A model generated the notes under the pieces. It saw nothing but the letters and a program-made list of their open reading frames with translations, was not told the origin of the DNA and ran no database searches. 64,000 bases of DNA from Gammaproteobacteria bacterium (GTDB taxonomy: Bacteria > Pseudomonadota > Gammaproteobacteria > Steroidobacterales > Steroidobacteraceae). The position numbers were made by a program, and so were the translations under genes. Shown piece by piece: positions 1-64,000 of this stretch. Each line of letters opens with the position of its first letter. Positions within the stretch are counted from its first letter, which is position 1. Location of the stretch: contig JAJPKM010000006.1 in assembly GCA_021323735.1 (NCBI GenBank), positions 1-64,000 of the forward strand, read 5' to 3'.

Positions 1-122
1 ATCTTTGAGCGGATGGTGTAGTCCTGATAGGCGGGGATGGCGATCGCCGCCAAAATGCCGATGATGGCCACCACGATCATCAATTCGATGAGGGTGAAGC
101 CCTTTTGCACTTTATTGAACAT
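1..122 (-). CDS. pilA: Type IV pilin (PilA), N-terminal part, cut by the window edge
   Basis: Major subunit of the type IV pilus, inserted in the inner membrane before assembly. The visible 40 codons read [18 protein letters not shown] and onward. This is a short basic leader, the prepilin peptidase site G/F, the conserved Glu at mature position 5, and the hydrophobic assembly helix ending in [13 protein letters not shown]. The start ATG has an AGGAG-like sequence upstream (plus-strand complement taactcct). The gene lies downstream of a sigma-54-type promoter and near pilR, as expected for a PilSR-regulated pilin. The rest of the gene is outside the window. Confidence 0.93.
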
Positions 123-193
123 TGACTAACTCCTAATGATGAATAAGCAGGAAATCGCATTAGACAACGGCGTGCGCCGGTGACGGAGAAATA

Positions 194-208
194 GCAAGTC
201 CCATGCCA
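194..208 (-). promoter_or_regulatory. Sigma-54 promoter of pilA
   Basis: On the minus strand the sequence TGGCATGGGACTTGC matches the RpoN consensus TGGCACG-N4-TTGCT, with GG (-24) at 206-207 and GC (-12) at 194-195 at the correct spacing. It leaves a leader of about 60 nt before the pilA ATG. The bacterial enhancer-binding protein PilR is encoded 2.2 kb upstream. Confidence 0.85.
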
Positions 209-326
209 AGAGTCGCGACTCAATCTAAGTATATGAATTCAATAAATTATTAGAGAGTATCGGTCGGATATTTGACATAGGCTCGTCGCCTTGCAGCGCC
301 AGGTGAGACGCAATCCGTCGTTCAGC

Positions 327-339
327 GACAAAAATTGTC
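327..339. promoter_or_regulatory. Candidate PilR upstream binding site
   Basis: GACAAAAATTGTC is a near-perfect palindrome holding two inverted TGTC half-sites. It is centred about 150 bp upstream of the inferred pilA transcription start. Pseudomonas PilR sites contain TGTC-type repeats at a comparable distance. A further TGTC (minus strand) lies near 271. It sits between the TPR-sulfotransferase stop codon and the pilA promoter. Function is inferred. Confidence 0.4.
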
Positions 340-355
340 AGTGCGTCCGCACAGG

Positions 356-2239
356 TCAGGCTCCTAGTCGGAGCAACGGCCCGATAAATTTTTCGTAATT
401 GCGCCAGCGGCCCACGGACTCCGTGTACATCTTCTGCCGCACTTGCCACGCGCTCGCGGTCACTACTTGACGTTCGGTCCTATGAAAGTCCAGGCATCGT
501 TGATCCCACTCCAGATCGAGGTAAGCTAGAACCTTGCGCGTCCATCCGTCTTGATTGGTGACCAACTCAGCATAGGGAATGTCCAGAATGGATTCTCTCG
601 GAAGCACGGCACGCCAATGCGCCATCAAGCGCTGGTGCTGCTGAAAGTAGTGCGCCAAGTCCGACAAATCCATGGTGAAGTTCATAGCCCCAGAGAAGTT
701 CTGAAAGTAACAAGACAGGCAAGCATCGATGGGGTCACGTCGCATGTAGATGATGCGGGCGTTTGGAAATACCGAGTAAATCGCCCCCAAATAGTCGGAG
801 TTGACGGGTGCCTTATCGACGACGCGCGCTGCACCACCCGACCGCGCCTCCAGAACGTGCAGATAGGTTTCAGCTAGATTTCTGCGTAGCGGCTCACCGA
901 GTAACGTGCGCCGCAAGTCACTACCGCGCTTGAGCATTTTGTCATCGAGAAATCCCAATTCTCCAACGCCTTTTGCGGAAGGATGCGATGCTAGGATCTG
1001 CTCAATCAGCGAAGTCCCCGAACGCGGCATGCCGACGACGAAGATAGGCATCGCTGAAGCTGAAACGCCTTCTCGCACATCCGCGATTGCTGTAGGCGTA
1101 TATATGCGGACCATGTCATCAACGAAGGATGTGCGCTCCGCCCGGTCGTAAGGTTCGGCTGCTGACTTCGCCAACTCGTTCCCGCGCTTGAAATGCACGA
1201 ACGCTTGTTCGAAGTTGCTGACATCGTCGTAATACTTACCCATGGCAAAGCGCATGGTTGCCTCTTCCAAAGGCGCGATTCCGCTCTCCGCAATCTGTCG
1301 CGCGCTCGTCAGCCAGCCTGCGTCGGAGGAGGTCATCTTCCGGGTGTGAGCCACAGCTGCCCAGGCGCTGGGCATTTTGGGATTGATCTGTATGGCGTGC
1401 TTGAAGCGCCTTTCGGCCTCATCAAAACGCCCTTCCAGCCTTGCAATTTCTCCCATCAAGAACAGTGCATCGGCGTGCCGCGGATTGCTCTTCAGCACTT
1501 TTGCAAATCGGGCCCTCGCCTCACGCAGGCGACCCAGCGCGAGAAGAGTAGTGCCGTGATGAATTCGAGCATCTATCGAGGTCGGCTTCAATTTAAGAGC
1601 GTGCCGCAGCGAAATCTCTGATTCGGCACTCTCGCCCATTTCGCGAAGTACAATTCCCAGAGTGCAATGCGCTTCGCCAAAGTCCGGCTTGACCTCAACC
1701 GACTGACGCAGGTATTGCTCTGCTTCTCTGAGGAGACCAAGTTTGCCTAACGCTGCCCCCAGGGCGTGCAGGGCATGGGCATCACGGGGGTCCAGTTCCA
1801 ATAAATCCTGATAGAAGTGGACTGCCTCCGTATAGGCTTCGCGAGCGAATGCCTTGTTACCCAGGTCCAACAGTTGTTTGCGTCGCCCCTGAGATTTTTG
1901 CTCCGCAGCGGCGATTGAAGTTGGTGGTTCCGCGGGATCAGTGCGGTGCCCAGAGAGATGCAATACCAATGACTGGGTTAACTCATCTGCGGTCTCTTGT
2001 GCCACGCCGTTCCCGATCAGCCTCCATTTGAAGGAGTTCGCAAATTTCGCCTTCTTATAGACGTTTAGCTGGAGCGCACGTACTTGGCTGTACGCATGTT
2101 GCAGCAATTGCTCCAACTTGGCGGGGGAGTTCCCAAGTGCCGCACCGCGTCCTATGGCAGGACCTGTCGGTGGCGCAAACTCGTCAGCTAGCGCAGTCCC
2201 AATCTGGGCTGCTTGGCGGGAATCAAACCAGTCGAACAT
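356..2239 (-). CDS. TPR-repeat sulfotransferase family protein
   Basis: 627 aa. Residues about 120-320 form a series of tetratricopeptide repeats (for example HALGAALGKLGLLREAEQYL and HCTLGIVLREMGESAESEIS). From about 390 on there is a PAPS-dependent sulfotransferase domain. Its 5'-phosphosulfate loop reads VVGMPRSGTSLIEQILASHP and its 3'-phosphate-binding region IIYMRRDPIDACLSCYFQ. It should transfer sulfate from PAPS to an acceptor that cannot be named from sequence. It has no signal peptide. It lies between pilR and pilA on the same strand, so a role in modifying a pilus or surface glycan is plausible but unproven. Confidence 0.88.
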   Translation of the reverse strand: MFDWFDSRQAAQIGTALADEFAPPTGPAIGRGAALGNSPAKLEQLLQHAYSQVRALQLNVYKKAKFANSFKWRLIGNGVAQETADELTQSLVLHLSGHRTDPAEPPTSIAAAEQKSQGRRKQLLDLGNKAFAREAYTEAVHFYQDLLELDPRDAHALHALGAALGKLGLLREAEQYLRQSVEVKPDFGEAHCTLGIVLREMGESAESEISLRHALKLKPTSIDARIHHGTTLLALGRLREARARFAKVLKSNPRHADALFLMGEIARLEGRFDEAERRFKHAIQINPKMPSAWAAVAHTRKMTSSDAGWLTSARQIAESGIAPLEEATMRFAMGKYYDDVSNFEQAFVHFKRGNELAKSAAEPYDRAERTSFVDDMVRIYTPTAIADVREGVSASAMPIFVVGMPRSGTSLIEQILASHPSAKGVGELGFLDDKMLKRGSDLRRTLLGEPLRRNLAETYLHVLEARSGGAARVVDKAPVNSDYLGAIYSVFPNARIIYMRRDPIDACLSCYFQNFSGAMNFTMDLSDLAHYFQQHQRLMAHWRAVLPRESILDIPYAELVTNQDGWTRKVLAYLDLEWDQRCLDFHRTERQVVTASAWQVRQKMYTESVGRWRNYEKFIGPLLRLGA

Positions 2240-2354
2240 GCTTGAAACTCAGAAAATTTGACAGATACAGTCTACAACAGCCACCGGGCCTACCTATAGA
2301 ACGACCGCGAGAATATAAGTGAGAGCGATCACGCTTTCTCGTCAAGAAATGTGT

Positions 2355-3692
2355 CTACTCAATACCAAGCTTCTTTATCCGGTAGCGCAATGCACGAAAT
2401 GACATACCTAATACCTTTGCAGCGGCAGTCTTATTGAATCGTGTCTGTTCCAGTGCTTTTAGGATGGCATCCCGTTCGATCTCTTCCAAATGGTCGCCGA
2501 GAGCGCCTGTATTCAATGAGGTTGGGGCCGCGATCGCCGCGCCTGGAGGCGGCCGTAGTTGAATGTCCGCAGCTCGTATTTCTCCCTGCGTGGTCAACGT
2601 GATGGCTCGTTCCAAAATATTCTCGAGCTCGCGAACATTGCCGGGAAACGCATAGATCTCAAGAGCGGCAAGGGCATCCTTCCCCAACATGGGCGGGGCG
2701 ATTTTCATGCGACGGCCGAGTCTGCGTAGGATGACCTCGGCGAGTTCCCGAACATCCTCCGGTCGTTCGCGCAACGACGGTACTCGCAATTCGATGACAT
2801 TAACCCGATAAAACAAGTCCTCGCGGAATTTCGCTTCCGCCACTAGGTGGGCAAGGTTCTTATGCGTCGCCGACAGAACGCGTACATCAATGCCGACCTC
2901 CAATTGCTCTCCGACGGGGCGCACCGCTTTCTCCTGAATAACACGCAGCAGCTTGACTTGCATGTGCAGCGGCAGGTCGGCGATTTCATCGAGAAACAGG
3001 GTGCCCCCTTCGGCGGATTGGATTAACCCCTTTTTATCGTTGATGGCGCCGGTAAAGCTGCCACGTTTATGGCCGAAGAACTCGCTTTCCATGAGTTCAG
3101 TCGGGATAGCCCCGCAATTCACGGGTACGAAGGGGCCATCGCGACGCGGGCCTGACTCATGGATGAGCTTGGCGACCAATTCTTTGCCGGTACCCGATTC
3201 ACCGGAAATATGTACCGGTGCCTGGCTGCGCGCGACGCGAGCAATCATTTCGCGCATGTGGTGCATTGCCGCCGATGTACCGAGCAAACGCGGGCCGAAT
3301 ACGCTGGTGTCACCATCATTCGGGTTGGATAATTTGATGGCGCTGGCAACTAATTTGCGCAAGCCTGCTAAATCAAGCGGCTTGGAGACGAAGTCGAATG
3401 CTCCCAGCTTGAGCGCACGTACAGCGGTTTCCATATTGCCGTGTGCGGTAATTACCGCAACTGGTACGTTCGGTGTGTACTGTTGCATCCATTCGACCAA
3501 CTCCAAACCATTGCCGTCCGGCAGCTGCATGTCTGTCAAACATAAATCGAATTGCTCGGTTTTGAGCAGTCGCTGCGCAGCACCCACTGAACTCGCCGTG
3601 CGAGTGCTTAGGTCCATGCGCTGCAAAGTGATTGAAAGCAATTCGCATAGATCTGGCTCATCGTCAATAATCAGCACTGCGGGGTTGGTCAT
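2355..3692 (-). CDS. pilR: Type IV pilus sigma-54 response regulator PilR
   Basis: 445 aa, NtrC class. Receiver domain 1-120 with IDDEPD and phosphoacceptor Asp in LCLTDMQLPDGNG. The AAA+ domain has Walker A GESGTGKE, the sigma-54 contact GAFTGA (here GSFTGAINDKKG) and Walker B GGTLFLDEI. The C-terminal Fis-type helix-turn-helix reads NKTAAAKVLGMSFRALRYRIKKLG. It activates RpoN-dependent transcription of pilA after phosphorylation by PilS. The cognate pilS is at 12239-13849, same strand, separated by about 8.5 kb of glycan genes, whereas pilS-pilR is usually contiguous. Confidence 0.92.
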   Translation of the reverse strand: MTNPAVLIIDDEPDLCELLSITLQRMDLSTRTASSVGAAQRLLKTEQFDLCLTDMQLPDGNGLELVEWMQQYTPNVPVAVITAHGNMETAVRALKLGAFDFVSKPLDLAGLRKLVASAIKLSNPNDGDTSVFGPRLLGTSAAMHHMREMIARVARSQAPVHISGESGTGKELVAKLIHESGPRRDGPFVPVNCGAIPTELMESEFFGHKRGSFTGAINDKKGLIQSAEGGTLFLDEIADLPLHMQVKLLRVIQEKAVRPVGEQLEVGIDVRVLSATHKNLAHLVAEAKFREDLFYRVNVIELRVPSLRERPEDVRELAEVILRRLGRRMKIAPPMLGKDALAALEIYAFPGNVRELENILERAITLTTQGEIRAADIQLRPPPGAAIAAPTSLNTGALGDHLEEIERDAILKALEQTRFNKTAAAKVLGMSFRALRYRIKKLGIE

Positions 3693-3795
3693 GGTCCTAT
3701 TGTAACGTTAGCCGCTGCGACGGGGCGATTCAGGGCGGAGGGGTATCTTTAAAAATGGGGGGGGTCGGTTGGACAGCCTCGCCCCCTAACACGCT

Positions 3796-4584
3796 ATGGA
3801 ACATACCTTTGCCATCCCCGTTTACCAAACAACGCCAAACCTGGCTCCCTTGATTGGGACACTGCGCGCCCAGAGCCACGCTGACAGCGAGATTCAGCTT
3901 GCGACTTCGACGCCATCCGCCGAACTTGACGCTTTCGCCAAAACTCACGGCCTGCCCCTGCACATCAATCCGCAACGGATCGACATCGCCACCGACTGGA
4001 ACTTTGCGCTTGGCGCGGCGCGGACCCGGTTCGTGACTCTCGCGCATCAAGATGATCTGTTCGCCCCGCAGTACGTTGTCCAGCTATGTGGGGCGATGGG
4101 GCGCCATCCTGGGGCGGTGATGGCCTTTTGCGACTACTCGGAGCACTCGCCGAGCGGTGCGCGCCCGGTGAATATCAATCTGCGGCTCAAGCGAGCACTG
4201 TGCCGCAGGGCTTTCGGCAGGCGGGAGTGCATCGCCAGCACCTGGGACAAAGAGCGATTGCTGTCGTTGGGCAACCCCATTTGCTGCCCCAGCGTAATGT
4301 TCGATCGTTCGGCGCTGCCCGACTTTCACTTTCCAGGCGGATTTCGTACCAATCTGGATTGGATGGCGTGGCTTCAACTCGCGCGCCGTCCGGGTGGATT
4401 TGTCTATGTGCGCGAAAAATTGTTGTCCAAAGGCATACATGCCGAGAGCGCGACCACCGCCACCATCGCCAATCGCGCGCGACAGCGAGAGGACCGGGCG
4501 CTTTTCGACGAATTCTGGCCGAGGCCGGTTGCAGCCGCGCTTGCGGCCATCTACAGATTCGGCTATCGAGCGAACCGGGTCTAG
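3796..4584 (+). CDS. Glycosyltransferase family 2 protein
   Basis: 262 aa. The N-terminal half has the GT-A pattern: an IPVYQTTPNL opening strand, then FVTLAHQDDLFAPQYV with the DD motif that binds the metal-nucleotide-sugar, followed by an acceptor-side LDWMAWLQLA segment. It has no membrane segment, so it is likely cytoplasmic and acts on a lipid-linked acceptor. It is transcribed against the rest of the cassette, and its stop overlaps the 3' end of the convergent small transporter gene by 4 nt. Sugar and acceptor are not predictable. Confidence 0.82.
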   Translation: MEHTFAIPVYQTTPNLAPLIGTLRAQSHADSEIQLATSTPSAELDAFAKTHGLPLHINPQRIDIATDWNFALGAARTRFVTLAHQDDLFAPQYVVQLCGAMGRHPGAVMAFCDYSEHSPSGARPVNINLRLKRALCRRAFGRRECIASTWDKERLLSLGNPICCPSVMFDRSALPDFHFPGGFRTNLDWMAWLQLARRPGGFVYVREKLLSKGIHAESATTATIANRARQREDRALFDEFWPRPVAAALAAIYRFGYRANRV

Positions 4585-4958
4585 GAAGCGACTCCGCCAA
4601 GACTGATGCAGACCACGCCGAGTGTGACCAGCGCGATGCCGGTCCACTGCAGCGGTGACAGTGTCTCGCCATAAATCAGCCACGCGGACAGGGCCATCAG
4701 TGTGTAGAAGCCTGCCCCGACGGTCGCGGCGGCAACGCCAAGCTTTTCCCGCGAGATGATGAGCATCCACATCACATAGCTCAAGACTTGCAACGCAATG
4801 GAAGCGCAAATCCAGGGCGATAACGCGGCATTGCCTATGAATTGGGGCAAAGCCGTTAACTGGGTCGGGCGACTTAAGGCTTGTAGGCCGCGCCTCAACA
4901 CCAGCTGACTGATGACCGAATTGATGGTGAAGGCGATGAACAGAAATTTGGTATTCAT
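4581..4958 (-). CDS. SMR/EamA-type four-helix small transporter (possible lipid-sugar flippase)
   Basis: 125 aa with four hydrophobic helices and the small-multidrug-resistance-like C-terminal helix pair (WLIYGETLSPLQWTGIALV). The family includes EmrE-type exporters and the ArnE/ArnF undecaprenyl-phosphate sugar flippases. Next to a DPM1-like GT2 and GT-C-like membrane proteins, a lipid-linked sugar flippase role is the better inference. Last gene of a five-gene minus-strand operon, 7 nt after the methyltransferase. Confidence 0.75.
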   Translation of the reverse strand: MNTKFLFIAFTINSVISQLVLRRGLQALSRPTQLTALPQFIGNAALSPWICASIALQVLSYVMWMLIISREKLGVAAATVGAGFYTLMALSAWLIYGETLSPLQWTGIALVTLGVVCISLGGVAS

Positions 4959-4965
4959 GGGGTGG

Positions 4966-5685
4966 CTAGCGGTGAAAGGCCAGGACGTAGTTCGGGCGGT
5001 CCTTTTCTAATAGATGCGTATCCACGCAATGCAATGGTCCCAGTGCTTCTTCGAAGAGGCGCGTCAGGTCATCGATCGAGATCAGGCTGACGTTCCGATC
5101 GCCGGTGACATAGCGGTCAGACCAATAGCCCAGCACCGCGCGCCAGTGACCCGGTTCCACATCCTTTACGATGATGCGCAGCGCGGGCTGACGGTCGAGG
5201 AGAACCTTGATCGAATCGAGGAATCCCCGGCGCGCGGACTTAGGGATGTGGTGCATGACATCGGCGATCAGCAATGCGTCTGGGCTTCTCTGCCCGCGCG
5301 ATACATAGTCCGCCAGCGTGGTCGCAGGCATGCGCGTCACCTGCCCTGCAAAGCGTTCCTCGATCCATTGGCCGACAAACGGTGCAGGGTCCAGGGTGGT
5401 AATTGTCAGGTCGGGCCGTAAGGCGAGCAGATGATTCAGTGGTTGACCGTCACCCCCGCCGACGTCGAGTAGGTGTGCACCGCGAGGTAGCACCGCAGCC
5501 AACGCGACCGCGACCTGCGCCAGATCGACAAATAGCGCCCGGTACCAGAGGCCGGCCAAACGGGCAATGCGGGGGCCCAGGAAACGACGGATTGCCGGCC
5601 CTACCGCCATGGGCACTCGTATCGTCGGCGATGGAAGCTCATGCCGATGAAGTTCATGAATCACTGGTGTCCGGCGGTCGCACAT
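4966..5685 (-). CDS. Class I SAM-dependent methyltransferase
   Basis: 239 aa. The glycine-rich motif I LLDVGGGDGQPLNHLL at about residue 70 binds SAM. The acidic end of strand 2 (TLDPAPF) and motif LIADVMHHIPKSAR follow. The fold resembles class I O- or C-methyltransferases of secondary metabolism and glycan modification, but no substrate can be assigned. The start overlaps the end of the upstream GT2 gene by 32 nt, suggesting translational coupling. Confidence 0.83.
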   Translation of the reverse strand: MCDRRTPVIHELHRHELPSPTIRVPMAVGPAIRRFLGPRIARLAGLWYRALFVDLAQVAVALAAVLPRGAHLLDVGGGDGQPLNHLLALRPDLTITTLDPAPFVGQWIEERFAGQVTRMPATTLADYVSRGQRSPDALLIADVMHHIPKSARRGFLDSIKVLLDRQPALRIIVKDVEPGHWRAVLGYWSDRYVTGDRNVSLISIDDLTRLFEEALGPLHCVDTHLLEKDRPNYVLAFHR

Positions 5686-6841
5686 CGATGAATTTCAAGA
5701 GAAACGAGGAAAAAACAACTTCAGCGCCCGCCAGCATCAGGGTGACCGAGGGGATTGCCACACGCATCACAATGGCGGGATTGAGGGCCGCGAGGCGAGT
5801 CTGTGCCCAGCTCATGACCGAGTAGCCGGCGAGCCCGAGTCCGCTGATACCGAGAATCAGGCCCAGCAAGATGCCGCGTTCCAGCGTGAATGCTTTCAAC
5901 AGGCGGGCCAGGGACGGGCTCATCGGCAGTACGTTCTTGAGCACCCCGATGGTGCGCGCCAATATCGAGAATAGGACCAGCTGAATCCCGAGAATCACGG
6001 CGCCGCCCGCATACAGCATGGTGTGAATATCGAAACCGACGCCGGCGATCAGTATCGGGCCGCGCGCAATCACGATCTGTCCAAGGACGCCGATGGCGAT
6101 CAGAAAGGCGCCCGGGTACAGCATAAGCCATCGGGGACTCATCATCAGGAGAAAGCGCAGGTGGCGCCACCCATCCTGCCAACTGCGAAGATGCGGCGCG
6201 CGCGACCGCCCGGCCGCGGAAAGGACGGTAGGTACTTCGGCAATACGCCAACCGGAGAGCGTCGCCTTGACGATCATCTCGCTGGCGAACTCCATGCCCG
6301 GCGCCTGCAGTCCCAATTGCAGCGCCGCTGCTCGATCCACGCCCCGGAGGCCGCAGTGAAAATCCCCGATCCCGGACGAGAAAAGCAGCCTGCCGGCGAA
6401 GCTGAGCAGCGGATTGCCCACATAGCGATGCAATAGCGGCATGGCGCCCGAGCGGATGCCTCCGCGAAAGCGATTGCCGATGACCATCATGTTGCCGCTG
6501 CGAAGAGATTCTACAAAGGCATCCAATGCTGAGAAGTCATAGCTATCGTCCGCATCGGCCATGATTACGAACCGCCCTCGAGCGGCGTGGATACCGCCGA
6601 TCAGGGCATTGCCATAGCCCTTGTCGGGAATGCGCACCACACGTGCACCCGCCGCCAGCGCAAGATCCATCGATCCGTCCACTGATCCATTGTCGGCGAC
6701 CAGTACCTCTCCTTCTATGCCGGTGCGATTGAGAAAGTCGCGCGCCTTGCGCACGCAGGTCGTAATGGTCTCGGCCTCGTTCAGGCAGGGCATGAGAACG
6801 GTCAGTTCGCAATGCACAACCGATGACGCCGGCGTGGCCAT
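5654..6841 (-). CDS. Polyprenyl-phosphate glycosyltransferase (GT2, DPM1/GtrB-like) with C-terminal membrane domain
   Basis: 395 aa. Residues 1-230 are a GT2 catalytic domain: VLMPCLNEAETI, ADNGSVDGS, the DXD-type MADADDSYDF and the FHCGLRG acceptor loop. The last 150 residues hold four predicted membrane helices, as in GtrB/DPM1-like enzymes that load a sugar from a nucleotide donor onto undecaprenyl phosphate. The start abuts the flavoprotein stop, and the 3' end overlaps the methyltransferase gene. Likely supplies the lipid-linked donor for the GT-C-like proteins of this cassette. Confidence 0.85.
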   Translation of the reverse strand: MATPASSVVHCELTVLMPCLNEAETITTCVRKARDFLNRTGIEGEVLVADNGSVDGSMDLALAAGARVVRIPDKGYGNALIGGIHAARGRFVIMADADDSYDFSALDAFVESLRSGNMMVIGNRFRGGIRSGAMPLLHRYVGNPLLSFAGRLLFSSGIGDFHCGLRGVDRAAALQLGLQAPGMEFASEMIVKATLSGWRIAEVPTVLSAAGRSRAPHLRSWQDGWRHLRFLLMMSPRWLMLYPGAFLIAIGVLGQIVIARGPILIAGVGFDIHTMLYAGGAVILGIQLVLFSILARTIGVLKNVLPMSPSLARLLKAFTLERGILLGLILGISGLGLAGYSVMSWAQTRLAALNPAIVMRVAIPSVTLMLAGAEVVFSSFLLKFIDVRPPDTSDS

Positions 6842-8457
6842 CAGGACGCACTCCGCTGCTCGTGATACTCATCCTCCGCATTGACAAGCCAGATGTCTCG
6901 TTTATGAGCTGCTCCGGTGATGGAATCGACGGCGCATTTGGCCGCCAGCATGGAATGATCTTGGTTGTTGTAGCGATGCATGCCATTCCGGCCGACGGGA
7001 TACAGATTGGTGAAACCGTCGAGGTAAGGCTTGACCCGGTCAAATTCTGCGTAGGCACCGAAATAGGCGGGATAAGCCTTGCGGACCCGAACCAGCGTGC
7101 CATCGAGCACATCTTTGCGGTCTACCAACCCGATTTTCTCGAGTTCCGAAGCGGCGAAATCGACGAATCGACCGTCCTCCATGCGCCAAAGGTCGTCGCC
7201 CTCCCGGCAGAAATACTCCAGACCCAGCCAGATCGAGCTGGGATCCGCCACCATGGCTGGGCTCCAATTATTGAATACCTGAAGGCGCCCGATCCGAACG
7301 TCTGCGTCTTGGATGTAGATCCAATTGTCCGGCGGCATCCCGTTGCTTGAGGTTATGCTCCGATTACCGGTCGAGTTCATTCGTTTGAGCAGCAGACCGA
7401 CGGTCATGAAGTCGCGGTAGGGGAGCTCCCCGGCGATGCGTTGTACCCTTAAGTCGGGAGGCTGCAGACATGCGATCAAGTCGGAAATCGGCATCGTTGA
7501 GATGAAATGAGCGCAGGCGACGCGTTGCCGCATTCCCGTTTCCTCGTCCAACACGGTCACTGCGCTGATTTTGGCAGACTCATGCTCAATGCCTACGATT
7601 CGATGGCGTAGATGAATTCGTCCCCCGAGGTCGGAGATTCGCCGTGCGACTTCCTCCCACATCTGGCCGGGCCCCAATTTGGGATAGAGAAATCGCTCGA
7701 TGAGGCTGGTCTCGATTTGCTTCTGCGCCGCATCGCTTGAATGGCGAAAGGGCCGGCTCAGCGCGTGTCCGATCGCCTTCGAGACCGACAATCCCTTGAT
7801 GCGCTGCGCACCCCATTCTGCGGAGATGTCCGTGCAGGGTACCCCCCAGACTTTCTCTGTGTAGTCTCTGAAGAACGTCTGATACAGGCGGTTGCCAAAG
7901 CGATTGATGAAGAAATCCTCCAGCGAGGTTTCCGACATCCTGGGGGTCAGCCGCGCCCGTCCGTAGCTTAAGCCGATCTTGAGCGCTTCCAGGGCACCTA
8001 AATTCTTCAAGGTGCTGGCGTTCAGAGCCAAGGGATAGTCGAAAAATCGGCGCCGATAAAAGATCCGCGACAGCCGCTGTCGGATCAGCATGACGGCGTC
8101 GGCGTTGATGTTGGAGCTTGAGTTCAGGCTGGAGCGTGAGCTTAAAGGGGGTCTCGCATCAGGCCTCAAAGACCGAGACTGACCCTGGTAGCTGATTCGC
8201 AGGTCATCGGAATCCTGCGTGTCGCTTCGTTCGATGGGGAGGATCTCCTGCCACCAACGCATGACCCAGTCCGATTTCGAAAAGAATCGATGGCCGCCCA
8301 AGTCCATGCGATTGCCGCGGTAATCGATGGTCTTTGATATTCCGCCGACTTGAGTGTCCGCTTCGAACACGATCGGCGTGATATCGGATCGGCGCAGCAA
8401 TTCCAGAGCTGCCGTCAATCCCGCCGGGCCCGCGCCCGCGATGACTGCAGTCTTCAC
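6841..8457 (-). CDS. UDP-galactopyranose mutase-like FAD/NAD(P) oxidoreductase
   Basis: 538 aa. The N-terminal Rossmann FAD motif is [17 protein letters not shown], followed by VGGISKT and the [12 protein letters not shown] segment typical of UGM-like/protoporphyrinogen-oxidase-like flavoproteins in polysaccharide loci. The central [13 protein letters not shown] element and C-terminal [19 protein letters not shown]-closing segment are present. A Ser/Asn-rich stretch near residues 100-120 looks like a lineage-specific insertion. Substrate unknown; a sugar-modifying redox role is inferred from family and operon. The start overlaps the upstream membrane protein stop by 4 nt. Confidence 0.85.
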
Positions 8458-10388
8458 GACGTAGACAACTTGCGCCGCACATTGCGGCAGTCGTACAGGT
8501 TCCAGCCCTTCCAGGGGCCTGGCTTCTGGTGGGGTAGCGCATCGAACCCGAGGTCTTGCGTTGCAATGACAAATCCCAGCTGTGAGTCGCTGCAGACCTC
8601 TTCCAATGTTGCCGTGGTCAAGGGGTGGGTGGCGACCTCCAGCTTGCGCTTGTCCGTGGCGGCGGCACGCAGACGCGTCAGGAATTTCCAGTTCGGATCC
8701 ATGAGCGGCAACAAAATTTCTGAGCGGCGCTGAACCTCAAGTGCCGTCGGGCGCGAGAACACCACGCCGGCGGTTTGATCCGCGGCCAGGTAATTCGGCC
8801 GTTGAAGCGTGAACCACACGAAAGTCCCGACGTCACGCGGCGGCGTCACGAGCACCGTGCTGGTTGGCGGAATTACAGCTTGCCAATCGGCAAATTCGGC
8901 AATGTCGGCGGGGGAAGCCAGGGTTCGGGATTGCCGGAACGCCGACGGTATGAAGAAAATCGATACGGCCAGTAAGCTGGCGGACACCAGTGTTGGCGTC
9001 CATGCGGCGCGGCTGCTGTGCACGCACCGCCAGACCCCTGCCGCGGCCAGCGTGACCAGGAACTGCAGTCCGAATAGATCGCGCATGGGCGCTCCCGTGC
9101 TCGCGGCGCGTAAGGCGGAGGAGAAGAGGTTCCAGTCGTGGAAAACGATCCAGCCCAGAGCCGCTGTCAGCAACGCCCATGCCATCCAGCGAAGAATGAG
9201 ACCTATGCGAATCGGGAGATAGGATTTCATCAGCCATAAACTTAAGCCCAACGAGACACATGCCATGCCGTCGATCGCGGGCAATGTCAAACCCGCCGTC
9301 AGCAGCAGGGCGCACAGCGGGCCGCACTTGGGGTCCGGCCAGACTTGAAGAATGGCTGCCGGCATCAGCAGGGCACTCAAGAAGGTGGCAATCCAGACCC
9401 ATCGCCAAGCCTGCCCCTGCACCATGAGCGCCACGGGGCCCAGCGCCCCGGCAATGAAGGCAACGCCTAAACCGGTGATGCCTACCAACCCGGCGGCCAC
9501 GCAAAGTCTGCGGACGCGGGCGTCTGGAAACGCCATGGCCGTGAAGGTGAGGTAGAAGAACGGCTGCACATTGAGTTCCCAGTCCCGAAACGACCAGAGC
9601 TGCAGGAATAAGAATTGTGAGCGCTCGTGGACGACGTTCAGCCATGCCAAGTCCATCACGGGAAATACATGAGAAACCCATGCAAAGCGTGTAGCCGCGG
9701 CTGATATCAACAAGCTTGCCAATGCGCCTGCGATCGCTCCCATCACGCCGAAGCGGATGGGTATCGAGAGGCATACCAGGAGCAATAGTCCCGGCAGCGC
9801 AATCAACGGATGGACGAACAACGCGGCGGTTGCTACGCCGAAGGCGAGAATTTTCCTCCCCCCGAAGTAGCAAGCGAGAGCAGTCGCGATCATCGCTTCG
9901 GCCGGCAGTCGTGCCGTCAAGAATTCATCCAAAAACTTGAACACACCCGAGCCGCCGTAGCTGCCGGCCACAATGAGTAGAAAGACCACGGCCGGCCACG
10001 CGCCATCGCGGGGTCGTGCGCCATCGCCGGACCAAACGCCATCGCGGCCCGTGAGTGAGCGGGCGGTGCTCCACGACGCTGCCAGGAGCCAGACGGTGAA
10101 CGCCAGGGTGAGCGCACGTGCGGCTTGTTCGAGGCCTAGAGGCTCGATGAACCAGGCATACAGGGGAGAGAAAACCGTGAATTGGTCCTGCGATGTGTTC
10201 TGGAGGTAGAGGTCGCCGGCAAGGTGCGGGTGAATTCGGGCCAATGCTTGAAACGCGTAGAGCTGTGCGTCACCGAGCAGCCCGTGATAACCACGCAACA
10301 TCAGCCAGGTCGTGAGTGCCGTCAGAGCGAGGGCTGCGGTGGCGATCTTGGATGGAAACCCGTGGCTCGACGAGTGCATTGCTGACAT
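8454..10388 (-). CDS. Polytopic membrane protein, GT-C-like
   Basis: 644 aa with about ten or more hydrophobic helices. After helix 1 comes a periplasmic loop with [11 protein letters not shown], then a second acidic/aromatic loop. This layout is found in GT-C glycosyltransferases that use polyprenyl-phosphate sugars. No strict family motif is visible, so the call rests on topology and context. First gene of the minus-strand glycan operon, possibly starting at the second Met (10379). A loop holds three copies of a 6-residue DG-containing repeat encoded by an 18-bp tandem repeat. Its start region faces the divergent 562-aa membrane protein gene. Confidence 0.7.
10000..10053. repeat. 18-bp tandem repeat, three units, inside the 644-aa membrane protein
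   Basis: Units at 10000-10017, 10018-10035 and 10036-10053 share the core CGCCATCG. They encode three six-residue units with the pattern x-(R/G)-D-G-(V/A)-(W/R) in a predicted loop. The reading frame is kept. Confidence 0.75.
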
Positions 10389-10474
10389 GGCTGTGTAAAC
10401 ATCACATTATGCACGACCCGCCATCGGCACAGTGTTTCAATCGACGAGCGGCAGGCTCGCGATTCACGTCGATC

Positions 10475-12163
10475 ATGTTGAGCCGGTTTTCCGAACGCCA
10501 TGCGATGGCGGCGGGTGTGGTGTTGAGTATCCTGTGCGTGGCCTACTTCTACTTGCTCGATCGCCTATGGTTCTCGAGCAGTCATTTTTCGCCCATCTTC
10601 CGGGCGCTGCTCAAGTTTGACGGCCAAACCGCGTGGCTCGCGCTTGCCATCTCCGTACTCGCCCTGGTGTGGAATCGGCCGGCGCCCATCCTCAGGTGCG
10701 TAGACTTTCTCGGACGACACCCCATCGGGCTGGCGCTGGCGGCCGTGACCTTGGTGGCTGCCGGGTCCTTGACGGTCTATCACGCCTATCCCTTGTCGAT
10801 GGACGAATATGCGGCGGTGTTTCAAGCCAAGATTTTCGCCTCGGGCCAGGTTGCCGCCCAATTGCCGCGAGGCTTGGTCGATTGGCTCATTGTCCGCGGC
10901 TTCAACGGCGCCTTTCTCATATCTTCGCCGCAGATCGGCACAGTCATCGGGGCGTACTGGCCAGGCTTTGCGTTGCTCCTTGCGCCATTTGAATTCATCG
11001 ACGCGCCCTGGCTGTGCAATGCCCTGCTCACCGGAATGGCGATTTATTTGATTTATTGGATCACGAAGGAGGTGACTCAGGATCGCAGGGCAGGTGCTTG
11101 GGCCATGCTGTTCGCCCTTGCTTCCGGCGCTTTTGTCGCGGATGGAATCTCGTATTACTCCATGCAAGCGCATCTGGCGGCGAATCTGCTGTATGTGGCC
11201 TTGCTGACCAAGCCGTCCAGGTACCATGCGTTCGGTGCAGGACTCGTAGGTTCCCTGGCCCTGATCCTGCATAACCCCATGCCGCATGCGCTGTTCAGCG
11301 TTCCCTGGATCGCCGCGATGGCGATGCAACGCGACCAACGCCGTCATCTGCTGCCGCTGATGGTCGGCTACCTGCCCGGCGTCGGGATGGGGCTTTTGTG
11401 GCTGGGGCTTCGATCGGAGATTGCATTGGGCGCACCTGGCGCCGCGGCCATGCACGGCGTGGCTTCCGGCATTTTCGTCTGGCCGGACGTCAACCTGCTC
11501 AATAGCCGCGTGGCAGCCCTGGTCAAAATGGTGGTGTGGGCCATGCCCGGCCTGTTTGCGCTGGCGCTTTATGGGTTCGTACGGCAGGCGAAGGACTTGC
11601 GAGTTCGGCTGCTGGCAGCCTCCGCCATCCTGACCTTCTTAGGTTATCTCTTCGTGAGGTTCGATCAAGGTCACGGCTGGGGCTATCGCTATTTTCATTC
11701 CGCCTGGGGGGCGGTGCCCATCCTGGCAGGGTGCGCGATGATCGATCGTAGGCAGGGGAATTCGAGATTGGCGTCGTTCGCCGGTGCGACAGCGCTGTTG
11801 AGTCTGTTGGCCATCGTGCCCTTTCATTTGACCCAGATCGATGGATTCATCGCCGAGCACTTGGCTCAGCTGGGGTCCCCACGGCGGCCCGGCAACAATG
11901 TGTATTTCATTCATCCCGGGGGCGGATTTTATGTGGCTGACATGGTTCAGTTCGATCCGCGGCTGCGAACCCGGGACCTGTTCTTGGTCAGTCATGGCCG
12001 AGATCTGGACACGCAATTCATACGGCAAAATTGGCCGGAAGCAGCGACGGTCTCCCATGGACCGGCGGCAGATCAATGGTATCTGGGGCTCACCGATCAG
12101 CGTGCACCGATTCCAGGCAGACCGAAAGAGCGGCAGTTCGTGATCGCGCACGTGCCGCCCTAG
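10475..12163 (+). CDS. Polytopic membrane glycosyltransferase, GT39/ArnT-like
   Basis: About 562 aa with some ten predicted helices. After helix 3 the periplasmic loop PLSMDEYAAVFQAKIFASGQ carries the acidic pair that, in PMT/ArnT-type GT-C enzymes, lies in the first external loop. The C-terminal domain is soluble. It probably transfers a sugar from a polyprenyl-phosphate donor on the periplasmic side; acceptor unknown. The frame is open back to 10316 and ATG codons exist at 10409 and 10475. I chose 10475 because MLSRFSERHAMAAG leads straight into helix 1 and the longer forms run into the divergent gene. No clear ribosome-binding site supports any of them. Confidence 0.75.
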   Translation: MLSRFSERHAMAAGVVLSILCVAYFYLLDRLWFSSSHFSPIFRALLKFDGQTAWLALAISVLALVWNRPAPILRCVDFLGRHPIGLALAAVTLVAAGSLTVYHAYPLSMDEYAAVFQAKIFASGQVAAQLPRGLVDWLIVRGFNGAFLISSPQIGTVIGAYWPGFALLLAPFEFIDAPWLCNALLTGMAIYLIYWITKEVTQDRRAGAWAMLFALASGAFVADGISYYSMQAHLAANLLYVALLTKPSRYHAFGAGLVGSLALILHNPMPHALFSVPWIAAMAMQRDQRRHLLPLMVGYLPGVGMGLLWLGLRSEIALGAPGAAAMHGVASGIFVWPDVNLLNSRVAALVKMVVWAMPGLFALALYGFVRQAKDLRVRLLAASAILTFLGYLFVRFDQGHGWGYRYFHSAWGAVPILAGCAMIDRRQGNSRLASFAGATALLSLLAIVPFHLTQIDGFIAEHLAQLGSPRRPGNNVYFIHPGGGFYVADMVQFDPRLRTRDLFLVSHGRDLDTQFIRQNWPEAATVSHGPAADQWYLGLTDQRAPIPGRPKERQFVIAHVPP

Positions 12164-12238
12164 CGGATTTATACATAAATGGATGAACGCGCCGTCGCGA
12201 AGTATCGACCGTGCGCGCTGCCGGCTAGCGGCCGTGGT

Positions 12239-13849
12239 TCATTCCTCCCAGCGCTGCGGGTCGCTGAACACGATCCTGAAGATGCTGCCGCCGCCGCTGC
12301 GAGGTTCGTACAGCAAGATGGCGCGATTCAGCTGGCACAGTTCACGCGCGATGAACAGCCCGAGTCCCGTGCCGCCCTTGGGACCCGTGAAGAAGGGCTC
12401 GAAGATCCGATCGATCGCATGGGGTTCGATCCCAGCTCCGTGATTCGCGACCTCGAGGTAAGGCCGATTGCTGGGGTTGAGCCGATCCAGATTGATCTCC
12501 ACGCTGATGCCCTCACGAGCCTCGCCGTATTTCATGGCGTTGTCGCATAGATTCCAGACGACCTGGCGCAGATGGCTGGGATCGAACCGCACCTCCAAGT
12601 CACCGTCTTCTTCGTGAATGCCGATCTGGGTTTCGCGCACCTGCATGGTCTCGCAGAATTCGTCCAGGAAATCCTCCAGCCAATCGCCCAAGGTCAGTCG
12701 GGTCGGCTTGGTCGCTTCGCGCCGCGACAACTGCAGGACATTGTTGATGATGGCGCTGACGCGCTCGGAGTTGCTTTGAATAATGTCCGTCAGTCGGCGC
12801 TCATCCGGCCCGATGTTGGCGCTTTCTGCGAGCAGCTGGCCTGCGTGGCTCATGGCACCCACGGGGTTGCGAATTTCGTGCGCAATGCTCGCGGACAGTC
12901 GGCCGAGCGCGGCCAACTTCCCTTGCTGCACGCGCTCCGCGAGGAGACTGGTGTCTTCGAGAAAAATCAGCGTGGGGCCGGGCGCGGCCCCGAGCGGCGC
13001 GAAATGCGGCTGAATGACTCGGGCACCATCGGCCGCCACGAAGCTCGACGGTGCATCGTGGCCATGCTCGCGCTGGCGCCAGGTGGACAGCGAATAGAGC
13101 AGCCGCGGCGATACCTCGCCGACCAGGGCGCCGGGAACGGCTTGATTGTCGCCCAGAATTTCCGCGGCCGATTCATTGATGAGGCGGATCCGATCGGTCG
13201 CATCCACCACTAACAGGCTTTCGCGCAGGTGCTGCACGATGTACTGCGAGAGCTCAGCGAGATTCGCCAGATCCACGTCCTTCTGGCGCACCAGATTTTC
13301 GCTTTCGCGCATACGGCCGGCGGCGAAACTGGCGGCAGCCGCGATCGTAAATAGCACGACGCCGAGAAGGCCGGCGGTTGCATAGGAGGTGGCGTCGGCG
13401 TCGCCTCTCAATTGCAGCCAGGTCGTATCGGCCAGGATGGCAATCGCAGCGATGGCGGCGAGGAAAAAGGCTGTGCGAGGCGGCAGCAAGAACGCGAGGC
13501 CGCCTACCGGCAAGAGGAACAGGATCCCCAGGCCGCTGGCGATGCCGCCGCTGGCGTAAAACAGCGCGCTCAGCACGACCATGTCGATCGAGGCCTGCAG
13601 GATGGTTTGCACGGTGGCGGTCGCGAGCCGGCGACGCACGAAGATGACGCTGCCCAGCCCAAACAGCAGGTAGATGGTGCAGGCGCCGACGAACAATTGC
13701 GGTGACTTGACGCCGATGCCGCGCGCGCCTCCCAGGGAATAAAGACCCAGCAGCACCAACGGCACCGACACCCGGTACAAATTCAGGACGGCGAGCACCC
13801 GCCAGCTCAAGGCGGGATCGCGGTCGCTGCGGTCGAATGTCTGGCTCAA
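12239..13849 (-). CDS. pilS: Type IV pilus sensor histidine kinase PilS
   Basis: 536 aa. It begins with SWRVLAVLNLYRV and a six-helix membrane domain (to about 185), as in Pseudomonas PilS. A PAS-like linker, the H-box SASIAHEIRNPVGAM, the N-box LCDNAMKYG and the G-boxes VANHGAGI and GTGLGLFIAREL follow. It autophosphorylates and controls PilR, adjusting pilA transcription to pilin levels in the membrane. Same strand as pilR but 8.5 kb upstream of it. Confidence 0.9.
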   Translation of the reverse strand: MSQTFDRSDRDPALSWRVLAVLNLYRVSVPLVLLGLYSLGGARGIGVKSPQLFVGACTIYLLFGLGSVIFVRRRLATATVQTILQASIDMVVLSALFYASGGIASGLGILFLLPVGGLAFLLPPRTAFFLAAIAAIAILADTTWLQLRGDADATSYATAGLLGVVLFTIAAAASFAAGRMRESENLVRQKDVDLANLAELSQYIVQHLRESLLVVDATDRIRLINESAAEILGDNQAVPGALVGEVSPRLLYSLSTWRQREHGHDAPSSFVAADGARVIQPHFAPLGAAPGPTLIFLEDTSLLAERVQQGKLAALGRLSASIAHEIRNPVGAMSHAGQLLAESANIGPDERRLTDIIQSNSERVSAIINNVLQLSRREATKPTRLTLGDWLEDFLDEFCETMQVRETQIGIHEEDGDLEVRFDPSHLRQVVWNLCDNAMKYGEAREGISVEINLDRLNPSNRPYLEVANHGAGIEPHAIDRIFEPFFTGPKGGTGLGLFIARELCQLNRAILLYEPRSGGGSIFRIVFSDPQRWEE

Positions 13850-14101
13850 GAGATCACCTTTTCACGGTGTGTTACCGCCAAATTTAAGTTGGCAGGTTTT
13901 AGCGCGCCTACGGCTGCAATAGCATAGGGTATTTGTCGATGGCGCAGCGTCCGGCGTTCGAAAGACGCTTGTATGGAGGCGACCAGCATCGGCTTTGCGC
14001 TGCCTTTACGGTTAATTCAGAATAGCGCGCCTTATCTGACCGGATCGACAGCGGGAACCAATCATGAATTTGCGCGCCTTGGGCTCGACGAGGGGAAGGA
14101 T

Positions 14102-15742
14102 TTGAGCACCCCTGGACAATTGCGATGTGCCTTGGCGCAGCTCAACTTGATCGTGGGCGATGTCGATGGCAACACCTCGCGCATCGTCGGTGCCGCCCAC
14201 GAGGCGCGCGACCGGTATCGCGCCGATATCGTCATGCTCCCGGAACTGGCGGTTTCAGGCTATCCGCCGGAGGACCTGCTGTTCCATTCCGGCATGCGCC
14301 TGCAAGTGGCGCGCTCGCTCGAGCGGCTGAAGCATGAGGTGCGGGGCATTACGCTGATCGCGGGTTACCCGGAATACGCCGGCGCGAAGATTTTCAATTC
14401 CGCCATCGTGATCCGCGACGGCGGCGTGCTCGCGAATCATCGCAAGGCCTGCTTGCCGAACTACCGAGTTTTCGATGAGAAGCGCTACTTCACGCCGGGC
14501 ACCGAGCCTACCATCATCGATGTTCACGGCGTCAAGGCGGGCGTGCTGGTGTGCGAGGATGTCTGGGAGTCCGGACCGGCACGTCAGGCGCGCCAAGCGG
14601 GAGCGCAGGTGCTGCTGGTGATCAATGCCTCGCCCTACGAGGTGCACAAACAGACGCAGCGCGAACAGTTCGTGGTGCGCGAGCGGACGCGGGAAACCGG
14701 GGTGCCGGTGGTGTTCGTCAATCTGGTCGGGGGGCAGGACGAACTGGTGTTCGACGGCAATTCCTTCGTCATGGACGCGCTGGGAAACGTGACGCAACGT
14801 GCGCCCGCCTTCACGGACGGCATGTACGTGGTTGACTTGAACCTGGACGCATCGGGCAGGGTGCACCCCATTCCTGCCGACATTGCGCCTCTGCAAGGCG
14901 AGGAGGAGAGCGTGTACGGTGCGCTGGTACAGGGCACCCGCGACTACGTGACCAAGCACCGCTTTCCCGGCGTGGTGATGGGCTTGTCGGGCGGCATCGA
15001 TTCGGCGCTCACCTTGGTGTTGGCCGTCGATGCGCTGGGCGCGGATCACGTGCATTCGGTGGCCATGCCCTCGCGCTACACCTCCCAGATGAGCAAGGAT
15101 GACGCCGCTCTTCAGGCGAGGAATTTGCGCGTCAAACACAGTGAGATCTCCATCGAGGGGATGTTCGCGGCGACGCTGGCGGCATTGAAGGATGAATTTG
15201 CCGGCTTGGCCCCGGACATTGCGGAAGAGAACATTCAGTCCCGATGCCGGGGCGTCTTGCTCATGGGCATTTCCAACAAAACCGGCAAGATGCTGCTCAC
15301 CACCGGCAACAAAAGCGAAATGGCGGTGGGCTATGCCACGCTGTATGGCGACATGGCGGGCGGATTCGCGCCCATCAAAGATTGCAGCAAATTGCTGGTA
15401 TACCGTCTGGCCCGCTGGCGAAATGCGCAGTCGGAAGTAATCCCTCAGCGGGTGATCGACCGCCCGCCTTCCGCCGAGCTGCGCTTCGATCAGAAGGACA
15501 CCGACAGCCTGCCGGCCTACGAAATCCTCGATCCCATCCTCGAGGCCTTCATCGAAGAAGACCTATCGGTGGACCAAATCGTCGCTCGCGGCTTCGATCG
15601 GGCGACGGTGGGGCGGATCCTGGATCTGGTGAAGCGCAATGAGTACAAGCGCCGGCAAGCGCCTCCGGGGGTGCGGGTCAGCGGACGGGCATTCGGCCGC
15701 GATTGGCGCTATCCGATTACCAGCGGTTACAAATCGCACTAG
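14102..15742 (+). CDS. nadE: Glutamine-dependent NAD+ synthetase
   Basis: 546 aa. The N-terminal carbon-nitrogen hydrolase (glutaminase) domain has the catalytic Glu in MLPELAVSGYPPEDL, the Lys in NHRKACLPNYRVF and the Cys in GVLVCEDVWE. The C-terminal ATP-pyrophosphatase domain has LSGGIDSAL and LTTGNKSEMAVGYATLYGD. It makes NAD+ from deamido-NAD+, ATP and glutamine-derived ammonia. The frame is open from an ATG at 13973. I prefer the TTG at 14102 because GAGGGGAAGG precedes it and the protein then begins LSTPGQLRCALAQLN, matching the family start and length of about 540 aa. Divergent from pilS. Confidence 0.92.
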   Translation: MSTPGQLRCALAQLNLIVGDVDGNTSRIVGAAHEARDRYRADIVMLPELAVSGYPPEDLLFHSGMRLQVARSLERLKHEVRGITLIAGYPEYAGAKIFNSAIVIRDGGVLANHRKACLPNYRVFDEKRYFTPGTEPTIIDVHGVKAGVLVCEDVWESGPARQARQAGAQVLLVINASPYEVHKQTQREQFVVRERTRETGVPVVFVNLVGGQDELVFDGNSFVMDALGNVTQRAPAFTDGMYVVDLNLDASGRVHPIPADIAPLQGEEESVYGALVQGTRDYVTKHRFPGVVMGLSGGIDSALTLVLAVDALGADHVHSVAMPSRYTSQMSKDDAALQARNLRVKHSEISIEGMFAATLAALKDEFAGLAPDIAEENIQSRCRGVLLMGISNKTGKMLLTTGNKSEMAVGYATLYGDMAGGFAPIKDCSKLLVYRLARWRNAQSEVIPQRVIDRPPSAELRFDQKDTDSLPAYEILDPILEAFIEEDLSVDQIVARGFDRATVGRILDLVKRNEYKRRQAPPGVRVSGRAFGRDWRYPITSGYKSH

Positions 15743-16539
15743 AAAATGCGGCGATACCAGGCCTTCTTGCGCTCGATCTCCTTGGTGGAGCCCGGATAGT
15801 TGGCCGCGTATACCAGCTCGGCATTCTTCGCAAGGTCGGTCATGTTGAGGTCGTAGTAGGCATTGACGATGACCTTCAATGAATCCTTCACCGCGGGGGC
15901 TCCGTCGTAGTTTTCCACGCAGTACTTGGCGCGGTTGAGCGCGCCGACATACGCGCCGCGGCGCATGTAGTACTGCGCCACGTGCAGCTCGAAGTCGGCC
16001 AGGCGGTTGCGCAGGTAAATCATGCGTTGCTGGGCATCGCCGACATACTGGCTGTGCGGGAATTTCTCGATCAGCTGCTGAAAGGAGTCGAACGATTTCT
16101 TCGCATTGATCGGCGGGCGCTGCGACAGATCGACGTTGAAACGGCGCTCCAGCCAATTGGATTGGCGCTCGAAGTACACCAGGCCCTTCATGTAGTAGGC
16201 GTAGTCGACCCGTGGGTTGGTCGGGTTTTCGCGGATGAAGGTATCGGCGGAATCGACCGCCGGGTCGACCTCGTGATTCTTGTAGTAGGCGTAGATCAAG
16301 TCCAGTTGTGCTTGGCGGGCGGGTTCGCTGAAGGGAAAGCGCGACTGCAGCGCCTCGAGTTGTTTGACGGCTTCGGCATAGCTGCCGCTGCGGATCGCCT
16401 TCTGTGCCTTGGCGTAGATCTGTTCCGGCCCGGATTTGGCGTCGTTGGCGCGGTGGCTGCGGCAGCCTGTGGCCAGCATCATCACACCAAGGCCTAAGAG
16501 CAGGACACGGCTTAGTTGGACAAGATCACGCAGTCGCAC
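15739..16539 (-). CDS. bamD: Outer membrane assembly lipoprotein BamD
   Basis: 266 aa. Signal peptide with lipobox LATGC, then TPR-type helical repeats (SGSYAEAVKQLEALQSRFP, FSEPARQAQLDLIYAYYKN). It is the essential lipoprotein of the BAM complex that inserts beta-barrel proteins. The same frame stays open upstream to 17037, but that stretch is antisense to rluD. The GTG at 16539 with AAGGA 7 nt upstream gives the normal family length. It is divergent from rluD, a common gammaproteobacterial arrangement, and its 3' end overlaps the nadE stop by 4 nt. Confidence 0.93.
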   Translation of the reverse strand: MRLRDLVQLSRVLLLGLGVMMLATGCRSHRANDAKSGPEQIYAKAQKAIRSGSYAEAVKQLEALQSRFPFSEPARQAQLDLIYAYYKNHEVDPAVDSADTFIRENPTNPRVDYAYYMKGLVYFERQSNWLERRFNVDLSQRPPINAKKSFDSFQQLIEKFPHSQYVGDAQQRMIYLRNRLADFELHVAQYYMRRGAYVGALNRAKYCVENYDGAPAVKDSLKVIVNAYYDLNMTDLAKNAELVYAANYPGSTKEIERKKAWYRRIF

Positions 16540-16630
16540 AAGCAATTCCTTACAATGGGGACGTTCAAGTGGCGGGGCCCGAAAGCGCGGCAGTATACCC
16601 GATGCCCCGACCGTAGCTTCGAGTACCCCG

Positions 16631-17617
16631 ATGACCGCAGAGTTCCAAGTGATCGATCTGGATATTCCGGCCGAATTGGCAGGTTTGCGGCTGGACAGCG
16701 CATTGGCCCGTCTGCTGCCGCAGCATTCGCGCACCCGGATCAAGGCGTGGATCGAGGACGGTGCGGTTCTGGTCGGGCGGCAGCTGCCTAAGCCTCGTGA
16801 CTTGGTGGAGGCTGGCGCCCACGTCCGGCTGCAGATCAGCCGGGAGTCGCCGACACTCAAGGTGCTACCGGAGGCGATTGCGCTACGTGTCGTCCACGAA
16901 GATGCGGACCTGCTGGTCATCGACAAGCCCGCGGGATTGGTCGTGCACCCCGGCGCCGGCAATCCCAGCCATACCCTGCAAAATGCCCTGTTGGGGTGGG
17001 ATGCCAAGCTCGCCAGCCTGCCGCGGGCCGGCCTCATTCATCGCCTCGACAAGGACACCAGCGGACTGCTGGTGGTAGCCCGCAGTCCCGAGGCCCAAAC
17101 TTCGTTGTCGCGACAGTTGATGGCGCGCACCATGTCGCGCGAGTACTTGGCGGTGTGCGTCGGCGTGATGACGGGGGGCGGCACCATCGATGCGCCCATC
17201 GGCCGCAATCGCAGCGATCGGTTGCGCATGGCGGTGCGCGAGAGTGGCCGGCCGGCAGTGACGCACTATCGGGTACTGGAGCGCTATCGTGCCCACACCT
17301 ACCTGTCGGTGCGGCTCGAGACGGGCCGAACGCATCAGATACGCCTGCATCTGTCGCATCAGAAGTATCCCATCGTGGGCGATCCTGTGTATGGCGGCCG
17401 ATTTGCGCAACCGCGCGCCGCCGCGCCGGCACTGGTCGATACACTGCGCGCCTTCAGACGCCAGGCATTGCATGCGGCAACTTTGGGATTTGATCATCCG
17501 CGAACCGGCCAACGATTGGTCTTGAACAGCCCGGTGCCGGAAGATTTCGGGCAGCTGCTCCTGGCACTGCGCGATGACGCACGCTTGGCTGAAGCACCGA
17601 CCGGGCGCGTGCGGTGA
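16631..17617 (+). CDS. rluD: 23S rRNA pseudouridine synthase RluD
   Basis: 328 aa. N-terminal S4 RNA-binding domain (LDSALARLLPQHSRTRIKAWI), then the RluA-family catalytic motif HRLDKDTSGLLVVA with the nucleophilic Asp, and the conserved RTHQIRLH segment. Expected to isomerise uridines in helix 69 of 23S rRNA. Start is the ATG giving MTAEFQVIDLDIPAELAG. The upstream in-frame extension overlaps the bamD start and is not credible. The stop overlaps the GTG of the next gene. Confidence 0.93.
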   Translation: MTAEFQVIDLDIPAELAGLRLDSALARLLPQHSRTRIKAWIEDGAVLVGRQLPKPRDLVEAGAHVRLQISRESPTLKVLPEAIALRVVHEDADLLVIDKPAGLVVHPGAGNPSHTLQNALLGWDAKLASLPRAGLIHRLDKDTSGLLVVARSPEAQTSLSRQLMARTMSREYLAVCVGVMTGGGTIDAPIGRNRSDRLRMAVRESGRPAVTHYRVLERYRAHTYLSVRLETGRTHQIRLHLSHQKYPIVGDPVYGGRFAQPRAAAPALVDTLRAFRRQALHAATLGFDHPRTGQRLVLNSPVPEDFGQLLLALRDDARLAEAPTGRVR

Positions 17618-18399
17618 GCTTGTGGTTCGAGCCCGACTGGCCGATACCTAGAGGCATACGGGCACTGTCGAGCCTGCGCGGGGACCTCCATGGCGGTGGT
17701 GCCAGCCAGGGGCCGTATGCCCGGTTCAATCTTGGCGCTCATGTCGGCGATGAGCCGGCGGCGGTGGCCCAAAATCGGCGGCTCTTGATGAGCCGCGCGG
17801 GTCTTCCTGCCGAGCCCTGCTGGTTGGCGCAGGTGCACGGAGTCGCGGTAGCCGATCTGGACGCCACCGATCTGGATACGGCCGGTGTCGGAGCGGCTCC
17901 TCCGATTCCGGCAGATGCAGCGGTCACCCGTCACCCAGGGAAGGTTTGTGCCATCCTCACGGCGGACTGCCTGCCCATCCTGTTGGCCACGGACACCGGT
18001 GATGCGGTGGCGGCCGCGCACGCCGGCTGGCGGGGGCTGGCCGCAGGGGTAATCGGGGCTACCGTGCGCGCCTTGGCCGTGCCCCCCGATCGCCTGATGG
18101 CCTGGCTGGGTCCGGCGATCAGCCGGTCGCATTTCGAGGTCGGTGCCGAGGTGCGCGAGGCATTCTTGAGGACCGATGCCGGCGCCGGCGATGCCTTCGA
18201 GGCTAGGCCTAACTTCAAGTTCATGGCGGACCTTGGCATGCTGGCGCGCCGCCAGCTCGAGGCGCTCGGGGTGAGGCGCATCTACGGCGGCGGCGAATGC
18301 ACCTATGCGCGCGCCGACCGGTATTTCTCCCACCGGCGCGACGGGGTCACCGGCCGGCAGGCCACGCTCATTTGGCGGGAAGAATCAGAAAACGGTTGA
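17614..18399 (+). CDS. yfiH: YfiH/PgeF family purine nucleoside phosphorylase / laccase-domain protein
   Basis: 261 aa, GTG start overlapping the rluD stop. Contains the family metal ligands: QVHG (W-LAQVHGVAV), the Cys in LTADCLPILL and the His in AAAHAGWRGLAAGVI. Members of this family act on adenosine/inosine; an E. coli role in peptidoglycan editing has been described for YfiH/PgeF. The rluD-yfiH-clpB order is conserved in Gammaproteobacteria. Its stop codon lies within the -35 box proposed for clpB. Confidence 0.9.
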   Translation: MSLWFEPDWPIPRGIRALSSLRGDLHGGGASQGPYARFNLGAHVGDEPAAVAQNRRLLMSRAGLPAEPCWLAQVHGVAVADLDATDLDTAGVGAAPPIPADAAVTRHPGKVCAILTADCLPILLATDTGDAVAAAHAGWRGLAAGVIGATVRALAVPPDRLMAWLGPAISRSHFEVGAEVREAFLRTDAGAGDAFEARPNFKFMADLGMLARRQLEALGVRRIYGGGECTYARADRYFSHRRDGVTGRQATLIWREESENG

Positions 18400-18423
18400 A
18401 TTGACGGTATTCCACCCCCATTA
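18395..18423 (+). promoter_or_regulatory. Sigma-32 heat-shock promoter of clpB
   Basis: GTTGAAT (18395-18401), a 14-nt spacer and CCCCATTA (18416-18423) match the RpoH pattern CTTGAAA-N11-16-CCCCATNT. This gives a 5' leader of about 30 nt before clpB. ClpB is a classical RpoH target. Confidence 0.75.
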
Positions 18424-18462
18424 GTCAGCATTCCCAGTGGCAGCGATCTTAAAGAGTACCTC

Positions 18463-21048
18463 ATGCGAATGGACAAGCTGACGACGAAGTTCCAGCAGGC
18501 ACTGGCCGACGCTCAGTCCCTGGCGGTGGGTCGCGACCATCAGTACATCGAGCCGGTGCATCTCATGGCGGCGTTGCTGGACAGCCAAGGCGGCACGGCT
18601 CGGCCTTTATTGGAGAAGGCGAGCGTTCAAGTGTCCAAATTGCGCTCGGATTTGGCCGGTGCCTTGGACCGATTTCCCGAAGTGGAAGGTGCCGGCGGCG
18701 AAGTGCTGCTCAGCAACGATCTTAACAAGCTGCTCAATGTCACCGACAAGCTGGCGCAGCAGCGCGGCGATCAATTCATCTCGAGCGAACTGTTCGTGTT
18801 GGCAGCTTGCGATGATCGCGGTGAGCTCGGCCGTCTTCTGAAGGCCAGCGGCGCGACGCGCGCTGCCTTAGAAAAGGCCATCGAGGAAGTGCGCGGCGGC
18901 GCCAAAGTGGAAAACGTGGGGGCCGAGGAAAATCGCCAGGCGCTGGAAAAGTACAGCATCGATCTGACCGAGCGCGCGACCCAGGGCAAACTCGATCCGG
19001 TCATCGGACGGGACGATGAGATTCGCCGCACCATCCAGGTGCTGCAGCGGCGCACCAAGAACAATCCGGTGTTGATCGGTGAGCCTGGTGTGGGCAAGAC
19101 GGCCATCGTCGAGGGACTGGCTCAGCGCATCGTCAATGAGGAAGTCCCCGAGGGCCTGCGCAACAAGCGCATCCTGAGCCTGGACATGGGAGCGCTCATC
19201 GCGGGTGCGAAATTCCGCGGCGAATTCGAAGAGCGGCTCAAAGCCGTGCTCAACGATCTAGCCAAACAAGAAGGCCAGGTGATTCTGTTCATCGACGAAT
19301 TGCACACCATGGTGGGTGCGGGCAAAGCCGAGGGGTCGATGGACGCGGGCAACATGCTGAAACCCGCGCTGGCGCGCGGCGAGCTGCATTGTGTCGGCGC
19401 CACCACGCTGGATGAATATCGCAAGTACATCGAGAAGGACGCCGCACTCGAGCGGCGCTTCCAAAAGGTCCTGGTGGATGAGCCGTCGGTGGAAGACACC
19501 ATCGCCATCCTGCGCGGCCTGAAAGAGCGCTACGAAGTGCATCACGGGGTGGAGATCACCGATCCTGCCATCGTGGCGGCGGCGACCCTGTCGCATCGCT
19601 ACATCGCTGATCGGCAGCTACCCGACAAGGCGATCGACTTGATCGATGAGGCCGGCGCGTTGATTCGCATGGAAATCGATTCCAAGCCCGAGGCGCTCGA
19701 CAAGTTGGACCGGCGCATCATTCAGCTCAAGATCGAGCGTGAGGCGCTGAAGAAGGAGTCCGACGACGCGTCGCGCAAGCGCCTCGGCCTACTTAACGAG
19801 ACGCTGAGGACCTTGGAGAAGGAATACTCCGACCTGGAGGAGATCTGGAAGGCGGAAAAGGCTTCCGTCCAGGGGGCTGCGCATATCAAAGAAGAACTGG
19901 AGCGCGCCCGGCAGGATCTTGACACCGCGCGGCGCGCGCAGGATCTGGCACGCATGTCGGAACTACAGTACGGACGGATTCCGGCGCTGGAACAGAAATT
20001 GGCGAAGGCGCTGGAAGTCGAGCAGCAGCCCAATCAACTGGTGCGCAACGCAGTGACCGAAGCGGAAATCGCTGAAATCGTCTCGAAGTGGACCGGCATT
20101 CCGGTGTCGCGCATGCTCGAGGGGGAGCGCGAAAAGCTGCTGCGCATGGAAGACGTCTTAAGCAAACGCGTCGTGGGTCAGGCGGAGGCGGTGCAGGCGG
20201 TGGCCGATGCCATTCGGCGTTCGCGCGCGGGACTTGCGGACCCCAACCGGCCGAGCGGTTCGTTCATGTTCTTAGGTCCCACCGGGTTGGGCAAGACCGA
20301 ACTGTGCAAGGCGTTGGCCGAATTCATGTTCGATACGGAAGACGCTTTGATCCGCATCGATATGTCGGAATTCATGGAGAAGCACTCGGTGGCCCGCCTC
20401 ATCGGCGCGCCGCCCGGATATGTGGGATACGAGGAGGGCGGATACCTGACCGAAGCGGTGCGCCGCCGGCCGTACTGCGTCATTCTGCTCGACGAAATCG
20501 AGAAGGCTCATCCCGACGTCTTCAATGTATTGCTGCAAGTCTTGGACGATGGACGGCTCACCGATGGCCAGGGACGCACCGTGGATTTCCGCAACGCCGT
20601 GGTGATCATGACCTCCAATCTGGGGTCGCAGGTGATTCAGGAACTCTCGGGCGAGGCGAACTACTCCAAGATGAAGGATGCCGTGATGCAGGTGGTGACC
20701 CAGCATTTCCGGCCGGAGTTCATCAATCGGGTCGATGACATCGTCGTGTTTCATTCCCTGGGCCGCGAGCAAATACGCGCTATCGTGGACATACAGTTGG
20801 GACGCCTGCGGCAACGACTGGCCGAACGCGATATCAGCCTGCGCTTGGAGGACGGTGCGCGCGACAAGATCGGCGAGGCGGGTTTCGATACCGTGTACGG
20901 TGCCCGGCCGTTGAAGCGCGCCATCCAATCGCAGATCGAAAACCCGTTGGCACAACGGATTTTGAAGGGCGACTTCATCGCCGGAGACCGAGTCATCGCG
21001 ACGCTGAAGCGCGACGCTCTGGTGTTCGAGAAGGAACGCCTGCACTAA
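18463..21048 (+). CDS. clpB: ATP-dependent disaggregase chaperone ClpB
   Basis: 861 aa, standard length. Clp N-terminal repeats (1-145); AAA-1 with Walker [10 protein letters not shown] and Walker [16 protein letters not shown]; coiled-coil middle domain at about 400-520 ([18 protein letters not shown]); AAA-2 with GPTGLGKTE and [16 protein letters not shown]-terminal D2-small domain. It works with DnaK to resolve protein aggregates in the cytoplasm. A heat-shock promoter lies just upstream. Confidence 0.97.
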
Positions 21049-21126
21049 GCCGTGCGACGTGGGCGCTGCGATGTCGGGCGCCGGTTCGCTATACTTCGCA
21101 GCGCCAGTTCGGTTACGGGAAAATAC

Positions 21127-21651
21127 ATGCCTTTCTACGAATATCAGTGCAAGAACTGCGGTCATGAGCTCGAGGCCATGCAAAAGGTCAGCGATGCGCC
21201 GCTCAAGAAATGCCCCCACTGCGGCAAATCGCAGCTGCAGCGGCTGATGTCCGCACCCGTGTTTCGCCTGAAGGGCGCCGGCTGGTACGAAACGGACTTC
21301 AAGGGGGACAAGGAGAACCAGCGCAATCTGGCCGACCGGCCCGAGGCGGAAGCTTCGAAGGACGCCAAGGATGCCGGCACTACCGCCAAGGACGGAAAGG
21401 ATGCCAACGGCAAGGACGCTAAACCGGATGCCAAGGGCGCCGACAAGGGTGCTGATACCGCTGCCGCGAAGGAGTCGACCGCAGCCGGCGACAAACCAGA
21501 CGGCAAAGCGCAAAAATCCCCCGGGTCCGATCACAAGCCCGCGGGCGGCGCCGGCAAGAAGGCGACCGGCAAGGTCACATCGGCCGCGGGCCGCTCGCGC
21601 GCGAAGCGCCCGGCCAGGAAGCCTGCGGCCAAGGCCAGCCCGCGACGCTGA
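21127..21651 (+). CDS. FmdB-family zinc-ribbon regulatory protein with long Lys/Ala/Asp-rich tail
   Basis: 174 aa. Residues 1-45 are the FmdB/putative regulatory zinc ribbon: MPFYEYQCKNCGHELE then CPHCGKSQLQRLMS, giving CxxC-x(n)-CxxC. Beyond residue 60 the protein is low complexity (KDAK/KDGK/AKPDAK repeats, then a basic KKAT/RSRAKRPARKPA end) and probably disordered. The start is chosen at the MPFYEY Met because the family begins exactly there; an upstream extension to 21052 is unsupported. It is a frequent neighbour of aspS. Molecular role unknown. Confidence 0.85.
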   Translation: MPFYEYQCKNCGHELEAMQKVSDAPLKKCPHCGKSQLQRLMSAPVFRLKGAGWYETDFKGDKENQRNLADRPEAEASKDAKDAGTTAKDGKDANGKDAKPDAKGADKGADTAAAKESTAAGDKPDGKAQKSPGSDHKPAGGAGKKATGKVTSAAGRSRAKRPARKPAAKASPRR

Positions 21652-21816
21652 GGCGGCGGAACAGGCGGGCCGGTTCAGGTGGCTGACCGAGGCGGCCAAA
21701 AGCACCCCGGTAATCGCCCCTGGCGGTACCTGCGTCACCGCTGACACAGGATTTGGCTTGCCTTAGGCTCACGCGAAGCCTTAGCATCGCGCGCTTCCCT
21801 TTTTGGTTGATCGAAT

Positions 21817-23592
21817 ATGCGCACTCATTATTGCGGGCGGGTCGATGAGTCACTGATCGGCAAGTCCGTGACGGTGGCCGGCTGGGCTCAACGTCGCCGT
21901 GATCACGGCGGGGTCATTTTCGTCGATTTGCGTGATCGCGAGGGTCTGCTGCAAATCGTGTTCGATCCCGACAAGGCTGACATCTTTGCCTTGGCTGAGC
22001 GCGTGCGCAATGAATTCGTGCTCAAGGTGACGGGGCTGGTGCGGGCCCGGCCGCCGGGAACCGCAAACGCCAATTTGAAATCCGGGCAGGTCGAGGTGCT
22101 GTGCCAGGGTCTCGAGATCTTGAATCGTTCCGAGCCGCTGCCCTTTCAGCTGGACGAGACCGTCAGCGAGGAAGTGCGGCTGCGCTTCCGTTACCTGGAT
22201 CTGCGCCGCGAAGAGATGCGCGAACGGCTGCTGCTGCGCCACCGGATCACGCGCGCCATGCGTCAATACCTGGATGATGCCGGATTCATCGACATCGAGA
22301 CCCCGATGCTGTCGAAGGCCACGCCTGAAGGCGCACGCGATTACCTGGTGCCCAGCCGCACACATGCCGGCAAGTTCTTCGCCCTGCCGCAGTCACCGCA
22401 GATCTACAAGCAATTGCTGATGATTTCCGGATTCGATCGCTACTACCAGATCGTGCGCTGCTTCCGTGACGAGGACTTGCGCGCCGATCGTCAGCCGGAA
22501 TTCACGCAGCTGGATATCGAGACCTCGTTCCTGGATCAAGGGGCGATTCAGGAAATCATGGAGGGCCTGGTACATCAGCTGTTCCGCCAAGTGATGGGCG
22601 TTGAATTGCCCTCACCCATGCCGCGCATGAGCTACGCCGAAGCGATGCGCCGCTTTGGCTCGGACAAGCCGGACTTGCGCGTGCCGCTGGAGCTGGTCGA
22701 TGTGGCCGACTTGGTCAAGGGCTGCGACTTCAAGGTCTTCGCAGGACCCGCCGCCGATCCGCGCGGCCGGGTGACTGCCCTGTGCGTGCCGCAGGGAGGC
22801 AAGCTGACGCGCAAGGAGATCGACGACTACACGGCATACGTTGCGCGCTATGGGGCTAAGGGGCTTGCATACGTCAAGGTCAACGAGCTGGCCAAGGGTC
22901 GAGACGGATTGCAGTCGCCGATCCTGAAGTTTTTGAGCGATGCGGCCATCGCCGCCATCATGCAGCGCGTGAGCGCCAAAGATGGGGACCTGATTTTCTT
23001 CGGCGCCGACAGCGCCAAAGTGGTGAGCGATGCCTTGGGCGCCCTGCGTCTCAAGGTGGGCCAGGATCTGAAGCTGGTGGCGCCCGGCTGGCGCCCGTTG
23101 TGGGTGGTGGATTTCCCGATGTTCGAGTGGGATGCGGACGCGAAGCGCTGGCAGGCCATGCATCATCCCTTCACCAGTCCGGCGAACTTGGACCATGCGG
23201 CACTCGCGGCCAGCCCGGGAGAGGCCACTGCAAAAGCCTACGACATGGTGTTGAACGGCTCGGAGATCGGCGGCGGTTCGGTGCGCATCCACAATCAAGA
23301 GCTGCAGTCAGTGGTGTTCGATCTATTAGGTATCAGCGCCGAGGAGGCTCGCACCAAATTCGGATTCCTGCTCGATGCCCTCAAGTTCGGGGCGCCGCCG
23401 CACGGCGGCATTGCCTTCGGGCTGGATCGGCTGGCCATGCTCATGGCGGGTGCCGACAGCATCCGCGACGTGATCGCATTTCCGAAGACGCAAACGGCGG
23501 CGGATCTCTTGATGGATGCCCCCACGGAAGTCAGCGAGGCGCAGCTCAAGGAGCTGCATATTCGCGTCCGCACGCCGCCGAAGATCGACTGA
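21817..23592 (+). CDS. aspS: Aspartyl-tRNA synthetase, probably non-discriminating type
   Basis: 591 aa, class II bacterial AspRS. OB-fold anticodon-binding domain 1-110, motif 2 [21 protein letters not shown] insertion domain, and motif 3 [13 protein letters not shown]. The anticodon-domain loop reads RRRDHGG (His at residue 30) and RPPGTANAN. The His/Gly pair is that of the non-discriminating Pseudomonas-type enzyme, which also charges tRNA-Asn, whereas discriminating enzymes have Leu/Lys. If so, GatCAB should complete Asn-tRNA synthesis. Confidence 0.96.
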
Positions 23593-23624
23593 GCGCAAAG
23601 ACCCCTCGAGCGGCGCAACCTGAA

Positions 23625-24077
23625 GTGAACGTGCAAAATCCCATCGACGTTCACGCGTATCGGCGTCCGGAATCGGTGTTGGTGGTGATCCACACCGACG
23701 GCGGCGAATTTCTGCTGCTAGAGCGGCGCCGGCCGCCAGGTTTCTGGCAATCGGTGACGGGGAGCATGGAGTGGGGTGAGAGCGCCGATGCGGCCGCACG
23801 GCGCGAAGTAATCGAGGAGACCGGCATCACGCAAGGCGTGCTGGTCAATTTGCAATGGACCCAGGTGTACGAAATTTTGCCGGCCTTCGGCAAGGTGCAC
23901 GCGCCAGGGGTTACCTTGAATCTCGAGCATGCCTTTTCGCTGCGATTGCGCGGCCGCGTGCCGGTGACCTTGAGTGACACGGAACATGTTCAGTTCCGCT
24001 GGGCTACGGATACCGAGGCACTCAAGACCGTGTCCTCCAGCACGAATCGCGCCGTCATCGCCGAGCTGCGTCTTTAA
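23625..24077 (+). CDS. nudB: Dihydroneopterin triphosphate diphosphatase (Nudix)
   Basis: 150 aa from a GTG at 23625, the same length as E. coli NudB. A perfect Nudix box GSMEWGESADAAARREVIEE continues into TGI (G-x5-E-x7-RE-x2-EE-x-G). N-terminal RRPESVLVVIHTD and C-terminal HVQFRWATDTEA also fit NudB. It removes pyrophosphate from dihydroneopterin triphosphate in folate synthesis. Located 32 nt after aspS, a conserved pairing. The frame is open far upstream inside aspS, but that part is a shadow. Confidence 0.88.
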   Translation: MNVQNPIDVHAYRRPESVLVVIHTDGGEFLLLERRRPPGFWQSVTGSMEWGESADAAARREVIEETGITQGVLVNLQWTQVYEILPAFGKVHAPGVTLNLEHAFSLRLRGRVPVTLSDTEHVQFRWATDTEALKTVSSSTNRAVIAELRL

Positions 24078-24086
24078 GGACCGACG

Positions 24087-24722
24087 TTGAGCACCGTGGT
24101 TGTGTACGTGCACGGACTTTGGCTCACCGGCATCGAGGGCGGCATTTTGCGGCGCCGGCTAGCCAGGCAGCTGAACGCCGAAACCCATGCATTCGCCTAC
24201 CCCTCGGTGAGCGCCGGGATGGCCGCCAATGCCCAGGCGCTGAAGAAATTCCTGACCGGGATTCGCGCGGACACGTTGCATTTGGTTGGGCATAGCCTGG
24301 GCGGGATCCTGATTTTGAAACTGTTCGAGGATGCGGCCGCGGCGCAGCTGCCTCTGGGCAGAGTGGTGCTGCTAGGTTCTCCGGTGTGCGGCAGCCGCGT
24401 CGCGCTGAGGCTGGCGAAGTTGCCATTCGGCAGGAAAATCATGGGCTTGTCCGTCGGCGAGGAATTGTTGGTACCGCGTGAGCGGCGCTGGAAGCGGATG
24501 CGGGATCTGGGTGTGATTGCGGGTGATCTAGGGATGGGCCTGGGCCGCCTGGTAGGAACTGGCGGCGCACCGAGCGACGGCACCATCTTGGTCGAGGAAA
24601 CACAAATCAAGGGGGCGGCTGATCGGGTGGTGCTGAGGGTCAGCCATTCAGGAATGCTGTTCTCGGCGCCGGTGGCGCATGCGGCGAGCTGTTTTTTGAG
24701 CACGGGGCGATTCAGCCGGTAA
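24087..24722 (+). CDS. Alpha/beta hydrolase family protein
   Basis: 211 aa. Oxyanion region VVYVHGLWLTG near the N-terminus, nucleophile elbow HLVGHSLGGILIL, and a late HSGMLFS His as candidate catalytic base. It resembles the short PGAP1/lipase-like hydrolases; no signal peptide. TTG start preceded by TAAGGA at 7 nt. Follows nudB by 9 nt and is probably co-transcribed. Substrate unknown. Confidence 0.8.
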   Translation: MSTVVVYVHGLWLTGIEGGILRRRLARQLNAETHAFAYPSVSAGMAANAQALKKFLTGIRADTLHLVGHSLGGILILKLFEDAAAAQLPLGRVVLLGSPVCGSRVALRLAKLPFGRKIMGLSVGEELLVPRERRWKRMRDLGVIAGDLGMGLGRLVGTGGAPSDGTILVEETQIKGAADRVVLRVSHSGMLFSAPVAHAASCFLSTGRFSR

Positions 24723-24860
24723 GTTGGTCCGCTCGGGAAAGGGATCTGTGAGTAGGGAATTGCGGCCCCACAGGCATGCGTTAGCCGGATCCGCGCTTTT
24801 TCTTGGAGGTCGCCCGATGGCGGCTCCGCTTCCAAGATGATTCGCCTTCTACGCGGAGAG

Positions 24861-27485
24861 TTACTGAGAGGCTCCATCGTCGCGATCTAGTTGCTGTAGA
24901 CGGAACAGCAGATCCAGAGCATCGCGCGGGCTCAAGGTGTTGGGGTCGACCGCGCGCAAAGCTTTCAACACGGCCGATTCTTGTGCCGGCGCTGCAGCGG
25001 CGTGCGCCGCGGCAGCGGTGGACGCGAACAGCGGTAACTCGCCTTGGGGCGAGCTACGGCTTCGCAGGGCATCCCGTTCGCGTTCCAGTTCGACCAAGTA
25101 GCGGCGAGCCTGCGCCGTCACGGATTTCGGAATCCCCGCGAGCGCTGCTACCTGCAAGCCATAACTTTGATTGGCCGGTCCTTCCTTCACGCTGTGCAGG
25201 AATACCAATCGGTCGCCATGTTCCACCGCCTCGACGTGGACATTCACGACGCCGGGTGCTTCGCCCGCGAGGCTGGTGAGTTCGAAGTAATGCGTTGCAA
25301 ACAAGGTGAAGGCGCGTATTTTCGTGGCAATGAAGGCCGCGCAGGCCCACGCCAGCGACAGTCCATCGAAGGTGCTGGTGCCCCGGCCAACTTCGTCCAT
25401 GAGCACCAGGCTTTGCTCGGTGGCGTTATTGAGAATGTTCGCGGTTTCGGTCATTTCGAGCATGAACGTCGAACGGCCGCCGGCAAGATCATCGGACGCC
25501 CCGATCCGGGTGAAGATGCGATCGATCGGGCCCAGCACCACACGGCGCGCCGGCACGAAGCAGCCGATGTGCGCCAGGATCACGATGAGCGCGGTCTGGC
25601 GCATGTAGGTGCTCTTACCGCCCATGTTGGGACCGGTGATGATGAGCATGCGGCGCGAATCATCGAAGCGCACATCGTTGGGGATGAAGGGCTCGCGGGC
25701 GGCGCGCTCGACCACCGGATGACGCCCGCCGTCGATCTGAAGCGTGGGCTCATCGACCAGTTCCGGCTGCGCGCATTGCAGCGCCGTGGCGCGTTCGGCG
25801 AAACAGCAGAGAACATCGATTTGCGCTGCCGCGCTGGTGGTGGCCTGCAATGCCGGCAGTGTGGCGCACAGTTGATCGAGTACGCCGTCGTACAGGAATC
25901 GCTCGCGCGCCTGAGCTCGATCGCGCGCTCCCAGCACCTTATCCTCGAAGGACTTCAATTCCGGCGTGATGAAACGCTCCGCCGACTTGACGGTCTGGCG
26001 GCGTAGGTATTCCGCGGGGACCTTGTCGGCTTGGCTGCGGCTCACTTCGATGAAAAAGCCCTGCACCCGATTGAAGCCCAGTTTCAAACTCGACAGGCCG
26101 CTGCGCTCGCGCTCGCGCCGTTCGAGGTCCACCAGAAACTGCTCCGTATTGCCCCCGAGGGCGCGCAACTCGTCGAGTTCCGCGTCATAGCCCTCTGCGA
26201 TCACTCCACCATCCCGCAAATAGTGCGGAGGCGCATCGACGATGGCACGCTTCAACAACCCGCACTCATCGTGGTGCTCGCTCAAGTCCGATGTGAGCCA
26301 CTCCAGCAGCGGTGACGGCAGGACGGCAAGCTGCCGCCGCAACGCGGGCAGGGCGGAGAGTGCCGTGCGCAGTTGCGCAAGATCGCGCGGCCGCGCCGAG
26401 CGCAGGGCGACTCTCGCCAGAATTCGTTCCAGATCGCCGACGGCACGCAGGCTCTGCGCCATCTGAGGCGACTCTGCGTGCGCCATCAGCGTGGCCACGG
26501 CATGATAACGGGCGCGCAAGGCGCTCTTGTCCCGAAGCGGGCGATGCAGCCAGCGGCGCAGTAACCGGCCACCCATCGCGGTCGCGGTGCGGTCGAAGAC
26601 ACCGGCCAGGGTCAGATCGGCCGAGCCGGAGATACTCTCGTCCAGCTCCAGATTGCGGCGAGTCGCCGGATCCATGATCAGCGCTGCGTCGCGTTCTTCC
26701 GTGGTGATGGATAGCAGATGCGGCAGCGCCGATTTTTGGGTCTCGCGCACGTAGGCCAGCAGCGCCCCTGCCGCCGCAATCGCCAACGGTTTGTCCGCGC
26801 AGCCAAACCCGGCAAGATCGCGGGTGCGAAATTGCTCGGTGAGGGCGCGCGTTGCAGAGTCGAGCTCGAAGTGCCAGGGTGCCCGAGACCGCCAGGGGCG
26901 ATTCTCACCGGCCGCGGTGCGAGGGAGCGCAGGTTGTGCTCCGTCGGGAGCTAGAATTTCGGCGGGCTTAAGCCTTTCGACCTCCGCCTCCAGAGATTCC
27001 AGGCTGGCGAGTTCCATGACGCTGAAGCGCCCGGCCGACAGATCGAGCCAGGCCAGCCCGTAGCGCTCCCCCTGCCCGCAGACGCTCGCCAGAACGTTGT
27101 CCCGTCGCTCCTCCAATAAGGCCTCATCGGTCACCGTCCCCGGTGTGACGATGCGCACCACCTCCCGTTCCATGGGGCCTTTGATCTTTCCCGGCTCGCC
27201 GCGCTGCTCGCAGATGGCGACCGATTGGCCTTTGCGCACCAATTTCGCCAGATAGCCGTCGAGGGTGACGGCAGGAACACCGGCCATGGGGATCGGTGCA
27301 CCGGCGGACGCGCCGCGCTGGGTCAGGGCAATGTCCAGGAGCTCGGCCGCGCGACGCGCGTCGTCGTAGAACATTTCGTAGAAATCGCCCATGCGGTAGA
27401 ACAGCAGCACGTCGGGATGCTGCGCCTTGATGCGCAGGTACTGCTGCATCATGGGGGTGTGAGTAGGGGTAGCTATATCTTCCAT
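24861..27485 (-). CDS. mutS: DNA mismatch repair ATPase MutS
   Basis: 874 aa. The mismatch-recognition domain contains the Phe-x-Glu motif (MGDFYEMFY); connector, lever and clamp domains follow. The ATPase has Walker [28 protein letters not shown] and the FATHYFELT signature, then the C-terminal dimerisation region. It detects mispairs and recruits MutL. Start is the ATG at 27485, with AGGA 7 nt upstream; the in-frame TTG at 27509 has no such support. Convergent with the hydrolase gene; the 138-bp gap holds a GC-rich hairpin (24802-24836). Confidence 0.96.
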
Positions 27486-27561
27486 CAACGCGTCCTGAGG
27501 GCGATGCAAGCGGCGATGTTGGCCACGATATCAATTCTGTAAATTTGCAACTCAGTGTCCT

Positions 27562-27783
27562 TCAGGTCTGCTTCTCATCGCCGAGTTCGAAGCGCAGGAT
27601 GTCCCCCGGTTGGCACTCCAGAAATTCGCAGATGCGCGACAGTGTCGCGAACCGCACGCCGCGCACCTTGCCTGATTTCAGCAGCGAGAGATTCTGCTCG
27701 GTGATGCCGACGAAATGCGCCAGCTCCCTGGATGTTTTCTTGCGCAGTACGAGCATCAGGTCCAGATGAATGGTAATTGCCAC
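27562..27783 (-). CDS. XRE-family (YozG-type) transcriptional regulator
   Basis: 73 aa, GTG start. A compact Cro/C1 helix-turn-helix: HLDLMLVLRKKTSRELAHFV followed by GITEQNLSLLKSGKVRGVRF and CEFLECQPGDIL. Small regulators of this type are typically paired with a DUF2975 membrane protein, as here (10 nt downstream of it). Probably an autoregulated pair; target genes unknown. Confidence 0.88.
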   Translation of the reverse strand: MAITIHLDLMLVLRKKTSRELAHFVGITEQNLSLLKSGKVRGVRFATLSRICEFLECQPGDILRFELGDEKQT

Positions 27784-27793
27784 AAACAACCCT

Positions 27794-28354
27794 TTATATG
27801 ATGCTCGCGTTGTCTTCAGCCAAGCGCGCCGATTCCTTGAGGATCTGCGCCAGAACCAGGAAAAGCGCTGCCAGCAACAGTGACCAGAGTTGTTCGCCGG
27901 TTGCGGTAAGCGCAAAAGGCGAATTGGTACGGCCGACCAAAGCGCGAAGCGCCGCAATCTGCAACGGCTGTGTGATGCTGAGCAATTCGACCACGATGAT
28001 GGTCAGGGAAAAGACCTGTAAGTGCGTCGACACGCGGGAAGAGAAAATCTCGCCGCGTTCGCAAGCTCGCATCATCTGTACCAGCCGGATGAGACCGTAG
28101 AATAACGCCGCTTCCGGGAGCAGTTCCAGCCAAAGCGCAAGCTGCGGATCAACGGTCGCAGCCGGCGACGCAGAAGAATGCGCCGTGACGGTGGGCGTCA
28201 ATGTCGTCGTCCACGTGTCGCTTTGATGCGTGAGGGAATAGGCGGCGACCGCGACGATGCCGGCCATCACAGCAATCGCCGCCCACCTTACCGCCATCGC
28301 AATTCGACGGATCCGGTCCTGTAAGACCGCGCGATTCATCATTTTATTTGACAT
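27794..28354 (-). CDS. DUF2975 domain membrane protein
   Basis: 186 aa with four predicted membrane helices (about 20-40, 75-95, 110-130, 155-175) and the family segment GLIRLVQMMRACERGEIFSS. It forms an operon with the XRE regulator downstream. DUF2975 proteins are presumed membrane partners that influence the paired regulator, but the mechanism is not established. Divergent from the retropepsin-PDZ gene, sharing an 82-bp intergenic region. Confidence 0.82.
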   Translation of the reverse strand: MSNKMMNRAVLQDRIRRIAMAVRWAAIAVMAGIVAVAAYSLTHQSDTWTTTLTPTVTAHSSASPAATVDPQLALWLELLPEAALFYGLIRLVQMMRACERGEIFSSRVSTHLQVFSLTIIVVELLSITQPLQIAALRALVGRTNSPFALTATGEQLWSLLLAALFLVLAQILKESARLAEDNASII

Positions 28355-28436
28355 GTTTATCGTATAACAGTAAAATTTGGCTGAACAGTAATCATGGTCT
28401 TTCTAAAGTCATTTGTCCACATGATGGAGCGTTCGC

Positions 28437-30251
28437 ATGTTTCGTGTCGCAGCAGCCTCGGTATTGCTCCTTGGATTTTCGCCCGTCCGCGCAGACGACG
28501 TGCAAGCCCTGATACAGAAGTACGTTTCGTGGCGCGGCGGCGCGGCTTTTGAGGCGATGCAGTCATTCCACGAGGAGGGGCGAATTCGCTCGGGTGGCGA
28601 AAGCGGTCGCTTCGAACACTGGCGAGCCAGCGACGGACGGTTTCGTCAGCACGGCAAGCTTGGCCTCATCGCGAACGATGAAGCGGTGACGCCGGATGCG
28701 AACTGGACCAAGAACACCAGCGGTCAGATCGAGGATATCGGCGACAATGGCGAAAGCGATCGCCGCCTCACCTTCTTGACCTTCGCCATGCGCGCCGAAC
28801 CTCGCGACGGTGTGCGCTATGCCCTGCTTGCTCCCGAACAGCGTGAAGGCCGGACCTGGGAAGTGGTTCGAGTCAGGTTCGGCGGTGCCGATACCTACGA
28901 CCTATTCATCGACGGTGGGACCGGCGAATTGCTGGGCGAGCGGATCACCGAGGACCAACAAATCCGCTTCGTCCGATACGATGACTGGCGCATGGTCTCC
29001 GGTGTCCGCATGCCCTTCGGCGAACACGACAGGGGCGCGAACCCCGCGGACGACCAAGACCTGCGGGCGCGCGCGATTCAGATCAATCTTCCGCTGCCTG
29101 CGGCCCTTTTTGCGCGCCCGGCGTCAGTACGACTCTGGCATTTTGCCGCTGGCCGACGCTCCACGGGCTGGATGGACTTCGAATTCTTCGACGGCGAGCG
29201 AATATTCATTCCCTCGACGGTCAATGGCCACGCGGTCAAGCTGATACTCGACAGCGGCGCTGGCATTTCGGTGCTGGACAGCGCGTTTGCCAAGAGCGCG
29301 AACATCAAGGGGGGTGGTTCCCTCGGCGTCATGGGCGTGGGCGGCAACAGCACCATGCAGCTGGCACCCAATCTTCAGGTCAAGATGGGTGCGCTGACCT
29401 TGAGTCCCATCACCGCCGGCTTGATCGATCTGTCGGGGGTGAGTGCCGACATGGGTCATCCGTTGCCGCTGGTCCTGGGCAAGGAGGTTCTCAATCAACT
29501 GGTAATCGACATCGATTTCCAGCGCCACAGAATAGCGTTCCGCGATCCGCAGGGCTTTTCAGGCCCCCCGGGCGCCGTGCGCCTGGAACTGGGAAGACAT
29601 AGCGACAACCATACCGTCCCAGTCTCCGTAGACGGCGCGGCTCCCGTTCCATTCGATTTCGATCTCGGCAACGGATCGCCGCTGATTGTCTACGCGGCCT
29701 ACCGAGATCAAGCTCATCTGCTCGATGGAAAGCGTCAATCTCTCACTCTGACCGGTGGTGTCGGCGGTGCCCATCCGGACAAGATGGCCATGGTCGACTC
29801 CATCGCCCTGGGCGGCGTTCAGCTGACCGAAATTCCAGCGGCCTTTCCGGATGCGGGCAGTGACGCCGTGAGTTCCGACCGCAGCGCCGGCAATATCGGG
29901 CTGCCGGTCTTCAAGCGTTTTCGGCTGATGACGGACTACCCGCACAACGCTATATGGCTCATCCCAGACGCCGGCGCCTTGGCAGAACCGTTTCCCAAGG
30001 GTCGGTCCGGACTCAATGTGACTCCCGCGGGTGATCGTCTGAAGGTGCTGCTGGTCGCTCCCGGCAGTCCGGCGGCGCAGTCCGGCTGGAAGGAAGGCGA
30101 CGAGATCACCGCAATCGACGGCCAGAAGATCGGTCCCGCCTACTCAGGCTCATCCCTGTCGTGGTGGGCGGAGGGGCCGGCCGGAACGGAGATCACCCTG
30201 GGTCTGGCCGATGGATCGACTCGGAAGCTCACGCTGGCGGATTATTTTTGA
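28437..30251 (+). CDS. Secreted retropepsin-like aspartic protease with C-terminal PDZ domain
   Basis: 604 aa. Signal peptide 1-19 (cleavage after SPVRA). Residues about 20-230 form an outer-membrane-lipoprotein-like sorting domain. Two pepsin-like lobes follow: catalytic-type LILDSGAGISVLD at about residue 275, and a second lobe with DFDLGNGSPLIVY where the Asp-x-Gly is altered to D-L-G-N-G. A PDZ-like domain at about 520-600 (LLVAPGSPAAQSGWKEGDEITAIDG) ends the protein. Likely a periplasmic protease or peptide-binding protein. SD-like GGAG lies 8 nt before the ATG. Not part of the usual mutS-pncC neighbourhood. Confidence 0.82.
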   Translation: MFRVAAASVLLLGFSPVRADDVQALIQKYVSWRGGAAFEAMQSFHEEGRIRSGGESGRFEHWRASDGRFRQHGKLGLIANDEAVTPDANWTKNTSGQIEDIGDNGESDRRLTFLTFAMRAEPRDGVRYALLAPEQREGRTWEVVRVRFGGADTYDLFIDGGTGELLGERITEDQQIRFVRYDDWRMVSGVRMPFGEHDRGANPADDQDLRARAIQINLPLPAALFARPASVRLWHFAAGRRSTGWMDFEFFDGERIFIPSTVNGHAVKLILDSGAGISVLDSAFAKSANIKGGGSLGVMGVGGNSTMQLAPNLQVKMGALTLSPITAGLIDLSGVSADMGHPLPLVLGKEVLNQLVIDIDFQRHRIAFRDPQGFSGPPGAVRLELGRHSDNHTVPVSVDGAAPVPFDFDLGNGSPLIVYAAYRDQAHLLDGKRQSLTLTGGVGGAHPDKMAMVDSIALGGVQLTEIPAAFPDAGSDAVSSDRSAGNIGLPVFKRFRLMTDYPHNAIWLIPDAGALAEPFPKGRSGLNVTPAGDRLKVLLVAPGSPAAQSGWKEGDEITAIDGQKIGPAYSGSSLSWWAEGPAGTEITLGLADGSTRKLTLADYF

Positions 30252-30415
30252 GGCAGGGGCGAAGATGAAAAAGCTGTATTCGCTCGATCGACTTCTCGTT
30301 TCTGCCGGGCGCAAATTGAATGAGGCAGGTTGTCCGACTGGGATCGAAGCCGACTGAAGCAGCGCCGGATATCGCGTGATCCCGAGCGCAGTTTCAAACG
30401 GGTAGACTACCTTCG

Positions 30416-30913
30416 ATGACGGACAGCGATGCCAGATTGAAGCGTCTTGCCGCTCGCTTAGGTAAGCGCCTGCTCAAAGAGCGTTGTCATGTGGTGACGG
30501 CGGAGTCCTGCACCGGCGGTTGGATTGCCAAGGTCTTGACGGACATCGCCGGCAGCTCGCAGTGGTTCACCGAAGGATTCGTGACCTACAGCAATCAGTC
30601 AAAGATCCGGCGCCTAGGTGTACCGCGTGCGGTACTGGAAAAGCACGGTGCGGTCAGCGAAGAGACGGTGCGCGCCATGGCCGCAGGGGCGCTGCACCGA
30701 TCGAGCGCGCACATCGCCGTCGCGGTGACCGGCATTGCGGGGCCTGGTGGGGCGGTTCCCGGAAAACCTGTGGGGACCGTCTGGTTGGGATGGGCCACGC
30801 GTCGTGGCCGCGCAATACGCATCCGTACGCAACTCAGGCGCTTTCGCGGTGACCGTAACTCGGTGCGCCGAAAAACGGTTCGAGCGGCGCTTCAAGGGTT
30901 GCTCGCGCGGTAA
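30416..30913 (+). CDS. pncC: Nicotinamide-nucleotide amidohydrolase (CinA C-terminal domain)
   Basis: 165 aa, stand-alone CinA C-terminal domain without the N-terminal MoaB-like part. Motifs: TAESCTGGWIAKVLTDIAGSS, GFVTYSNQSKIRRLGV, VAVTGIAGPGG and KPVGTVWLGW. It deamidates NMN to NaMN in the pyridine nucleotide cycle. Conserved upstream neighbour of recA in Gammaproteobacteria. Confidence 0.92.
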   Translation: MTDSDARLKRLAARLGKRLLKERCHVVTAESCTGGWIAKVLTDIAGSSQWFTEGFVTYSNQSKIRRLGVPRAVLEKHGAVSEETVRAMAAGALHRSSAHIAVAVTGIAGPGGAVPGKPVGTVWLGWATRRGRAIRIRTQLRRFRGDRNSVRRKTVRAALQGLLAR

Positions 30914-30951
30914 CCTTCGCATTGAAAGCTAAGGGCTCTCAAGGAGGCTCG

Positions 30952-31458
30952 ATGCGATTATTCTTTGCGCTGCGGCCGGATACCGATGCCGCGGCGCGCC
31001 TAGCCGACGTCGGTGCGAAGTTAGACCTCCAAGTGCCGGGCCGCCGGGTACACCCAAAGAACCATCACGTGACGCTGGCCTTCCTCGGCGAGGTTCCCGA
31101 CTCGCAGCTTGCGCTCCTTGAGAGGGCCGGCAGATCCGCTCGAGCACGACGCTTCACCCTGGCATTCGATTCACTGGAATATTGGCCGCAGTCGCAAGTC
31201 GTGGTCGCCGCCGCTCGGGAATCTCCCTCGGAGCTGCTTCGTCTGGCAGCACAGCTGCACGCCGCGACCGGATTGCCGCCGCAGCGGCTGCGTGCGCATG
31301 TCACCCTGGCGAGAAAGATGGCGCAAGCCCCTGTGCTGCAAGCCATCCCTACGATTTGCTGGGACGCAGTGAGCTTTTCGCTGATTCGCTCCGTCACCAG
31401 CGGTGCGGAGTCGGCTTATACAGTAGTCCATACCTGGCCACTACTGGACGAAATGTAA
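30952..31458 (+). CDS. thpR: RNA 2',3'-cyclic phosphodiesterase (2H family, ThpR/LigT)
   Basis: 168 aa with the two HxTL/x catalytic motifs of 2H phosphoesterases, HHVTLAFLG and AHVTLARKM. Start at 30952 follows a strong AAGGAGG with a 4-nt spacer; an in-frame ATG at 30922 lacks one. It hydrolyses 2',3'-cyclic phosphate RNA ends and ligates half-tRNAs in vitro. Lies between pncC and recA, in line with the recA operon. Confidence 0.9.
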   Translation: MRLFFALRPDTDAAARLADVGAKLDLQVPGRRVHPKNHHVTLAFLGEVPDSQLALLERAGRSARARRFTLAFDSLEYWPQSQVVVAAARESPSELLRLAAQLHAATGLPPQRLRAHVTLARKMAQAPVLQAIPTICWDAVSFSLIRSVTSGAESAYTVVHTWPLLDEM

Positions 31459-31551
31459 GTTGCGCGAAAACTCTACGAATTCATTGCATATGAGGTGAGC
31501 GTCGAGCGCTGAATATGAAATAATGGCGCCACACCTTGTTGAGGAATGTCT

Positions 31552-32583
31552 ATGGAAGAGAATCGCAAGAAAGCTCTCGCTGCCGCGCTGAGCCAGATAG
31601 AAAAGCAATTCGGCAAAGGCTCGGTGATGCGCCTGGGCGACGCCGGCGCAACCTACGAGGTGGAGTCCATCCCCACCGGTTCATTGGGCCTCGATATCGC
31701 ACTCGGTGTCGGCGGCATTCCGCGGGGACGGGTCATCGAAATCTTCGGACCTGAATCCTCGGGAAAAACCACCCTGACCCTGGCCATCATTGCCTCTGCG
31801 CAGGCCAACGGTGGCACCGCGGCTTTCGTCGATGCCGAGCATGCGCTCGATCCGGTGTACGCGGAAAAATTAGGCGTCAAAGTCAATGATCTGTTGGTGT
31901 CCCAACCGGATACCGGAGAGCAGGCACTGGAAATCACCGACATGTTGGTGCGCTCCGGTGCGGTGGATGTGGTGGTGGTCGACTCGGTCGCGGCGCTCAC
32001 ACCGAAAGCCGAAATCGAAGGGGAAATGGGCGATCAGCACATGGGCTTGCAGGCGCGCCTGATGTCCCAGGCGCTGCGTAAATTGACCGGCAATATCAAG
32101 CGCTCGAACACCATCGTCATTTTCATCAACCAGATCCGCATGAAGATCGGCGTCATGTTCGGAAATCCCGAGACGACCACCGGCGGTAACGCCCTGAAAT
32201 TCTATTCCTCCGTGCGCATGGACATTCGGCGCATCGGGGCCATCAAGAACGGCGAGGAAGTGGTAGGTTCCATGACCCGCGTCAAGGTCGTCAAGAACAA
32301 GGTGGCGCCGCCGTTCCGCGAAACGGAATTCGAGATCATGTACGGCACCGGGATTTCCAAGGAGGGCGAGCTCATCGAATTGGGTGTCCTACACAATCTG
32401 GTCGAAAAATCCGGCTCCTGGTACAGCTACAAAGGCGAGCGGATCGGACAGGGTAAGGACAACACGCGCGTTTTCTTACAGCAGCACCCGGAGATTGCCA
32501 AGGATATCGAGGCGCAGGTTCGCGCCAAGCTGATTCCGGAAAAGGCGACCATGAATCGGGGTGACGACGTCAAAGAGGCCTAA
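31552..32583 (+). CDS. recA: Recombinase RecA
   Basis: 343 aa. N-terminal [20 protein letters not shown], Walker [10 protein letters not shown], Walker [11 protein letters not shown], the L1 [14 protein letters not shown] and L2 [18 protein letters not shown] loops, and an acidic C-terminus. Drives homologous recombination and LexA cleavage. Two in-frame ATGs exist. The second, at 31552, has GAGGA at 6 nt and matches the Pseudomonas-type start; the first (31546) abuts the GAGGA. I could not see a convincing LexA box upstream. Confidence 0.97.
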
Positions 32584-33070
32584 CGCCCTGGTTGGCCGGC
32601 CGGTCGAGCCATTGGATGCTCGCGGGGCGCGGATAGCCGCCCTGGATGCCCTGGCTCGGCGCGATTACGCGTCCGAGGATTTACGCGTTAAACTGCTCGA
32701 GAAGGGTTACGATGCGGCTGTCGTGTCGCCCCTGATCGACGCGCTGCGCGACGAAAAATTACTCGATGATCGGCGATACCTTGAAAACTTCGTGGCCTAT
32801 CACGCTGCGAGAGGCCAAGGACCGCTTCGCGTTCGTCTGGATTTGCGTCGGCACGGTTTGCAGGGGCCGGTGGTCGAGGAATACCTCGAGGCCTATCCTG
32901 ATTGGATAGCGCAGCTTCAAAAGGCGCGGCTGAAGAAATTTGGCGCCGGGTCGCCGAAGAACTACGCTGACAGGCAGCTGCAGGCGCGGTTCCTAGGTTA
33001 CCGGGGTTTCACGAGCGCCCAGATAAGAATGGCCTTAGGCTTTGACGTTGAACTTGATGCAGATAGTTAA
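32561..33070 (+). CDS. recX: RecA regulator RecX
   Basis: 169 aa. Three-helix repeats typical of Rec[41 protein letters not shown], and [16 protein letters not shown]. Binds RecA filaments and limits their growth. The GTG start overlaps the recA 3' end by 23 nt, implying translational coupling; a later start cannot be excluded. Confidence 0.9.
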
Positions 33071-33076
33071 AGACAT

Positions 33077-35704
33077 ATGAAACGCGACGCACGACTGAGA
33101 TCGATGACCACCTCGGAGATCCGGGCCAGTTTTCTGGAATTTTTCCGCAAGAACGGCCATGCGGTATTGCCGTCGAGTTCACTCGTCCCGGTGAATGACC
33201 AAACTCTGCTGTTCACCAACGCCGGTATGGTGCAGTTCAAGGATTTGTTTCTCGGCAAGGACGTGCGTGACTATTCGCGCGCGGCCACCTCGCAGCGTTG
33301 CGTGCGGGCGGGCGGCAAGCACAATGACCTGGAAAACGTCGGCTATACCGCACGTCACCATACATTCTTCGAGATGCTGGGTAATTTCAGCTTTGGCGAC
33401 TACTTCAAGCGAGAGGCGATACACTTCGCCTGGAACTTCATCACCGGCACGCTGGAAATACCGAAGGACCGTCTGTGGGTGACGGTATACACCGAAGACG
33501 ATGAAGCCGAGCGCATCTGGGTCGAGGAAATCGGCATCGATCCCACCCGCTGCACTCGGATGGGCGAGAAGTCTAATTTTTGGGCGATGGGCGACACCGG
33601 ACCGTGCGGGCCGTGCTCCGAAATATTCTATGATCACGGCCCAGAGATTCCTGGCGGCCCGCCAGGGAGCCCCGACGAGGACGGCGATCGCTATGTCGAG
33701 ATATGGAATCTCGTGTTCATGCAGTACGATCGTTCGCCGGATGGGGTACTGGTTCCGCTTCCGAAGCCGTCGGTCGATACCGGCATGGGTCTTGAACGCG
33801 TTGCTGCCGTGATGCAGGGCGTCCACAGCAACTACGACATCGATCTGTTCAAATCGTTGATTCGCGCCGCCGCGGAAATCACGGGAACCGAGGACCTCGA
33901 GTCGTCCAGCCTGCGCGTGATCGCCGATCATATCCGCGCCTGTACGTTTCTGATCATCGACGGCGTGGTGCCGTCGAATGAAGGCCGCGGCTATGTTCTG
34001 CGGCGCATCATCCGGCGTGCGATTCGCCACGGCTACAAATTGGGCCAGACACAACCGTTTTTCCACAAGCTGGTACCGAGCTTGGTGAGGGAAATGGGCT
34101 CCTATTACGCCGAACTGGTGAGCGGCGGGCCGCGTGCCGCGCAAATACTTTCCCAAGAGGAAACTCGATTCGCCGAGACGCTGGCCACCGGCATGGCGCT
34201 GCTCGACGCAGAAACGGCAAAACTGACCTCTTCCGTGATTCCCGGCGAGACGGTCTTCCGTCTGTACGACACCTATGGATTTCCGGCGGATCTGACCGCG
34301 GATATTGCGCGTGAACGAGGCCTTAGCATCGATCAGGCAGGCTTCGATGTCGCCATGGAGGCCCAACGCGGTCGTGCGCGGGCCGCGAGCAAATTCGGCG
34401 CGGAGTCGCGCGATTCGATCAAGCTCTCCGGCAAGACTGACTTCTCCGGCTACAGTCGTCTCGTCGACGGCGCACAAGTCACGGCTCTGATATTAGATGG
34501 CGCCATCGTTGATGGCTTGAAACCCGGACAAGAGGCTCAGGTCATCCTCGATCACACACCGTTCTACGCGGAAAGCGGCGGCCAGATCGGCGATACGGGC
34601 GTGATCAAAAGCGCTGGTGCGTGTTTTGCGGTGCGCGACACGCGGAAAATCGGCGCATCGTTTTCGCACATCGGAGTACTCGAGAGCGGTGAACTGCGTG
34701 TGGGTGATGCAGTGGATGCTCAGGTTGACGGTGAGCGTCGCAACGCGATTGCGCTCAACCACTCAGCGACCCATCTGTTACACGCGGCATTGAGGAAGAT
34801 TCTTGGTACGCACGTCGAACAGAAAGGTTCGTTGGTCGCCGCCGACCGGCTGCGATTCGATTTCTCGCACACCCAAGCGCTATCGCCCGAAGAATTGCGC
34901 CAGGTCGAGGACCTGGTGAATTCGACGATCAGGAAGAATGCGCCGGTTGAGACACGTGTGATGGCTTTGGACGATGCCGTGGCTGCTGGTGCGATGTCGC
35001 TGTTCGGCGAGAAGTATGAGAGCGACGTCCGTGTTCTATCGATCGGTGATTTCTCGATGGAGCTTTGCGGCGGCACTCACGTCGAACGTGCCGGCGACAT
35101 CGGCTTATTCAAGATCACCGCGGAGTCGGGAGTCGCAGCCGGCGTTCGCCGTCTGGAAGCTCTCACCGGCAGGGCAGCCTATGAGTGGGTGGTGCACACC
35201 GATCAGGTCCTGCGCGATATTGCTGCGTTGCTGCGGGGCAGCCGCGAGGATGTGGACGAGAAAGTGCGCGAACTCGTCGAGCGCTCCCGCCGGTTGGAAA
35301 AAGAGGTGCAGCAGCTCAAATCGAAGCTGGCGAGCGGTCATGGCGGCGATTTGACATCTCGCGCCAAGGACGTCGGCGGCGTCAAAGTTCTGGCCGTGCA
35401 GATCGAGGGTGCCGATGTCAGGGCGTTGCGGGAAGCCATGGATCAGCTCAAGGGCAAGCTGGGCTCTTCGGTGATTGTCCTGGCGAGCGTCCAAGACGGC
35501 AAAGTGGTGCTGGTGGCAGGCGTTTCGGATGATTTAATCGAGCGGATGAAAGCTGGTGAAATCGCCGGGCTCGTGGCCGCGGAGGTTGGAGGCCGCGGCG
35601 GTGGGCGCGCGGACTTTGCTCAGGCGGGCGGCACGCAACCCGAGAATTTGGGGGCGGCGCTCGCCCGCGTCGAATCCCTGGTACGCAGCCGGCTGTCCAA
35701 TTGA
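33077..35704 (+). CDS. alaS: Alanyl-tRNA synthetase
   Basis: 875 aa, full length. Class II core (motif 2 region [21 protein letters not shown]), the editing domain zinc site HSATHLLHA with [13 protein letters not shown], and the C-Ala domain ending [17 protein letters not shown]. Charges tRNA-Ala. Starts 6 nt after recX. An internal ATG at 33104 ([14 protein letters not shown]) aligns better with the usual family start, so the first nine residues are uncertain. Confidence 0.97.
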
Positions 35705-35864
35705 GCGATTGTTTGTTCCGACACAAAGATGCAACAAATGCTATTGGTATTCTTGTATTCTTCGCGCATCGGCTGAAGAATTCCTCTCGGCATCTGATTG
35801 ACGCGATGCAATGTGCAACGCAGTACATTTCGCTGCTCAAGTGCCAGTAGCAAGGAGCTAGATT

Positions 35865-36083
35865 ATGTTGATATTGACGAGGCGTGTCGGCGAGACCGTA
35901 ATGATCGGCAATGAAGTTACGGTGACCGTATTGGGCGTGAAGGGCAATCAGGTTCGGATCGGTGTCAACGCACCGAAGGACGTGGCTGTCCATCGCGAAG
36001 AAATTTACGAACGGATCAAGCGCGAACAAGATCAAGATCCCAGGATGGGCGCATCGGTCAACAAGATTGTCGATGACGCTTGA
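35865..36083 (+). CDS. csrA: Carbon storage regulator CsrA/RsmA
   Basis: 72 aa. Canonical [20 protein letters not shown] followed by [16 protein letters not shown] and [12 protein letters not shown], with the RNA-binding Arg44-region intact; the C-terminal tail is about ten residues longer than in E. coli. It binds GGA motifs in mRNA leaders to control translation. Strong SD AAGGAGC, which itself contains a GGA. Conserved position after alaS and before tRNA-Ser/tRNA-Arg. Confidence 0.96.
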
Positions 36084-36106
36084 CCTAGGCGGTTAGTCCT
36101 TTCGCT

Positions 36107-36135
36107 TTGCCTAGACCGCTCGGGGCGGGTATCAT
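36107..36135 (+). promoter_or_regulatory. Sigma-70 promoter of tRNA-Ser
   Basis: TTGCCT (36107-36112), a 17-bp spacer and TATCAT (36130-36135), followed by a GC-rich discriminator (CCCGCGC) like those of stringently controlled stable-RNA genes. The tRNA begins about 37 nt further on. Confidence 0.6.
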
Positions 36136-36172
36136 CCCGCGCTCCGCGAAGGCCCATTGGGTCTTAGAATCC

Positions 36173-36263
36173 GGAGAGGTGGCCGAGTGGTCGAAGGCGC
36201 GCCCCTGCTAAGGGCGTAAGGGTCAAAAGCCCTTCGAGGGTTCGAATCCCTCCCTCTCCGCCA
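36173..36263 (+). tRNA. tRNA-Ser(GCU)
   Basis: 91 nt including encoded CCA. Acceptor stem GGAGAGG/CCTCTCC, discriminator G, anticodon stem CGCCC/GGGCG with loop CTGCTAA (anticodon GCT at 36207-36209), a long class II variable arm (AGGG...CCCTT), and T-arm GAGGG-TTCGAAT-CCCTC. Its place after csrA is conserved in Gammaproteobacteria. Confidence 0.97.
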
Positions 36264-36324
36264 TACGGCACGACAAAGCCTGTCGGTACTTCAGTTTTTG
36301 GAGTTCTCCCAAGGCACATCGGAC

Positions 36325-36494
36325 GGGAGGGATGACATCGGAGCGTCTGCGACGGTGGTCCGGAGCGCAGCGAAGGACGAGCGGCGAAGCCGCGAGCACT
36401 AACGCGGCCGTCTGGCCGCGTTGAACGCCGAAGGTCCCTCCGACGGCGGCCCGAAGGGTGAGCGCGCAGCGCGAATAATCCCTCCCTCTCCGCC
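36325..36494 (+). repeat. Multi-hairpin element B ending in a copy of the tRNA-Ser 3' end
   Basis: An 18-bp exact copy of the tRNA-Ser 3' end (positions 36245-36262) recurs at 36477-36494. GGGAGGGAT at 36325-36333 can pair with ATCCCTCCC at 36478-36486, giving a T-arm-like outer stem. Within it lie several GC hairpins: GCGGC-GAA-GCCGC, AACGCGGCC-GTCT-GGCCGCGTT (36401-36422), CCC-GAA-GGG and CGCGC-A-GCGCG. The 3' half follows the same order of hairpins as element A at 39195-39273. No ORF with coding character covers it. Together with its flanks it fills the 463-bp stretch between the two tRNAs. Confidence 0.7.
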
Positions 36495-36615
36495 CGCGCC
36501 CGTCATCTCCGCAGGTTCCTGCTCATCCCTAAACCATTGAATTCGCCTATTTGTCGGCGACGTTTCATCGTTGGACGGTCCCGGCGTGGGGAATGGTGAT
36601 CGGCAATCGTTGTGG

Positions 36616-36621
36616 TAATAT
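36616..36621 (+). promoter_or_regulatory. Possible -10 element upstream of tRNA-Arg
   Basis: TAATAT followed by a GC-rich discriminator (TCGCGCCCC) about 105 nt before tRNA-Arg. The matching -35 (ATGGTG at 36593-36598, 17-bp spacing) is poor, so this is a weak call. Confidence 0.3.
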
Positions 36622-36726
36622 TCGCGCCCCTGACGCGGCCGGGGTGCTCTTCCTAGAGCGCCGAGGCAACTTCAGGGCAGGTCTGCTCGCTACAACCCGA
36701 GCAGGGGTAAGCGTCGATTTTCCTTT

Positions 36727-36803
36727 GCGCCCGTAGCTCAGCAGGATAGAGCGCCTGGCTACGAACCAGGAGGTCGGGAGTTCGAATCTCTCCGGGCGCG
36801 CCA
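36727..36803 (+). tRNA. tRNA-Arg(ACG)
   Basis: 77 nt including CCA. Acceptor GCGCCCG/CGGGCGC, D-arm TAGCTCAGCAGGATAGAGC, anticodon stem CCTGG/CCAGG with loop CTACGAA (anticodon ACG at 36761-36763), and T-arm GGGAG-TTCGAAT-CTCTC. A partial copy of its 3' half lies at 39168-39290, indicating use as an integration site. Confidence 0.97.
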
Positions 36804-36838
36804 ATTTCCAAACTTCGAGTAGGACTCGGAGCGTGATT

Positions 36839-37252
36839 TCAGCGCTCAAGAACCAGCTCCGTGTTTCCATACCGGAGCTGGCGCGAAAATCGTCCCTTCA
36901 CGCGCACGACGGGATTGACCGGCACCTGTGTCGAGCGGCCTTCATTGTAAGCTTGCTCGGCCGCTGTCGGCTCCCATTCGACGCCCAGCTTAGTGAGAGC
37001 CTGGCGAGCGGCGCCGGCAAAGCCGTTCGGACTGTCGAGAACGGTTGCTCCGGACAGCCTGGAAACAAAGGCCCGGCCATAAACGCCATAGCCGAGCCGC
37101 AGCAGCCGTTTCTCGCGTACAAGCTCGCGCAGGGCGCGCAGCACTTGATCCTCGCCGCCCAGATCGCGGAACTCGCGCGTCAGGAACACGGCATCCCGCC
37201 GGTGCGCTATCCGCGCCTCGACCTTGTCGCGCAATGTCATTCGATCTCGCAT
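36839..37252 (-). CDS. DUF6088 / AbiEi-like antitoxin-domain protein
   Basis: About 137 aa. N-terminal winged-helix segment LRDKVEARIAHRRDAVFLTREF and VLRALRELVREKRLLRLGYGVYGR, then a region with GFAGAARQALTKLGVEWEP and RVKGRFSRQLRYGN, as in DUF6088 proteins related to the type IV antitoxin AbiEi. No AbiEii-type nucleotidyltransferase toxin lies next to it, so it is an orphan here. Start uncertain: ATGs at 37252 and 37240, or a TTG at 37285. First gene inside the tRNA-Arg island, with an inverted repeat upstream. Confidence 0.72.
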   Translation of the reverse strand: MRDRMTLRDKVEARIAHRRDAVFLTREFRDLGGEDQVLRALRELVREKRLLRLGYGVYGRAFVSRLSGATVLDSPNGFAGAARQALTKLGVEWEPTAAEQAYNEGRSTQVPVNPVVRVKGRFSRQLRYGNTELVLER

Positions 37253-37289
37253 GTGCGGCCTATGCAAAAACCCGACATTAGTCAATCAT

Positions 37290-37315
37290 AAAAGCTGTGT
37301 AGATCAATAGCTTTT
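37290..37315. promoter_or_regulatory. Inverted repeat upstream of the DUF6088 gene
   Basis: AAAAGCT (37290-37296), 12-nt spacer, AGCTTTT (37309-37315). AbiEi-type proteins are known to repress their own operons through inverted repeats; an operator role here is inferred. Confidence 0.4.
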
Positions 37316-37332
37316 GATTTCAGCGTCTTGGC

Positions 37333-37555
37333 CTACTGTGCCGCCTTAGCCTTGCTCACCAGGTTAAGATTGATGCCCATGCAGGAGCAATGGAGGGCCT
37401 CCGCAGGCCCGCGCGCGGGCGCCACGTAAAGAAACCCGGCGCACCCGGTGCAACGGAAATGCTCTACGAGTTCTTTGTACGCTGCGACGACTGGCTCGAA
37501 ATCCAGAGGGCGTGTCCCTTGCGGGGCCGCGTGCTACTCGACGATCAGGCTTCAT
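37333..37555 (-). pseudogene. Decayed small gene with Cys-rich C-terminus
   Basis: An ATG overlapping the stop of the preceding broken gene opens MKPDRRVARGPARDTP, and a frame change then restores a coding-like stretch: LDFEPVVAAYKELVEHFRC, TGCAGFLYVAPARG and LHCSCMGINLNLVSKAKAAQ-stop (37333). The C-x2-C...C-x-C pattern suggests a zinc site. The whole is only about 70 codons, so an internal deletion is also likely. I do not recognise the family. Confidence 0.45.
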
Positions 37556-38008
37556 GCTGAGTAGCAATCTGCGACAGATACGCCTCAATGTCGCTCGACG
37601 ACACGCCCAAGGGCGCTGACCGGCCCGGATGCAGGCTTTCCATTTGCACTTGGATCATCTCCGCAACGGCGGTTCGGTCGGTCGCCGGAATGGATTCTGG
37701 CAATGGCGCCGCTCGTTCGACGTGACCTAGAATAATCTCTCGCAGACGTTCGCGAACGAAGCCCTGATAACGAAGTTCTATTGTCAGTTGTTCGGCAGTT
37801 TTGGGCCTGTGATGCGCGCCGGTCCGATATGTACCGGGTTCCTGCGCCTTCGCCAACGCGAATGAGCTCACCTTTTTCGACGAGTGCGGTCAGACGCCGG
37901 ATAAGGTTCGCCGAGGGATCTTGCGGCCGGCAAAGGCGGTATGTCTCCGGCGCCCTTATTTGGGTACCGGGCGAAATAGTTGAGAATGTGCGGGTCAACG
38001 TCGGACAT
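37545..38008 (-). pseudogene. Frameshifted winged-helix-type gene
   Basis: Coding signal passes through different frames on the minus strand: MSDVDPHILNYFARYPNKGAG, then DPSANLIRRLTALVEKGELI with RVGEGAGTRY, then TAEQLTIELRYQGFVRERL with REIILGHVER and ending ATQHEA-stop (37545). At least two frameshifts are needed, near 37930 and 37835. The middle part resembles a winged-helix reader domain as found at the end of Fic-type and related regulators. Overlaps the next decayed gene as in an operon. Function not assignable. Confidence 0.5.
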
Positions 38009-38511
38009 GAGTCAATCTAGAAGCGGTTAAATACAATAAAAACAATAAGATAATCGCAATCCGATGAGGCAAGTCACACCTTGTGAAGCAATATTTGAGG
38101 CAAAACATGCGCCGCTCCTACTACTGTCCTGTCAATGGACCAACAGACGTCCAGCTCAATGGTGTAGCCAGCGGCGACACAATCCCGAAATAGGGGGATT
38201 GTTCGGCAAGCATGCATCATGCGGCACGGCTAATCTTGCCACGGCGTGCTGCTTAGGAGTCCAGAGCGGCGACGCTCGCTGCGGAACTGGAACGCGCTGC
38301 AGCGCTTCGGAGACCGGGATTTTGCTGAGGGTGTTCCGCCGCCGTCAGCGTTCACGCTGACTTCAGAACCGGTGGCGGAACCTTGTTTGGCGGGCTCCCA
38401 GCCCGGTATGCCCATATGCTGGCGAATGGCAGTTTGGTCACTTGCCTAGCTCCTTGGTCAGTTCACGGTCGTTTGACTGCTCGATCATGATCCGCCTTGC
38501 GGTGGCGCAAG
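38009..38511. other. 503-bp stretch without a supportable gene
   Basis: Short open frames exist on both strands but none has a ribosome-binding site, family motif or convincing length. AT-rich at its left end, with an AT-rich tract near 38030-38050. Probably island debris between the decayed genes and the toxin-antitoxin pair. Confidence 0.5.
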
Positions 38512-38808
38512 CTAAAAATCATCAGGTCGATCAATTAGTCGCTGGCGGTAATGTTTGACAGTAAGTATTTCGATGCTAGCGGCAGAAACTCGGTAAATAA
38601 TCCGATACGGCCTTTCAAGGACTTCCCGAACTTCGTCGTCGACGAAAGCTTGTAGTCGCGCTCCGCTGCGTGGCGTGAGCATAAGCGCCTCTGCACGATC
38701 CAGAATTCGCTCGACCATGGCGAGAGCGCGGGGCTTGGAATCTTGCGCGATGTAATCGTGGATCTCCGCGAGCCGTGTCCGCGCCCGCGCGGTCCACGCG
38801 ACCTTCAT
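38512..38808 (-). CDS. RelE/ParE-family toxin
   Basis: 98 aa. Typical ParE-type start KVAWTARARTRLAEIHDYIA, the middle GARLQAFVDDEVREVLERPYRI, and C-terminal strand IYRVSAASIEILTVKHYRQRL. ParE members poison DNA gyrase and RelE members cleave mRNA; sequence alone suggests the ParE side. Overlaps the antitoxin gene by 4 nt (ATGA-type coupling). Lies inside the tRNA-Arg island. Confidence 0.9.
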   Translation of the reverse strand: MKVAWTARARTRLAEIHDYIAQDSKPRALAMVERILDRAEALMLTPRSGARLQAFVDDEVREVLERPYRIIYRVSAASIEILTVKHYRQRLIDRPDDF

Positions 38809-38990
38809 CGGCGTCGGCCGTATTCCCGCCGCAGATCCTCAGAGTCAGTGACGCGCCCCGCCTTCGCATCGGCGAGCCCAGCCTCCACGTCACCTCGAAG
38901 CTCTAACGCGTACACCAGATCCTGCCAGGTTGCGTCGTCCGGCAACGCTTCGATCAACTCATGTGCCCGCTGCTTGATGGCTTCTGCCAT
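38805..38990 (-). CDS. ParD-like / addiction-module antitoxin
   Basis: 61 aa, acidic-helical: MAEAIKQRAHELIEALPDDA, then a stretch rich in Glu/Asp ending RVTDSEDLRREYGRRR. Short size, the position immediately upstream of the ParE-type toxin and the 4-nt overlap identify it as the cognate antitoxin. It probably binds and neutralises the toxin and represses the operon. Confidence 0.82.
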   Translation of the reverse strand: MAEAIKQRAHELIEALPDDATWQDLVYALELRGDVEAGLADAKAGRVTDSEDLRREYGRRR

Positions 38991-39049
38991 AGCGTGTCCT
39001 TGTCTCGTGGAAACGACCTAACCCGAATTTTACCCGATTGCGAGCACTT

Positions 39050-39101
39050 GGCACCGTAGCGAAAACGTAGCGTTTGATGCAGTTTCATGCGCTACGGTGC
39101 C
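39050..39101. repeat. 12-bp inverted repeat with internal direct repeats near the island end
   Basis: GGCACCGTAGCG (39050-39061) and CGCTACGGTGCC (39090-39101) are perfect inverted copies; a further GTAGCG lies between them at 39067-39072. The position, 67 bp from the tRNA-Arg copy, suits recombinase arm-type or regulatory sites, but no integrase gene remains. Confidence 0.55.
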
Positions 39102-39167
39102 TGTTTTGAGAGAAGGCGGACCTGCTAAGTGGTTGAAAAATAAGGACCTATAAAATCGAGTTTCCGA

Positions 39168-39290
39168 CTATGAACCAGGAGGTCGGGAGTTCGACAACTT
39201 GGCCGTCTTCGGCCAAGTTGGACGCTGCCGCACAGCGGCGGCGGTCCCGAAGGGACGAGGCCGCAGGCCGAGCAATCTCTCCGGGCGCGC
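39168..39290 (+). repeat. tRNA-Arg 3'-half copy (att-like) split by multi-hairpin element A
   Basis: 39168-39194 repeats the anticodon-loop-to-T-loop part of tRNA-Arg (27 nt, one mismatch) and 39274-39290 repeats the T-stem/acceptor 3' part (17 nt). Between them, exactly in the T-loop, sits a 79-nt insert (39195-39273). It holds AACTTGGCCG-TCTT-CGGCCAAGTT, GCCGC-ACA-GCGGC, GTCCC-GAA-GGGAC and GGCC-GCA-GGCC hairpins. The copy has no 5' half and cannot be a functional tRNA. It marks the distal boundary of a roughly 2.5-kb island that begins at tRNA-Arg. Confidence 0.8.
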
Positions 39291-39340
39291 ATTGTTTATC
39301 GACTCAGCAAGCGTAAGGGCTTCATCGGCCCATTAAAATG

Positions 39341-39373
39341 AACAAAAGGGCGGGCCCCTTACGGAGTCCGCCC
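39341..39373 (-). terminator. Rho-independent terminator of the phosphodiesterase gene
   Basis: On the minus strand GGGCGG ... CCGCCC closes a GC-rich hairpin followed by TTTTGTT. It lies about 40 nt beyond the stop codon at 39411. Confidence 0.75.
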
Positions 39374-39410
39374 ATTCACCCTTCCGGTCCTGCTCAGGAC
39401 CTGGCGATGC

Positions 39411-41105
39411 TCAGTCGCGCGTTTCGATGCCGGGCAAGGAAGCAGTCCCTTCCTTGCGAACCGCATCCAGCTTGTTCGGATCCAGTCCGAGCGTCTTGAG
39501 AACCGTCGGTGCTACCTGGGTCGTCTCGACGAATGTCGTGACGGTCCGGGCCTGCAACGAGGGATTCGACACGAGCAGCATGACGTTCGTGTCATCCGGC
39601 GCAAAACCGCCGTGCTCCGCCTGCTTCTTCGTACTGCCCGTATACACAACGCCGACGTTCGGCAGCACGATGATGTCTGGAGTACGTGGGTCGCCGCCCT
39701 CGGAGGGCAGGCCGGGGGTGTTGAACGCCGTCTCCAAGGAAGGACCATAGAGGATCTGGCCAATGCCCGCGGCGGCGGCATTGCTCTCCAGCAGCGCCAC
39801 CGCGTCGGTGGTGCTCGTGCCCGGATTCAGCCACAGGAGCGACACATCATCCTCGGTGGGACCGATCTGGTTCAGCTGGGAGTCCGACAGGAAAGCCGAG
39901 CCCAGGATCCCCGAAGGCGGCGTGCCGTTCGCCCCGCTGTGTCCCGGAATCGGGAAGAAGCGATGGGTGTCGATCGGCGACTGCCCGTGCTTCGCGGTGA
40001 TGACAATGGTCGTGGAGTCGTAGAGGCGGTTGCGCTTCAGCTCGTTCACGAGCTGACCGATCGCGCCGTCGACGAACTTGATCTCACCGGCCATGCTTGG
40101 GGTCGGAGTGCCGGCCGCATCGGTGTAGCCGCCCTTGACGCCGCTCTCGATCAGTTTCTGTCCGACGCTCACTGCCTGGAAATTCATGCCGAAGAGCGCC
40201 GGCACGACCGCGTTGGAGGTACCCAGATGGTTCTTGCCGTCGATCCAGTTGAGCACGGCATTGACCTTGAGCTGGTCGTAGCACTTGATGTTGTCGAAAT
40301 CCGTGGTCCAGTCGCCGCCGTTGATGTTTACCTTGGAGCAATCCAGTCCGGTGGCGGTCTTGACTCCCGGCAGCGGAACAGAATTGGAGTTGACTTCCGG
40401 CGAATAGTAATCATCCACGTTGCTCGGCACGGCGGTGCCCGTCGGTCCGGACACCGCGGCGTACACGCCGTGCTTGTCCGACCAGGCCGTGAAGCCGCCG
40501 GCGGCATGCACGACGCCGAAGATGGTGTTGGCGCGGATGAAATTCCACGGGTACACGGGAGCGCAGCCCTTGAAGGGGTCGCGTGGCAGCTTCTGCGGAT
40601 CGATCGCCGCGACACCACCGTCGGTCAGCCCGGCATTCGGCGCGCCGCCGTTGAGCTTCGTCTGATCGAACTCGACACCTTCCTCATATTCGGTTCGGGT
40701 GCCATTCGGCTGTCCGATCCTGCAGGCTCCGTGAAGTATCCCATTGCCGGTGTCCGCTGCGGGCGGAGCCAGCACGCGGTCAAACGCCACGTCGTAGTAA
40801 GCGCCCACAAGCTTGGGCGTGCCGCCGGTGACGATTGCCATCAGCCCCGGGAAGGAGTCGGACGGCTTGGAGGTTGACGTGCGCCGGTAGTTGATGCCAG
40901 TAGCTCCCAGGGCCGCGAGGTTCGGACACGTTTGATTGGCGACGCAATTCTGGAAGTCCAGCGCATGCATGCCGTCGATGCTGATCAAGAGCACATGACG
41001 GCTATGGGAACGGTCGTGACCGTCGTTATCGGCCAGGGCCAATGAGGTCGCGCAAGCGGAAATGGCCAACGCCGTGATGGCCGCGAAGCGGCGGGAAATC
41101 GCCAT
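39411..41105 (-). CDS. Secreted alkaline-phosphatase-superfamily phosphodiesterase
   Basis: 564 aa with a signal peptide (cleavage near ATSLALA). Type I phosphodiesterase/nucleotide pyrophosphatase pattern: metal Asp in LLISIDGMHALD, nucleophile region KPSDSFPGLMAIVTGG, further ligands in VITAKHGQSPIDTHRF and AEHGGFAPDD. It probably hydrolyses phosphodiester or phosphate esters in the periplasm. Start supported by a perfect AGGAGG at 7 nt. Single-gene unit with its own terminator. Substrate not predictable. Confidence 0.87.
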   Translation of the reverse strand: MAISRRFAAITALAISACATSLALADNDGHDRSHSRHVLLISIDGMHALDFQNCVANQTCPNLAALGATGINYRRTSTSKPSDSFPGLMAIVTGGTPKLVGAYYDVAFDRVLAPPAADTGNGILHGACRIGQPNGTRTEYEEGVEFDQTKLNGGAPNAGLTDGGVAAIDPQKLPRDPFKGCAPVYPWNFIRANTIFGVVHAAGGFTAWSDKHGVYAAVSGPTGTAVPSNVDDYYSPEVNSNSVPLPGVKTATGLDCSKVNINGGDWTTDFDNIKCYDQLKVNAVLNWIDGKNHLGTSNAVVPALFGMNFQAVSVGQKLIESGVKGGYTDAAGTPTPSMAGEIKFVDGAIGQLVNELKRNRLYDSTTIVITAKHGQSPIDTHRFFPIPGHSGANGTPPSGILGSAFLSDSQLNQIGPTEDDVSLLWLNPGTSTTDAVALLESNAAAAGIGQILYGPSLETAFNTPGLPSEGGDPRTPDIIVLPNVGVVYTGSTKKQAEHGGFAPDDTNVMLLVSNPSLQARTVTTFVETTQVAPTVLKTLGLDPNKLDAVRKEGTASLPGIETRD

Positions 41106-41317
41106 GAAACACCTCCTATTGTGTGGGAAACCGTCTTATGTCTCAACAATACGAGGTGCCCATTGCGGTTTCGTGTCAGCAGGTCGTGCTGTTTCGCTGG
41201 AAAGCAGTCCGCTCTTGTTGGCCATCGCCGCCCTTGTCGGGTTGATCGCCTTTACGCTGTTGCAGCCCGGCTGGACTATGGTTCACTAACCCAAATCTTT
41301 AACTGCATGGAGAAGCT

Positions 41318-42343
41318 ATGATGCTGTTTTGGATCGAATCGCTGAGCAAAAATTTGCCGCTCGGCATCGTGGCCATTACCGCCCTGTCGGCCGGTGCGCT
41401 TGCAGCACCGCAAGGGCCGCCTTTGCACTTGAACACCCTTGCCGAAATCCCCTTGGGCGGCCACACCACGCGGCTCGACTACGCCAGCGTCGATTCTGGT
41501 CGGCATCTGCTGTTCATCGCGCACTTGGGTGACAGCGAAGTCATCGCCGTCGATACCGGGGCGCGGCGCGTCACCAAGCGAATTCCCGAGGTCAGCAAAG
41601 TGCATGGGGTACTCGCGATCCCGGAACTGGGTCGGCTCTATGCCTCCGCCACCGGGACTAACGAGGTGGTGGCGATCGATGAAAAAACACTCGAGATCAT
41701 TGCGAGAATGCCGGGGGGTACCTATCCGGACGGGCTGGCATACGCGCCGGACGTTCATAAAGTGTACATTTCCGACGAGCACGGCGGTACCGACACGGTG
41801 ATTGATGTGACCACCAATACGCGCGTCGCGACGATTCAGATCGGCGGCGTGATCGGAAACACGCAATACGATCCTTTCAGCCACCACATTTTCGTGAGCG
41901 CACAAAGTACCAATGAACTCGTCGAGGTGGACCCCGCGACCGATGCCATCGTGCGGCGCATTCCAATCCCCGGCAGCAATGAGAATCATGGCCTGCTGAT
42001 TGATCCCGCCTCGCATCGCGCCTTCATCGCCTGTCAAGGCAATGATCGGCTGATTGCTATGGATTTGCGTTCTGGCAAGGCGCTCGCGCAGTTCTCGGTC
42101 GCCAAAGACCCCGACGTGCTTGCCCTCGATCCGCAGCGGCAATTCCTGTACGTCGCCGGCGAGTCCGGCGAGGTGAGCGAATTCAATGTGGCCAACAACA
42201 GCGTGAGGAAAACGGGGGAATCCGTGCTGGGACCGAACGCGCACGTGGTCGCAGTAGATCCTGCGAACCACGAGATTTACTTTCCTCTCATGGATGTCAG
42301 CGGCAATACGGCCCTGCGCATCATGAGTGGCGGAAATAACTGA
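41318..42343 (+). CDS. Secreted YncE-type beta-propeller protein
   Basis: 341 aa. Signal peptide to about residue 30 (GALA). Repeating propeller blades such as FIAHLGDSEVIAVDTGARRV, YASATGTNEVVAIDEKTLEI, FVSAQSTNELVEVDPATDAI and YVAGESGEVSEFNVANNSV, each about 42 residues, as in YVTN/YncE proteins. Likely a periplasmic ligand-binding or scaffolding protein. GGAG lies 6 nt before the ATG. Divergent from the phosphodiesterase; the 212-bp gap shows no other gene. Confidence 0.85.
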   Translation: MMLFWIESLSKNLPLGIVAITALSAGALAAPQGPPLHLNTLAEIPLGGHTTRLDYASVDSGRHLLFIAHLGDSEVIAVDTGARRVTKRIPEVSKVHGVLAIPELGRLYASATGTNEVVAIDEKTLEIIARMPGGTYPDGLAYAPDVHKVYISDEHGGTDTVIDVTTNTRVATIQIGGVIGNTQYDPFSHHIFVSAQSTNELVEVDPATDAIVRRIPIPGSNENHGLLIDPASHRAFIACQGNDRLIAMDLRSGKALAQFSVAKDPDVLALDPQRQFLYVAGESGEVSEFNVANNSVRKTGESVLGPNAHVVAVDPANHEIYFPLMDVSGNTALRIMSGGNN

Positions 42344-42384
42344 GGGCTTGAAGTCAATATAGTTTACTAATCAGGAGAAGGTAT

Positions 42385-42891
42385 ATGTGGAACAAGAGTT
42401 TTTTCATCGGATTGGTAGCGGTCGGCGCGACGATAGGGGCGGCCGTCGCGGACGAATATAAAGATCAGGCGGCGGTCGCGAAGCAGCTGCCGAGTGCCAA
42501 GGTGACGTTGAGTCAGGGATTGACCGCCGGCGAATCAAAGGGCCAACCGATTTCGGCCAAATTCGAAATCGACGAAGGCCACTTCCAACTCTCGGTGTAC
42601 ACCGCTCAAGGTGCCGCCCTCCAAGAGGTTCTGGTGGACTACAACACCGGAAAAATTGCCAAAGCGGAGCCCTTGAGCGAAGCGGGTGACTTGGCGGACG
42701 CCAAGAAGCAGATCGCAGCCATGGCCAAAGCGAAAACGACGCTGAAGGCAGCGTCCGACAAGGCCGAACAGGACAATGCCGGGTATCGTGCCTTCAGTGT
42801 CGTACCCACCTTAAAAGCCAATCACGCGATTGCGATGGTGACGCTGGCAAAGGGAACTCAAATCAAATCCGTGTCCGAGCCTTTGGAATAA
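42385..42891 (+). CDS. PepSY-domain-containing exported protein
   Basis: 168 aa. Signal peptide ending near GAAVA-DEY. PepSY-type core: KVTLSQGLTAGESKGQPISA with FEIDEGHFQLSVYT and EVLVDYNTGKIAKAEPLSEAGD; the second part is Ala/Lys-rich helix. PepSY domains commonly inhibit peptidases or act in periplasmic sensing. 41 nt after the propeller gene with SD AGGAG, so likely co-transcribed. Confidence 0.8.
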   Translation: MWNKSFFIGLVAVGATIGAAVADEYKDQAAVAKQLPSAKVTLSQGLTAGESKGQPISAKFEIDEGHFQLSVYTAQGAALQEVLVDYNTGKIAKAEPLSEAGDLADAKKQIAAMAKAKTTLKAASDKAEQDNAGYRAFSVVPTLKANHAIAMVTLAKGTQIKSVSEPLE

Positions 42892-43054
42892 GCACTGGGA
42901 TGGCAATCCGAAAACAATTGTCACTGATCGGGTGGCGCAGGGGCATCAGTGAACAAAGTTCAATGAAGTTCCTGGTGCTTCTGTGCTGCGTCGGCCTCTC
43001 GGCCATCCTTCAATCGCGGCAAGCAGCAGCGCTGTTCGCTCGTGCGGCCTGATA

Positions 43055-43371
43055 TCACCAAGCAACTTCGATTGGTACATGGCCGGGCTCGCTCGCGACC
43101 CGCCTTAGCCATGCGCGGACTGCCGGATAGGCGGTCAAATCAAATCCGCCGTCTGCAGCACAGTGTGTGTAGGCGCCGAGAGCCTGCGTCCATCCTCGAA
43201 TTCGATTAGCGGAACGCGGCCATTTGGATTCTTGGAGAGAAAGTCTGATTTCCGAGTGCTTCCGTCATGAAGCCCGTAATCCTGGAGCGTGAGCTCAACG
43301 CCGAGCTGTCGTGCGGCGAGTCGGACTTTGTAGCAATTCCCGGACATTTGCATCTGATGAAGTACGGTCAT
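43055..43371 (-). pseudogene. Glutathione S-transferase with large internal deletion
   Basis: The N-terminal thioredoxin-like part is intact (VLHQMQMSGNCYKVRLAA, LSKNPNGRVPLIEFEDGRRLS). In another frame the next codons read LGAYTHCAADGGFDLTAYPA then VRAWLRRVASEPGHVPIEVAW-stop, the C-terminus of the same family. About 100 codons between them are missing and the junction near 43180 is out of frame. The remaining 78-codon open frame ending at 43135 is thus a remnant. Confidence 0.75.
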
Positions 43372-43461
43372 GTATAACTCCTCCGAATGTCAGGGACAGT
43401 ATGGCGGTCGGCTGAGTCCTCAGTCGAGTCTCGGATCGGTCCTTGGGGGTGGGTTAGACCT

Positions 43462-44013
43462 TCATTGAACCCGAAAATTGGTAAGACCATTTTTGGTGTC
43501 GAATGTCGCGTATATGTAATGAGCGGGCGAAAAGAATTTCTGGAACACTCTCGAAGACTTGACCCCATTCTGCATTTCGTCAGCAGCTGTCGCTCCGGTC
43601 AGTGCCTCGAATTGATCTATGCTCATTCCCAGTTTCAATCCGCCCGGTTGAAACGCCGCGTCCGGAATTTTGCTTGGCAGTGCGGAGCAGACCTCTTCCA
43701 TGCCCGCCGCCGTCGGAGAGATGACTTCGTATTCGTCGAACGTGTCGGTGTCGGGAGTGTGAGAGCGATCATCGCCCTGGAAGCTGGTCAAGATTACTAC
43801 CGTCTGCTTCCGGTAATAACAAATCGCCTTTGCGAACTCGCCTGATTCGAAGGCCTTGGCCGAACCCAAGAACTGCTGGATGCGCGCGGTGGGAACACCA
43901 GCCGAAACCTTGAACCCCAGCAAGGATCTAAACTGCGCCCCGGCGGCGTTTACGTCGTCAGCGCAAGCAGGATGATATGTGAGGACTGCAAGCAGCAATG
44001 CAAGAGATGACAT
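43462..44013 (-). CDS. Exported protein of unknown function
   Basis: 183 aa starting MSSLALLLAVLTYHPACADD, a clear signal peptide. The mature part contains GVPTARIQQFLGSAKAFES, an acidic DDRSHTPDTDTFDEYE stretch, and LKLGMSIDQFEALTGATAAD, the latter like small beta-sheet (SmpA/BamE-like) folds in spacing only. The frame is open upstream to 44193, but that part overlaps the LysR gene region antisense-free spacer and lacks a start signal. I do not recognise the family. Confidence 0.6.
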   Translation of the reverse strand: MSSLALLLAVLTYHPACADDVNAAGAQFRSLLGFKVSAGVPTARIQQFLGSAKAFESGEFAKAICYYRKQTVVILTSFQGDDRSHTPDTDTFDEYEVISPTAAGMEEVCSALPSKIPDAAFQPGGLKLGMSIDQFEALTGATAADEMQNGVKSSRVFQKFFSPAHYIYATFDTKNGLTNFRVQ

Positions 44014-44083
44014 GAAATGTCTCAAGGCCACTACCGCCCAGGCCGACTGGAGGGACCTGGCAGCCCTGGCCCAGGCAATTGTC

Positions 44084-44983
44084 TCAACGTCCGGCATCTG
44101 CGTTGAGCGATCGATCGCGAGCGAACGCCGCGGCAATGAAGTCCATGAACACACGCGCTCGGCGCGGCAGCAGCCGGTTTGCCGCATACACAAAGTGGAC
44201 GGGCACGGGCGGTCCGTGATGTTCGATCAACAATGAATGTACGCGGTGATCGGCGAGGGCGTCCTCGAACAACCACGCCGGCGCGTAGGCGATACCCATT
44301 CCATCGAGCACGGCACTACGGATGCCATCTGGCGTGTTCACGCGAAAGCGGCCACGGACCGCCACTTCGACATCTCGAAATGACCAGGTGCTGCCGGCGG
44401 AGGAGAGTGTGTAGAGGATACACTGATGATTCCGCAGATCGTTGGGATGGGTTGGCGCCCCGTGTTCGGCCAGATACTCGCTGCTTGCGACACAGAGTCG
44501 CTCGGCGGCGCCGATGCGTCGCGCCCTCAGCGCGCTGTCTTTGAGGGTCCCGACGCGGATCGCCAGATCGATGCCTTCCTCGACGAGATCGATATAGCGA
44601 TCGCCGATCTGTAAATCGATCTCCAGTTCCGGGAACCGAGCCAAGACTGCTTTTATTTGGGGCAGGATATGGGACCGGCCGAGCACCGTGGGACAGGCCA
44701 CGCGCAATAGACCCTGTGGGGCATCTTCGCCTCGCGCATTCGATTCTGCCTCCGCTATCGCATCGATGACCCGCCTCGTCTCGCTGTAAAAGCGCTCTCC
44801 CTCCGGGGTCAGGGTGAGCTTGCGGGTCGAACGGTGGAGCAGTCGCGTTCCCAGATGCCTTTCGAGCGCGGCGATGTGCCGGCTGACATTCGGCTGTCCG
44901 GTCCCCAATTCCCGGGCGACGGCGGAGAAGCTCCCGGTCTCGACCACCCGGGCAAAGCTGTGCATGAGCAGGAATCTATCCAT
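44084..44983 (-). CDS. LysR-family transcriptional regulator
   Basis: 299 aa. N-terminal winged helix MHSFARVVETGSFSAVAREL with GTGQPNVSRHIAALERHLGT, then a LysR substrate-binding domain (LLRVACPTVLGRSHILPQI). Closest by pattern to the CrgA/DmlR-like group. Divergent from the SDR gene, with an LTTR-type palindrome in the shared intergenic region, so it probably controls that gene. Confidence 0.92.
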   Translation of the reverse strand: MDRFLLMHSFARVVETGSFSAVARELGTGQPNVSRHIAALERHLGTRLLHRSTRKLTLTPEGERFYSETRRVIDAIAEAESNARGEDAPQGLLRVACPTVLGRSHILPQIKAVLARFPELEIDLQIGDRYIDLVEEGIDLAIRVGTLKDSALRARRIGAAERLCVASSEYLAEHGAPTHPNDLRNHQCILYTLSSAGSTWSFRDVEVAVRGRFRVNTPDGIRSAVLDGMGIAYAPAWLFEDALADHRVHSLLIEHHGPPVPVHFVYAANRLLPRRARVFMDFIAAAFARDRSLNADAGR

Positions 44984-45007
44984 CGATGGCCTCTAGTTAC
45001 CCGATTC

Positions 45008-45026
45008 ATTCATTAATTGCATGAAT
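45008..45026. promoter_or_regulatory. LysR-type operator between the regulator and SDR genes
   Basis: ATTCAT-N7-ATGAAT, a 19-bp perfect-armed palindrome containing T-N11-A, 25 bp upstream of the lysR start and about 140 bp upstream of the SDR start. Position and form fit an autoregulatory LTTR site. Confidence 0.55.
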
Positions 45027-45166
45027 ATTATGCCAAATTGAAGGACTTATCTAAAACCGGAAGAGGGAGGACACTTCTCAACAGGAATTAACGCGCTAGC
45101 CGCTCGGCAGGTGGGGACGCCACCACCGTACGGCAAATTGCCAACACTGCCCAACGAGGAGCACAA

Positions 45167-45898
45167 ATGAAGAAGCTCGACAACAAAGTAGCTGTGATTA
45201 CCGGTGGCACCTCCGGCATGGGGCTGGCCACCGCCAAGCGATTCGTCGCCGAAGGCGCGCATGTATTCATCATGGGCCGCCGTCAGCGCGAGCTGGACGC
45301 CGCGGTCGCCGGATTGGGCAAGCAGGCCACGGGCGTGCAGGGCGATATCGCCAAATTGGCGGACCTCGATCGCCTCTATGAAATCGTCAAAAAACAGAAG
45401 GGCCGCGTCGACATCGTCTTCGCCAATGCAGGAGTTGGCGAGTTTGTGGCCCCGGATGCCCTGACCGAGGCCGATTTCAATCGGACGTTCGACGTCAACG
45501 TCAAAGGCACGCTGTTCACGGTGCAAAAGGCGCTGCCGCTGCTCAACGACGGCGGCTCCATCATCGTCACCGGCTCCATCGCCTCCGTCAAAGGCATTCC
45601 TGCGTTCGGCGTCTACTGCGCCAGCAAAGCCGCGGTCCGTTCCTTCGTCCGCACCTGGACGCTGGAACTCAAGGATCGCAAGATCCGCGCGAATGTCATT
45701 AGTCCCGGCACCATCGATACACCGATTCTGGAGCCGCTTCCGAAGCAGGCCATTGCCCAAATCGTTGCCAGCATCCCGATGGGGCGCATGGGTAGCGCAG
45801 ATGAAATTGCCAAGGTCGCGTTATTTCTGGCCTCGGATGATTCGAGCTTTGTCACCGGCATCGAATTGTTCGTGGACGGCGGCACGGCGCAGGTCTGA
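45167..45898 (+). CDS. Short-chain dehydrogenase/reductase (SDR, glucose 1-dehydrogenase-like)
   Basis: 243 aa, classical SDR. Cofactor motif TGGTSGMGLATAK, NAG-type ANAGVGE, catalytic Ser in VTGSIAS, and YxxxK in YCASKAA. An Arg after the second beta strand (MGRRQRE) suggests NADPH. Substrate unknown. SD GAGGAG lies 9 nt upstream. Regulated, by inference, by the divergent LysR protein. Confidence 0.92.
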   Translation: MKKLDNKVAVITGGTSGMGLATAKRFVAEGAHVFIMGRRQRELDAAVAGLGKQATGVQGDIAKLADLDRLYEIVKKQKGRVDIVFANAGVGEFVAPDALTEADFNRTFDVNVKGTLFTVQKALPLLNDGGSIIVTGSIASVKGIPAFGVYCASKAAVRSFVRTWTLELKDRKIRANVISPGTIDTPILEPLPKQAIAQIVASIPMGRMGSADEIAKVALFLASDDSSFVTGIELFVDGGTAQV

Positions 45899-45986
45899 AG
45901 TTGCGGTAGGGTACTAAAATCCGCCACAAAATCCGCCGTCGCCCGGTCGTCTTGATTTGGCCTCGTAATCAGATTTTGGAGCCTTC

Positions 45987-46619
45987 ATGAAATTACATCG
46001 CCGGTTGGTTGGATTACTTGGAATGCTGATGGCGTTGCCGGTGTTGGCCGGCACCCCCATACCCGATAGTCCTCAGCAGGCGCAGCCGCTCACGGTGGGT
46101 GCGCGAGCGCCGACTTTCGCAGCCCGCACGACGGAGGGCACGCTACGGACCTTCGAGCCCGGCGGTTACAAGAAGCCCACGATCGTGCTGTTCTACCGAG
46201 GCGGCTGGTGTCCGTACTGCAATGCGCAGCTGAGCGACCTGCACCTCGTCGAGCCAAAGCTGCGCCAGAGCGGGTTTGAAATCGTGTTCTTGAGCACCGA
46301 TCGACCCGAATTGTTGTACACCAGTCTCAAGGCGACCGACATCCACTACACCCTGCTATCGGACAGCCACCTCGAAGCGGCAAGGGCCTTTCACGTTGCC
46401 TATCACGTGGATGACGCAACGCTCGCCAAAATGCGGGAATATGGTGTCGATCTCGAGGCCTCGACCGGCACCAAACAACACGAGCTACCGGTCCCCTCGG
46501 TATTCATTATCGATACGTCCGGCACCATCCGTTTCGTCTACTCAAATCCCGACTTCAGGATTCGCTTGGGGGCCGATGCGCTTTGGACTGCAGCGCAACC
46601 GCTTGCCAAGGTAAACTGA
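45987..46619 (+). CDS. Exported peroxiredoxin-like (AhpC/TSA) protein
   Basis: 210 aa. Signal peptide MKLHRRLVGLLGMLMALPVLA. Thioredoxin-fold with PTIVLFYRGGWCPYCNAQL: a CxxC in the position of the peroxidatic Cys, typical of the PRX-like family. Also FLSTDRPELLYTSLK and VPSVFIIDTSGTIRFVYSNPD. Probably a periplasmic thiol-dependent peroxidase or reductase. Lies 88 nt after the SDR gene. Confidence 0.85.
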   Translation: MKLHRRLVGLLGMLMALPVLAGTPIPDSPQQAQPLTVGARAPTFAARTTEGTLRTFEPGGYKKPTIVLFYRGGWCPYCNAQLSDLHLVEPKLRQSGFEIVFLSTDRPELLYTSLKATDIHYTLLSDSHLEAARAFHVAYHVDDATLAKMREYGVDLEASTGTKQHELPVPSVFIIDTSGTIRFVYSNPDFRIRLGADALWTAAQPLAKVN

Positions 46620-46631
46620 GCGCTCAGCCCC

Positions 46632-46700
46632 GTGCTCGATACCCGGTGCTCAATACCGCGTGCTCAATACCGCGTGCTCAATACCGCATGCTCAACCGCG
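46632..46700. repeat. 14-bp tandem repeat, about five units
   Basis: GTGCTCGATACCCG, then three exact GTGCTCAATACCGC units (46646-46687), then a degenerate ATGCTCAACCGCG. It lies just after the peroxiredoxin-like gene stop and before the yghU start; no coding role. Confidence 0.85.
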
Positions 46701-46772
46701 ACTTTCTGAGTTTGTCGCAATGAAGATCAAGAATTCTCTCTAAAGCAAATCCCACACCCGGAGCCGAAGCCA

Positions 46773-47642
46773 ATGACTGAGACCGCCTACACGCCACCCA
46801 AGGTCTGGACCTGGAACAAGGAGAACGGGGGCCAGTTCGCCAACATCAATCGCCCGGTTGCAGGGGCCACGCACGAGAAGGATCTGCCGGTTGGCCGCCA
46901 CCCGCTGCAGCTTTATTCTCTGGCTACGCCGAATGGCGTGAAAGTGACGGTGATGCTGGAGGAGCTGCTGGCGTTGGGTCACGCCGGAGCGGAGTATGAC
47001 GCCTGGCTGATCAATATTCGCGAGGGCGATCAATTCGGCTCGGGATTCGTCGGCGTGAATCCGAATTCCAAGATTCCGGCCCTGGTGGATCGCAGCGGAC
47101 CTACCCCCATCCGTGTCTTCGAATCCGGTGCCATATTGATCCACTTGGCCGAGAAGTTCGGTGCCTTTCTGCCTACGGAGCCCGGGGCGCGGGCACACTG
47201 CCTGTCCTGGCTGATGTGGCAAATGGGTTCGGCGCCCTATCTGGGCGGTGGTTTCGGCCATTTCTACGCCTATGCGCCGCTCAAGATCGAATACGCCATC
47301 GACCGCTTCGCCATGGAGGTGAAGCGGCAGATGGACGTTCTGGATCGCCGCCTGCGTGAGAGTGAGTACCTGGCTGGAGCGAAGTACACCATCGCCGACA
47401 TGGCGGTCTGGCCCTGGTACGGCGCGCTTGCCAAGGGTTTGCTATACGAGGCCGGGGAGTTCCTGCAAGTGGCCGACTACAAAAATGTCCAGCGCTGGAC
47501 CGACGCGATCGCCGAGCGGCCGGCAGTGAAGCGCGGGCGGATGGTGAACCGTATCTTTGGCGACCCGGCGAGCCAGCTGCGCGAGAGGCATGAAGCGAGC
47601 GACTTCGACACCAAGACTCAGGCCAAGGTTGCCGCGGGGTGA
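46773..47642 (+). CDS. yghU: Glutathione S-transferase, YghU (disulfide-bond oxidoreductase) type
   Basis: 289 aa, longer than typical GSTs, with the YghU-specific N-terminal extension WTWNKENGGQFANINRPVAG. Thioredoxin-like domain with SLATPNGVKVTVMLEE (Thr-Pro-Asn active site region) and VGVNPNSKIPALVD, then the alpha-helical C-terminal domain (FGHFYAYAPLKIEYAIDRF). Family members bind two glutathiones and reduce disulfides. Confidence 0.92.
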   Translation: MTETAYTPPKVWTWNKENGGQFANINRPVAGATHEKDLPVGRHPLQLYSLATPNGVKVTVMLEELLALGHAGAEYDAWLINIREGDQFGSGFVGVNPNSKIPALVDRSGPTPIRVFESGAILIHLAEKFGAFLPTEPGARAHCLSWLMWQMGSAPYLGGGFGHFYAYAPLKIEYAIDRFAMEVKRQMDVLDRRLRESEYLAGAKYTIADMAVWPWYGALAKGLLYEAGEFLQVADYKNVQRWTDAIAERPAVKRGRMVNRIFGDPASQLRERHEASDFDTKTQAKVAAG

Positions 47643-47739
47643 CGCTCGGGTGATTGCGGTTTTGAGTCGAACGTTGCATCGGCCCCCGCGAGTCCTACAA
47701 TGGCCACCCGACCCATTCCATCGCTAGGAGGAGACGATC

Positions 47740-48210
47740 ATGGCGACCAAGCCAATTCCAGACGGTTATCATTCGGTCACCCCCTACCTCATCCTCAATG
47801 GAGCGGCTAAGGCCATCGATTTCTATAAAAAGGCGTTTGGAGCCGTCGAACTACTGCGCATGCCGGGGCCCGACAGCAGAATCGGCCATGCCGAAATACG
47901 CATCGGCAACTCGGTAATCATGCTCGCGGACGAACGTCCGGAGATGGGATACCGCAGTCCGCAGTCGCTTGGCGGAACCGCCGTCAGTCTGATGGTGTAC
48001 GTCGAGCGGGTGGACGATGTTTTCAAACGAGCGGTAGCGGGCGGAGCCAAGGAGCTGCAAGCCGTCAAAGACCAATTCTACGGAGATCGATCGGGAACAT
48101 TGCAAGATCCCTTCGGACATACTTGGACCATCTCGACCCATGTCGAGGATGTTTCGCCCGAGGAGTTGCGTCGCCGCGCCGAGAAATTCATGCCCGGCGC
48201 CAACGCCTAA
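47740..48210 (+). CDS. VOC-superfamily (PhnB/glyoxalase-like) protein
   Basis: 156 aa. GYHSVTPYLILNGAAKAIDF with YKKAFGAVELLRMPGPD, then IGNSVIMLADERPEMG, and the terminal FYGDRSGTLQDPFGHTWTIS: paired beta-alpha-beta modules of the PhnB-like VOC group. Several members bind metals or antibiotics; no specific activity is inferred. SD AGGAGG at 8 nt. Confidence 0.9.
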   Translation: MATKPIPDGYHSVTPYLILNGAAKAIDFYKKAFGAVELLRMPGPDSRIGHAEIRIGNSVIMLADERPEMGYRSPQSLGGTAVSLMVYVERVDDVFKRAVAGGAKELQAVKDQFYGDRSGTLQDPFGHTWTISTHVEDVSPEELRRRAEKFMPGANA

Positions 48211-48391
48211 CAACCGTCGAGGACCTTCTCAGAGCCACTCATCGCCGCGCTCGGCTTCGTTGTGCGGTGACCCGCGGGTGGCCAATTATTCGATATTTGC
48301 GAAGGTTACCGAGGATTCTCGCAAGGCTAGCCGAGGCTAACATGGGCCCTTGGATTCGTTGGCGTGGCTTTTCGTATCAGAGAGGCAAGGG

Positions 48392-49897
48392 ATGGGTATT
48401 GCCACCGTACTCAGCCGAGCACAACGCGGAATCGATGCACCTCAGGTTCGAGTCGAAGTCGACATCGGAGCAGGGCTCCCCGCCTTCAACATAGTCGGTC
48501 TGCCCGAAGCGGTGGTGAAGGAAAGCAAGGATCGTGTTCGGTCGGCTCTTTGCAACTCCGATTTCAAATTTCCCTGCGGACGCATCATCGTCAACCTGGC
48601 ACCGGCCGATCTACCCAAAGAGGGAGGCCGATTCGACCTACCCATCGCCGTCGGCATTCTCATCGCTTCCGCTCAACTGACCGATGTACGTTGTGAATTG
48701 AACGAGTGTGAGATCTATGGCGAGCTCTCGTTGAGCGGTGAGCTGCGGTCGATGAAGGCTGTGCTGCCCGCGGCTCTCGCTGCGGCCACCGCAGGACACT
48801 CGGTTATTTTGCCCCATATAAATGCTTCCGAGGCCGCGTTGGTCAAAGATTGCGAAGTGATTGCCGCGCGCCACATAGTCGAGGTATGCGCATATATCGC
48901 CGGCACTGGCCGCCTCGAGCGTTTTCGCGCCAACGTGCCTTCATTTACTCCGGCTGTGACGCCTGATTTATGTGATGTTCGCGGGCAGCCGCACGCCCGG
49001 CGCGCTTTGGAAATTGCCGCCGCAGGCCAACACAGCCTGTTGTTGATAGGATCGCCGGGGGTCGGGAAGAGCATGCTCGCGCGGCGGTTGTCCGGCATCG
49101 TGCCGCCGATGAACGACGCGGAGGCCATGGAGGTGGCGGCGGTCCGCTCGATCGCGGGCCGGCCACTCAAGCCGAGCGAGTGGCGCGCTCGCCCATTCCG
49201 CAGTCCGCATCACTCGGTTTCGGCCGCTGCGCTGGTTGGCGGAGGTGTGTACCCGCGGCCGGGGGAAATTTCCTTGGCGCATAACGGCATGCTGTTTCTC
49301 GATGAACTCCCGGAATTCGAGAGGCACGTCTTGGAAGTCCTTCGGGAGCCGTTAGAGGTGGGTGCGATTACGATTTCGCGCGCGGCCCGCCAGTCGGAGT
49401 TCCCGGCGCGCTTCCAGTTGATTGCGGCGATGAATCCCTGTCCCTGTGGCTATCTCGGTGACACGAACGGTAACTGCCAATGTACGGCCGATCAGGTACG
49501 ACGCTATCGCAGCCGCATTTCAGGACCGCTGCTGGATCGGTTGGATCTTCACGTGTACGTTCCACGGTTGGAATTCAAGAGTCTGCGCACGGGAAGTGGT
49601 GAAGCCAGCAAGGAGGTCGCCGCTCGCGTGATGCGGACACGAGAGCTGCAAGTTCGCCGGCAGGGTGGCTGCAACGCGGATCTGGACAATGCAGCCGTGG
49701 AGCGTCACTGCACGCCGAACGCAGACGGTTTGAGTATTTTGGAACGGGCCACGCAGCGCCTCGGCTTGTCGGCTCGCGGCTACCACCGCGTGCTCAAGGT
49801 GGCGCGAACTATCGCCGATATGGCCGGGCGGCCGCGGATTGAATTCGAGCACCTTACCGAAGCACTGGCCCTACGATCGTTGGATCGTCGGCAGTGA
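48392..49897 (+). CDS. comM: YifB/ComM Mg-chelatase-like AAA+ ATPase
   Basis: 501 aa. LonC-like N-terminal fold (VEVDIGAGLPAFNIVGLPEA), AAA+ core with Walker A LIGSPGVGKSMLARR and Walker B GMLFLDELPEF, and the Mg-chelatase C-terminal domain with the Cys cluster MNPCPCGYLGDTNGNCQC. ComM is a hexameric branch-migration helicase that promotes integration of DNA in natural transformation. Start at the MGIATVLSRA Met, with AAGGG just upstream; upstream extension to 48350 is unlikely. Confidence 0.94.
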   Translation: MGIATVLSRAQRGIDAPQVRVEVDIGAGLPAFNIVGLPEAVVKESKDRVRSALCNSDFKFPCGRIIVNLAPADLPKEGGRFDLPIAVGILIASAQLTDVRCELNECEIYGELSLSGELRSMKAVLPAALAAATAGHSVILPHINASEAALVKDCEVIAARHIVEVCAYIAGTGRLERFRANVPSFTPAVTPDLCDVRGQPHARRALEIAAAGQHSLLLIGSPGVGKSMLARRLSGIVPPMNDAEAMEVAAVRSIAGRPLKPSEWRARPFRSPHHSVSAAALVGGGVYPRPGEISLAHNGMLFLDELPEFERHVLEVLREPLEVGAITISRAARQSEFPARFQLIAAMNPCPCGYLGDTNGNCQCTADQVRRYRSRISGPLLDRLDLHVYVPRLEFKSLRTGSGEASKEVAARVMRTRELQVRRQGGCNADLDNAAVERHCTPNADGLSILERATQRLGLSARGYHRVLKVARTIADMAGRPRIEFEHLTEALALRSLDRRQ

Positions 49898-49980
49898 AGT
49901 ACAGGCGCAAGCCCTTGCAAGACGTACCGCCGACCACCGGGCCGCCGGCCACGAGCGCCGACCGTTCACGATCATGCTCG

Positions 49981-50736
49981 CTAGTTGGCCTTGAAGGTTG
50001 CCGTAATCTTAAGGGTCGCCGGATCGAATACCGCGAGAAGAGGATGCCCTCTGCCCGTCAGAGGCATGGTATTCACTTGATCGTTGGGCAGTCCCGCCGC
50101 CTTCATCCGGTCCTTGAGCCGTTGTTTCTCGTTTTTGGCAAAGTAGGCGACATCGTCGACCTTTTTCAGCTGACTCCGCAGCGACGGCAAGCCCTCTTCC
50201 CAAGGCTTGAAGTACTTGGGCATCGAAATGACGTCATCGCCCCCGGCCACCGCGGACGCAACGATCTTTTGGCTTTCTTCGGCATTCTGCGGCAGCGGAG
50301 CCCAAATCCAGCGTGGCAAGCTATACCAATGCGGCGCCAGCTTAGGGTTTTGCCGGCGGCCGTCCTCGGCCTCCGCCGAGTCGATATCGTAGGCTTGCAC
50401 CAGCTGCAGCACGCTCTCGGAAAAGGCATAGTAAAGCGGTCGTCCATTCCAGAGCGATACGGAACCGTAGATCAGAGCGCAGAGCTGCACGGCGACGATA
50501 ATGCCGATATCGCGTACCAATTCCCGGCGCGGCTTATTCTTGTTGGCAATGATGAACGTGAGCGTGGGGCCGAGGACGACGTCCACGCACACCATGACGA
50601 GCACCACGCGCGTGACATCGGTCAGGTGCCAGCCCGGCCAACGATACCAACCAAAGTACAGAGACCCGAGTATCAATGTCAGCACGGTGGCGCTGGAAAG
50701 CAGGTGCAACGAAAACGCTTGGAGTCGAAATCGCAT
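49981..50736 (-). CDS. TfpX/TfpZ-family type IV pilin accessory protein
   Basis: 251 aa. N-terminal helix after MRFRLQAFSLHLLSS, then LYFGWYRWPGWHLTDVTRVV and VVLGPTLTFIIANKNKPRREL, two more helices, and a soluble C-terminal domain. This matches TfpX/TfpZ proteins, inner-membrane factors that assist assembly of particular pilin alleles and are normally encoded next to pilA. Here it is about 50 kb from pilA, between comM and a signalling operon. The upstream in-frame extension to 50958 is antisense to the next gene's end and unsupported. Confidence 0.82.
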   Translation of the reverse strand: MRFRLQAFSLHLLSSATVLTLILGSLYFGWYRWPGWHLTDVTRVVLVMVCVDVVLGPTLTFIIANKNKPRRELVRDIGIIVAVQLCALIYGSVSLWNGRPLYYAFSESVLQLVQAYDIDSAEAEDGRRQNPKLAPHWYSLPRWIWAPLPQNAEESQKIVASAVAGGDDVISMPKYFKPWEEGLPSLRSQLKKVDDVAYFAKNEKQRLKDRMKAAGLPNDQVNTMPLTGRGHPLLAVFDPATLKITATFKAN

Positions 50737-50792
50737 GGTACATTCCCGGCAATCGATAGATAATTCTAGCGTGCTCGTCCGAGAATGGAAGA

Positions 50793-53123
50793 CTAGCCGG
50801 CGGAGTCGGCGGCGCCCGGGAAGGTAGAGACGAACGACGAAGGCGATGCGATCGACGATAGGGCGGCGGAGAGTGATTTCTCCAGCCTTGCGATCATTGC
50901 AGGCACGTCCGCTGCCGGGACGGGACGGCTGAACAGATATCCTTGCGCCTGATCGCACTTCACGAGGCGCAGCTTTTGCAGTTGCTCGGCCGTCTCCACG
51001 CCTTCGGCAACCGTCTTCATGTCGAAGGCGCGAGCCAGCGATACCACGGTCGAGACCAAGGTCGCGACATTGGGTGTCTCAGCGATACCCTGGACGAATG
51101 AACGGTCGATCTTCAACGTATCCACCGGGAGTTTGGCCAGCAGGCGTAACGAGGAATAACCGGTCCCGAAATCATCGATGGCCACCCCGAGTCCCGCTTC
51201 GCGAAGCTGCGCGAGTTTACGGATGGACAGTTCCAGATCGTGCATCAGCATGCTTTCCGTAATCTCAATATCGAGAGCCGTCCGTTCCGCGCCGGCGGGC
51301 GCGACAGCGGCCAGCACCCTTTCCACGAAGTCCCTGCGCCGCAATTGCAGCGGCGATACGTTGACCGCCACCCTTCCGGTTGCGAGTCCGGACGCCTTCC
51401 ATATGCGCAGATCGCGCACGGCTTGGACAAAAACCCACTCGCCGACATCGACGATCGCACCCGACTGCTCCAACAACGGGATGAATTGCGAGGGAGCCAC
51501 CAGGCCGTCCTCTGAATCTCGCCACCGCAGTAGCGCCTCGAGGCCCTCTACCCGTCCGGTTTTGATGTCGATTTTCGGTTGGTAATGCAGCAGAAACTCG
51601 TCGCGATCCAGAGCCTGCGTCAACCGCGACTCCAGCGCCAGACTGCGCGAGGTGGGACGCTGAGTGACCAAGCCGTAGACCATGTATTTTTCATTGTCTT
51701 CGCGGGCGGCCTTGAGCGCGGCCTCCGCGTTTTGCACCAGCGCGTCCGCCGAGGTTGCGTCCTTCGGAAAGAAGGCGGCGCCCGAGCGTATGGTTGGCCG
51801 TAGCGCCTGTCCGTCGATGAAAAACGGTTCGTCGAACAGGGGCGCCGCGACGCCGTTCCATACGACGCCGGGGTCTTCGTCGCTGCTGCCGTCGGCAAGG
51901 GTCACCACAAAGGTGCCGCCGCCGAAGTACCCCACGCACTCGGAGTCGGCATAGACCTGCTTGAGCCGCGTGGCGATTTTCTCGATCAAACTGTCGCCGA
52001 CGTAGCGGCCGAATGAATCGTTGATGGCGCCGAGCTTCTGTACGTCGAACACCACGACGCTGCGTCCGGCCGGATTTGCATTTTCCTTCGCCAGCAGCTG
52101 CGCGAGACGCTGGCAAAACAGCGGGCGCTTGGCCAGCCCGGTCAGACTGTCGAAATGGGAAAGGAAATGCACGGCGGCGTCTTTTTGGAGATATTGCAGC
52201 GCGAAGCTGATGTTGGCGGTCAGCTCCAGCAGCACTCCCAACTCCGCCGCGTCGAATACGTCCGGTTCGCCGCTGTACAGTCTGATCACACCGACGGTGG
52301 CGCCATCGACGGACACGGGCAACGCTGCGATGGAGCGATACCCCAGCAAGATTGCGCTTTCGCGCAGTTTTTCGCTGGACGCCTCGAGATGCAGATCATT
52401 GTAAATGACGGGCGAGCCGGAGCGGATGACGCGGTCCATCAAGTCGAGCTGCGGCCCGAAGGGGTCCATCACCTGCCCGGTTCCGGCATGAGGCAGCGAA
52501 TCAAGCCCGGCGCAAGCCAGTTGTGTGAGAAGCTTCGTGCCAGGATCGATCAGGCTGATGGCGCAGCGCTGGTAGCCGCCCTGCTGAACCGCGATGCGGC
52601 TCACTTCATTGAGCAATTCATTGCGATTGTGCAGCCGCAGGATCGCCGAACTCGTGCTGCTCAGCATGCGGTAGGTACGCGTCAGCCGGCGTAGGCGCTC
52701 CTCCTGTTCGGTGCGCACCACTTCGGAACGCCGCCGTTCGGCTTTCAGCTCCGCTTCGCGCAAGGCTCGCTCGATGGCGGAGGAGAGGCGTGACAGGTTG
52801 CTCTTGAGTACATAGTCGGTGGCACCGCGACGCAGCGCATCGATGGCGCGCTCCTCACCGATGGTGCCGGAGACGTAGATGAAGGGCGTGTCGGGCGCGT
52901 GAATCACGGCGAGGTCGAGTGCGCGAACGCCACTGAAGTTAGGCAACGAGAAATCGGAGAGAATGAGATCCGGTTGGACTCGGTGAAGCGCCGCGATGAA
53001 ATCCGGCTCCGTTTGTACGCGGTCTATCAGGCAATCGAGGCCCGACTTGGCCAAATGCCGTGCCAGCAGCTCGGCATCTGCCACGCTGTCCTCGACCACC
53101 ACCAGCCTTAGTTGGGTCTTCAT
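50793..53123 (-). CDS. Response regulator with GAF, degenerate GGDEF and intact EAL domains
   Basis: 776 aa. Receiver 1-120 (VVEDSVADAEL; phosphoacceptor Asp in LILSDFSLPNFSG; Lys in DYVLKSN). GAF about 160-310. GGDEF-like about 320-480, where the signature reads FGGGT instead of GGDEF, so cyclase activity is unlikely. EAL about 500-750 with EALLRW, ITESM, DDFGTGYSSL, DTLKID and AEGVET, the metal and catalytic residues of c-di-GMP phosphodiesterases. Expected output: phosphorylation-controlled lowering of c-di-GMP. Last gene of the receptor-YfiR-kinase operon, 28 nt after the REC-kinase. Confidence 0.92.
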   Translation of the reverse strand: MKTQLRLVVVEDSVADAELLARHLAKSGLDCLIDRVQTEPDFIAALHRVQPDLILSDFSLPNFSGVRALDLAVIHAPDTPFIYVSGTIGEERAIDALRRGATDYVLKSNLSRLSSAIERALREAELKAERRRSEVVRTEQEERLRRLTRTYRMLSSTSSAILRLHNRNELLNEVSRIAVQQGGYQRCAISLIDPGTKLLTQLACAGLDSLPHAGTGQVMDPFGPQLDLMDRVIRSGSPVIYNDLHLEASSEKLRESAILLGYRSIAALPVSVDGATVGVIRLYSGEPDVFDAAELGVLLELTANISFALQYLQKDAAVHFLSHFDSLTGLAKRPLFCQRLAQLLAKENANPAGRSVVVFDVQKLGAINDSFGRYVGDSLIEKIATRLKQVYADSECVGYFGGGTFVVTLADGSSDEDPGVVWNGVAAPLFDEPFFIDGQALRPTIRSGAAFFPKDATSADALVQNAEAALKAAREDNEKYMVYGLVTQRPTSRSLALESRLTQALDRDEFLLHYQPKIDIKTGRVEGLEALLRWRDSEDGLVAPSQFIPLLEQSGAIVDVGEWVFVQAVRDLRIWKASGLATGRVAVNVSPLQLRRRDFVERVLAAVAPAGAERTALDIEITESMLMHDLELSIRKLAQLREAGLGVAIDDFGTGYSSLRLLAKLPVDTLKIDRSFVQGIAETPNVATLVSTVVSLARAFDMKTVAEGVETAEQLQKLRLVKCDQAQGYLFSRPVPAADVPAMIARLEKSLSAALSSIASPSSFVSTFPGAADSAG

Positions 53124-53151
53124 CGCAAGGACATCGGCAGAGTTGTCCCGA

Positions 53152-54273
53152 TCATGAGGCCGCCCTCAGGGGAAGTGCGAAGCGGAAGCAGGCACCGACA
53201 TCGGGGGACCCTTCAGCCCAGATTCGGCCTCCATGTCGGACGATGATGCGATGCACAATGGCCAGCCCCACCCCGGTGCCGGCGAAGTCGTCGCTGGAGT
53301 GCAGGCGCTGGAAGACGCCGAAGAGCTTGTCGGCGTACCGCATGTCGAAGCCGGCGCCATTGTCCTCGACCTGGTAGATTGCCTCGCGATGGTCGACATG
53401 ACCGCTCACGCTGACCCTCGGCATCGGCCGCTTCGCGCTGTACTTCAAGGCATTGCCGATGAGATTGCACCAGACCTGACGGATTAAAATCGCATCGGCG
53501 TCAATGGCAGGCAGATCGGCGACTTCGACCACCGCCTGTGGACTGGTGTGCAGCGCCTTGACTTCGACCGCAGCCGATTCCGCCAGCAACGTCATATCGA
53601 CGCGATCCAGCTGCACTGCCGCCCGACCGGCGCGGGAGAATTCCAGAAGGCTCACGATCAACTCGTCCATCTTACGGCTGCCTGCGCGGATGACACCGAT
53701 GATCCGCCGGCCTTCCTCGCCGAGTTGGTCGGCGAATTCGCTTTCCAGAATGCCCGCGAACCCGTCCATGGAGCGAAGTGGTGCCCTCAAGTCATGCGAG
53801 ATGGAATAGGAGAACGATTCAAGATCATGATAAGCCGCGGCGAGTTCCGCGGATTTGAGTTTCTCGCGCGCATGCAGTTCTGCGTTTTCTCTGCGCAAAC
53901 GCTGTACATCCAGGGCGCGGGAAATAATCGGCAGGATCACATTGAGTCTGAATGGCTTGAGGATGTAGTCCAGTGCGCCGCCCTGCATCGCTCGGACGGC
54001 GGTATCGATGGTGCCATGACCGGTCATCACGATGGCGCCCAGCGCGGTGTCCACCCGTCGCGCGGCGTTGATCAGGGTGATGCCGTCCATTTCCGGCATC
54101 ATGAGATCAGTGAGCAGCAGATCAAAATCGCCCGGCCGCAGCGCTGCCAAGGCCTGTTGCGCGGAGATGAATCCTGTCGTGCTGAATCCTTCCATCTGCA
54201 GCGTGTCGCACAGCGCCCGCAATTGCGCCGCTTCGTCGTCCACGATCAGCAGTCGCGCCATGCCGGTGGTCAT
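53152..54273 (-). CDS. Response regulator receiver fused to histidine kinase
   Basis: 373 aa. Receiver 1-120 (LIVDDEAAQL; Asp in LLLTDLMMPEMDG; Lys in YILKPF), short coiled coil, H-box SYSISHDLRAPLRSMDGF, N-box LIGNALKYS, and G-boxes VEDNGAGFD and GTGVGLAIVHRI. The kinase part is of the phytochrome-like/HWE-unrelated HisKA class. A soluble intermediate that could receive phosphate from the membrane kinase and pass it on. The start overlaps the previous gene's stop by 4 nt. Confidence 0.92.
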   Translation of the reverse strand: MTTGMARLLIVDDEAAQLRALCDTLQMEGFSTTGFISAQQALAALRPGDFDLLLTDLMMPEMDGITLINAARRVDTALGAIVMTGHGTIDTAVRAMQGGALDYILKPFRLNVILPIISRALDVQRLRRENAELHAREKLKSAELAAAYHDLESFSYSISHDLRAPLRSMDGFAGILESEFADQLGEEGRRIIGVIRAGSRKMDELIVSLLEFSRAGRAAVQLDRVDMTLLAESAAVEVKALHTSPQAVVEVADLPAIDADAILIRQVWCNLIGNALKYSAKRPMPRVSVSGHVDHREAIYQVEDNGAGFDMRYADKLFGVFQRLHSSDDFAGTGVGLAIVHRIIVRHGGRIWAEGSPDVGACFRFALPLRAAS

Positions 54274-56675
54274 GGGACCAGCTCTGCGAGCGCGGCGCGC
54301 AGCTCATGCAGCCGCGGCGGTTTGGCCAGCACCTTGTCGACATGAGCGGGGGCGTCGTTGGCGGCAATCAGCCGTTGTCCCCACCCGGTCAGCAGAATGA
54401 CGGGGGTGGTGGGCGATATTCCCTTGACCGAGGCCGCCACCTTGCGTCCGTCCACATGCGGCATGCCTAGATCGGTGACCACCACATCGAACACCTCTCC
54501 GCGTTTCGCCGCGGCGGAAAATTCCTCGATGCCTTGATGGCCGCCATGACTCGCCGTGATGGCATGGCCATCCTCTTGCAAGGTGTCCTTCAACGACTTG
54601 ATCAGCATGGGATCGTCGTCGACCAACAGAATCCGCAGCGGCCGATTGACGATCACCTGCTGCGCCTTCGGCGCGACGACCACCGAAGAACCATAGGCGG
54701 GGAAGCTCAGACGCACCGTCGTGCCTTGTCCCGCCGCGCTCTCGATTTCCAGTTCCGCGCTGTGGCGCTGGATCATGCCGTACACCATTGCCAGTCCCAG
54801 GCCGCTGCCGCGTTCGCCCTTCGTGGTGTAGAACGGTTCTAGGCAGCGGCGCCGTGTGTCTTCATCCATGCCCACACCGGTATCGGTCACCTCGATGAAT
54901 GCGCGCGCTTCGCTGTCCGCTCCGCCGGTCTTGCGGGTTCGAACCCGCAGGGTCCCGCCGGTGGGCATCGCATCCACTGCGTTGAAAATGAGATTGGTCA
55001 GCGCATCGCGGATTTCGTGTTCCGCCCCCATGACCTCCGGCATCGGGTCCGCAAGGTCGGTCTGCAGATCCACCATGGCGCCGCGTGCCTGCGGTAGGTC
55101 GCTCCAGCGCGGACGGGTGAGTTCGACGACTTGCTGAACGGCGCGATTGAGCTGCACCCGTTCGAGCGTGAGCTGCGAATCGCGTTCCCGGTAGAACTCG
55201 CGCATCCGCGAGACGGTGCCCGCCACGTCCTCGATCGCGCGTTGAATCGTCGTCAGGTAGTTGCGTGAGCGCTCGCTCAGGCCGGGTTCGCGCTCCAGCA
55301 GCGCCTCAGTATAGAGCGACACCGGAGATATGGCGTTGTTGATGTCGTGAGCGATGCCGCTGGCCATTTGGCCGAGCGCCCTTAGGCGTTCTTGCTGCAT
55401 GGTGGTATGTTGGCTCTGCCGTAGATCGTCGTAGGCCTGCTGTAAGGCGCCGTGCAGCCGGGCCTGGTGGCTCGCCAAGGCCACGTGCTCGCTGAGCTGT
55501 TTCAGGAACTCGCATTCGCCGCTGCTGAAGGAATGAGCGGCGCGCCGCGTGCTCACCAATACGCCGAACACCTGGCTCTCGACGATGAGGGGTGCGAATA
55601 CCACCGAGCGAAGACCGGCGGCCGCCAACCGCCGGGGAAAAGGAAACTGAACTTGCTCGACATCCGGCTCGTGCACCAGCTGGCCTGCGATACAGCGCGA
55701 CAGGCCATTGGCGTCGATCGGCACCTCGACTCCCGGCGATAATCCGATCTGCCTGGCGAGGTCTTGGCCGCCCGCACCCACCGCACTCACCGTCAGAGTC
55801 TTCGAGACGTCATCGTGAAGCAGCAGGCAACCGAAGTCGATGGGTAAATTCTCTTCAAGACTGCGCAGCACGACCTGGAAGATGCTCGGCAAGTCCTGCC
55901 GCTCGCCGGTGGCGTGGGTGATGTGCTGCAACAGGTTGAGGCGGCTGACCTGCGACTGCAACTTACCCTCGGATTCCTGAATCTGCGTAAGCATTTGATT
56001 GAAGGTATCGGTGAACAAGTCGAATTCGTAGGCCCCCGTGCGCGCCGCCCGCACGGTGTAGTCGTGGCGCTCGGCCACCGCGGTGGTGGTCTGCGCCAAG
56101 GCAAGGATGGGCTGCAACAATCGATGTTGCAGGCGCCGGGAGATGAGATAGGCCAGCGATACGGCAACTCCGCCGACCAAGACGACGATCAGGGCGTAGA
56201 GCCGGATGCGCGCATACATGGCATTGAGGTCGGATTCGACGAACAGCATACCCAGCTGCTTGGATCCCTCCGCCACGGGCTCGAAACCTGTCAGCGCGGT
56301 ACGGCTGAAGGTATAGCCCGCACCGGTATATCCCTCACCGGCATGCGACGGTAAACCTTGCACGGCAAGTCCTTGCGGATAGACCGCGAAGAGATTGCCG
56401 TGAGCATCGTAGAGCGCGGCCGCAACGATGTGCGGATCGGCCCTGAAGGCGGTAAGAACGCCGGCCGCGTCTTCCGGATTGTCGAATGCCAGAGCCGCGG
56501 TACTGTTGCTGGCGATGGCTCGGCTCAAGATCTGGAGCTGCTGGATGCTGGATTGGCGAAACGTCAGGAATTCATAGGCACAAAATGCACAAGAAGTGAC
56601 CAGCAATACGACTCCGCACGAGAGGAATATCATGCGCATCAGCGTGCGGCGAATGGGGGTCGATGACCTGCTCAT
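54270..56675 (-). CDS. Hybrid sensor histidine kinase with CHASE8-like periplasmic domain
   Basis: 801 aa. Helix 1 (about 18-40); a periplasmic CHASE8-like domain with SIQQLQILSRAIASNSTAAL and AFDNPEDAAGVLTAF then VAAALYDAHGNL; helix 2 (about 160-185); HAMP; GAF. The kinase core has GIAHDINNAISPVS, NLIFNAVDAM, VTDTGVGMDE and GSGLGLAMVYGM. The C-terminal receiver has LLVDDDPML and Asp in VVVTDLGMPHVDG. CHASE8 is the sensory domain of the diguanylate cyclase YfiN that is held by YfiR, and yfiR is the gene directly upstream here. Start ATG at 56675 with AAGGA at 8 nt. Confidence 0.92.
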   Translation of the reverse strand: MSRSSTPIRRTLMRMIFLSCGVVLLVTSCAFCAYEFLTFRQSSIQQLQILSRAIASNSTAALAFDNPEDAAGVLTAFRADPHIVAAALYDAHGNLFAVYPQGLAVQGLPSHAGEGYTGAGYTFSRTALTGFEPVAEGSKQLGMLFVESDLNAMYARIRLYALIVVLVGGVAVSLAYLISRRLQHRLLQPILALAQTTTAVAERHDYTVRAARTGAYEFDLFTDTFNQMLTQIQESEGKLQSQVSRLNLLQHITHATGERQDLPSIFQVVLRSLEENLPIDFGCLLLHDDVSKTLTVSAVGAGGQDLARQIGLSPGVEVPIDANGLSRCIAGQLVHEPDVEQVQFPFPRRLAAAGLRSVVFAPLIVESQVFGVLVSTRRAAHSFSSGECEFLKQLSEHVALASHQARLHGALQQAYDDLRQSQHTTMQQERLRALGQMASGIAHDINNAISPVSLYTEALLEREPGLSERSRNYLTTIQRAIEDVAGTVSRMREFYRERDSQLTLERVQLNRAVQQVVELTRPRWSDLPQARGAMVDLQTDLADPMPEVMGAEHEIRDALTNLIFNAVDAMPTGGTLRVRTRKTGGADSEARAFIEVTDTGVGMDEDTRRRCLEPFYTTKGERGSGLGLAMVYGMIQRHSAELEIESAAGQGTTVRLSFPAYGSSVVVAPKAQQVIVNRPLRILLVDDDPMLIKSLKDTLQEDGHAITASHGGHQGIEEFSAAAKRGEVFDVVVTDLGMPHVDGRKVAASVKGISPTTPVILLTGWGQRLIAANDAPAHVDKVLAKPPRLHELRAALAELVP

Positions 56676-56679
56676 CGGT

Positions 56680-57240
56680 TCATTCCTTGGCACCCTTGCC
56701 GACGATTTCCGCCGGACGGAGCAGTTTGGAACTGATGGTCAAGCCCGAGGCGCGTGCGGATTCCACGTTGATGCGCAGCCGGATGCGGCTATTCTCGGTC
56801 GCGAATTGGATCATGACGCCGCGCTGGGCGGCTCCGTCCGCCTGCGATACGGTCAGGGTGCTGCGATGATCCAACAGCGCGAGGATTTGCCCGATGCGCG
56901 CGATCTCCGAGCGGTCGACGAACAAGATCTGGCAGTTGTCGACCTCGGCGAGGTTGTGAAATCGGCGCACCGTGAGCGGGTGTCCATTGACCTGCTCGTT
57001 GCGCACCGCCTCGTCCAGGCGCGCGCCGAAAGGATCGCTTCCCAGGATGCCGATCACGAAGGGATCGTCGGGTGTCGCGAAGGTTTGCGCAGGCCACTCG
57101 ACGAAGCGTGAGAAGTTATACAGGAATACGGCTTGAACCTGATCTTCGGTAGGTGTGTCGGCTGCCAAGCCGCGTGGGTACACCATGAATCCCGCAACGG
57201 CGAATAGAACGAGCCTCAGTGCTCCCTTCAAAACCGCCAT
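56680..57240 (-). CDS. YfiR-family (DUF4154) periplasmic protein
   Basis: 186 aa. Signal peptide (LRLVLFAVAGFMVYPRGLA), then the family core QVQAVFLYNFSRFVEWPAQT, FVIGILGSDPFGARLDEAV, CQILFVDRSEIARIGQILA, and IQFATENSRIRLRINVESAR. In Pseudomonas YfiR represses YfiN in the periplasm. Here the downstream gene is a CHASE8-like kinase rather than a cyclase. The start overlaps the end of the receptor gene by 13 nt, and the kinase begins 4 nt after its stop. Confidence 0.92.
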   Translation of the reverse strand: MAVLKGALRLVLFAVAGFMVYPRGLAADTPTEDQVQAVFLYNFSRFVEWPAQTFATPDDPFVIGILGSDPFGARLDEAVRNEQVNGHPLTVRRFHNLAEVDNCQILFVDRSEIARIGQILALLDHRSTLTVSQADGAAQRGVMIQFATENSRIRLRINVESARASGLTISSKLLRPAEIVGKGAKE

Positions 57241-59267
57241 GTCACTTTTCCGTAGGCGCTGCGCTCGATCTCGGGCCGTGTCGGGTCGGGAAAAGCGTAC
57301 TCGGGATGCCGATTGTGAAGCAGATTCTGTCCGACCAGCGACAGCTCCAGGTGATCGCCGGCGTGCCAGGCGAGATGGGTATCCAATTCGAAATAGCTGG
57401 GGACCGTGCCCGGCATGGGACCGTTGTTGTTGTGCAGGGTGTCGACCCAGCGCAGCGCGGCGTCCAGCTCCACATGCCGCGGCAGATTGAGCGATGAACG
57501 CAGTGAGAGCTGATGCTCGGGGTCAGCCGTCTCATTGAGGGCGGCGTTGATATCCGTTTGGCCGGGCTTGACGTGCAGGTGCTCCTCGAGCAGCGTGTAG
57601 CCGGCATGCAGCGACCACATCGGCGCCACTTGGTAGTTGCCGCTGAACTCCAGCCCGTAGGTATCACCTTCCAAGCCGTTGGCAAAGACCAGCGGGAGGA
57701 TGGTTTTCGGCGTGATGGTCGTGCTGCGGACGTCATCATAGCGATTGTAGAAACTCGAAACCGACGCGGTCACCTGCGAGTTGAGCTGGGCGCGATAGCC
57801 CAATTCATAGGCGATCACGCTCTCGGAAGCGAAATCCGCTCCGCCCTTGAGAATCACCAGATGAGGTGGAGCCGCTTCCGAAAAATTTTGATCGATGCGC
57901 GATGGCGTACGCACTGCGCGTGAGACCGCTGCCCAAAGAGCCTGCTGTGAACTCAAGGTCCAACTGAGCCGTGCGTCCGGTTCGAATTCAAATCCGGTGT
58001 AGTCATTGTGCTCGATCTTGGTCCCGAGGGTCAGCGACAAGTCGCGCCGCAGGGCGGTTTCATCCTGCGCGAACATGCTGTAGAGCTCGCGATTGAATAT
58101 CGGGGGGAAGAATGCCAGAGCCGGCGCATTGCTCACCACGTCATGAGTGTGCCGGAAGCCAAAGCCCCAGACGATGCTATTGGTGGATCCCGCGCGAAAT
58201 CGATGTTGAAAGTCCAGGTCGTAGGTCGTCAGATCATCGACCAGCACACCGGCGCCCGCGAACTGGTGCCCATTGAGGATCAGCGGCGCGATCGGATCGG
58301 CCAGATGCGTCTGGTCAATGTATGACTGCAGGCTGAAATCGGAATCGTCGGATAGTTTGCGCGACCATCGGCCCAGGATGTTGGCCCCGCCGGTGTCGGC
58401 CGTGCCGCCGGTCTGAATATTCTCACTGCCGTCATAGGCATCGCCCTGCAAGGTGAGTTGATCCTGCGCGGTCGTTTGCGAGTCGATGCGAAATCCGGCG
58501 CGGCCCTGGTGCCATGCGTCCGAGGCCGAGCCGCCATTGGCCAGGACCTCGGCGCCGCGGTCGATATACTTGCCGTACACGCGAAACTGGCTGTCCGGGT
58601 TCAGTGCTCCACCATAGCGAACATCGGTAAAATCCTGGGGTCGAGAGCCCCCGCCGGCGTCGGCATAGAGGCCCTGTGTTTCTTTCGCGCTCTTGGTGAT
58701 GATATTGATGACGCCATTGACGGCATTGGCTCCCCACAAGGCGCCGCCGGGTCCGCTGATGACCTCGATACGGTCGATATCCTCCAGCACGTAGTCCTGC
58801 ACATCCCAAAAAACCCCCGAGAACAGCGGCGTGTAGACGGTACGCCCGTCAATCATGACCAGCAGCTTGTTCGCCAGTGCGGTGTTGAACCCGCGTGCGC
58901 TGATGGCCCAGTCATGGGAGTTCTTTTGCGCGACTTGAAGGTTATCGGCCAGCCTGAGCGCTTCGGGAATGCTGGTGGCGCCGGATCGCCGGATATCCTC
59001 TTGGGTAATCACCTGGATCGCCGATGCCGCGTCGATGAGTTTTTCCGGGTGCCTGGCCACGGAGGTGACCTGCACATTCATCAGGTCCTCGAGGTTGAGC
59101 TGTTTCAGCTCCACGATGGTCGATGCGGCATTGTCCGCCGCCGCGGAGGCGGCACACAGAGATAACGCTATGGCACAAGTCAGCCGGCTTCCAACGACAT
59201 TCCCCGTCACGAATCCACCGTTCCTTAGAGTCCGCCATTCCTTAAGAGTCACGGTCGCGCAATTCAT
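57228..59267 (-). CDS. TonB-dependent receptor (plug plus beta-barrel)
   Basis: About 679 aa. Signal peptide (RLTCAIALSLCAASAAA), then LNLEDLMNVQVTSVARHPEK, a plug domain (IQVITQEDIRRSGATSIPEA, VMIDGRTVYTPLFSGVFWD, IEVISGPGGALWGANAVNGV) and a barrel ending in GKVTWRF with terminal Phe. I see no clear TonB box. The LEDLM-type receptor group is often encoded with YfiR and kinases, so a sensory rather than transport role is likely. Start ambiguous: ATG 59267, GTG 59210 (just before the signal peptide) or an earlier codon at 59297. Confidence 0.88.
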   Translation of the reverse strand: MNCATVTLKEWRTLRNGGFVTGNVVGSRLTCAIALSLCAASAAADNAASTIVELKQLNLEDLMNVQVTSVARHPEKLIDAASAIQVITQEDIRRSGATSIPEALRLADNLQVAQKNSHDWAISARGFNTALANKLLVMIDGRTVYTPLFSGVFWDVQDYVLEDIDRIEVISGPGGALWGANAVNGVINIITKSAKETQGLYADAGGGSRPQDFTDVRYGGALNPDSQFRVYGKYIDRGAEVLANGGSASDAWHQGRAGFRIDSQTTAQDQLTLQGDAYDGSENIQTGGTADTGGANILGRWSRKLSDDSDFSLQSYIDQTHLADPIAPLILNGHQFAGAGVLVDDLTTYDLDFQHRFRAGSTNSIVWGFGFRHTHDVVSNAPALAFFPPIFNRELYSMFAQDETALRRDLSLTLGTKIEHNDYTGFEFEPDARLSWTLSSQQALWAAVSRAVRTPSRIDQNFSEAAPPHLVILKGGADFASESVIAYELGYRAQLNSQVTASVSSFYNRYDDVRSTTITPKTILPLVFANGLEGDTYGLEFSGNYQVAPMWSLHAGYTLLEEHLHVKPGQTDINAALNETADPEHQLSLRSSLNLPRHVELDAALRWVDTLHNNNGPMPGTVPSYFELDTHLAWHAGDHLELSLVGQNLLHNRHPEYAFPDPTRPEIERSAYGKVTWRF

Positions 59268-59391
59268 AAGATTGCACCGAAGCGCCGGTGCGTGCAAACC
59301 TTAATTCGCCGGACTTGTGAGTGCGGTCTCAGATTGCTGGAAACCCTTATGCCCATGCTGTCGCATATACGCTTTAATGAGCAAGACTGCG

Positions 59392-59426
59392 TGCCTCACA
59401 AGAGGCGCCGCATGCTTCACAAAAGG
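59392..59426. repeat. Imperfect direct repeat in the divergent signalling promoter region
   Basis: TGCCTCACAAGAGG (59392-59405) and TGCTTCACAAAAGG (59413-59426), 12/14 identical and 21 bp apart, i.e. two helical turns. It lies in the 336-bp gap between the receptor operon and the PAS-kinase operon, a place for a shared activator. No other gene is visible in this gap. Confidence 0.55.
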
Positions 59427-59603
59427 TCGACAGACGGAGAGTTGCCACACGGCTTAAAGATACGCGGCGGCCTGCCGACAACTATCGGCTAGGTAGCTGC
59501 GCGGAATACTCGACGATACTCCAAAAGGATCACCGCGCCTGCGATGCATACGGATCGGAAGCTCGATTTAAGGACGAACGCGTTTTATCTCAAGGACACA
59601 GCG

Positions 59604-61010
59604 ATGGGCGCTAGCCGACTGTCAGATGAGCAGCTAATTGGCGCGGCTGGGGCCGACACGGCGTCACGGCGGTCATCGGAATGCGAGGCCGAGGCGCTTC
59701 AGTTACGCGGCGAAATTGCCGCGCTCCGGGCGCAACTGGCCCTGCGCGATCACGCGCTCGATGCCACGTCGTCCTTCTTCGTCATCGCCAAGCTTGCGGC
59801 GCCCGCGCCGATCATCATCTACTGCAATAAAGTCGTGGCGGAGCAGCACGGTTTCTCGCGTGATGAACTGATCGGCAAGCCCATTACCTTGTTGACCCAA
59901 TGGGTTGGCGGCAATCCGAACTATATCGAGGAAATCCTTGCCTCGCTGCGCGAGGGCAGAACATTTCACCACGAATACGCGGTAACCCGTCCGGACGGAA
60001 GCAGCTTTTGGCTCGGCGTATCCGTCAGGCCGCTGTGCGACGGCGCGGGCCATTTGACGCACTGGGTGGCGGTGGGTGCCGATATCACGTCGAAACGGGC
60101 CGAAGCACTCAAGAAGCAGGAATTGCAAGACAAGCTGGTCGCGGAGATGAAAGAACGTGAGCGCGTGGTGATGGAGCTGCAGTTGGCGCAGAAGCTGGAG
60201 TCCGTCGGCCGGCTCGCCTCCGGCATTGCCCACGAAATCAATACCCCGATTCAGTACGTCGGCGACAGCGTGTACTTCCTGCGCAGCGCCTTCGAGGACA
60301 TCGACAAGCTCTTCGCAGACACTTACGATGCGGTAAGCCATTTCGCGCAGTCTGAGGGACGCGCGGCTTTTCTCCTGCGGATGGATGAGTTGGCCGGGAA
60401 ATACGCTTTGGAATATCTGCGCGGCGAGGTGCCGAAGGCCTTCGCCAGGACTTTCGACGGTGTCGAGAGAGTGACGAACATCGTGAAGGCGATGAAGGAG
60501 TTCGCTCATCCGGACTCAAACGAACAGCACCCGGCCGATTTGAGGCACGCGCTGCAAACGACTTTGCTGGTTGCATCCAACGAGTACAAATACGTGGCCA
60601 CCGTATCGACGGAATTCGAAGAACTGCGCGCGGTGGTTTGCAATATCGGTGAATTGAATCAGGTATTCTTGAATCTCATCGTAAACGCCGCGCACGCCAT
60701 CAAGGATGCGGACAAGGAGGTCGATACCGGCCAGATCAGGATTCGACTGAACGTGGAAGGCGAGGATGCGGTGATTCGTGTGAGCGACAACGGCTGCGGC
60801 GTGCCGCCGGAAAATCTCTCCAAGCTCTTCGACCCGTTCTTTACCACCAAGGAGGTGGGGCGTGGAACCGGGCAAGGACTTGCCATCAGCCACTCGATCG
60901 TCGTCGACAAGCATGGCGGCGAAATCAGCGTGCGCAGCGAGGTGGGCGTCGGCACGGAGTTCACGGTCCGGTTGCCGATCGCCGGCCGCAACGCGCGGTC
61001 TTCGTCATGA
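59604..61010 (+). CDS. PAS-domain sensor histidine kinase (cytoplasmic)
   Basis: 468 aa. Helical N-terminus; PAS/PAC about 50-170 (IIYCNKVVAEQHGFSRDELI, FWLGVSVRPL, THWVAVGADITSKR); coiled linker; H-box ASGIAHEINTPIQYVG; N-box NLIVNAAHAIKD; G-boxes VSDNGCGVP and GTGQGLAISHSIV. No membrane helix. Start ATG at 59604 with AAGGA at 7 nt, preferred to 59544. The stop overlaps the next gene's start by 4 nt, so it probably phosphorylates the two downstream regulators. Confidence 0.92.
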   Translation: MGASRLSDEQLIGAAGADTASRRSSECEAEALQLRGEIAALRAQLALRDHALDATSSFFVIAKLAAPAPIIIYCNKVVAEQHGFSRDELIGKPITLLTQWVGGNPNYIEEILASLREGRTFHHEYAVTRPDGSSFWLGVSVRPLCDGAGHLTHWVAVGADITSKRAEALKKQELQDKLVAEMKERERVVMELQLAQKLESVGRLASGIAHEINTPIQYVGDSVYFLRSAFEDIDKLFADTYDAVSHFAQSEGRAAFLLRMDELAGKYALEYLRGEVPKAFARTFDGVERVTNIVKAMKEFAHPDSNEQHPADLRHALQTTLLVASNEYKYVATVSTEFEELRAVVCNIGELNQVFLNLIVNAAHAIKDADKEVDTGQIRIRLNVEGEDAVIRVSDNGCGVPPENLSKLFDPFFTTKEVGRGTGQGLAISHSIVVDKHGGEISVRSEVGVGTEFTVRLPIAGRNARSSS

Positions 61011-62209
61011 AGAACATTTTATTCGTGGACGATGAGCGCAACTTGCTCGACAGCCTGAAGGCGCGCCTCTACAAACATCGGCACGACTGGCACATGGAAT
61101 TCGTTCTGAGCGGCGACGCGGCGATCGGCGTCCTCGAGCAACGGAAATTCGATCTGGTCGTGTCCGACGTACGCATGCCGGGCATGGATGGCGGACAACT
61201 GCTGACGGTGGTGAAGCAGCGCTGGCCGACGGCGATGCGTATCATCGTGTCGGGCTATTCCGATCCGGTCCAGGCCGTGAGGCTTACGTCCCTGGCCCAT
61301 CAATACGTGTCCAAGCCGTGCGACGGCCACGAGCTGGAAAACATCATAGAACGATGCTTCTACCTCCAAGACCTGCTCGCCCAAGAGTCGCTTCGCAAAG
61401 TGGTCGGCCGGATCGGCAAGCTGCCGGCAATGCCCAAGACCTACGGACTTCTGCAGACGGCGCTGGCGCAGCCCAGCGTAACGGCGGCCGAAATCGGCGA
61501 CATCGTGAATGCCGATGCCGGGATAGCCAGCAAGGTGCTGCAGATCACGAATTCGGCCTTCTTCCGATTGCGCAAGCCGATGGTGCGCATCAAGGATGCG
61601 GTCACGTACCTCGGGTTCGCAACGGTACGCAATCTGGTTCTATCGGCGGAGATCTTCTCCCAGTGGCCGGCACCCGAGGGACAGTCGGACCTCGATCCGG
61701 AACGGTTGCAGAGCCATGCGCAATGCGCCGCGGCGGCCTGCAAGGCGCTCGCGGGAGGGCGGGCCTCGCCGGATGATGCATGGCTCGCCGGTTTGCTCCA
61801 CGATATCGGATACTGGATCCTGATCCAGGAATGTCCCAAGGAGCTGGGCAAAGCCGTCCAACTGGCGCGCGCCGAAGGGCGACCCTTGGTCGAGTGCGAG
61901 CGGCAAGTCACCGGCGCCAGCCATTCGGAGATCGGCGCTTATTTGCTGGGTCTTTGGGGGTTGCCGTATACCATCATCGAGGCGGTGGCATTGCATCACA
62001 CGCCCACGGCGGTGACGCCACACAACTACGATCTGGTCGGCGCCTTGGCGGTGTCGCATGCGTTGCTCGATCCACCGAACGCCCACGCGATCTTGCCGGA
62101 TGCTCCGCAGGATCAAAGCATCGATTCGCAATACCTTGCGGGATTGCATGCGCCTTTCGATTGGCAGGAAGCGGAGCGCCGCGTTGCGAATGCATTGAGG
62201 CCAACCTAA
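61007..62209 (+). CDS. Response regulator with HDOD output domain
   Basis: 400 aa. Receiver 1-120 (ILFVDDERNLLDSL; Asp in LVVSDVRMPGMDG; Lys in YVSKPCDG). HDOD about 125-330: VVGRIGKLPAMPKTYGLLQT, IVNADAGIASKVLQITNSAF, LGFATVRNLVLSAEIF, and the residual HD-like LAGLLHDIGYWIL. HDOD proteins act as signalling scaffolds in c-di-GMP and motility pathways. Overlaps both neighbours (4 nt and 1 nt). Confidence 0.93.
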   Translation: MKNILFVDDERNLLDSLKARLYKHRHDWHMEFVLSGDAAIGVLEQRKFDLVVSDVRMPGMDGGQLLTVVKQRWPTAMRIIVSGYSDPVQAVRLTSLAHQYVSKPCDGHELENIIERCFYLQDLLAQESLRKVVGRIGKLPAMPKTYGLLQTALAQPSVTAAEIGDIVNADAGIASKVLQITNSAFFRLRKPMVRIKDAVTYLGFATVRNLVLSAEIFSQWPAPEGQSDLDPERLQSHAQCAAAACKALAGGRASPDDAWLAGLLHDIGYWILIQECPKELGKAVQLARAEGRPLVECERQVTGASHSEIGAYLLGLWGLPYTIIEAVALHHTPTAVTPHNYDLVGALAVSHALLDPPNAHAILPDAPQDQSIDSQYLAGLHAPFDWQEAERRVANALRPT

Positions 62210-63360
62210 TGACAACTACGACGACGATCATGAACCAAGACCTGGCCGCTATTCTGTGCGTGGACGATGAACCCCGGATCGTGGAGAGTCTGGCGCTGCA
62301 TTTGCGCCGCGAATACCAGGTTCTTGCCGCGACCGGCGGAAACGACGCACTGCAGGTACTCAAAGAGAAAGGGGCGCCCGCGGTAATCGTGTCGGATATG
62401 CGAATGCCGGGCATGGATGGTGCGACTCTGCTGAAGCACGTCAAACGGCTGTATCCGGAAACGACTCGTATTCTGCTTACGGGTGAACCGGGCCGAGATG
62501 CGGCCGTTGCGGCCGTCAATGAAGGACAGATCTTCCGTTTCCTGACCAAACCCTGCCCTCCGGATCAGTTGCGCAGCGCCATCGAAGCGGGCGTGGCGCA
62601 TCACCGACTATTGATCGCCGAGAAGGTGTTGCTGCAAGAGACCTTGATCGGTTGTATCAAGGCGCTCGTCGACATCCTCGCCATCACCAATCCCGTGGCG
62701 TTTGGCCGTGCCACCCGGGTCAAGCGCCTGGCCATGGAGCTGTCGGCATCGCTCGGCAATCCGAAATTTTGGCAGCTCGAAGCCGCGGCGATGCTCTCGC
62801 AGATCGGTTACATTTCATTGCCGATTGAACTGGTGGAGAAGCTGTACTACGGCAAGCGCCTGACGCCCGAGGAACGGGTGCTTGCAGACGGAGCCCCCTT
62901 GGTGGCTCAGAAGTTGCTTGGCCGCATTCCCCGTCTAGAGCCGGTCATGGAGATACTGGATGCCTGCCGGGGCAAAAACGATTTGCCCGAAGGTTTGACC
63001 AGAACCGGCGCCGGCATCTTGAGCTTGGTGCTCGAATATGACGCGCAGATTGCCCAGGGCCACGGCGTGGATGTGGCACTCTCGGCAGTTCGCGCGCAAG
63101 CAGGCCGATTCGATGCCAAATGGGTCGACAGCCTCGGTTCTCTCGTGGGACTCGCCGCAGGCGCTCGCGTCGTTGCGGAAGTGCCCGTCGGCCGGCTCGC
63201 GCCGGGCATGGTGTTCTTAGACGATCTTTATACGCAGATCGGGACTTTGCTGGTTCCCAAGGGTTTCGAAGTCACGGAAACCTTTCTGGAGCGCGCGCGA
63301 AACTTCGGCCCCGGCATCCTGCAGGAAAAAGTGCGCGTCACCGCGCCGGCGAAATCCTAG
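62209..63360 (+). CDS. Response regulator with degenerate HD-GYP domain
   Basis: 383 aa. Receiver about 10-130 (AILCVDDEPRIVESL; Asp in VIVSDMRMPGMDG; Lys in FLTKPCPP), as in RpfG-like regulators. The C-terminal domain follows the HD-GYP order (VAFGRATRVKRLAMELSASL, AAMLSQIGYISLPIELVEKL, YYGKRLTPEERV). However, the catalytic HD of LHDIG is SQ, and the HHE and GYP segments are not recognisable, so phosphodiesterase activity is unlikely. ATG overlaps the HDOD gene's stop (TAATG). An upstream frame extension is a shadow of the HDOD gene. Confidence 0.88.
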   Translation: MTTTTTIMNQDLAAILCVDDEPRIVESLALHLRREYQVLAATGGNDALQVLKEKGAPAVIVSDMRMPGMDGATLLKHVKRLYPETTRILLTGEPGRDAAVAAVNEGQIFRFLTKPCPPDQLRSAIEAGVAHHRLLIAEKVLLQETLIGCIKALVDILAITNPVAFGRATRVKRLAMELSASLGNPKFWQLEAAAMLSQIGYISLPIELVEKLYYGKRLTPEERVLADGAPLVAQKLLGRIPRLEPVMEILDACRGKNDLPEGLTRTGAGILSLVLEYDAQIAQGHGVDVALSAVRAQAGRFDAKWVDSLGSLVGLAAGARVVAEVPVGRLAPGMVFLDDLYTQIGTLLVPKGFEVTETFLERARNFGPGILQEKVRVTAPAKS

Positions 63361-64000
63361 GAGCCTGTCTGAGTAGCCCCCGTGGCCGCAAAGGCTACGA
63401 TGGCCTGCGCCAGGACGTCGAGTGAATCGACGAAGGGCACCGTGATGCCCGTGGCGATCACCGACAGTTCGCTGCAGGCGATCAGAAGCATGTCGCACTT
63501 GCCGGTCATCTCCAGGGCCAACCGGCCGAGCGCGGCCTGCGCCCCCGCGCCGCCATCGCCGCGCTTCACGCCTTTGATCAGCGCCATGACCTCGTCCTGC
63601 CGCGGCGGCAGCACTGTGACGATGCCATGGGCCAGGAACGCTTGTGCATACAATTCAGCCGCGTTCACCGCGGTGGATGCCAGCATCCCGACGCGCGCGG
63701 CTCGCCCCTGGAGGCCGATCCGGTCGACGGTCAGGTTCACCATGTCGAGCAGCGGGATGCTGACCGCGCGGCGGATCGAATGGGCATAGGCATGCGCCGT
63801 GTTGCAGGGTATCGCCAGAGCGTCCGCCCCGGCGCGCTGCAGATTGCCGGCGATACGAACCAGTTCGGGCGTGGGATCGGCGCCGGTGCCGTCGATCAGG
63901 TGCGCGATGCGCGAGGGGATCTTGGGATTGCTCTCCACGATGAGATGGACGTGGTCCTGATCGTCCTGCGCCGGCGTCTTTGCGACCACCCGGCGCATGA
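63357..64000 (-). CDS. Aspartate/glutamate racemase family protein, 5' end cut by the window
   Basis: About 214 visible codons, C-terminus complete. Two racemase half-sites are present: ALAIPCNTAHAYAHSI (first catalytic Cys) and MLLIACSELSVIATG (second Cys). Also HLIVESNPKIPSRIAHLIDG and VGMLASTAVNAAELYAQAF. It interconverts an amino-acid enantiomer, Asp or Glu by family. The expected N-terminal Gly-rich strand lies beyond the window. Its stop overlaps the end of the convergent HD-GYP-like gene by 4 nt. Confidence 0.88.
   Translation of the reverse strand, partial: MRRVVAKTPAQDDQDHVHLIVESNPKIPSRIAHLIDGTGADPTPELVRIAGNLQRAGADALAIPCNTAHAYAHSIRRAVSIPLLDMVNLTVDRIGLQGRAARVGMLASTAVNAAELYAQAFLAHGIVTVLPPRQDEVMALIKGVKRGDGGAGAQAALGRLALEMTGKCDMLLIACSELSVIATGITVPFVDSLDVLAQAIVAFAATGATQTGS

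Follow-up and report, generated by a model that had tools for sequence, protein, structure and literature searches.

Four-hairpin modules in repeated tRNA 3' ends of a Steroidobacteraceae genome resemble the RtT repeats of the tyrT operon

The two elements located behind tRNA-Ser(GCT) and tRNA-Arg(ACG) in the window, the whole 64,000-nucleotide stretch of DNA that was analysed, are likely to be divergent RtT-type tRNA-tail elements that would be transcribed with their tRNA and released by tRNA maturation enzymes. Each carries a module of ∼80 bases with four hairpins, arranged as C-P2-GRAC-P3-P4-CGAG-P5-CGAGTA, at the T-loop of a repeated tRNA 3' end. A second 3'-end copy joined to a T-loop hairpin chain had been described behind both tRNAs in a first-pass annotation and both are indeed present (Table 1). 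What seems to be new here is the breadth of these elements, the fitting of their ends to the host tRNA and the occurrence of similar modules at several sites within ERIC-like repeats.

Table 1. Positions in the window of the two elements, their host tRNAs and neighbouring genes
Feature	Position	Strand	Remark
tRNA-Ser(GCT)	36173..36263	+	host tRNA of first element
Outer left strand GGGAGGGAT	36325..36333	+	reverse complement of repeated tRNA-Ser end
Composite Ser copy, first hairpin stretch	36334..36397	+	final hairpin GAGCGGCGAAGCCGCGAG
Ser copy, second module, RtT-like	36398..36477	+	core model 28.2 bits
Stems of Ser RtT-like module	36401-36422, 36427-36447, 36450-36458, 36462-36473	+	
tRNA-Ser 3' end, second copy	36478..36494	+	original 36246-36262
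tRNA-Arg(ACG)	36727..36803	+	host tRNA of second element
DUF6088 protein	36839..37285	-	in the interval from tRNA-Arg to its second 3' end; cargo, outside module
ParE toxin-family protein	38512..38808	-	between tRNA-Arg and its tail copy; cargo
tRNA-Arg stretch of 27 bases, from anticodon loop to T-loop	39168..39194	+	original 36759-36785, one mismatch
Arg copy, RtT-like hairpin module	39195..39274	+	core model 64.8 bits
Parts of Arg module	P2 39195-39220, P3 39223-39243, P4 39244-39256, P5 39259-39269	+	linker CGAGCA
tRNA-Arg 3' end, second copy	39275..39290	+	original 36786-36801

The Ser copy consists of two hairpin stretches in series, and a 138-base part of it shares 90% identity with another copy, which lies ∼5 kb away from tRNA-Ser(CGA) on the same contig as that tRNA. 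Both sets of hairpins fold better than shuffled sequences, the Ser hairpins with a z of -2.59 (2 of 200 shuffles equally good) and the Arg hairpins with a z of -3.65 (0 of 200). The left sides of the two copies differ: in the Ser copy an outer strand can pair with the tRNA end (GGGAGGGAT with ATCCCTCCC), and in the Arg copy its place is taken by 27 tRNA-Arg bases in direct orientation.

The most familiar RtT copies are those of the tyrT operon of E. coli, annotated as tandem and processed from the tyrT transcript. The Rfam RtT model (RF00391, the E. coli tyrT repeat) aligns with the Ser copy over its full length, positions 1-130 of 130, at 35.7 bits (E 1.9e-4, cut-off 45); two copies from this genome, at 35.7 and 31 bits, are under the 45-bit cut-off and the Arg copy gives no match to the model even at E <= 10, while 5 matches in 3 of the 12 loci scanned in relatives exceed the cut-off. 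All of the RtT architecture, namely outer stem, hairpin chain, CGAG linkers and tRNA 3' end, is found in the Ser copy; the Arg copy has no outer left strand and so does not have the full-length form. The window copies, like 47 of 68 relatives, lie downstream of a tRNA and repeat its 3' end, and the likeness to RtT extends to tandem arrays behind the tRNA. Differences are the host tRNAs, Ser and Arg in the window, the scores below the curated cut-off, the composite build of the Ser copy and the direct tRNA stretch on the left of the Arg copy. The first-pass annotation knew of no named element of this kind, a view that has to be given up given the architecture of RtT in the tyrT operon and the sub-threshold match here, and we dropped the idea of a wholly unknown element after the Rfam result. 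Assignment to a described family holds in part: the Ser copy resembles RtT but stays below the cut-off.

The stems themselves are conserved as pairs. Among relatives the covariation score is 0.536 as compared with 0.136 for shuffled alignments (0 of 500 reach the observed value) and at most 0.113 when the pairing is slid, and the covarying columns lie outside the letters fixed by the search pattern. The proposal that the stems are kept paired through compensatory change is borne out, as is conservation of the hairpins at homologous loci. The 85-copy set of relatives was picked by fixed letters, so that its invariant linkers and the tail ATC are there by construction. The left and right outer strands fit one another with a mean score of 6.13 versus 4.75 when permuted (best of 2000 permutations 5.30; 12 of 83 rows, having no anchor, were dropped), although many copies have a weak outer stem, a score of at least 8 being reached in 19 of 71. 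Base-pair counts meant to tell RNA from DNA gave G-U 16 and A-C 6 in element stems and G-U 23 and A-C 1 in tRNA stems.

Further copies, as the first-pass annotation would have them, are found. The core model produces 19 matches at E <= 0.1 in the own genome, some of them adjoining pieces of one copy, and matches 49 of 299 Pseudomonadota genomes; tRNAs for Ser, Arg, Glu, Thr, Pro, Asn and Gln occur at the own-genome loci, and a tally puts 74 loci behind tRNAs for Ser, Gln, Arg, Tyr, Lys and others. Of 68 relatives that have a tRNA on the examined strand, 47 carry its 3' sequence as their tail, as compared with 16 of 3376 pairings with tRNAs of other amino acids, and in a second set, drawn from 89 of 98 matches, the own tail was recovered in 54 of the 66 matches having a tRNA. 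Thus the outer ends do take on the identity of the adjacent tRNA. In all 47 cases the own-tail copy follows its tRNA downstream and in the same orientation, the distance being 45-91 bases in 40. Not every tail is perfect: 19 of 66 copies are imperfect and in these the last seven tail positions match in 21-47%, so that tails decay from the CCA side and conservation of the tRNA-like end is not strict. Core identity is 0.725 within a genome between different amino acids and 0.670 between genomes, tandem copies included, a comparison of sequences that is suggestive only of elements spreading between tRNA types within one genome.

By analogy with the E. coli rtT RNA, the element would be read through from the tRNA operon, its transcript would fold and tRNA maturation enzymes would release an RNA with a tRNA-like 3' end. 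The earlier suggestion of a structured RNA with such an end was a fair guess, the RNA product being putative. Northern signals for two Pasteurellaceae RtTs are reported (PMC4986893), and in three loci of our set (L211, L214, L222) copies are flanked by tRNA-Tyr and tRNA-Gly genes, apparently within transcription units. By eye, a terminator-like hairpin stands between tRNA and element in many relatives, so read-through may be weak. The arrays would change by recombination. At E. coli proK there are forms with one unit, with two units, or with 168 bases missing between direct repeats of 108 bases; the last was ruled out as a virgin empty site, and since it retains a truncated element, beside a REP-like stretch, it looks like array contraction.

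The alternative that fares best, a serious contender that nevertheless falls somewhat short of being probable, is that a selfish four-hairpin module moves by itself, as ssDNA or RNA, into structured sequences at GA/A (the slash marking the point of entry), the targets being the tRNA T-loop (TTCGA/ATCC) or ERIC-like repeats. The tRNA loci would survive insertion since the upstream tRNA keeps an intact 3' end, and the window Arg copy looks as though the module had simply been inserted into half of a tRNA-Arg. ERICs can bear inserts of ∼70 bases. In one genome, G509, whose repeat we presume to be ERIC-like from a primer motif, 30 copies were read, with the module in 18, absent in 5 and 7 not parsed. 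Among 22 parsed copies, inspection by eye placed a right-hand insert in 17 (empty site GTGA/ACGC) and further inserts at GGA/ATCCC in 6, at CAGGA/AGG in 4 and at a neighbouring place in 1, with two loci, L301 and L311, carrying three inserts each. Of the 25 loci other than those scored as empty, 24 give a core-model match, 22 of these at the right-hand insert, and none of the 5 empty loci does; off-site matches (L294, L297, L300, L301, L311, L312) fall at the expected left-hand insert places. By this model the right-hand insert represents the same module with its order unchanged, but its surroundings are a MITE-like repeat and it has no tRNA end; the window copies sit in tRNA ends with no ERIC arms around the module. 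Similar modules at several ERIC-like sites, mostly GA/A as in the T-loop, point to a mobile hairpin module. The four-hairpin module is found as well in dispersed repeats of a second genome, G497, in stretches where no tRNA was called. Its presence differs among congeners, where 7 of 19 readable tRNA-Ser(GCT) loci are filled by eye and filled L176 differs from empty L179 by a 197-base unit.

Several points weigh against such a module. The ERIC-like repeats were dissected in one genome only, the GGA/ATCCC insert has no core-model match and its relatedness was judged by eye, each insert site may represent one event spread by the carrier repeat, and filled/empty pairs fit loss equally well. A check of the dispersed G497 copies for a filled/empty pair found no empty form. 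A search of the own genome, which is 95.9% complete, for RAYT (Y1_Tnp, PF01797), the partner of GTAG-REPs, turned up nothing at E <= 0.001. The mobile-element idea of the first-pass annotation gains support from the varying presence among congeners and from modules at several ERIC-like sites, though neither a vehicle nor an enzyme belonging to the module came to light. As a route of arrival, a mobile module may be partly compatible with the RtT-type explanation. With about equal plausibility, RtT repeats, ERIC-like inserts and other dispersed hairpin chains could all be homes of one mobile four-hairpin module entering at GA/A, its outer strand in tRNA tails being fitted by templated copying or selection. 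A literature search, mostly by title and so a weak test, found no title tying RtT to the ERIC insert.

As vehicles for RtT, plasmids (31 records matched, all typed non-mobilizable, several megabase-size) and phages (3 records matched, two being contigs > 500 kb) were provisionally set aside. Viral stretches matched number 4, with tRNA-Ser at one of the 4 loci, and an ERIC-like query including the insert matched 271 plasmid records, 198 typed conjugative.

An origin of the elements as relics of integrative islands, with the repeated tRNA end an ordinary attR and the hairpins an attP arm, is unlikely. Genes are carried as cargo between a tRNA and its repeated end, encoding DUF6088 and ParE proteins in the window, and elsewhere in the genome SDR, Mrr_cat, PIN and NYN domains lie in such places or between copies; the direct repeat begins at the T-loop and in 20 of 47 cases stops at or before 2 bases past the CCA. 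Against this, 40 of the 47 matched copies are < 92 bases from the tRNA, the repeat extends at least 30 bases past the CCA in 18 of 47, and no integrase is present among the 9 ORFs scanned elsewhere or the 5 scanned in the interval behind tRNA-Arg, the latter result lending the earlier att-site idea no support. That interval may be decayed, which bears on its 5-ORF recombinase scan. With tRNA-targeting integrative elements these loci share the duplication of a 3' end next to an intact tRNA and, in some cases, the presence of cargo genes, but the units of 168 bases (proK) and 197 bases (L176) are too short for a recombinase gene and the hairpin module here lies inside the repeated end. Integron attC sites have the core sites RYYYAAC ... 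GTTRRRY; the relatives do not conform, starting GTTCGAC by eye with a start fixed by the search pattern. That ordinary terminators or REP-like repeats merely happen to trail tRNA genes is highly improbable, for while the hairpins are GC-rich and some enterobacterial rtT-like elements are reported to overlap BIMEs (PMC2965389), the specific hairpin order, covarying stems and cognate tRNA tail argue against this, as does the lack of RAYT here.

If the RtT-type tRNA-tail elements described here belong to a broad family that borrows the tails of its hosts, they would provide many natural variants for testing the processing of tRNA-like ends, as well as a way to ask whether RtT RNA has a part in the stringent response and if a gene-less hairpin module moves between structured sequences.

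In the window the 3' ends of both tRNA-Ser(GCT) and tRNA-Arg(ACG), upstream of which lie recA, recX, alaS and a csrA-like gene (gene assignments made by reading translations and sequence), are duplicated further downstream, and in each duplicate a chain of hairpins interrupts the tRNA end at the T-loop. The arrangement proposed in the first-pass annotation is real for the Ser and the Arg copies alike. Both fold better than their shuffles, with z values of -2.59 (Ser) and -3.65 (Arg). The Ser copy is a composite, with two hairpin stretches arranged one after the other. The Arg copy is separated from its tRNA by 2.4 kb that include genes for a DUF6088 protein and a toxin of the ParE family, and its left side retains 27 bases of tRNA-Arg. 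The element is explained in kind as an RtT-type element, RtT (Rfam RF00391) being the repeat of the E. coli tyrT operon, and is not a member of RF00391 by that family's cut-off. RtT is described as containing a tandem GA motif (PMC7657543), and Naville and Gautheret describe some attenuator candidates that resemble rtT and overlap BIMEs (PMC2965389). A processing step for the element may be supposed by analogy with E. coli.

Coordinates of the window copies and of related features
Feature	Position	Remark
Ser copy	window 36325-36494	
Arg copy	window 39168-39290	
tRNA-Arg to tail copy, with DUF6088 and ParE-family genes	window 36804-39167	small decayed islet by appearance
Weak match, contig of same genome	C5:76217	tRNA tail absent
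Copy, contig of same genome	C40:60310	tRNA tail absent, by eye
IS-like transposase, locus L321	L321:7828-9039	split over two frames, between tRNA-Asn and two RtT-like copies; translation read

Searches of the window's own genome with BLAST and with a covariance model of the ∼80-base module (the core model) gave 19 matches at E <= 0.1, some of them adjacent pieces of one copy, at loci with Ser, Glu, Thr, Pro, Asn, Gln and Arg tRNAs and frequently in tandem. At a few of the matches no tRNA was called: contig C5 holds a Ser-like 3' end of this kind, and two others do not end in a tRNA tail (see the table). Scanning the named genome collection with a strict pattern gave at least 116 stretches, and 80 loci with 85 copies among those listed were read, two of the stretches read being chance coding matches; by title the 80 records are mostly Gammaproteobacteria, with two Zetaproteobacteria and one Rhodospirillales. 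The Rfam RtT model at gathering score found 5 places in 3 of 12 strict-pattern loci scanned. When 185 genomes of the class were searched at E <= 1e-3 it matched 34, of which 11 exceeded the cut-off; among 14 control genomes E. coli alone gives signal. Of 299 genomes from the phylum the core model matched 49 at E <= 1e-4, a count obtained with fast filters in which weak matches are lost. Among 5426 E. coli genomes 4695 match, at 1 to 14 places per genome, and all 15 matches listed are annotated as RtT sRNA.

The outer ends were said to take the identity of the adjacent tRNA, and this is borne out. Among 69 copies that have a tRNA on the fetched strand the tail is that of the neighboring tRNA at at least 15 of 18 positions in 47 and at least 13 of 18 in 53; with one cut-off copy dropped the own-tRNA match is 47/68, against 16 of 3376 pairings for tails of other amino acids, and same-amino-acid tails from elsewhere match in 519 of 1170. 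All 47 matched copies lie downstream of their tRNA, a second set gives an own-tRNA tail in 54 of 66, and imperfect tails degrade starting at the CCA end. The hosts at 74 loci are Gln (21), Ser (19), Arg (14), Tyr (8), Lys (6), Pro (3), Glu (1), Asn (1) and Asp (1). In the 47 copies the direct repeat shared by tRNA and element starts sharply at the T-loop and ends no more than 2 bases past CCA in 20, 4-18 bases past it in 9 and 30 to 263 bases further in 18. The repeating unit is accordingly the tRNA 3' end plus spacer plus module, the spacer frequently carrying, by eye, a terminator-like hairpin. The window Arg copy differs from these 47 in its 27 matching bases left of the junction.

That the stems stay paired despite changed sequence is supported by 45 cores, in which 91.3% of cells are paired, two-sided changes are seen in P2, P3 and P5, and the covariation score is 0.536 versus 0.136 for shuffled and at most 0.113 for slid controls. 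The tRNA tail is a better fit for the outer left strand than permuted tails are, at 6.13 versus 4.75 (71/83 rows); at two tRNA-Gln loci (L056, L091) this strand reads, by eye, as the reverse complement of the tRNA 3' half, T-loop variant included. Pairing of the two strands there would form a stem that resembles a minihelix and ends in GCCA.

At 19 readable tRNA-Ser(GCT) loci of congeners the element is present in 7 and absent in 12, as scored by eye over loci that are not all orthologous. Filled L176 differs from empty L179 by a 197-base unit flanked by 20-base repeats, which fits insertion or clean loss; the empty site is matched at 100/133 columns by the tail past the distal copy of L176 and less well, at 73/141, by the proximal tail. 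The short form of E. coli proK lacks 168 bases between 108-base repeats and retains a truncated element, and therefore looks like an array contraction. The RtT copy number at proK (tRNA-Pro, L229) varies among strains, some of which carry an IS621 (IS110 family) transposase gene ∼200 bases downstream.

The module also occurs within ERIC-like repeats (so named from a primer motif). In one genome, G509, 30 copies (L286-L315) comprise 18 filled, 5 empty and 7 not parsed, with junctions GTGA|ACGC when empty and GTGA[C...CGAGTA]TCGC or near it when filled; the junction in tRNA is TTCGA|ATCC. Insert sites parsed in 22/30 are right-hand (17), GGA|ATCCC (6), CAGGA|AGG (4) and near CAGGA|AGG (1), and L301 and L311 hold three inserts apiece. 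Of the 25 loci that were not scored as empty, 24 contain the module according to the core model, 22 of them at the right-hand insert, and none of the 5 empty ones does; the model does not match the GGA|ATCCC insert, whose putative kinship is read by eye from the hairpin order. It also matches a Salmonella plasmid, in an ERIC-like copy that lies between ybtP and ybtA (L325). In another genome, G497, the module lies within dispersed long hairpin chains (L246-L257), with no tRNA called in the fetched stretches; several of these dispersed copies have a common right flank. As far as the searches show, the reach over tRNAs and taxa and the host-fitted ends are new, and so is the module that RtT-type elements and ERIC-like repeats likely have in common.
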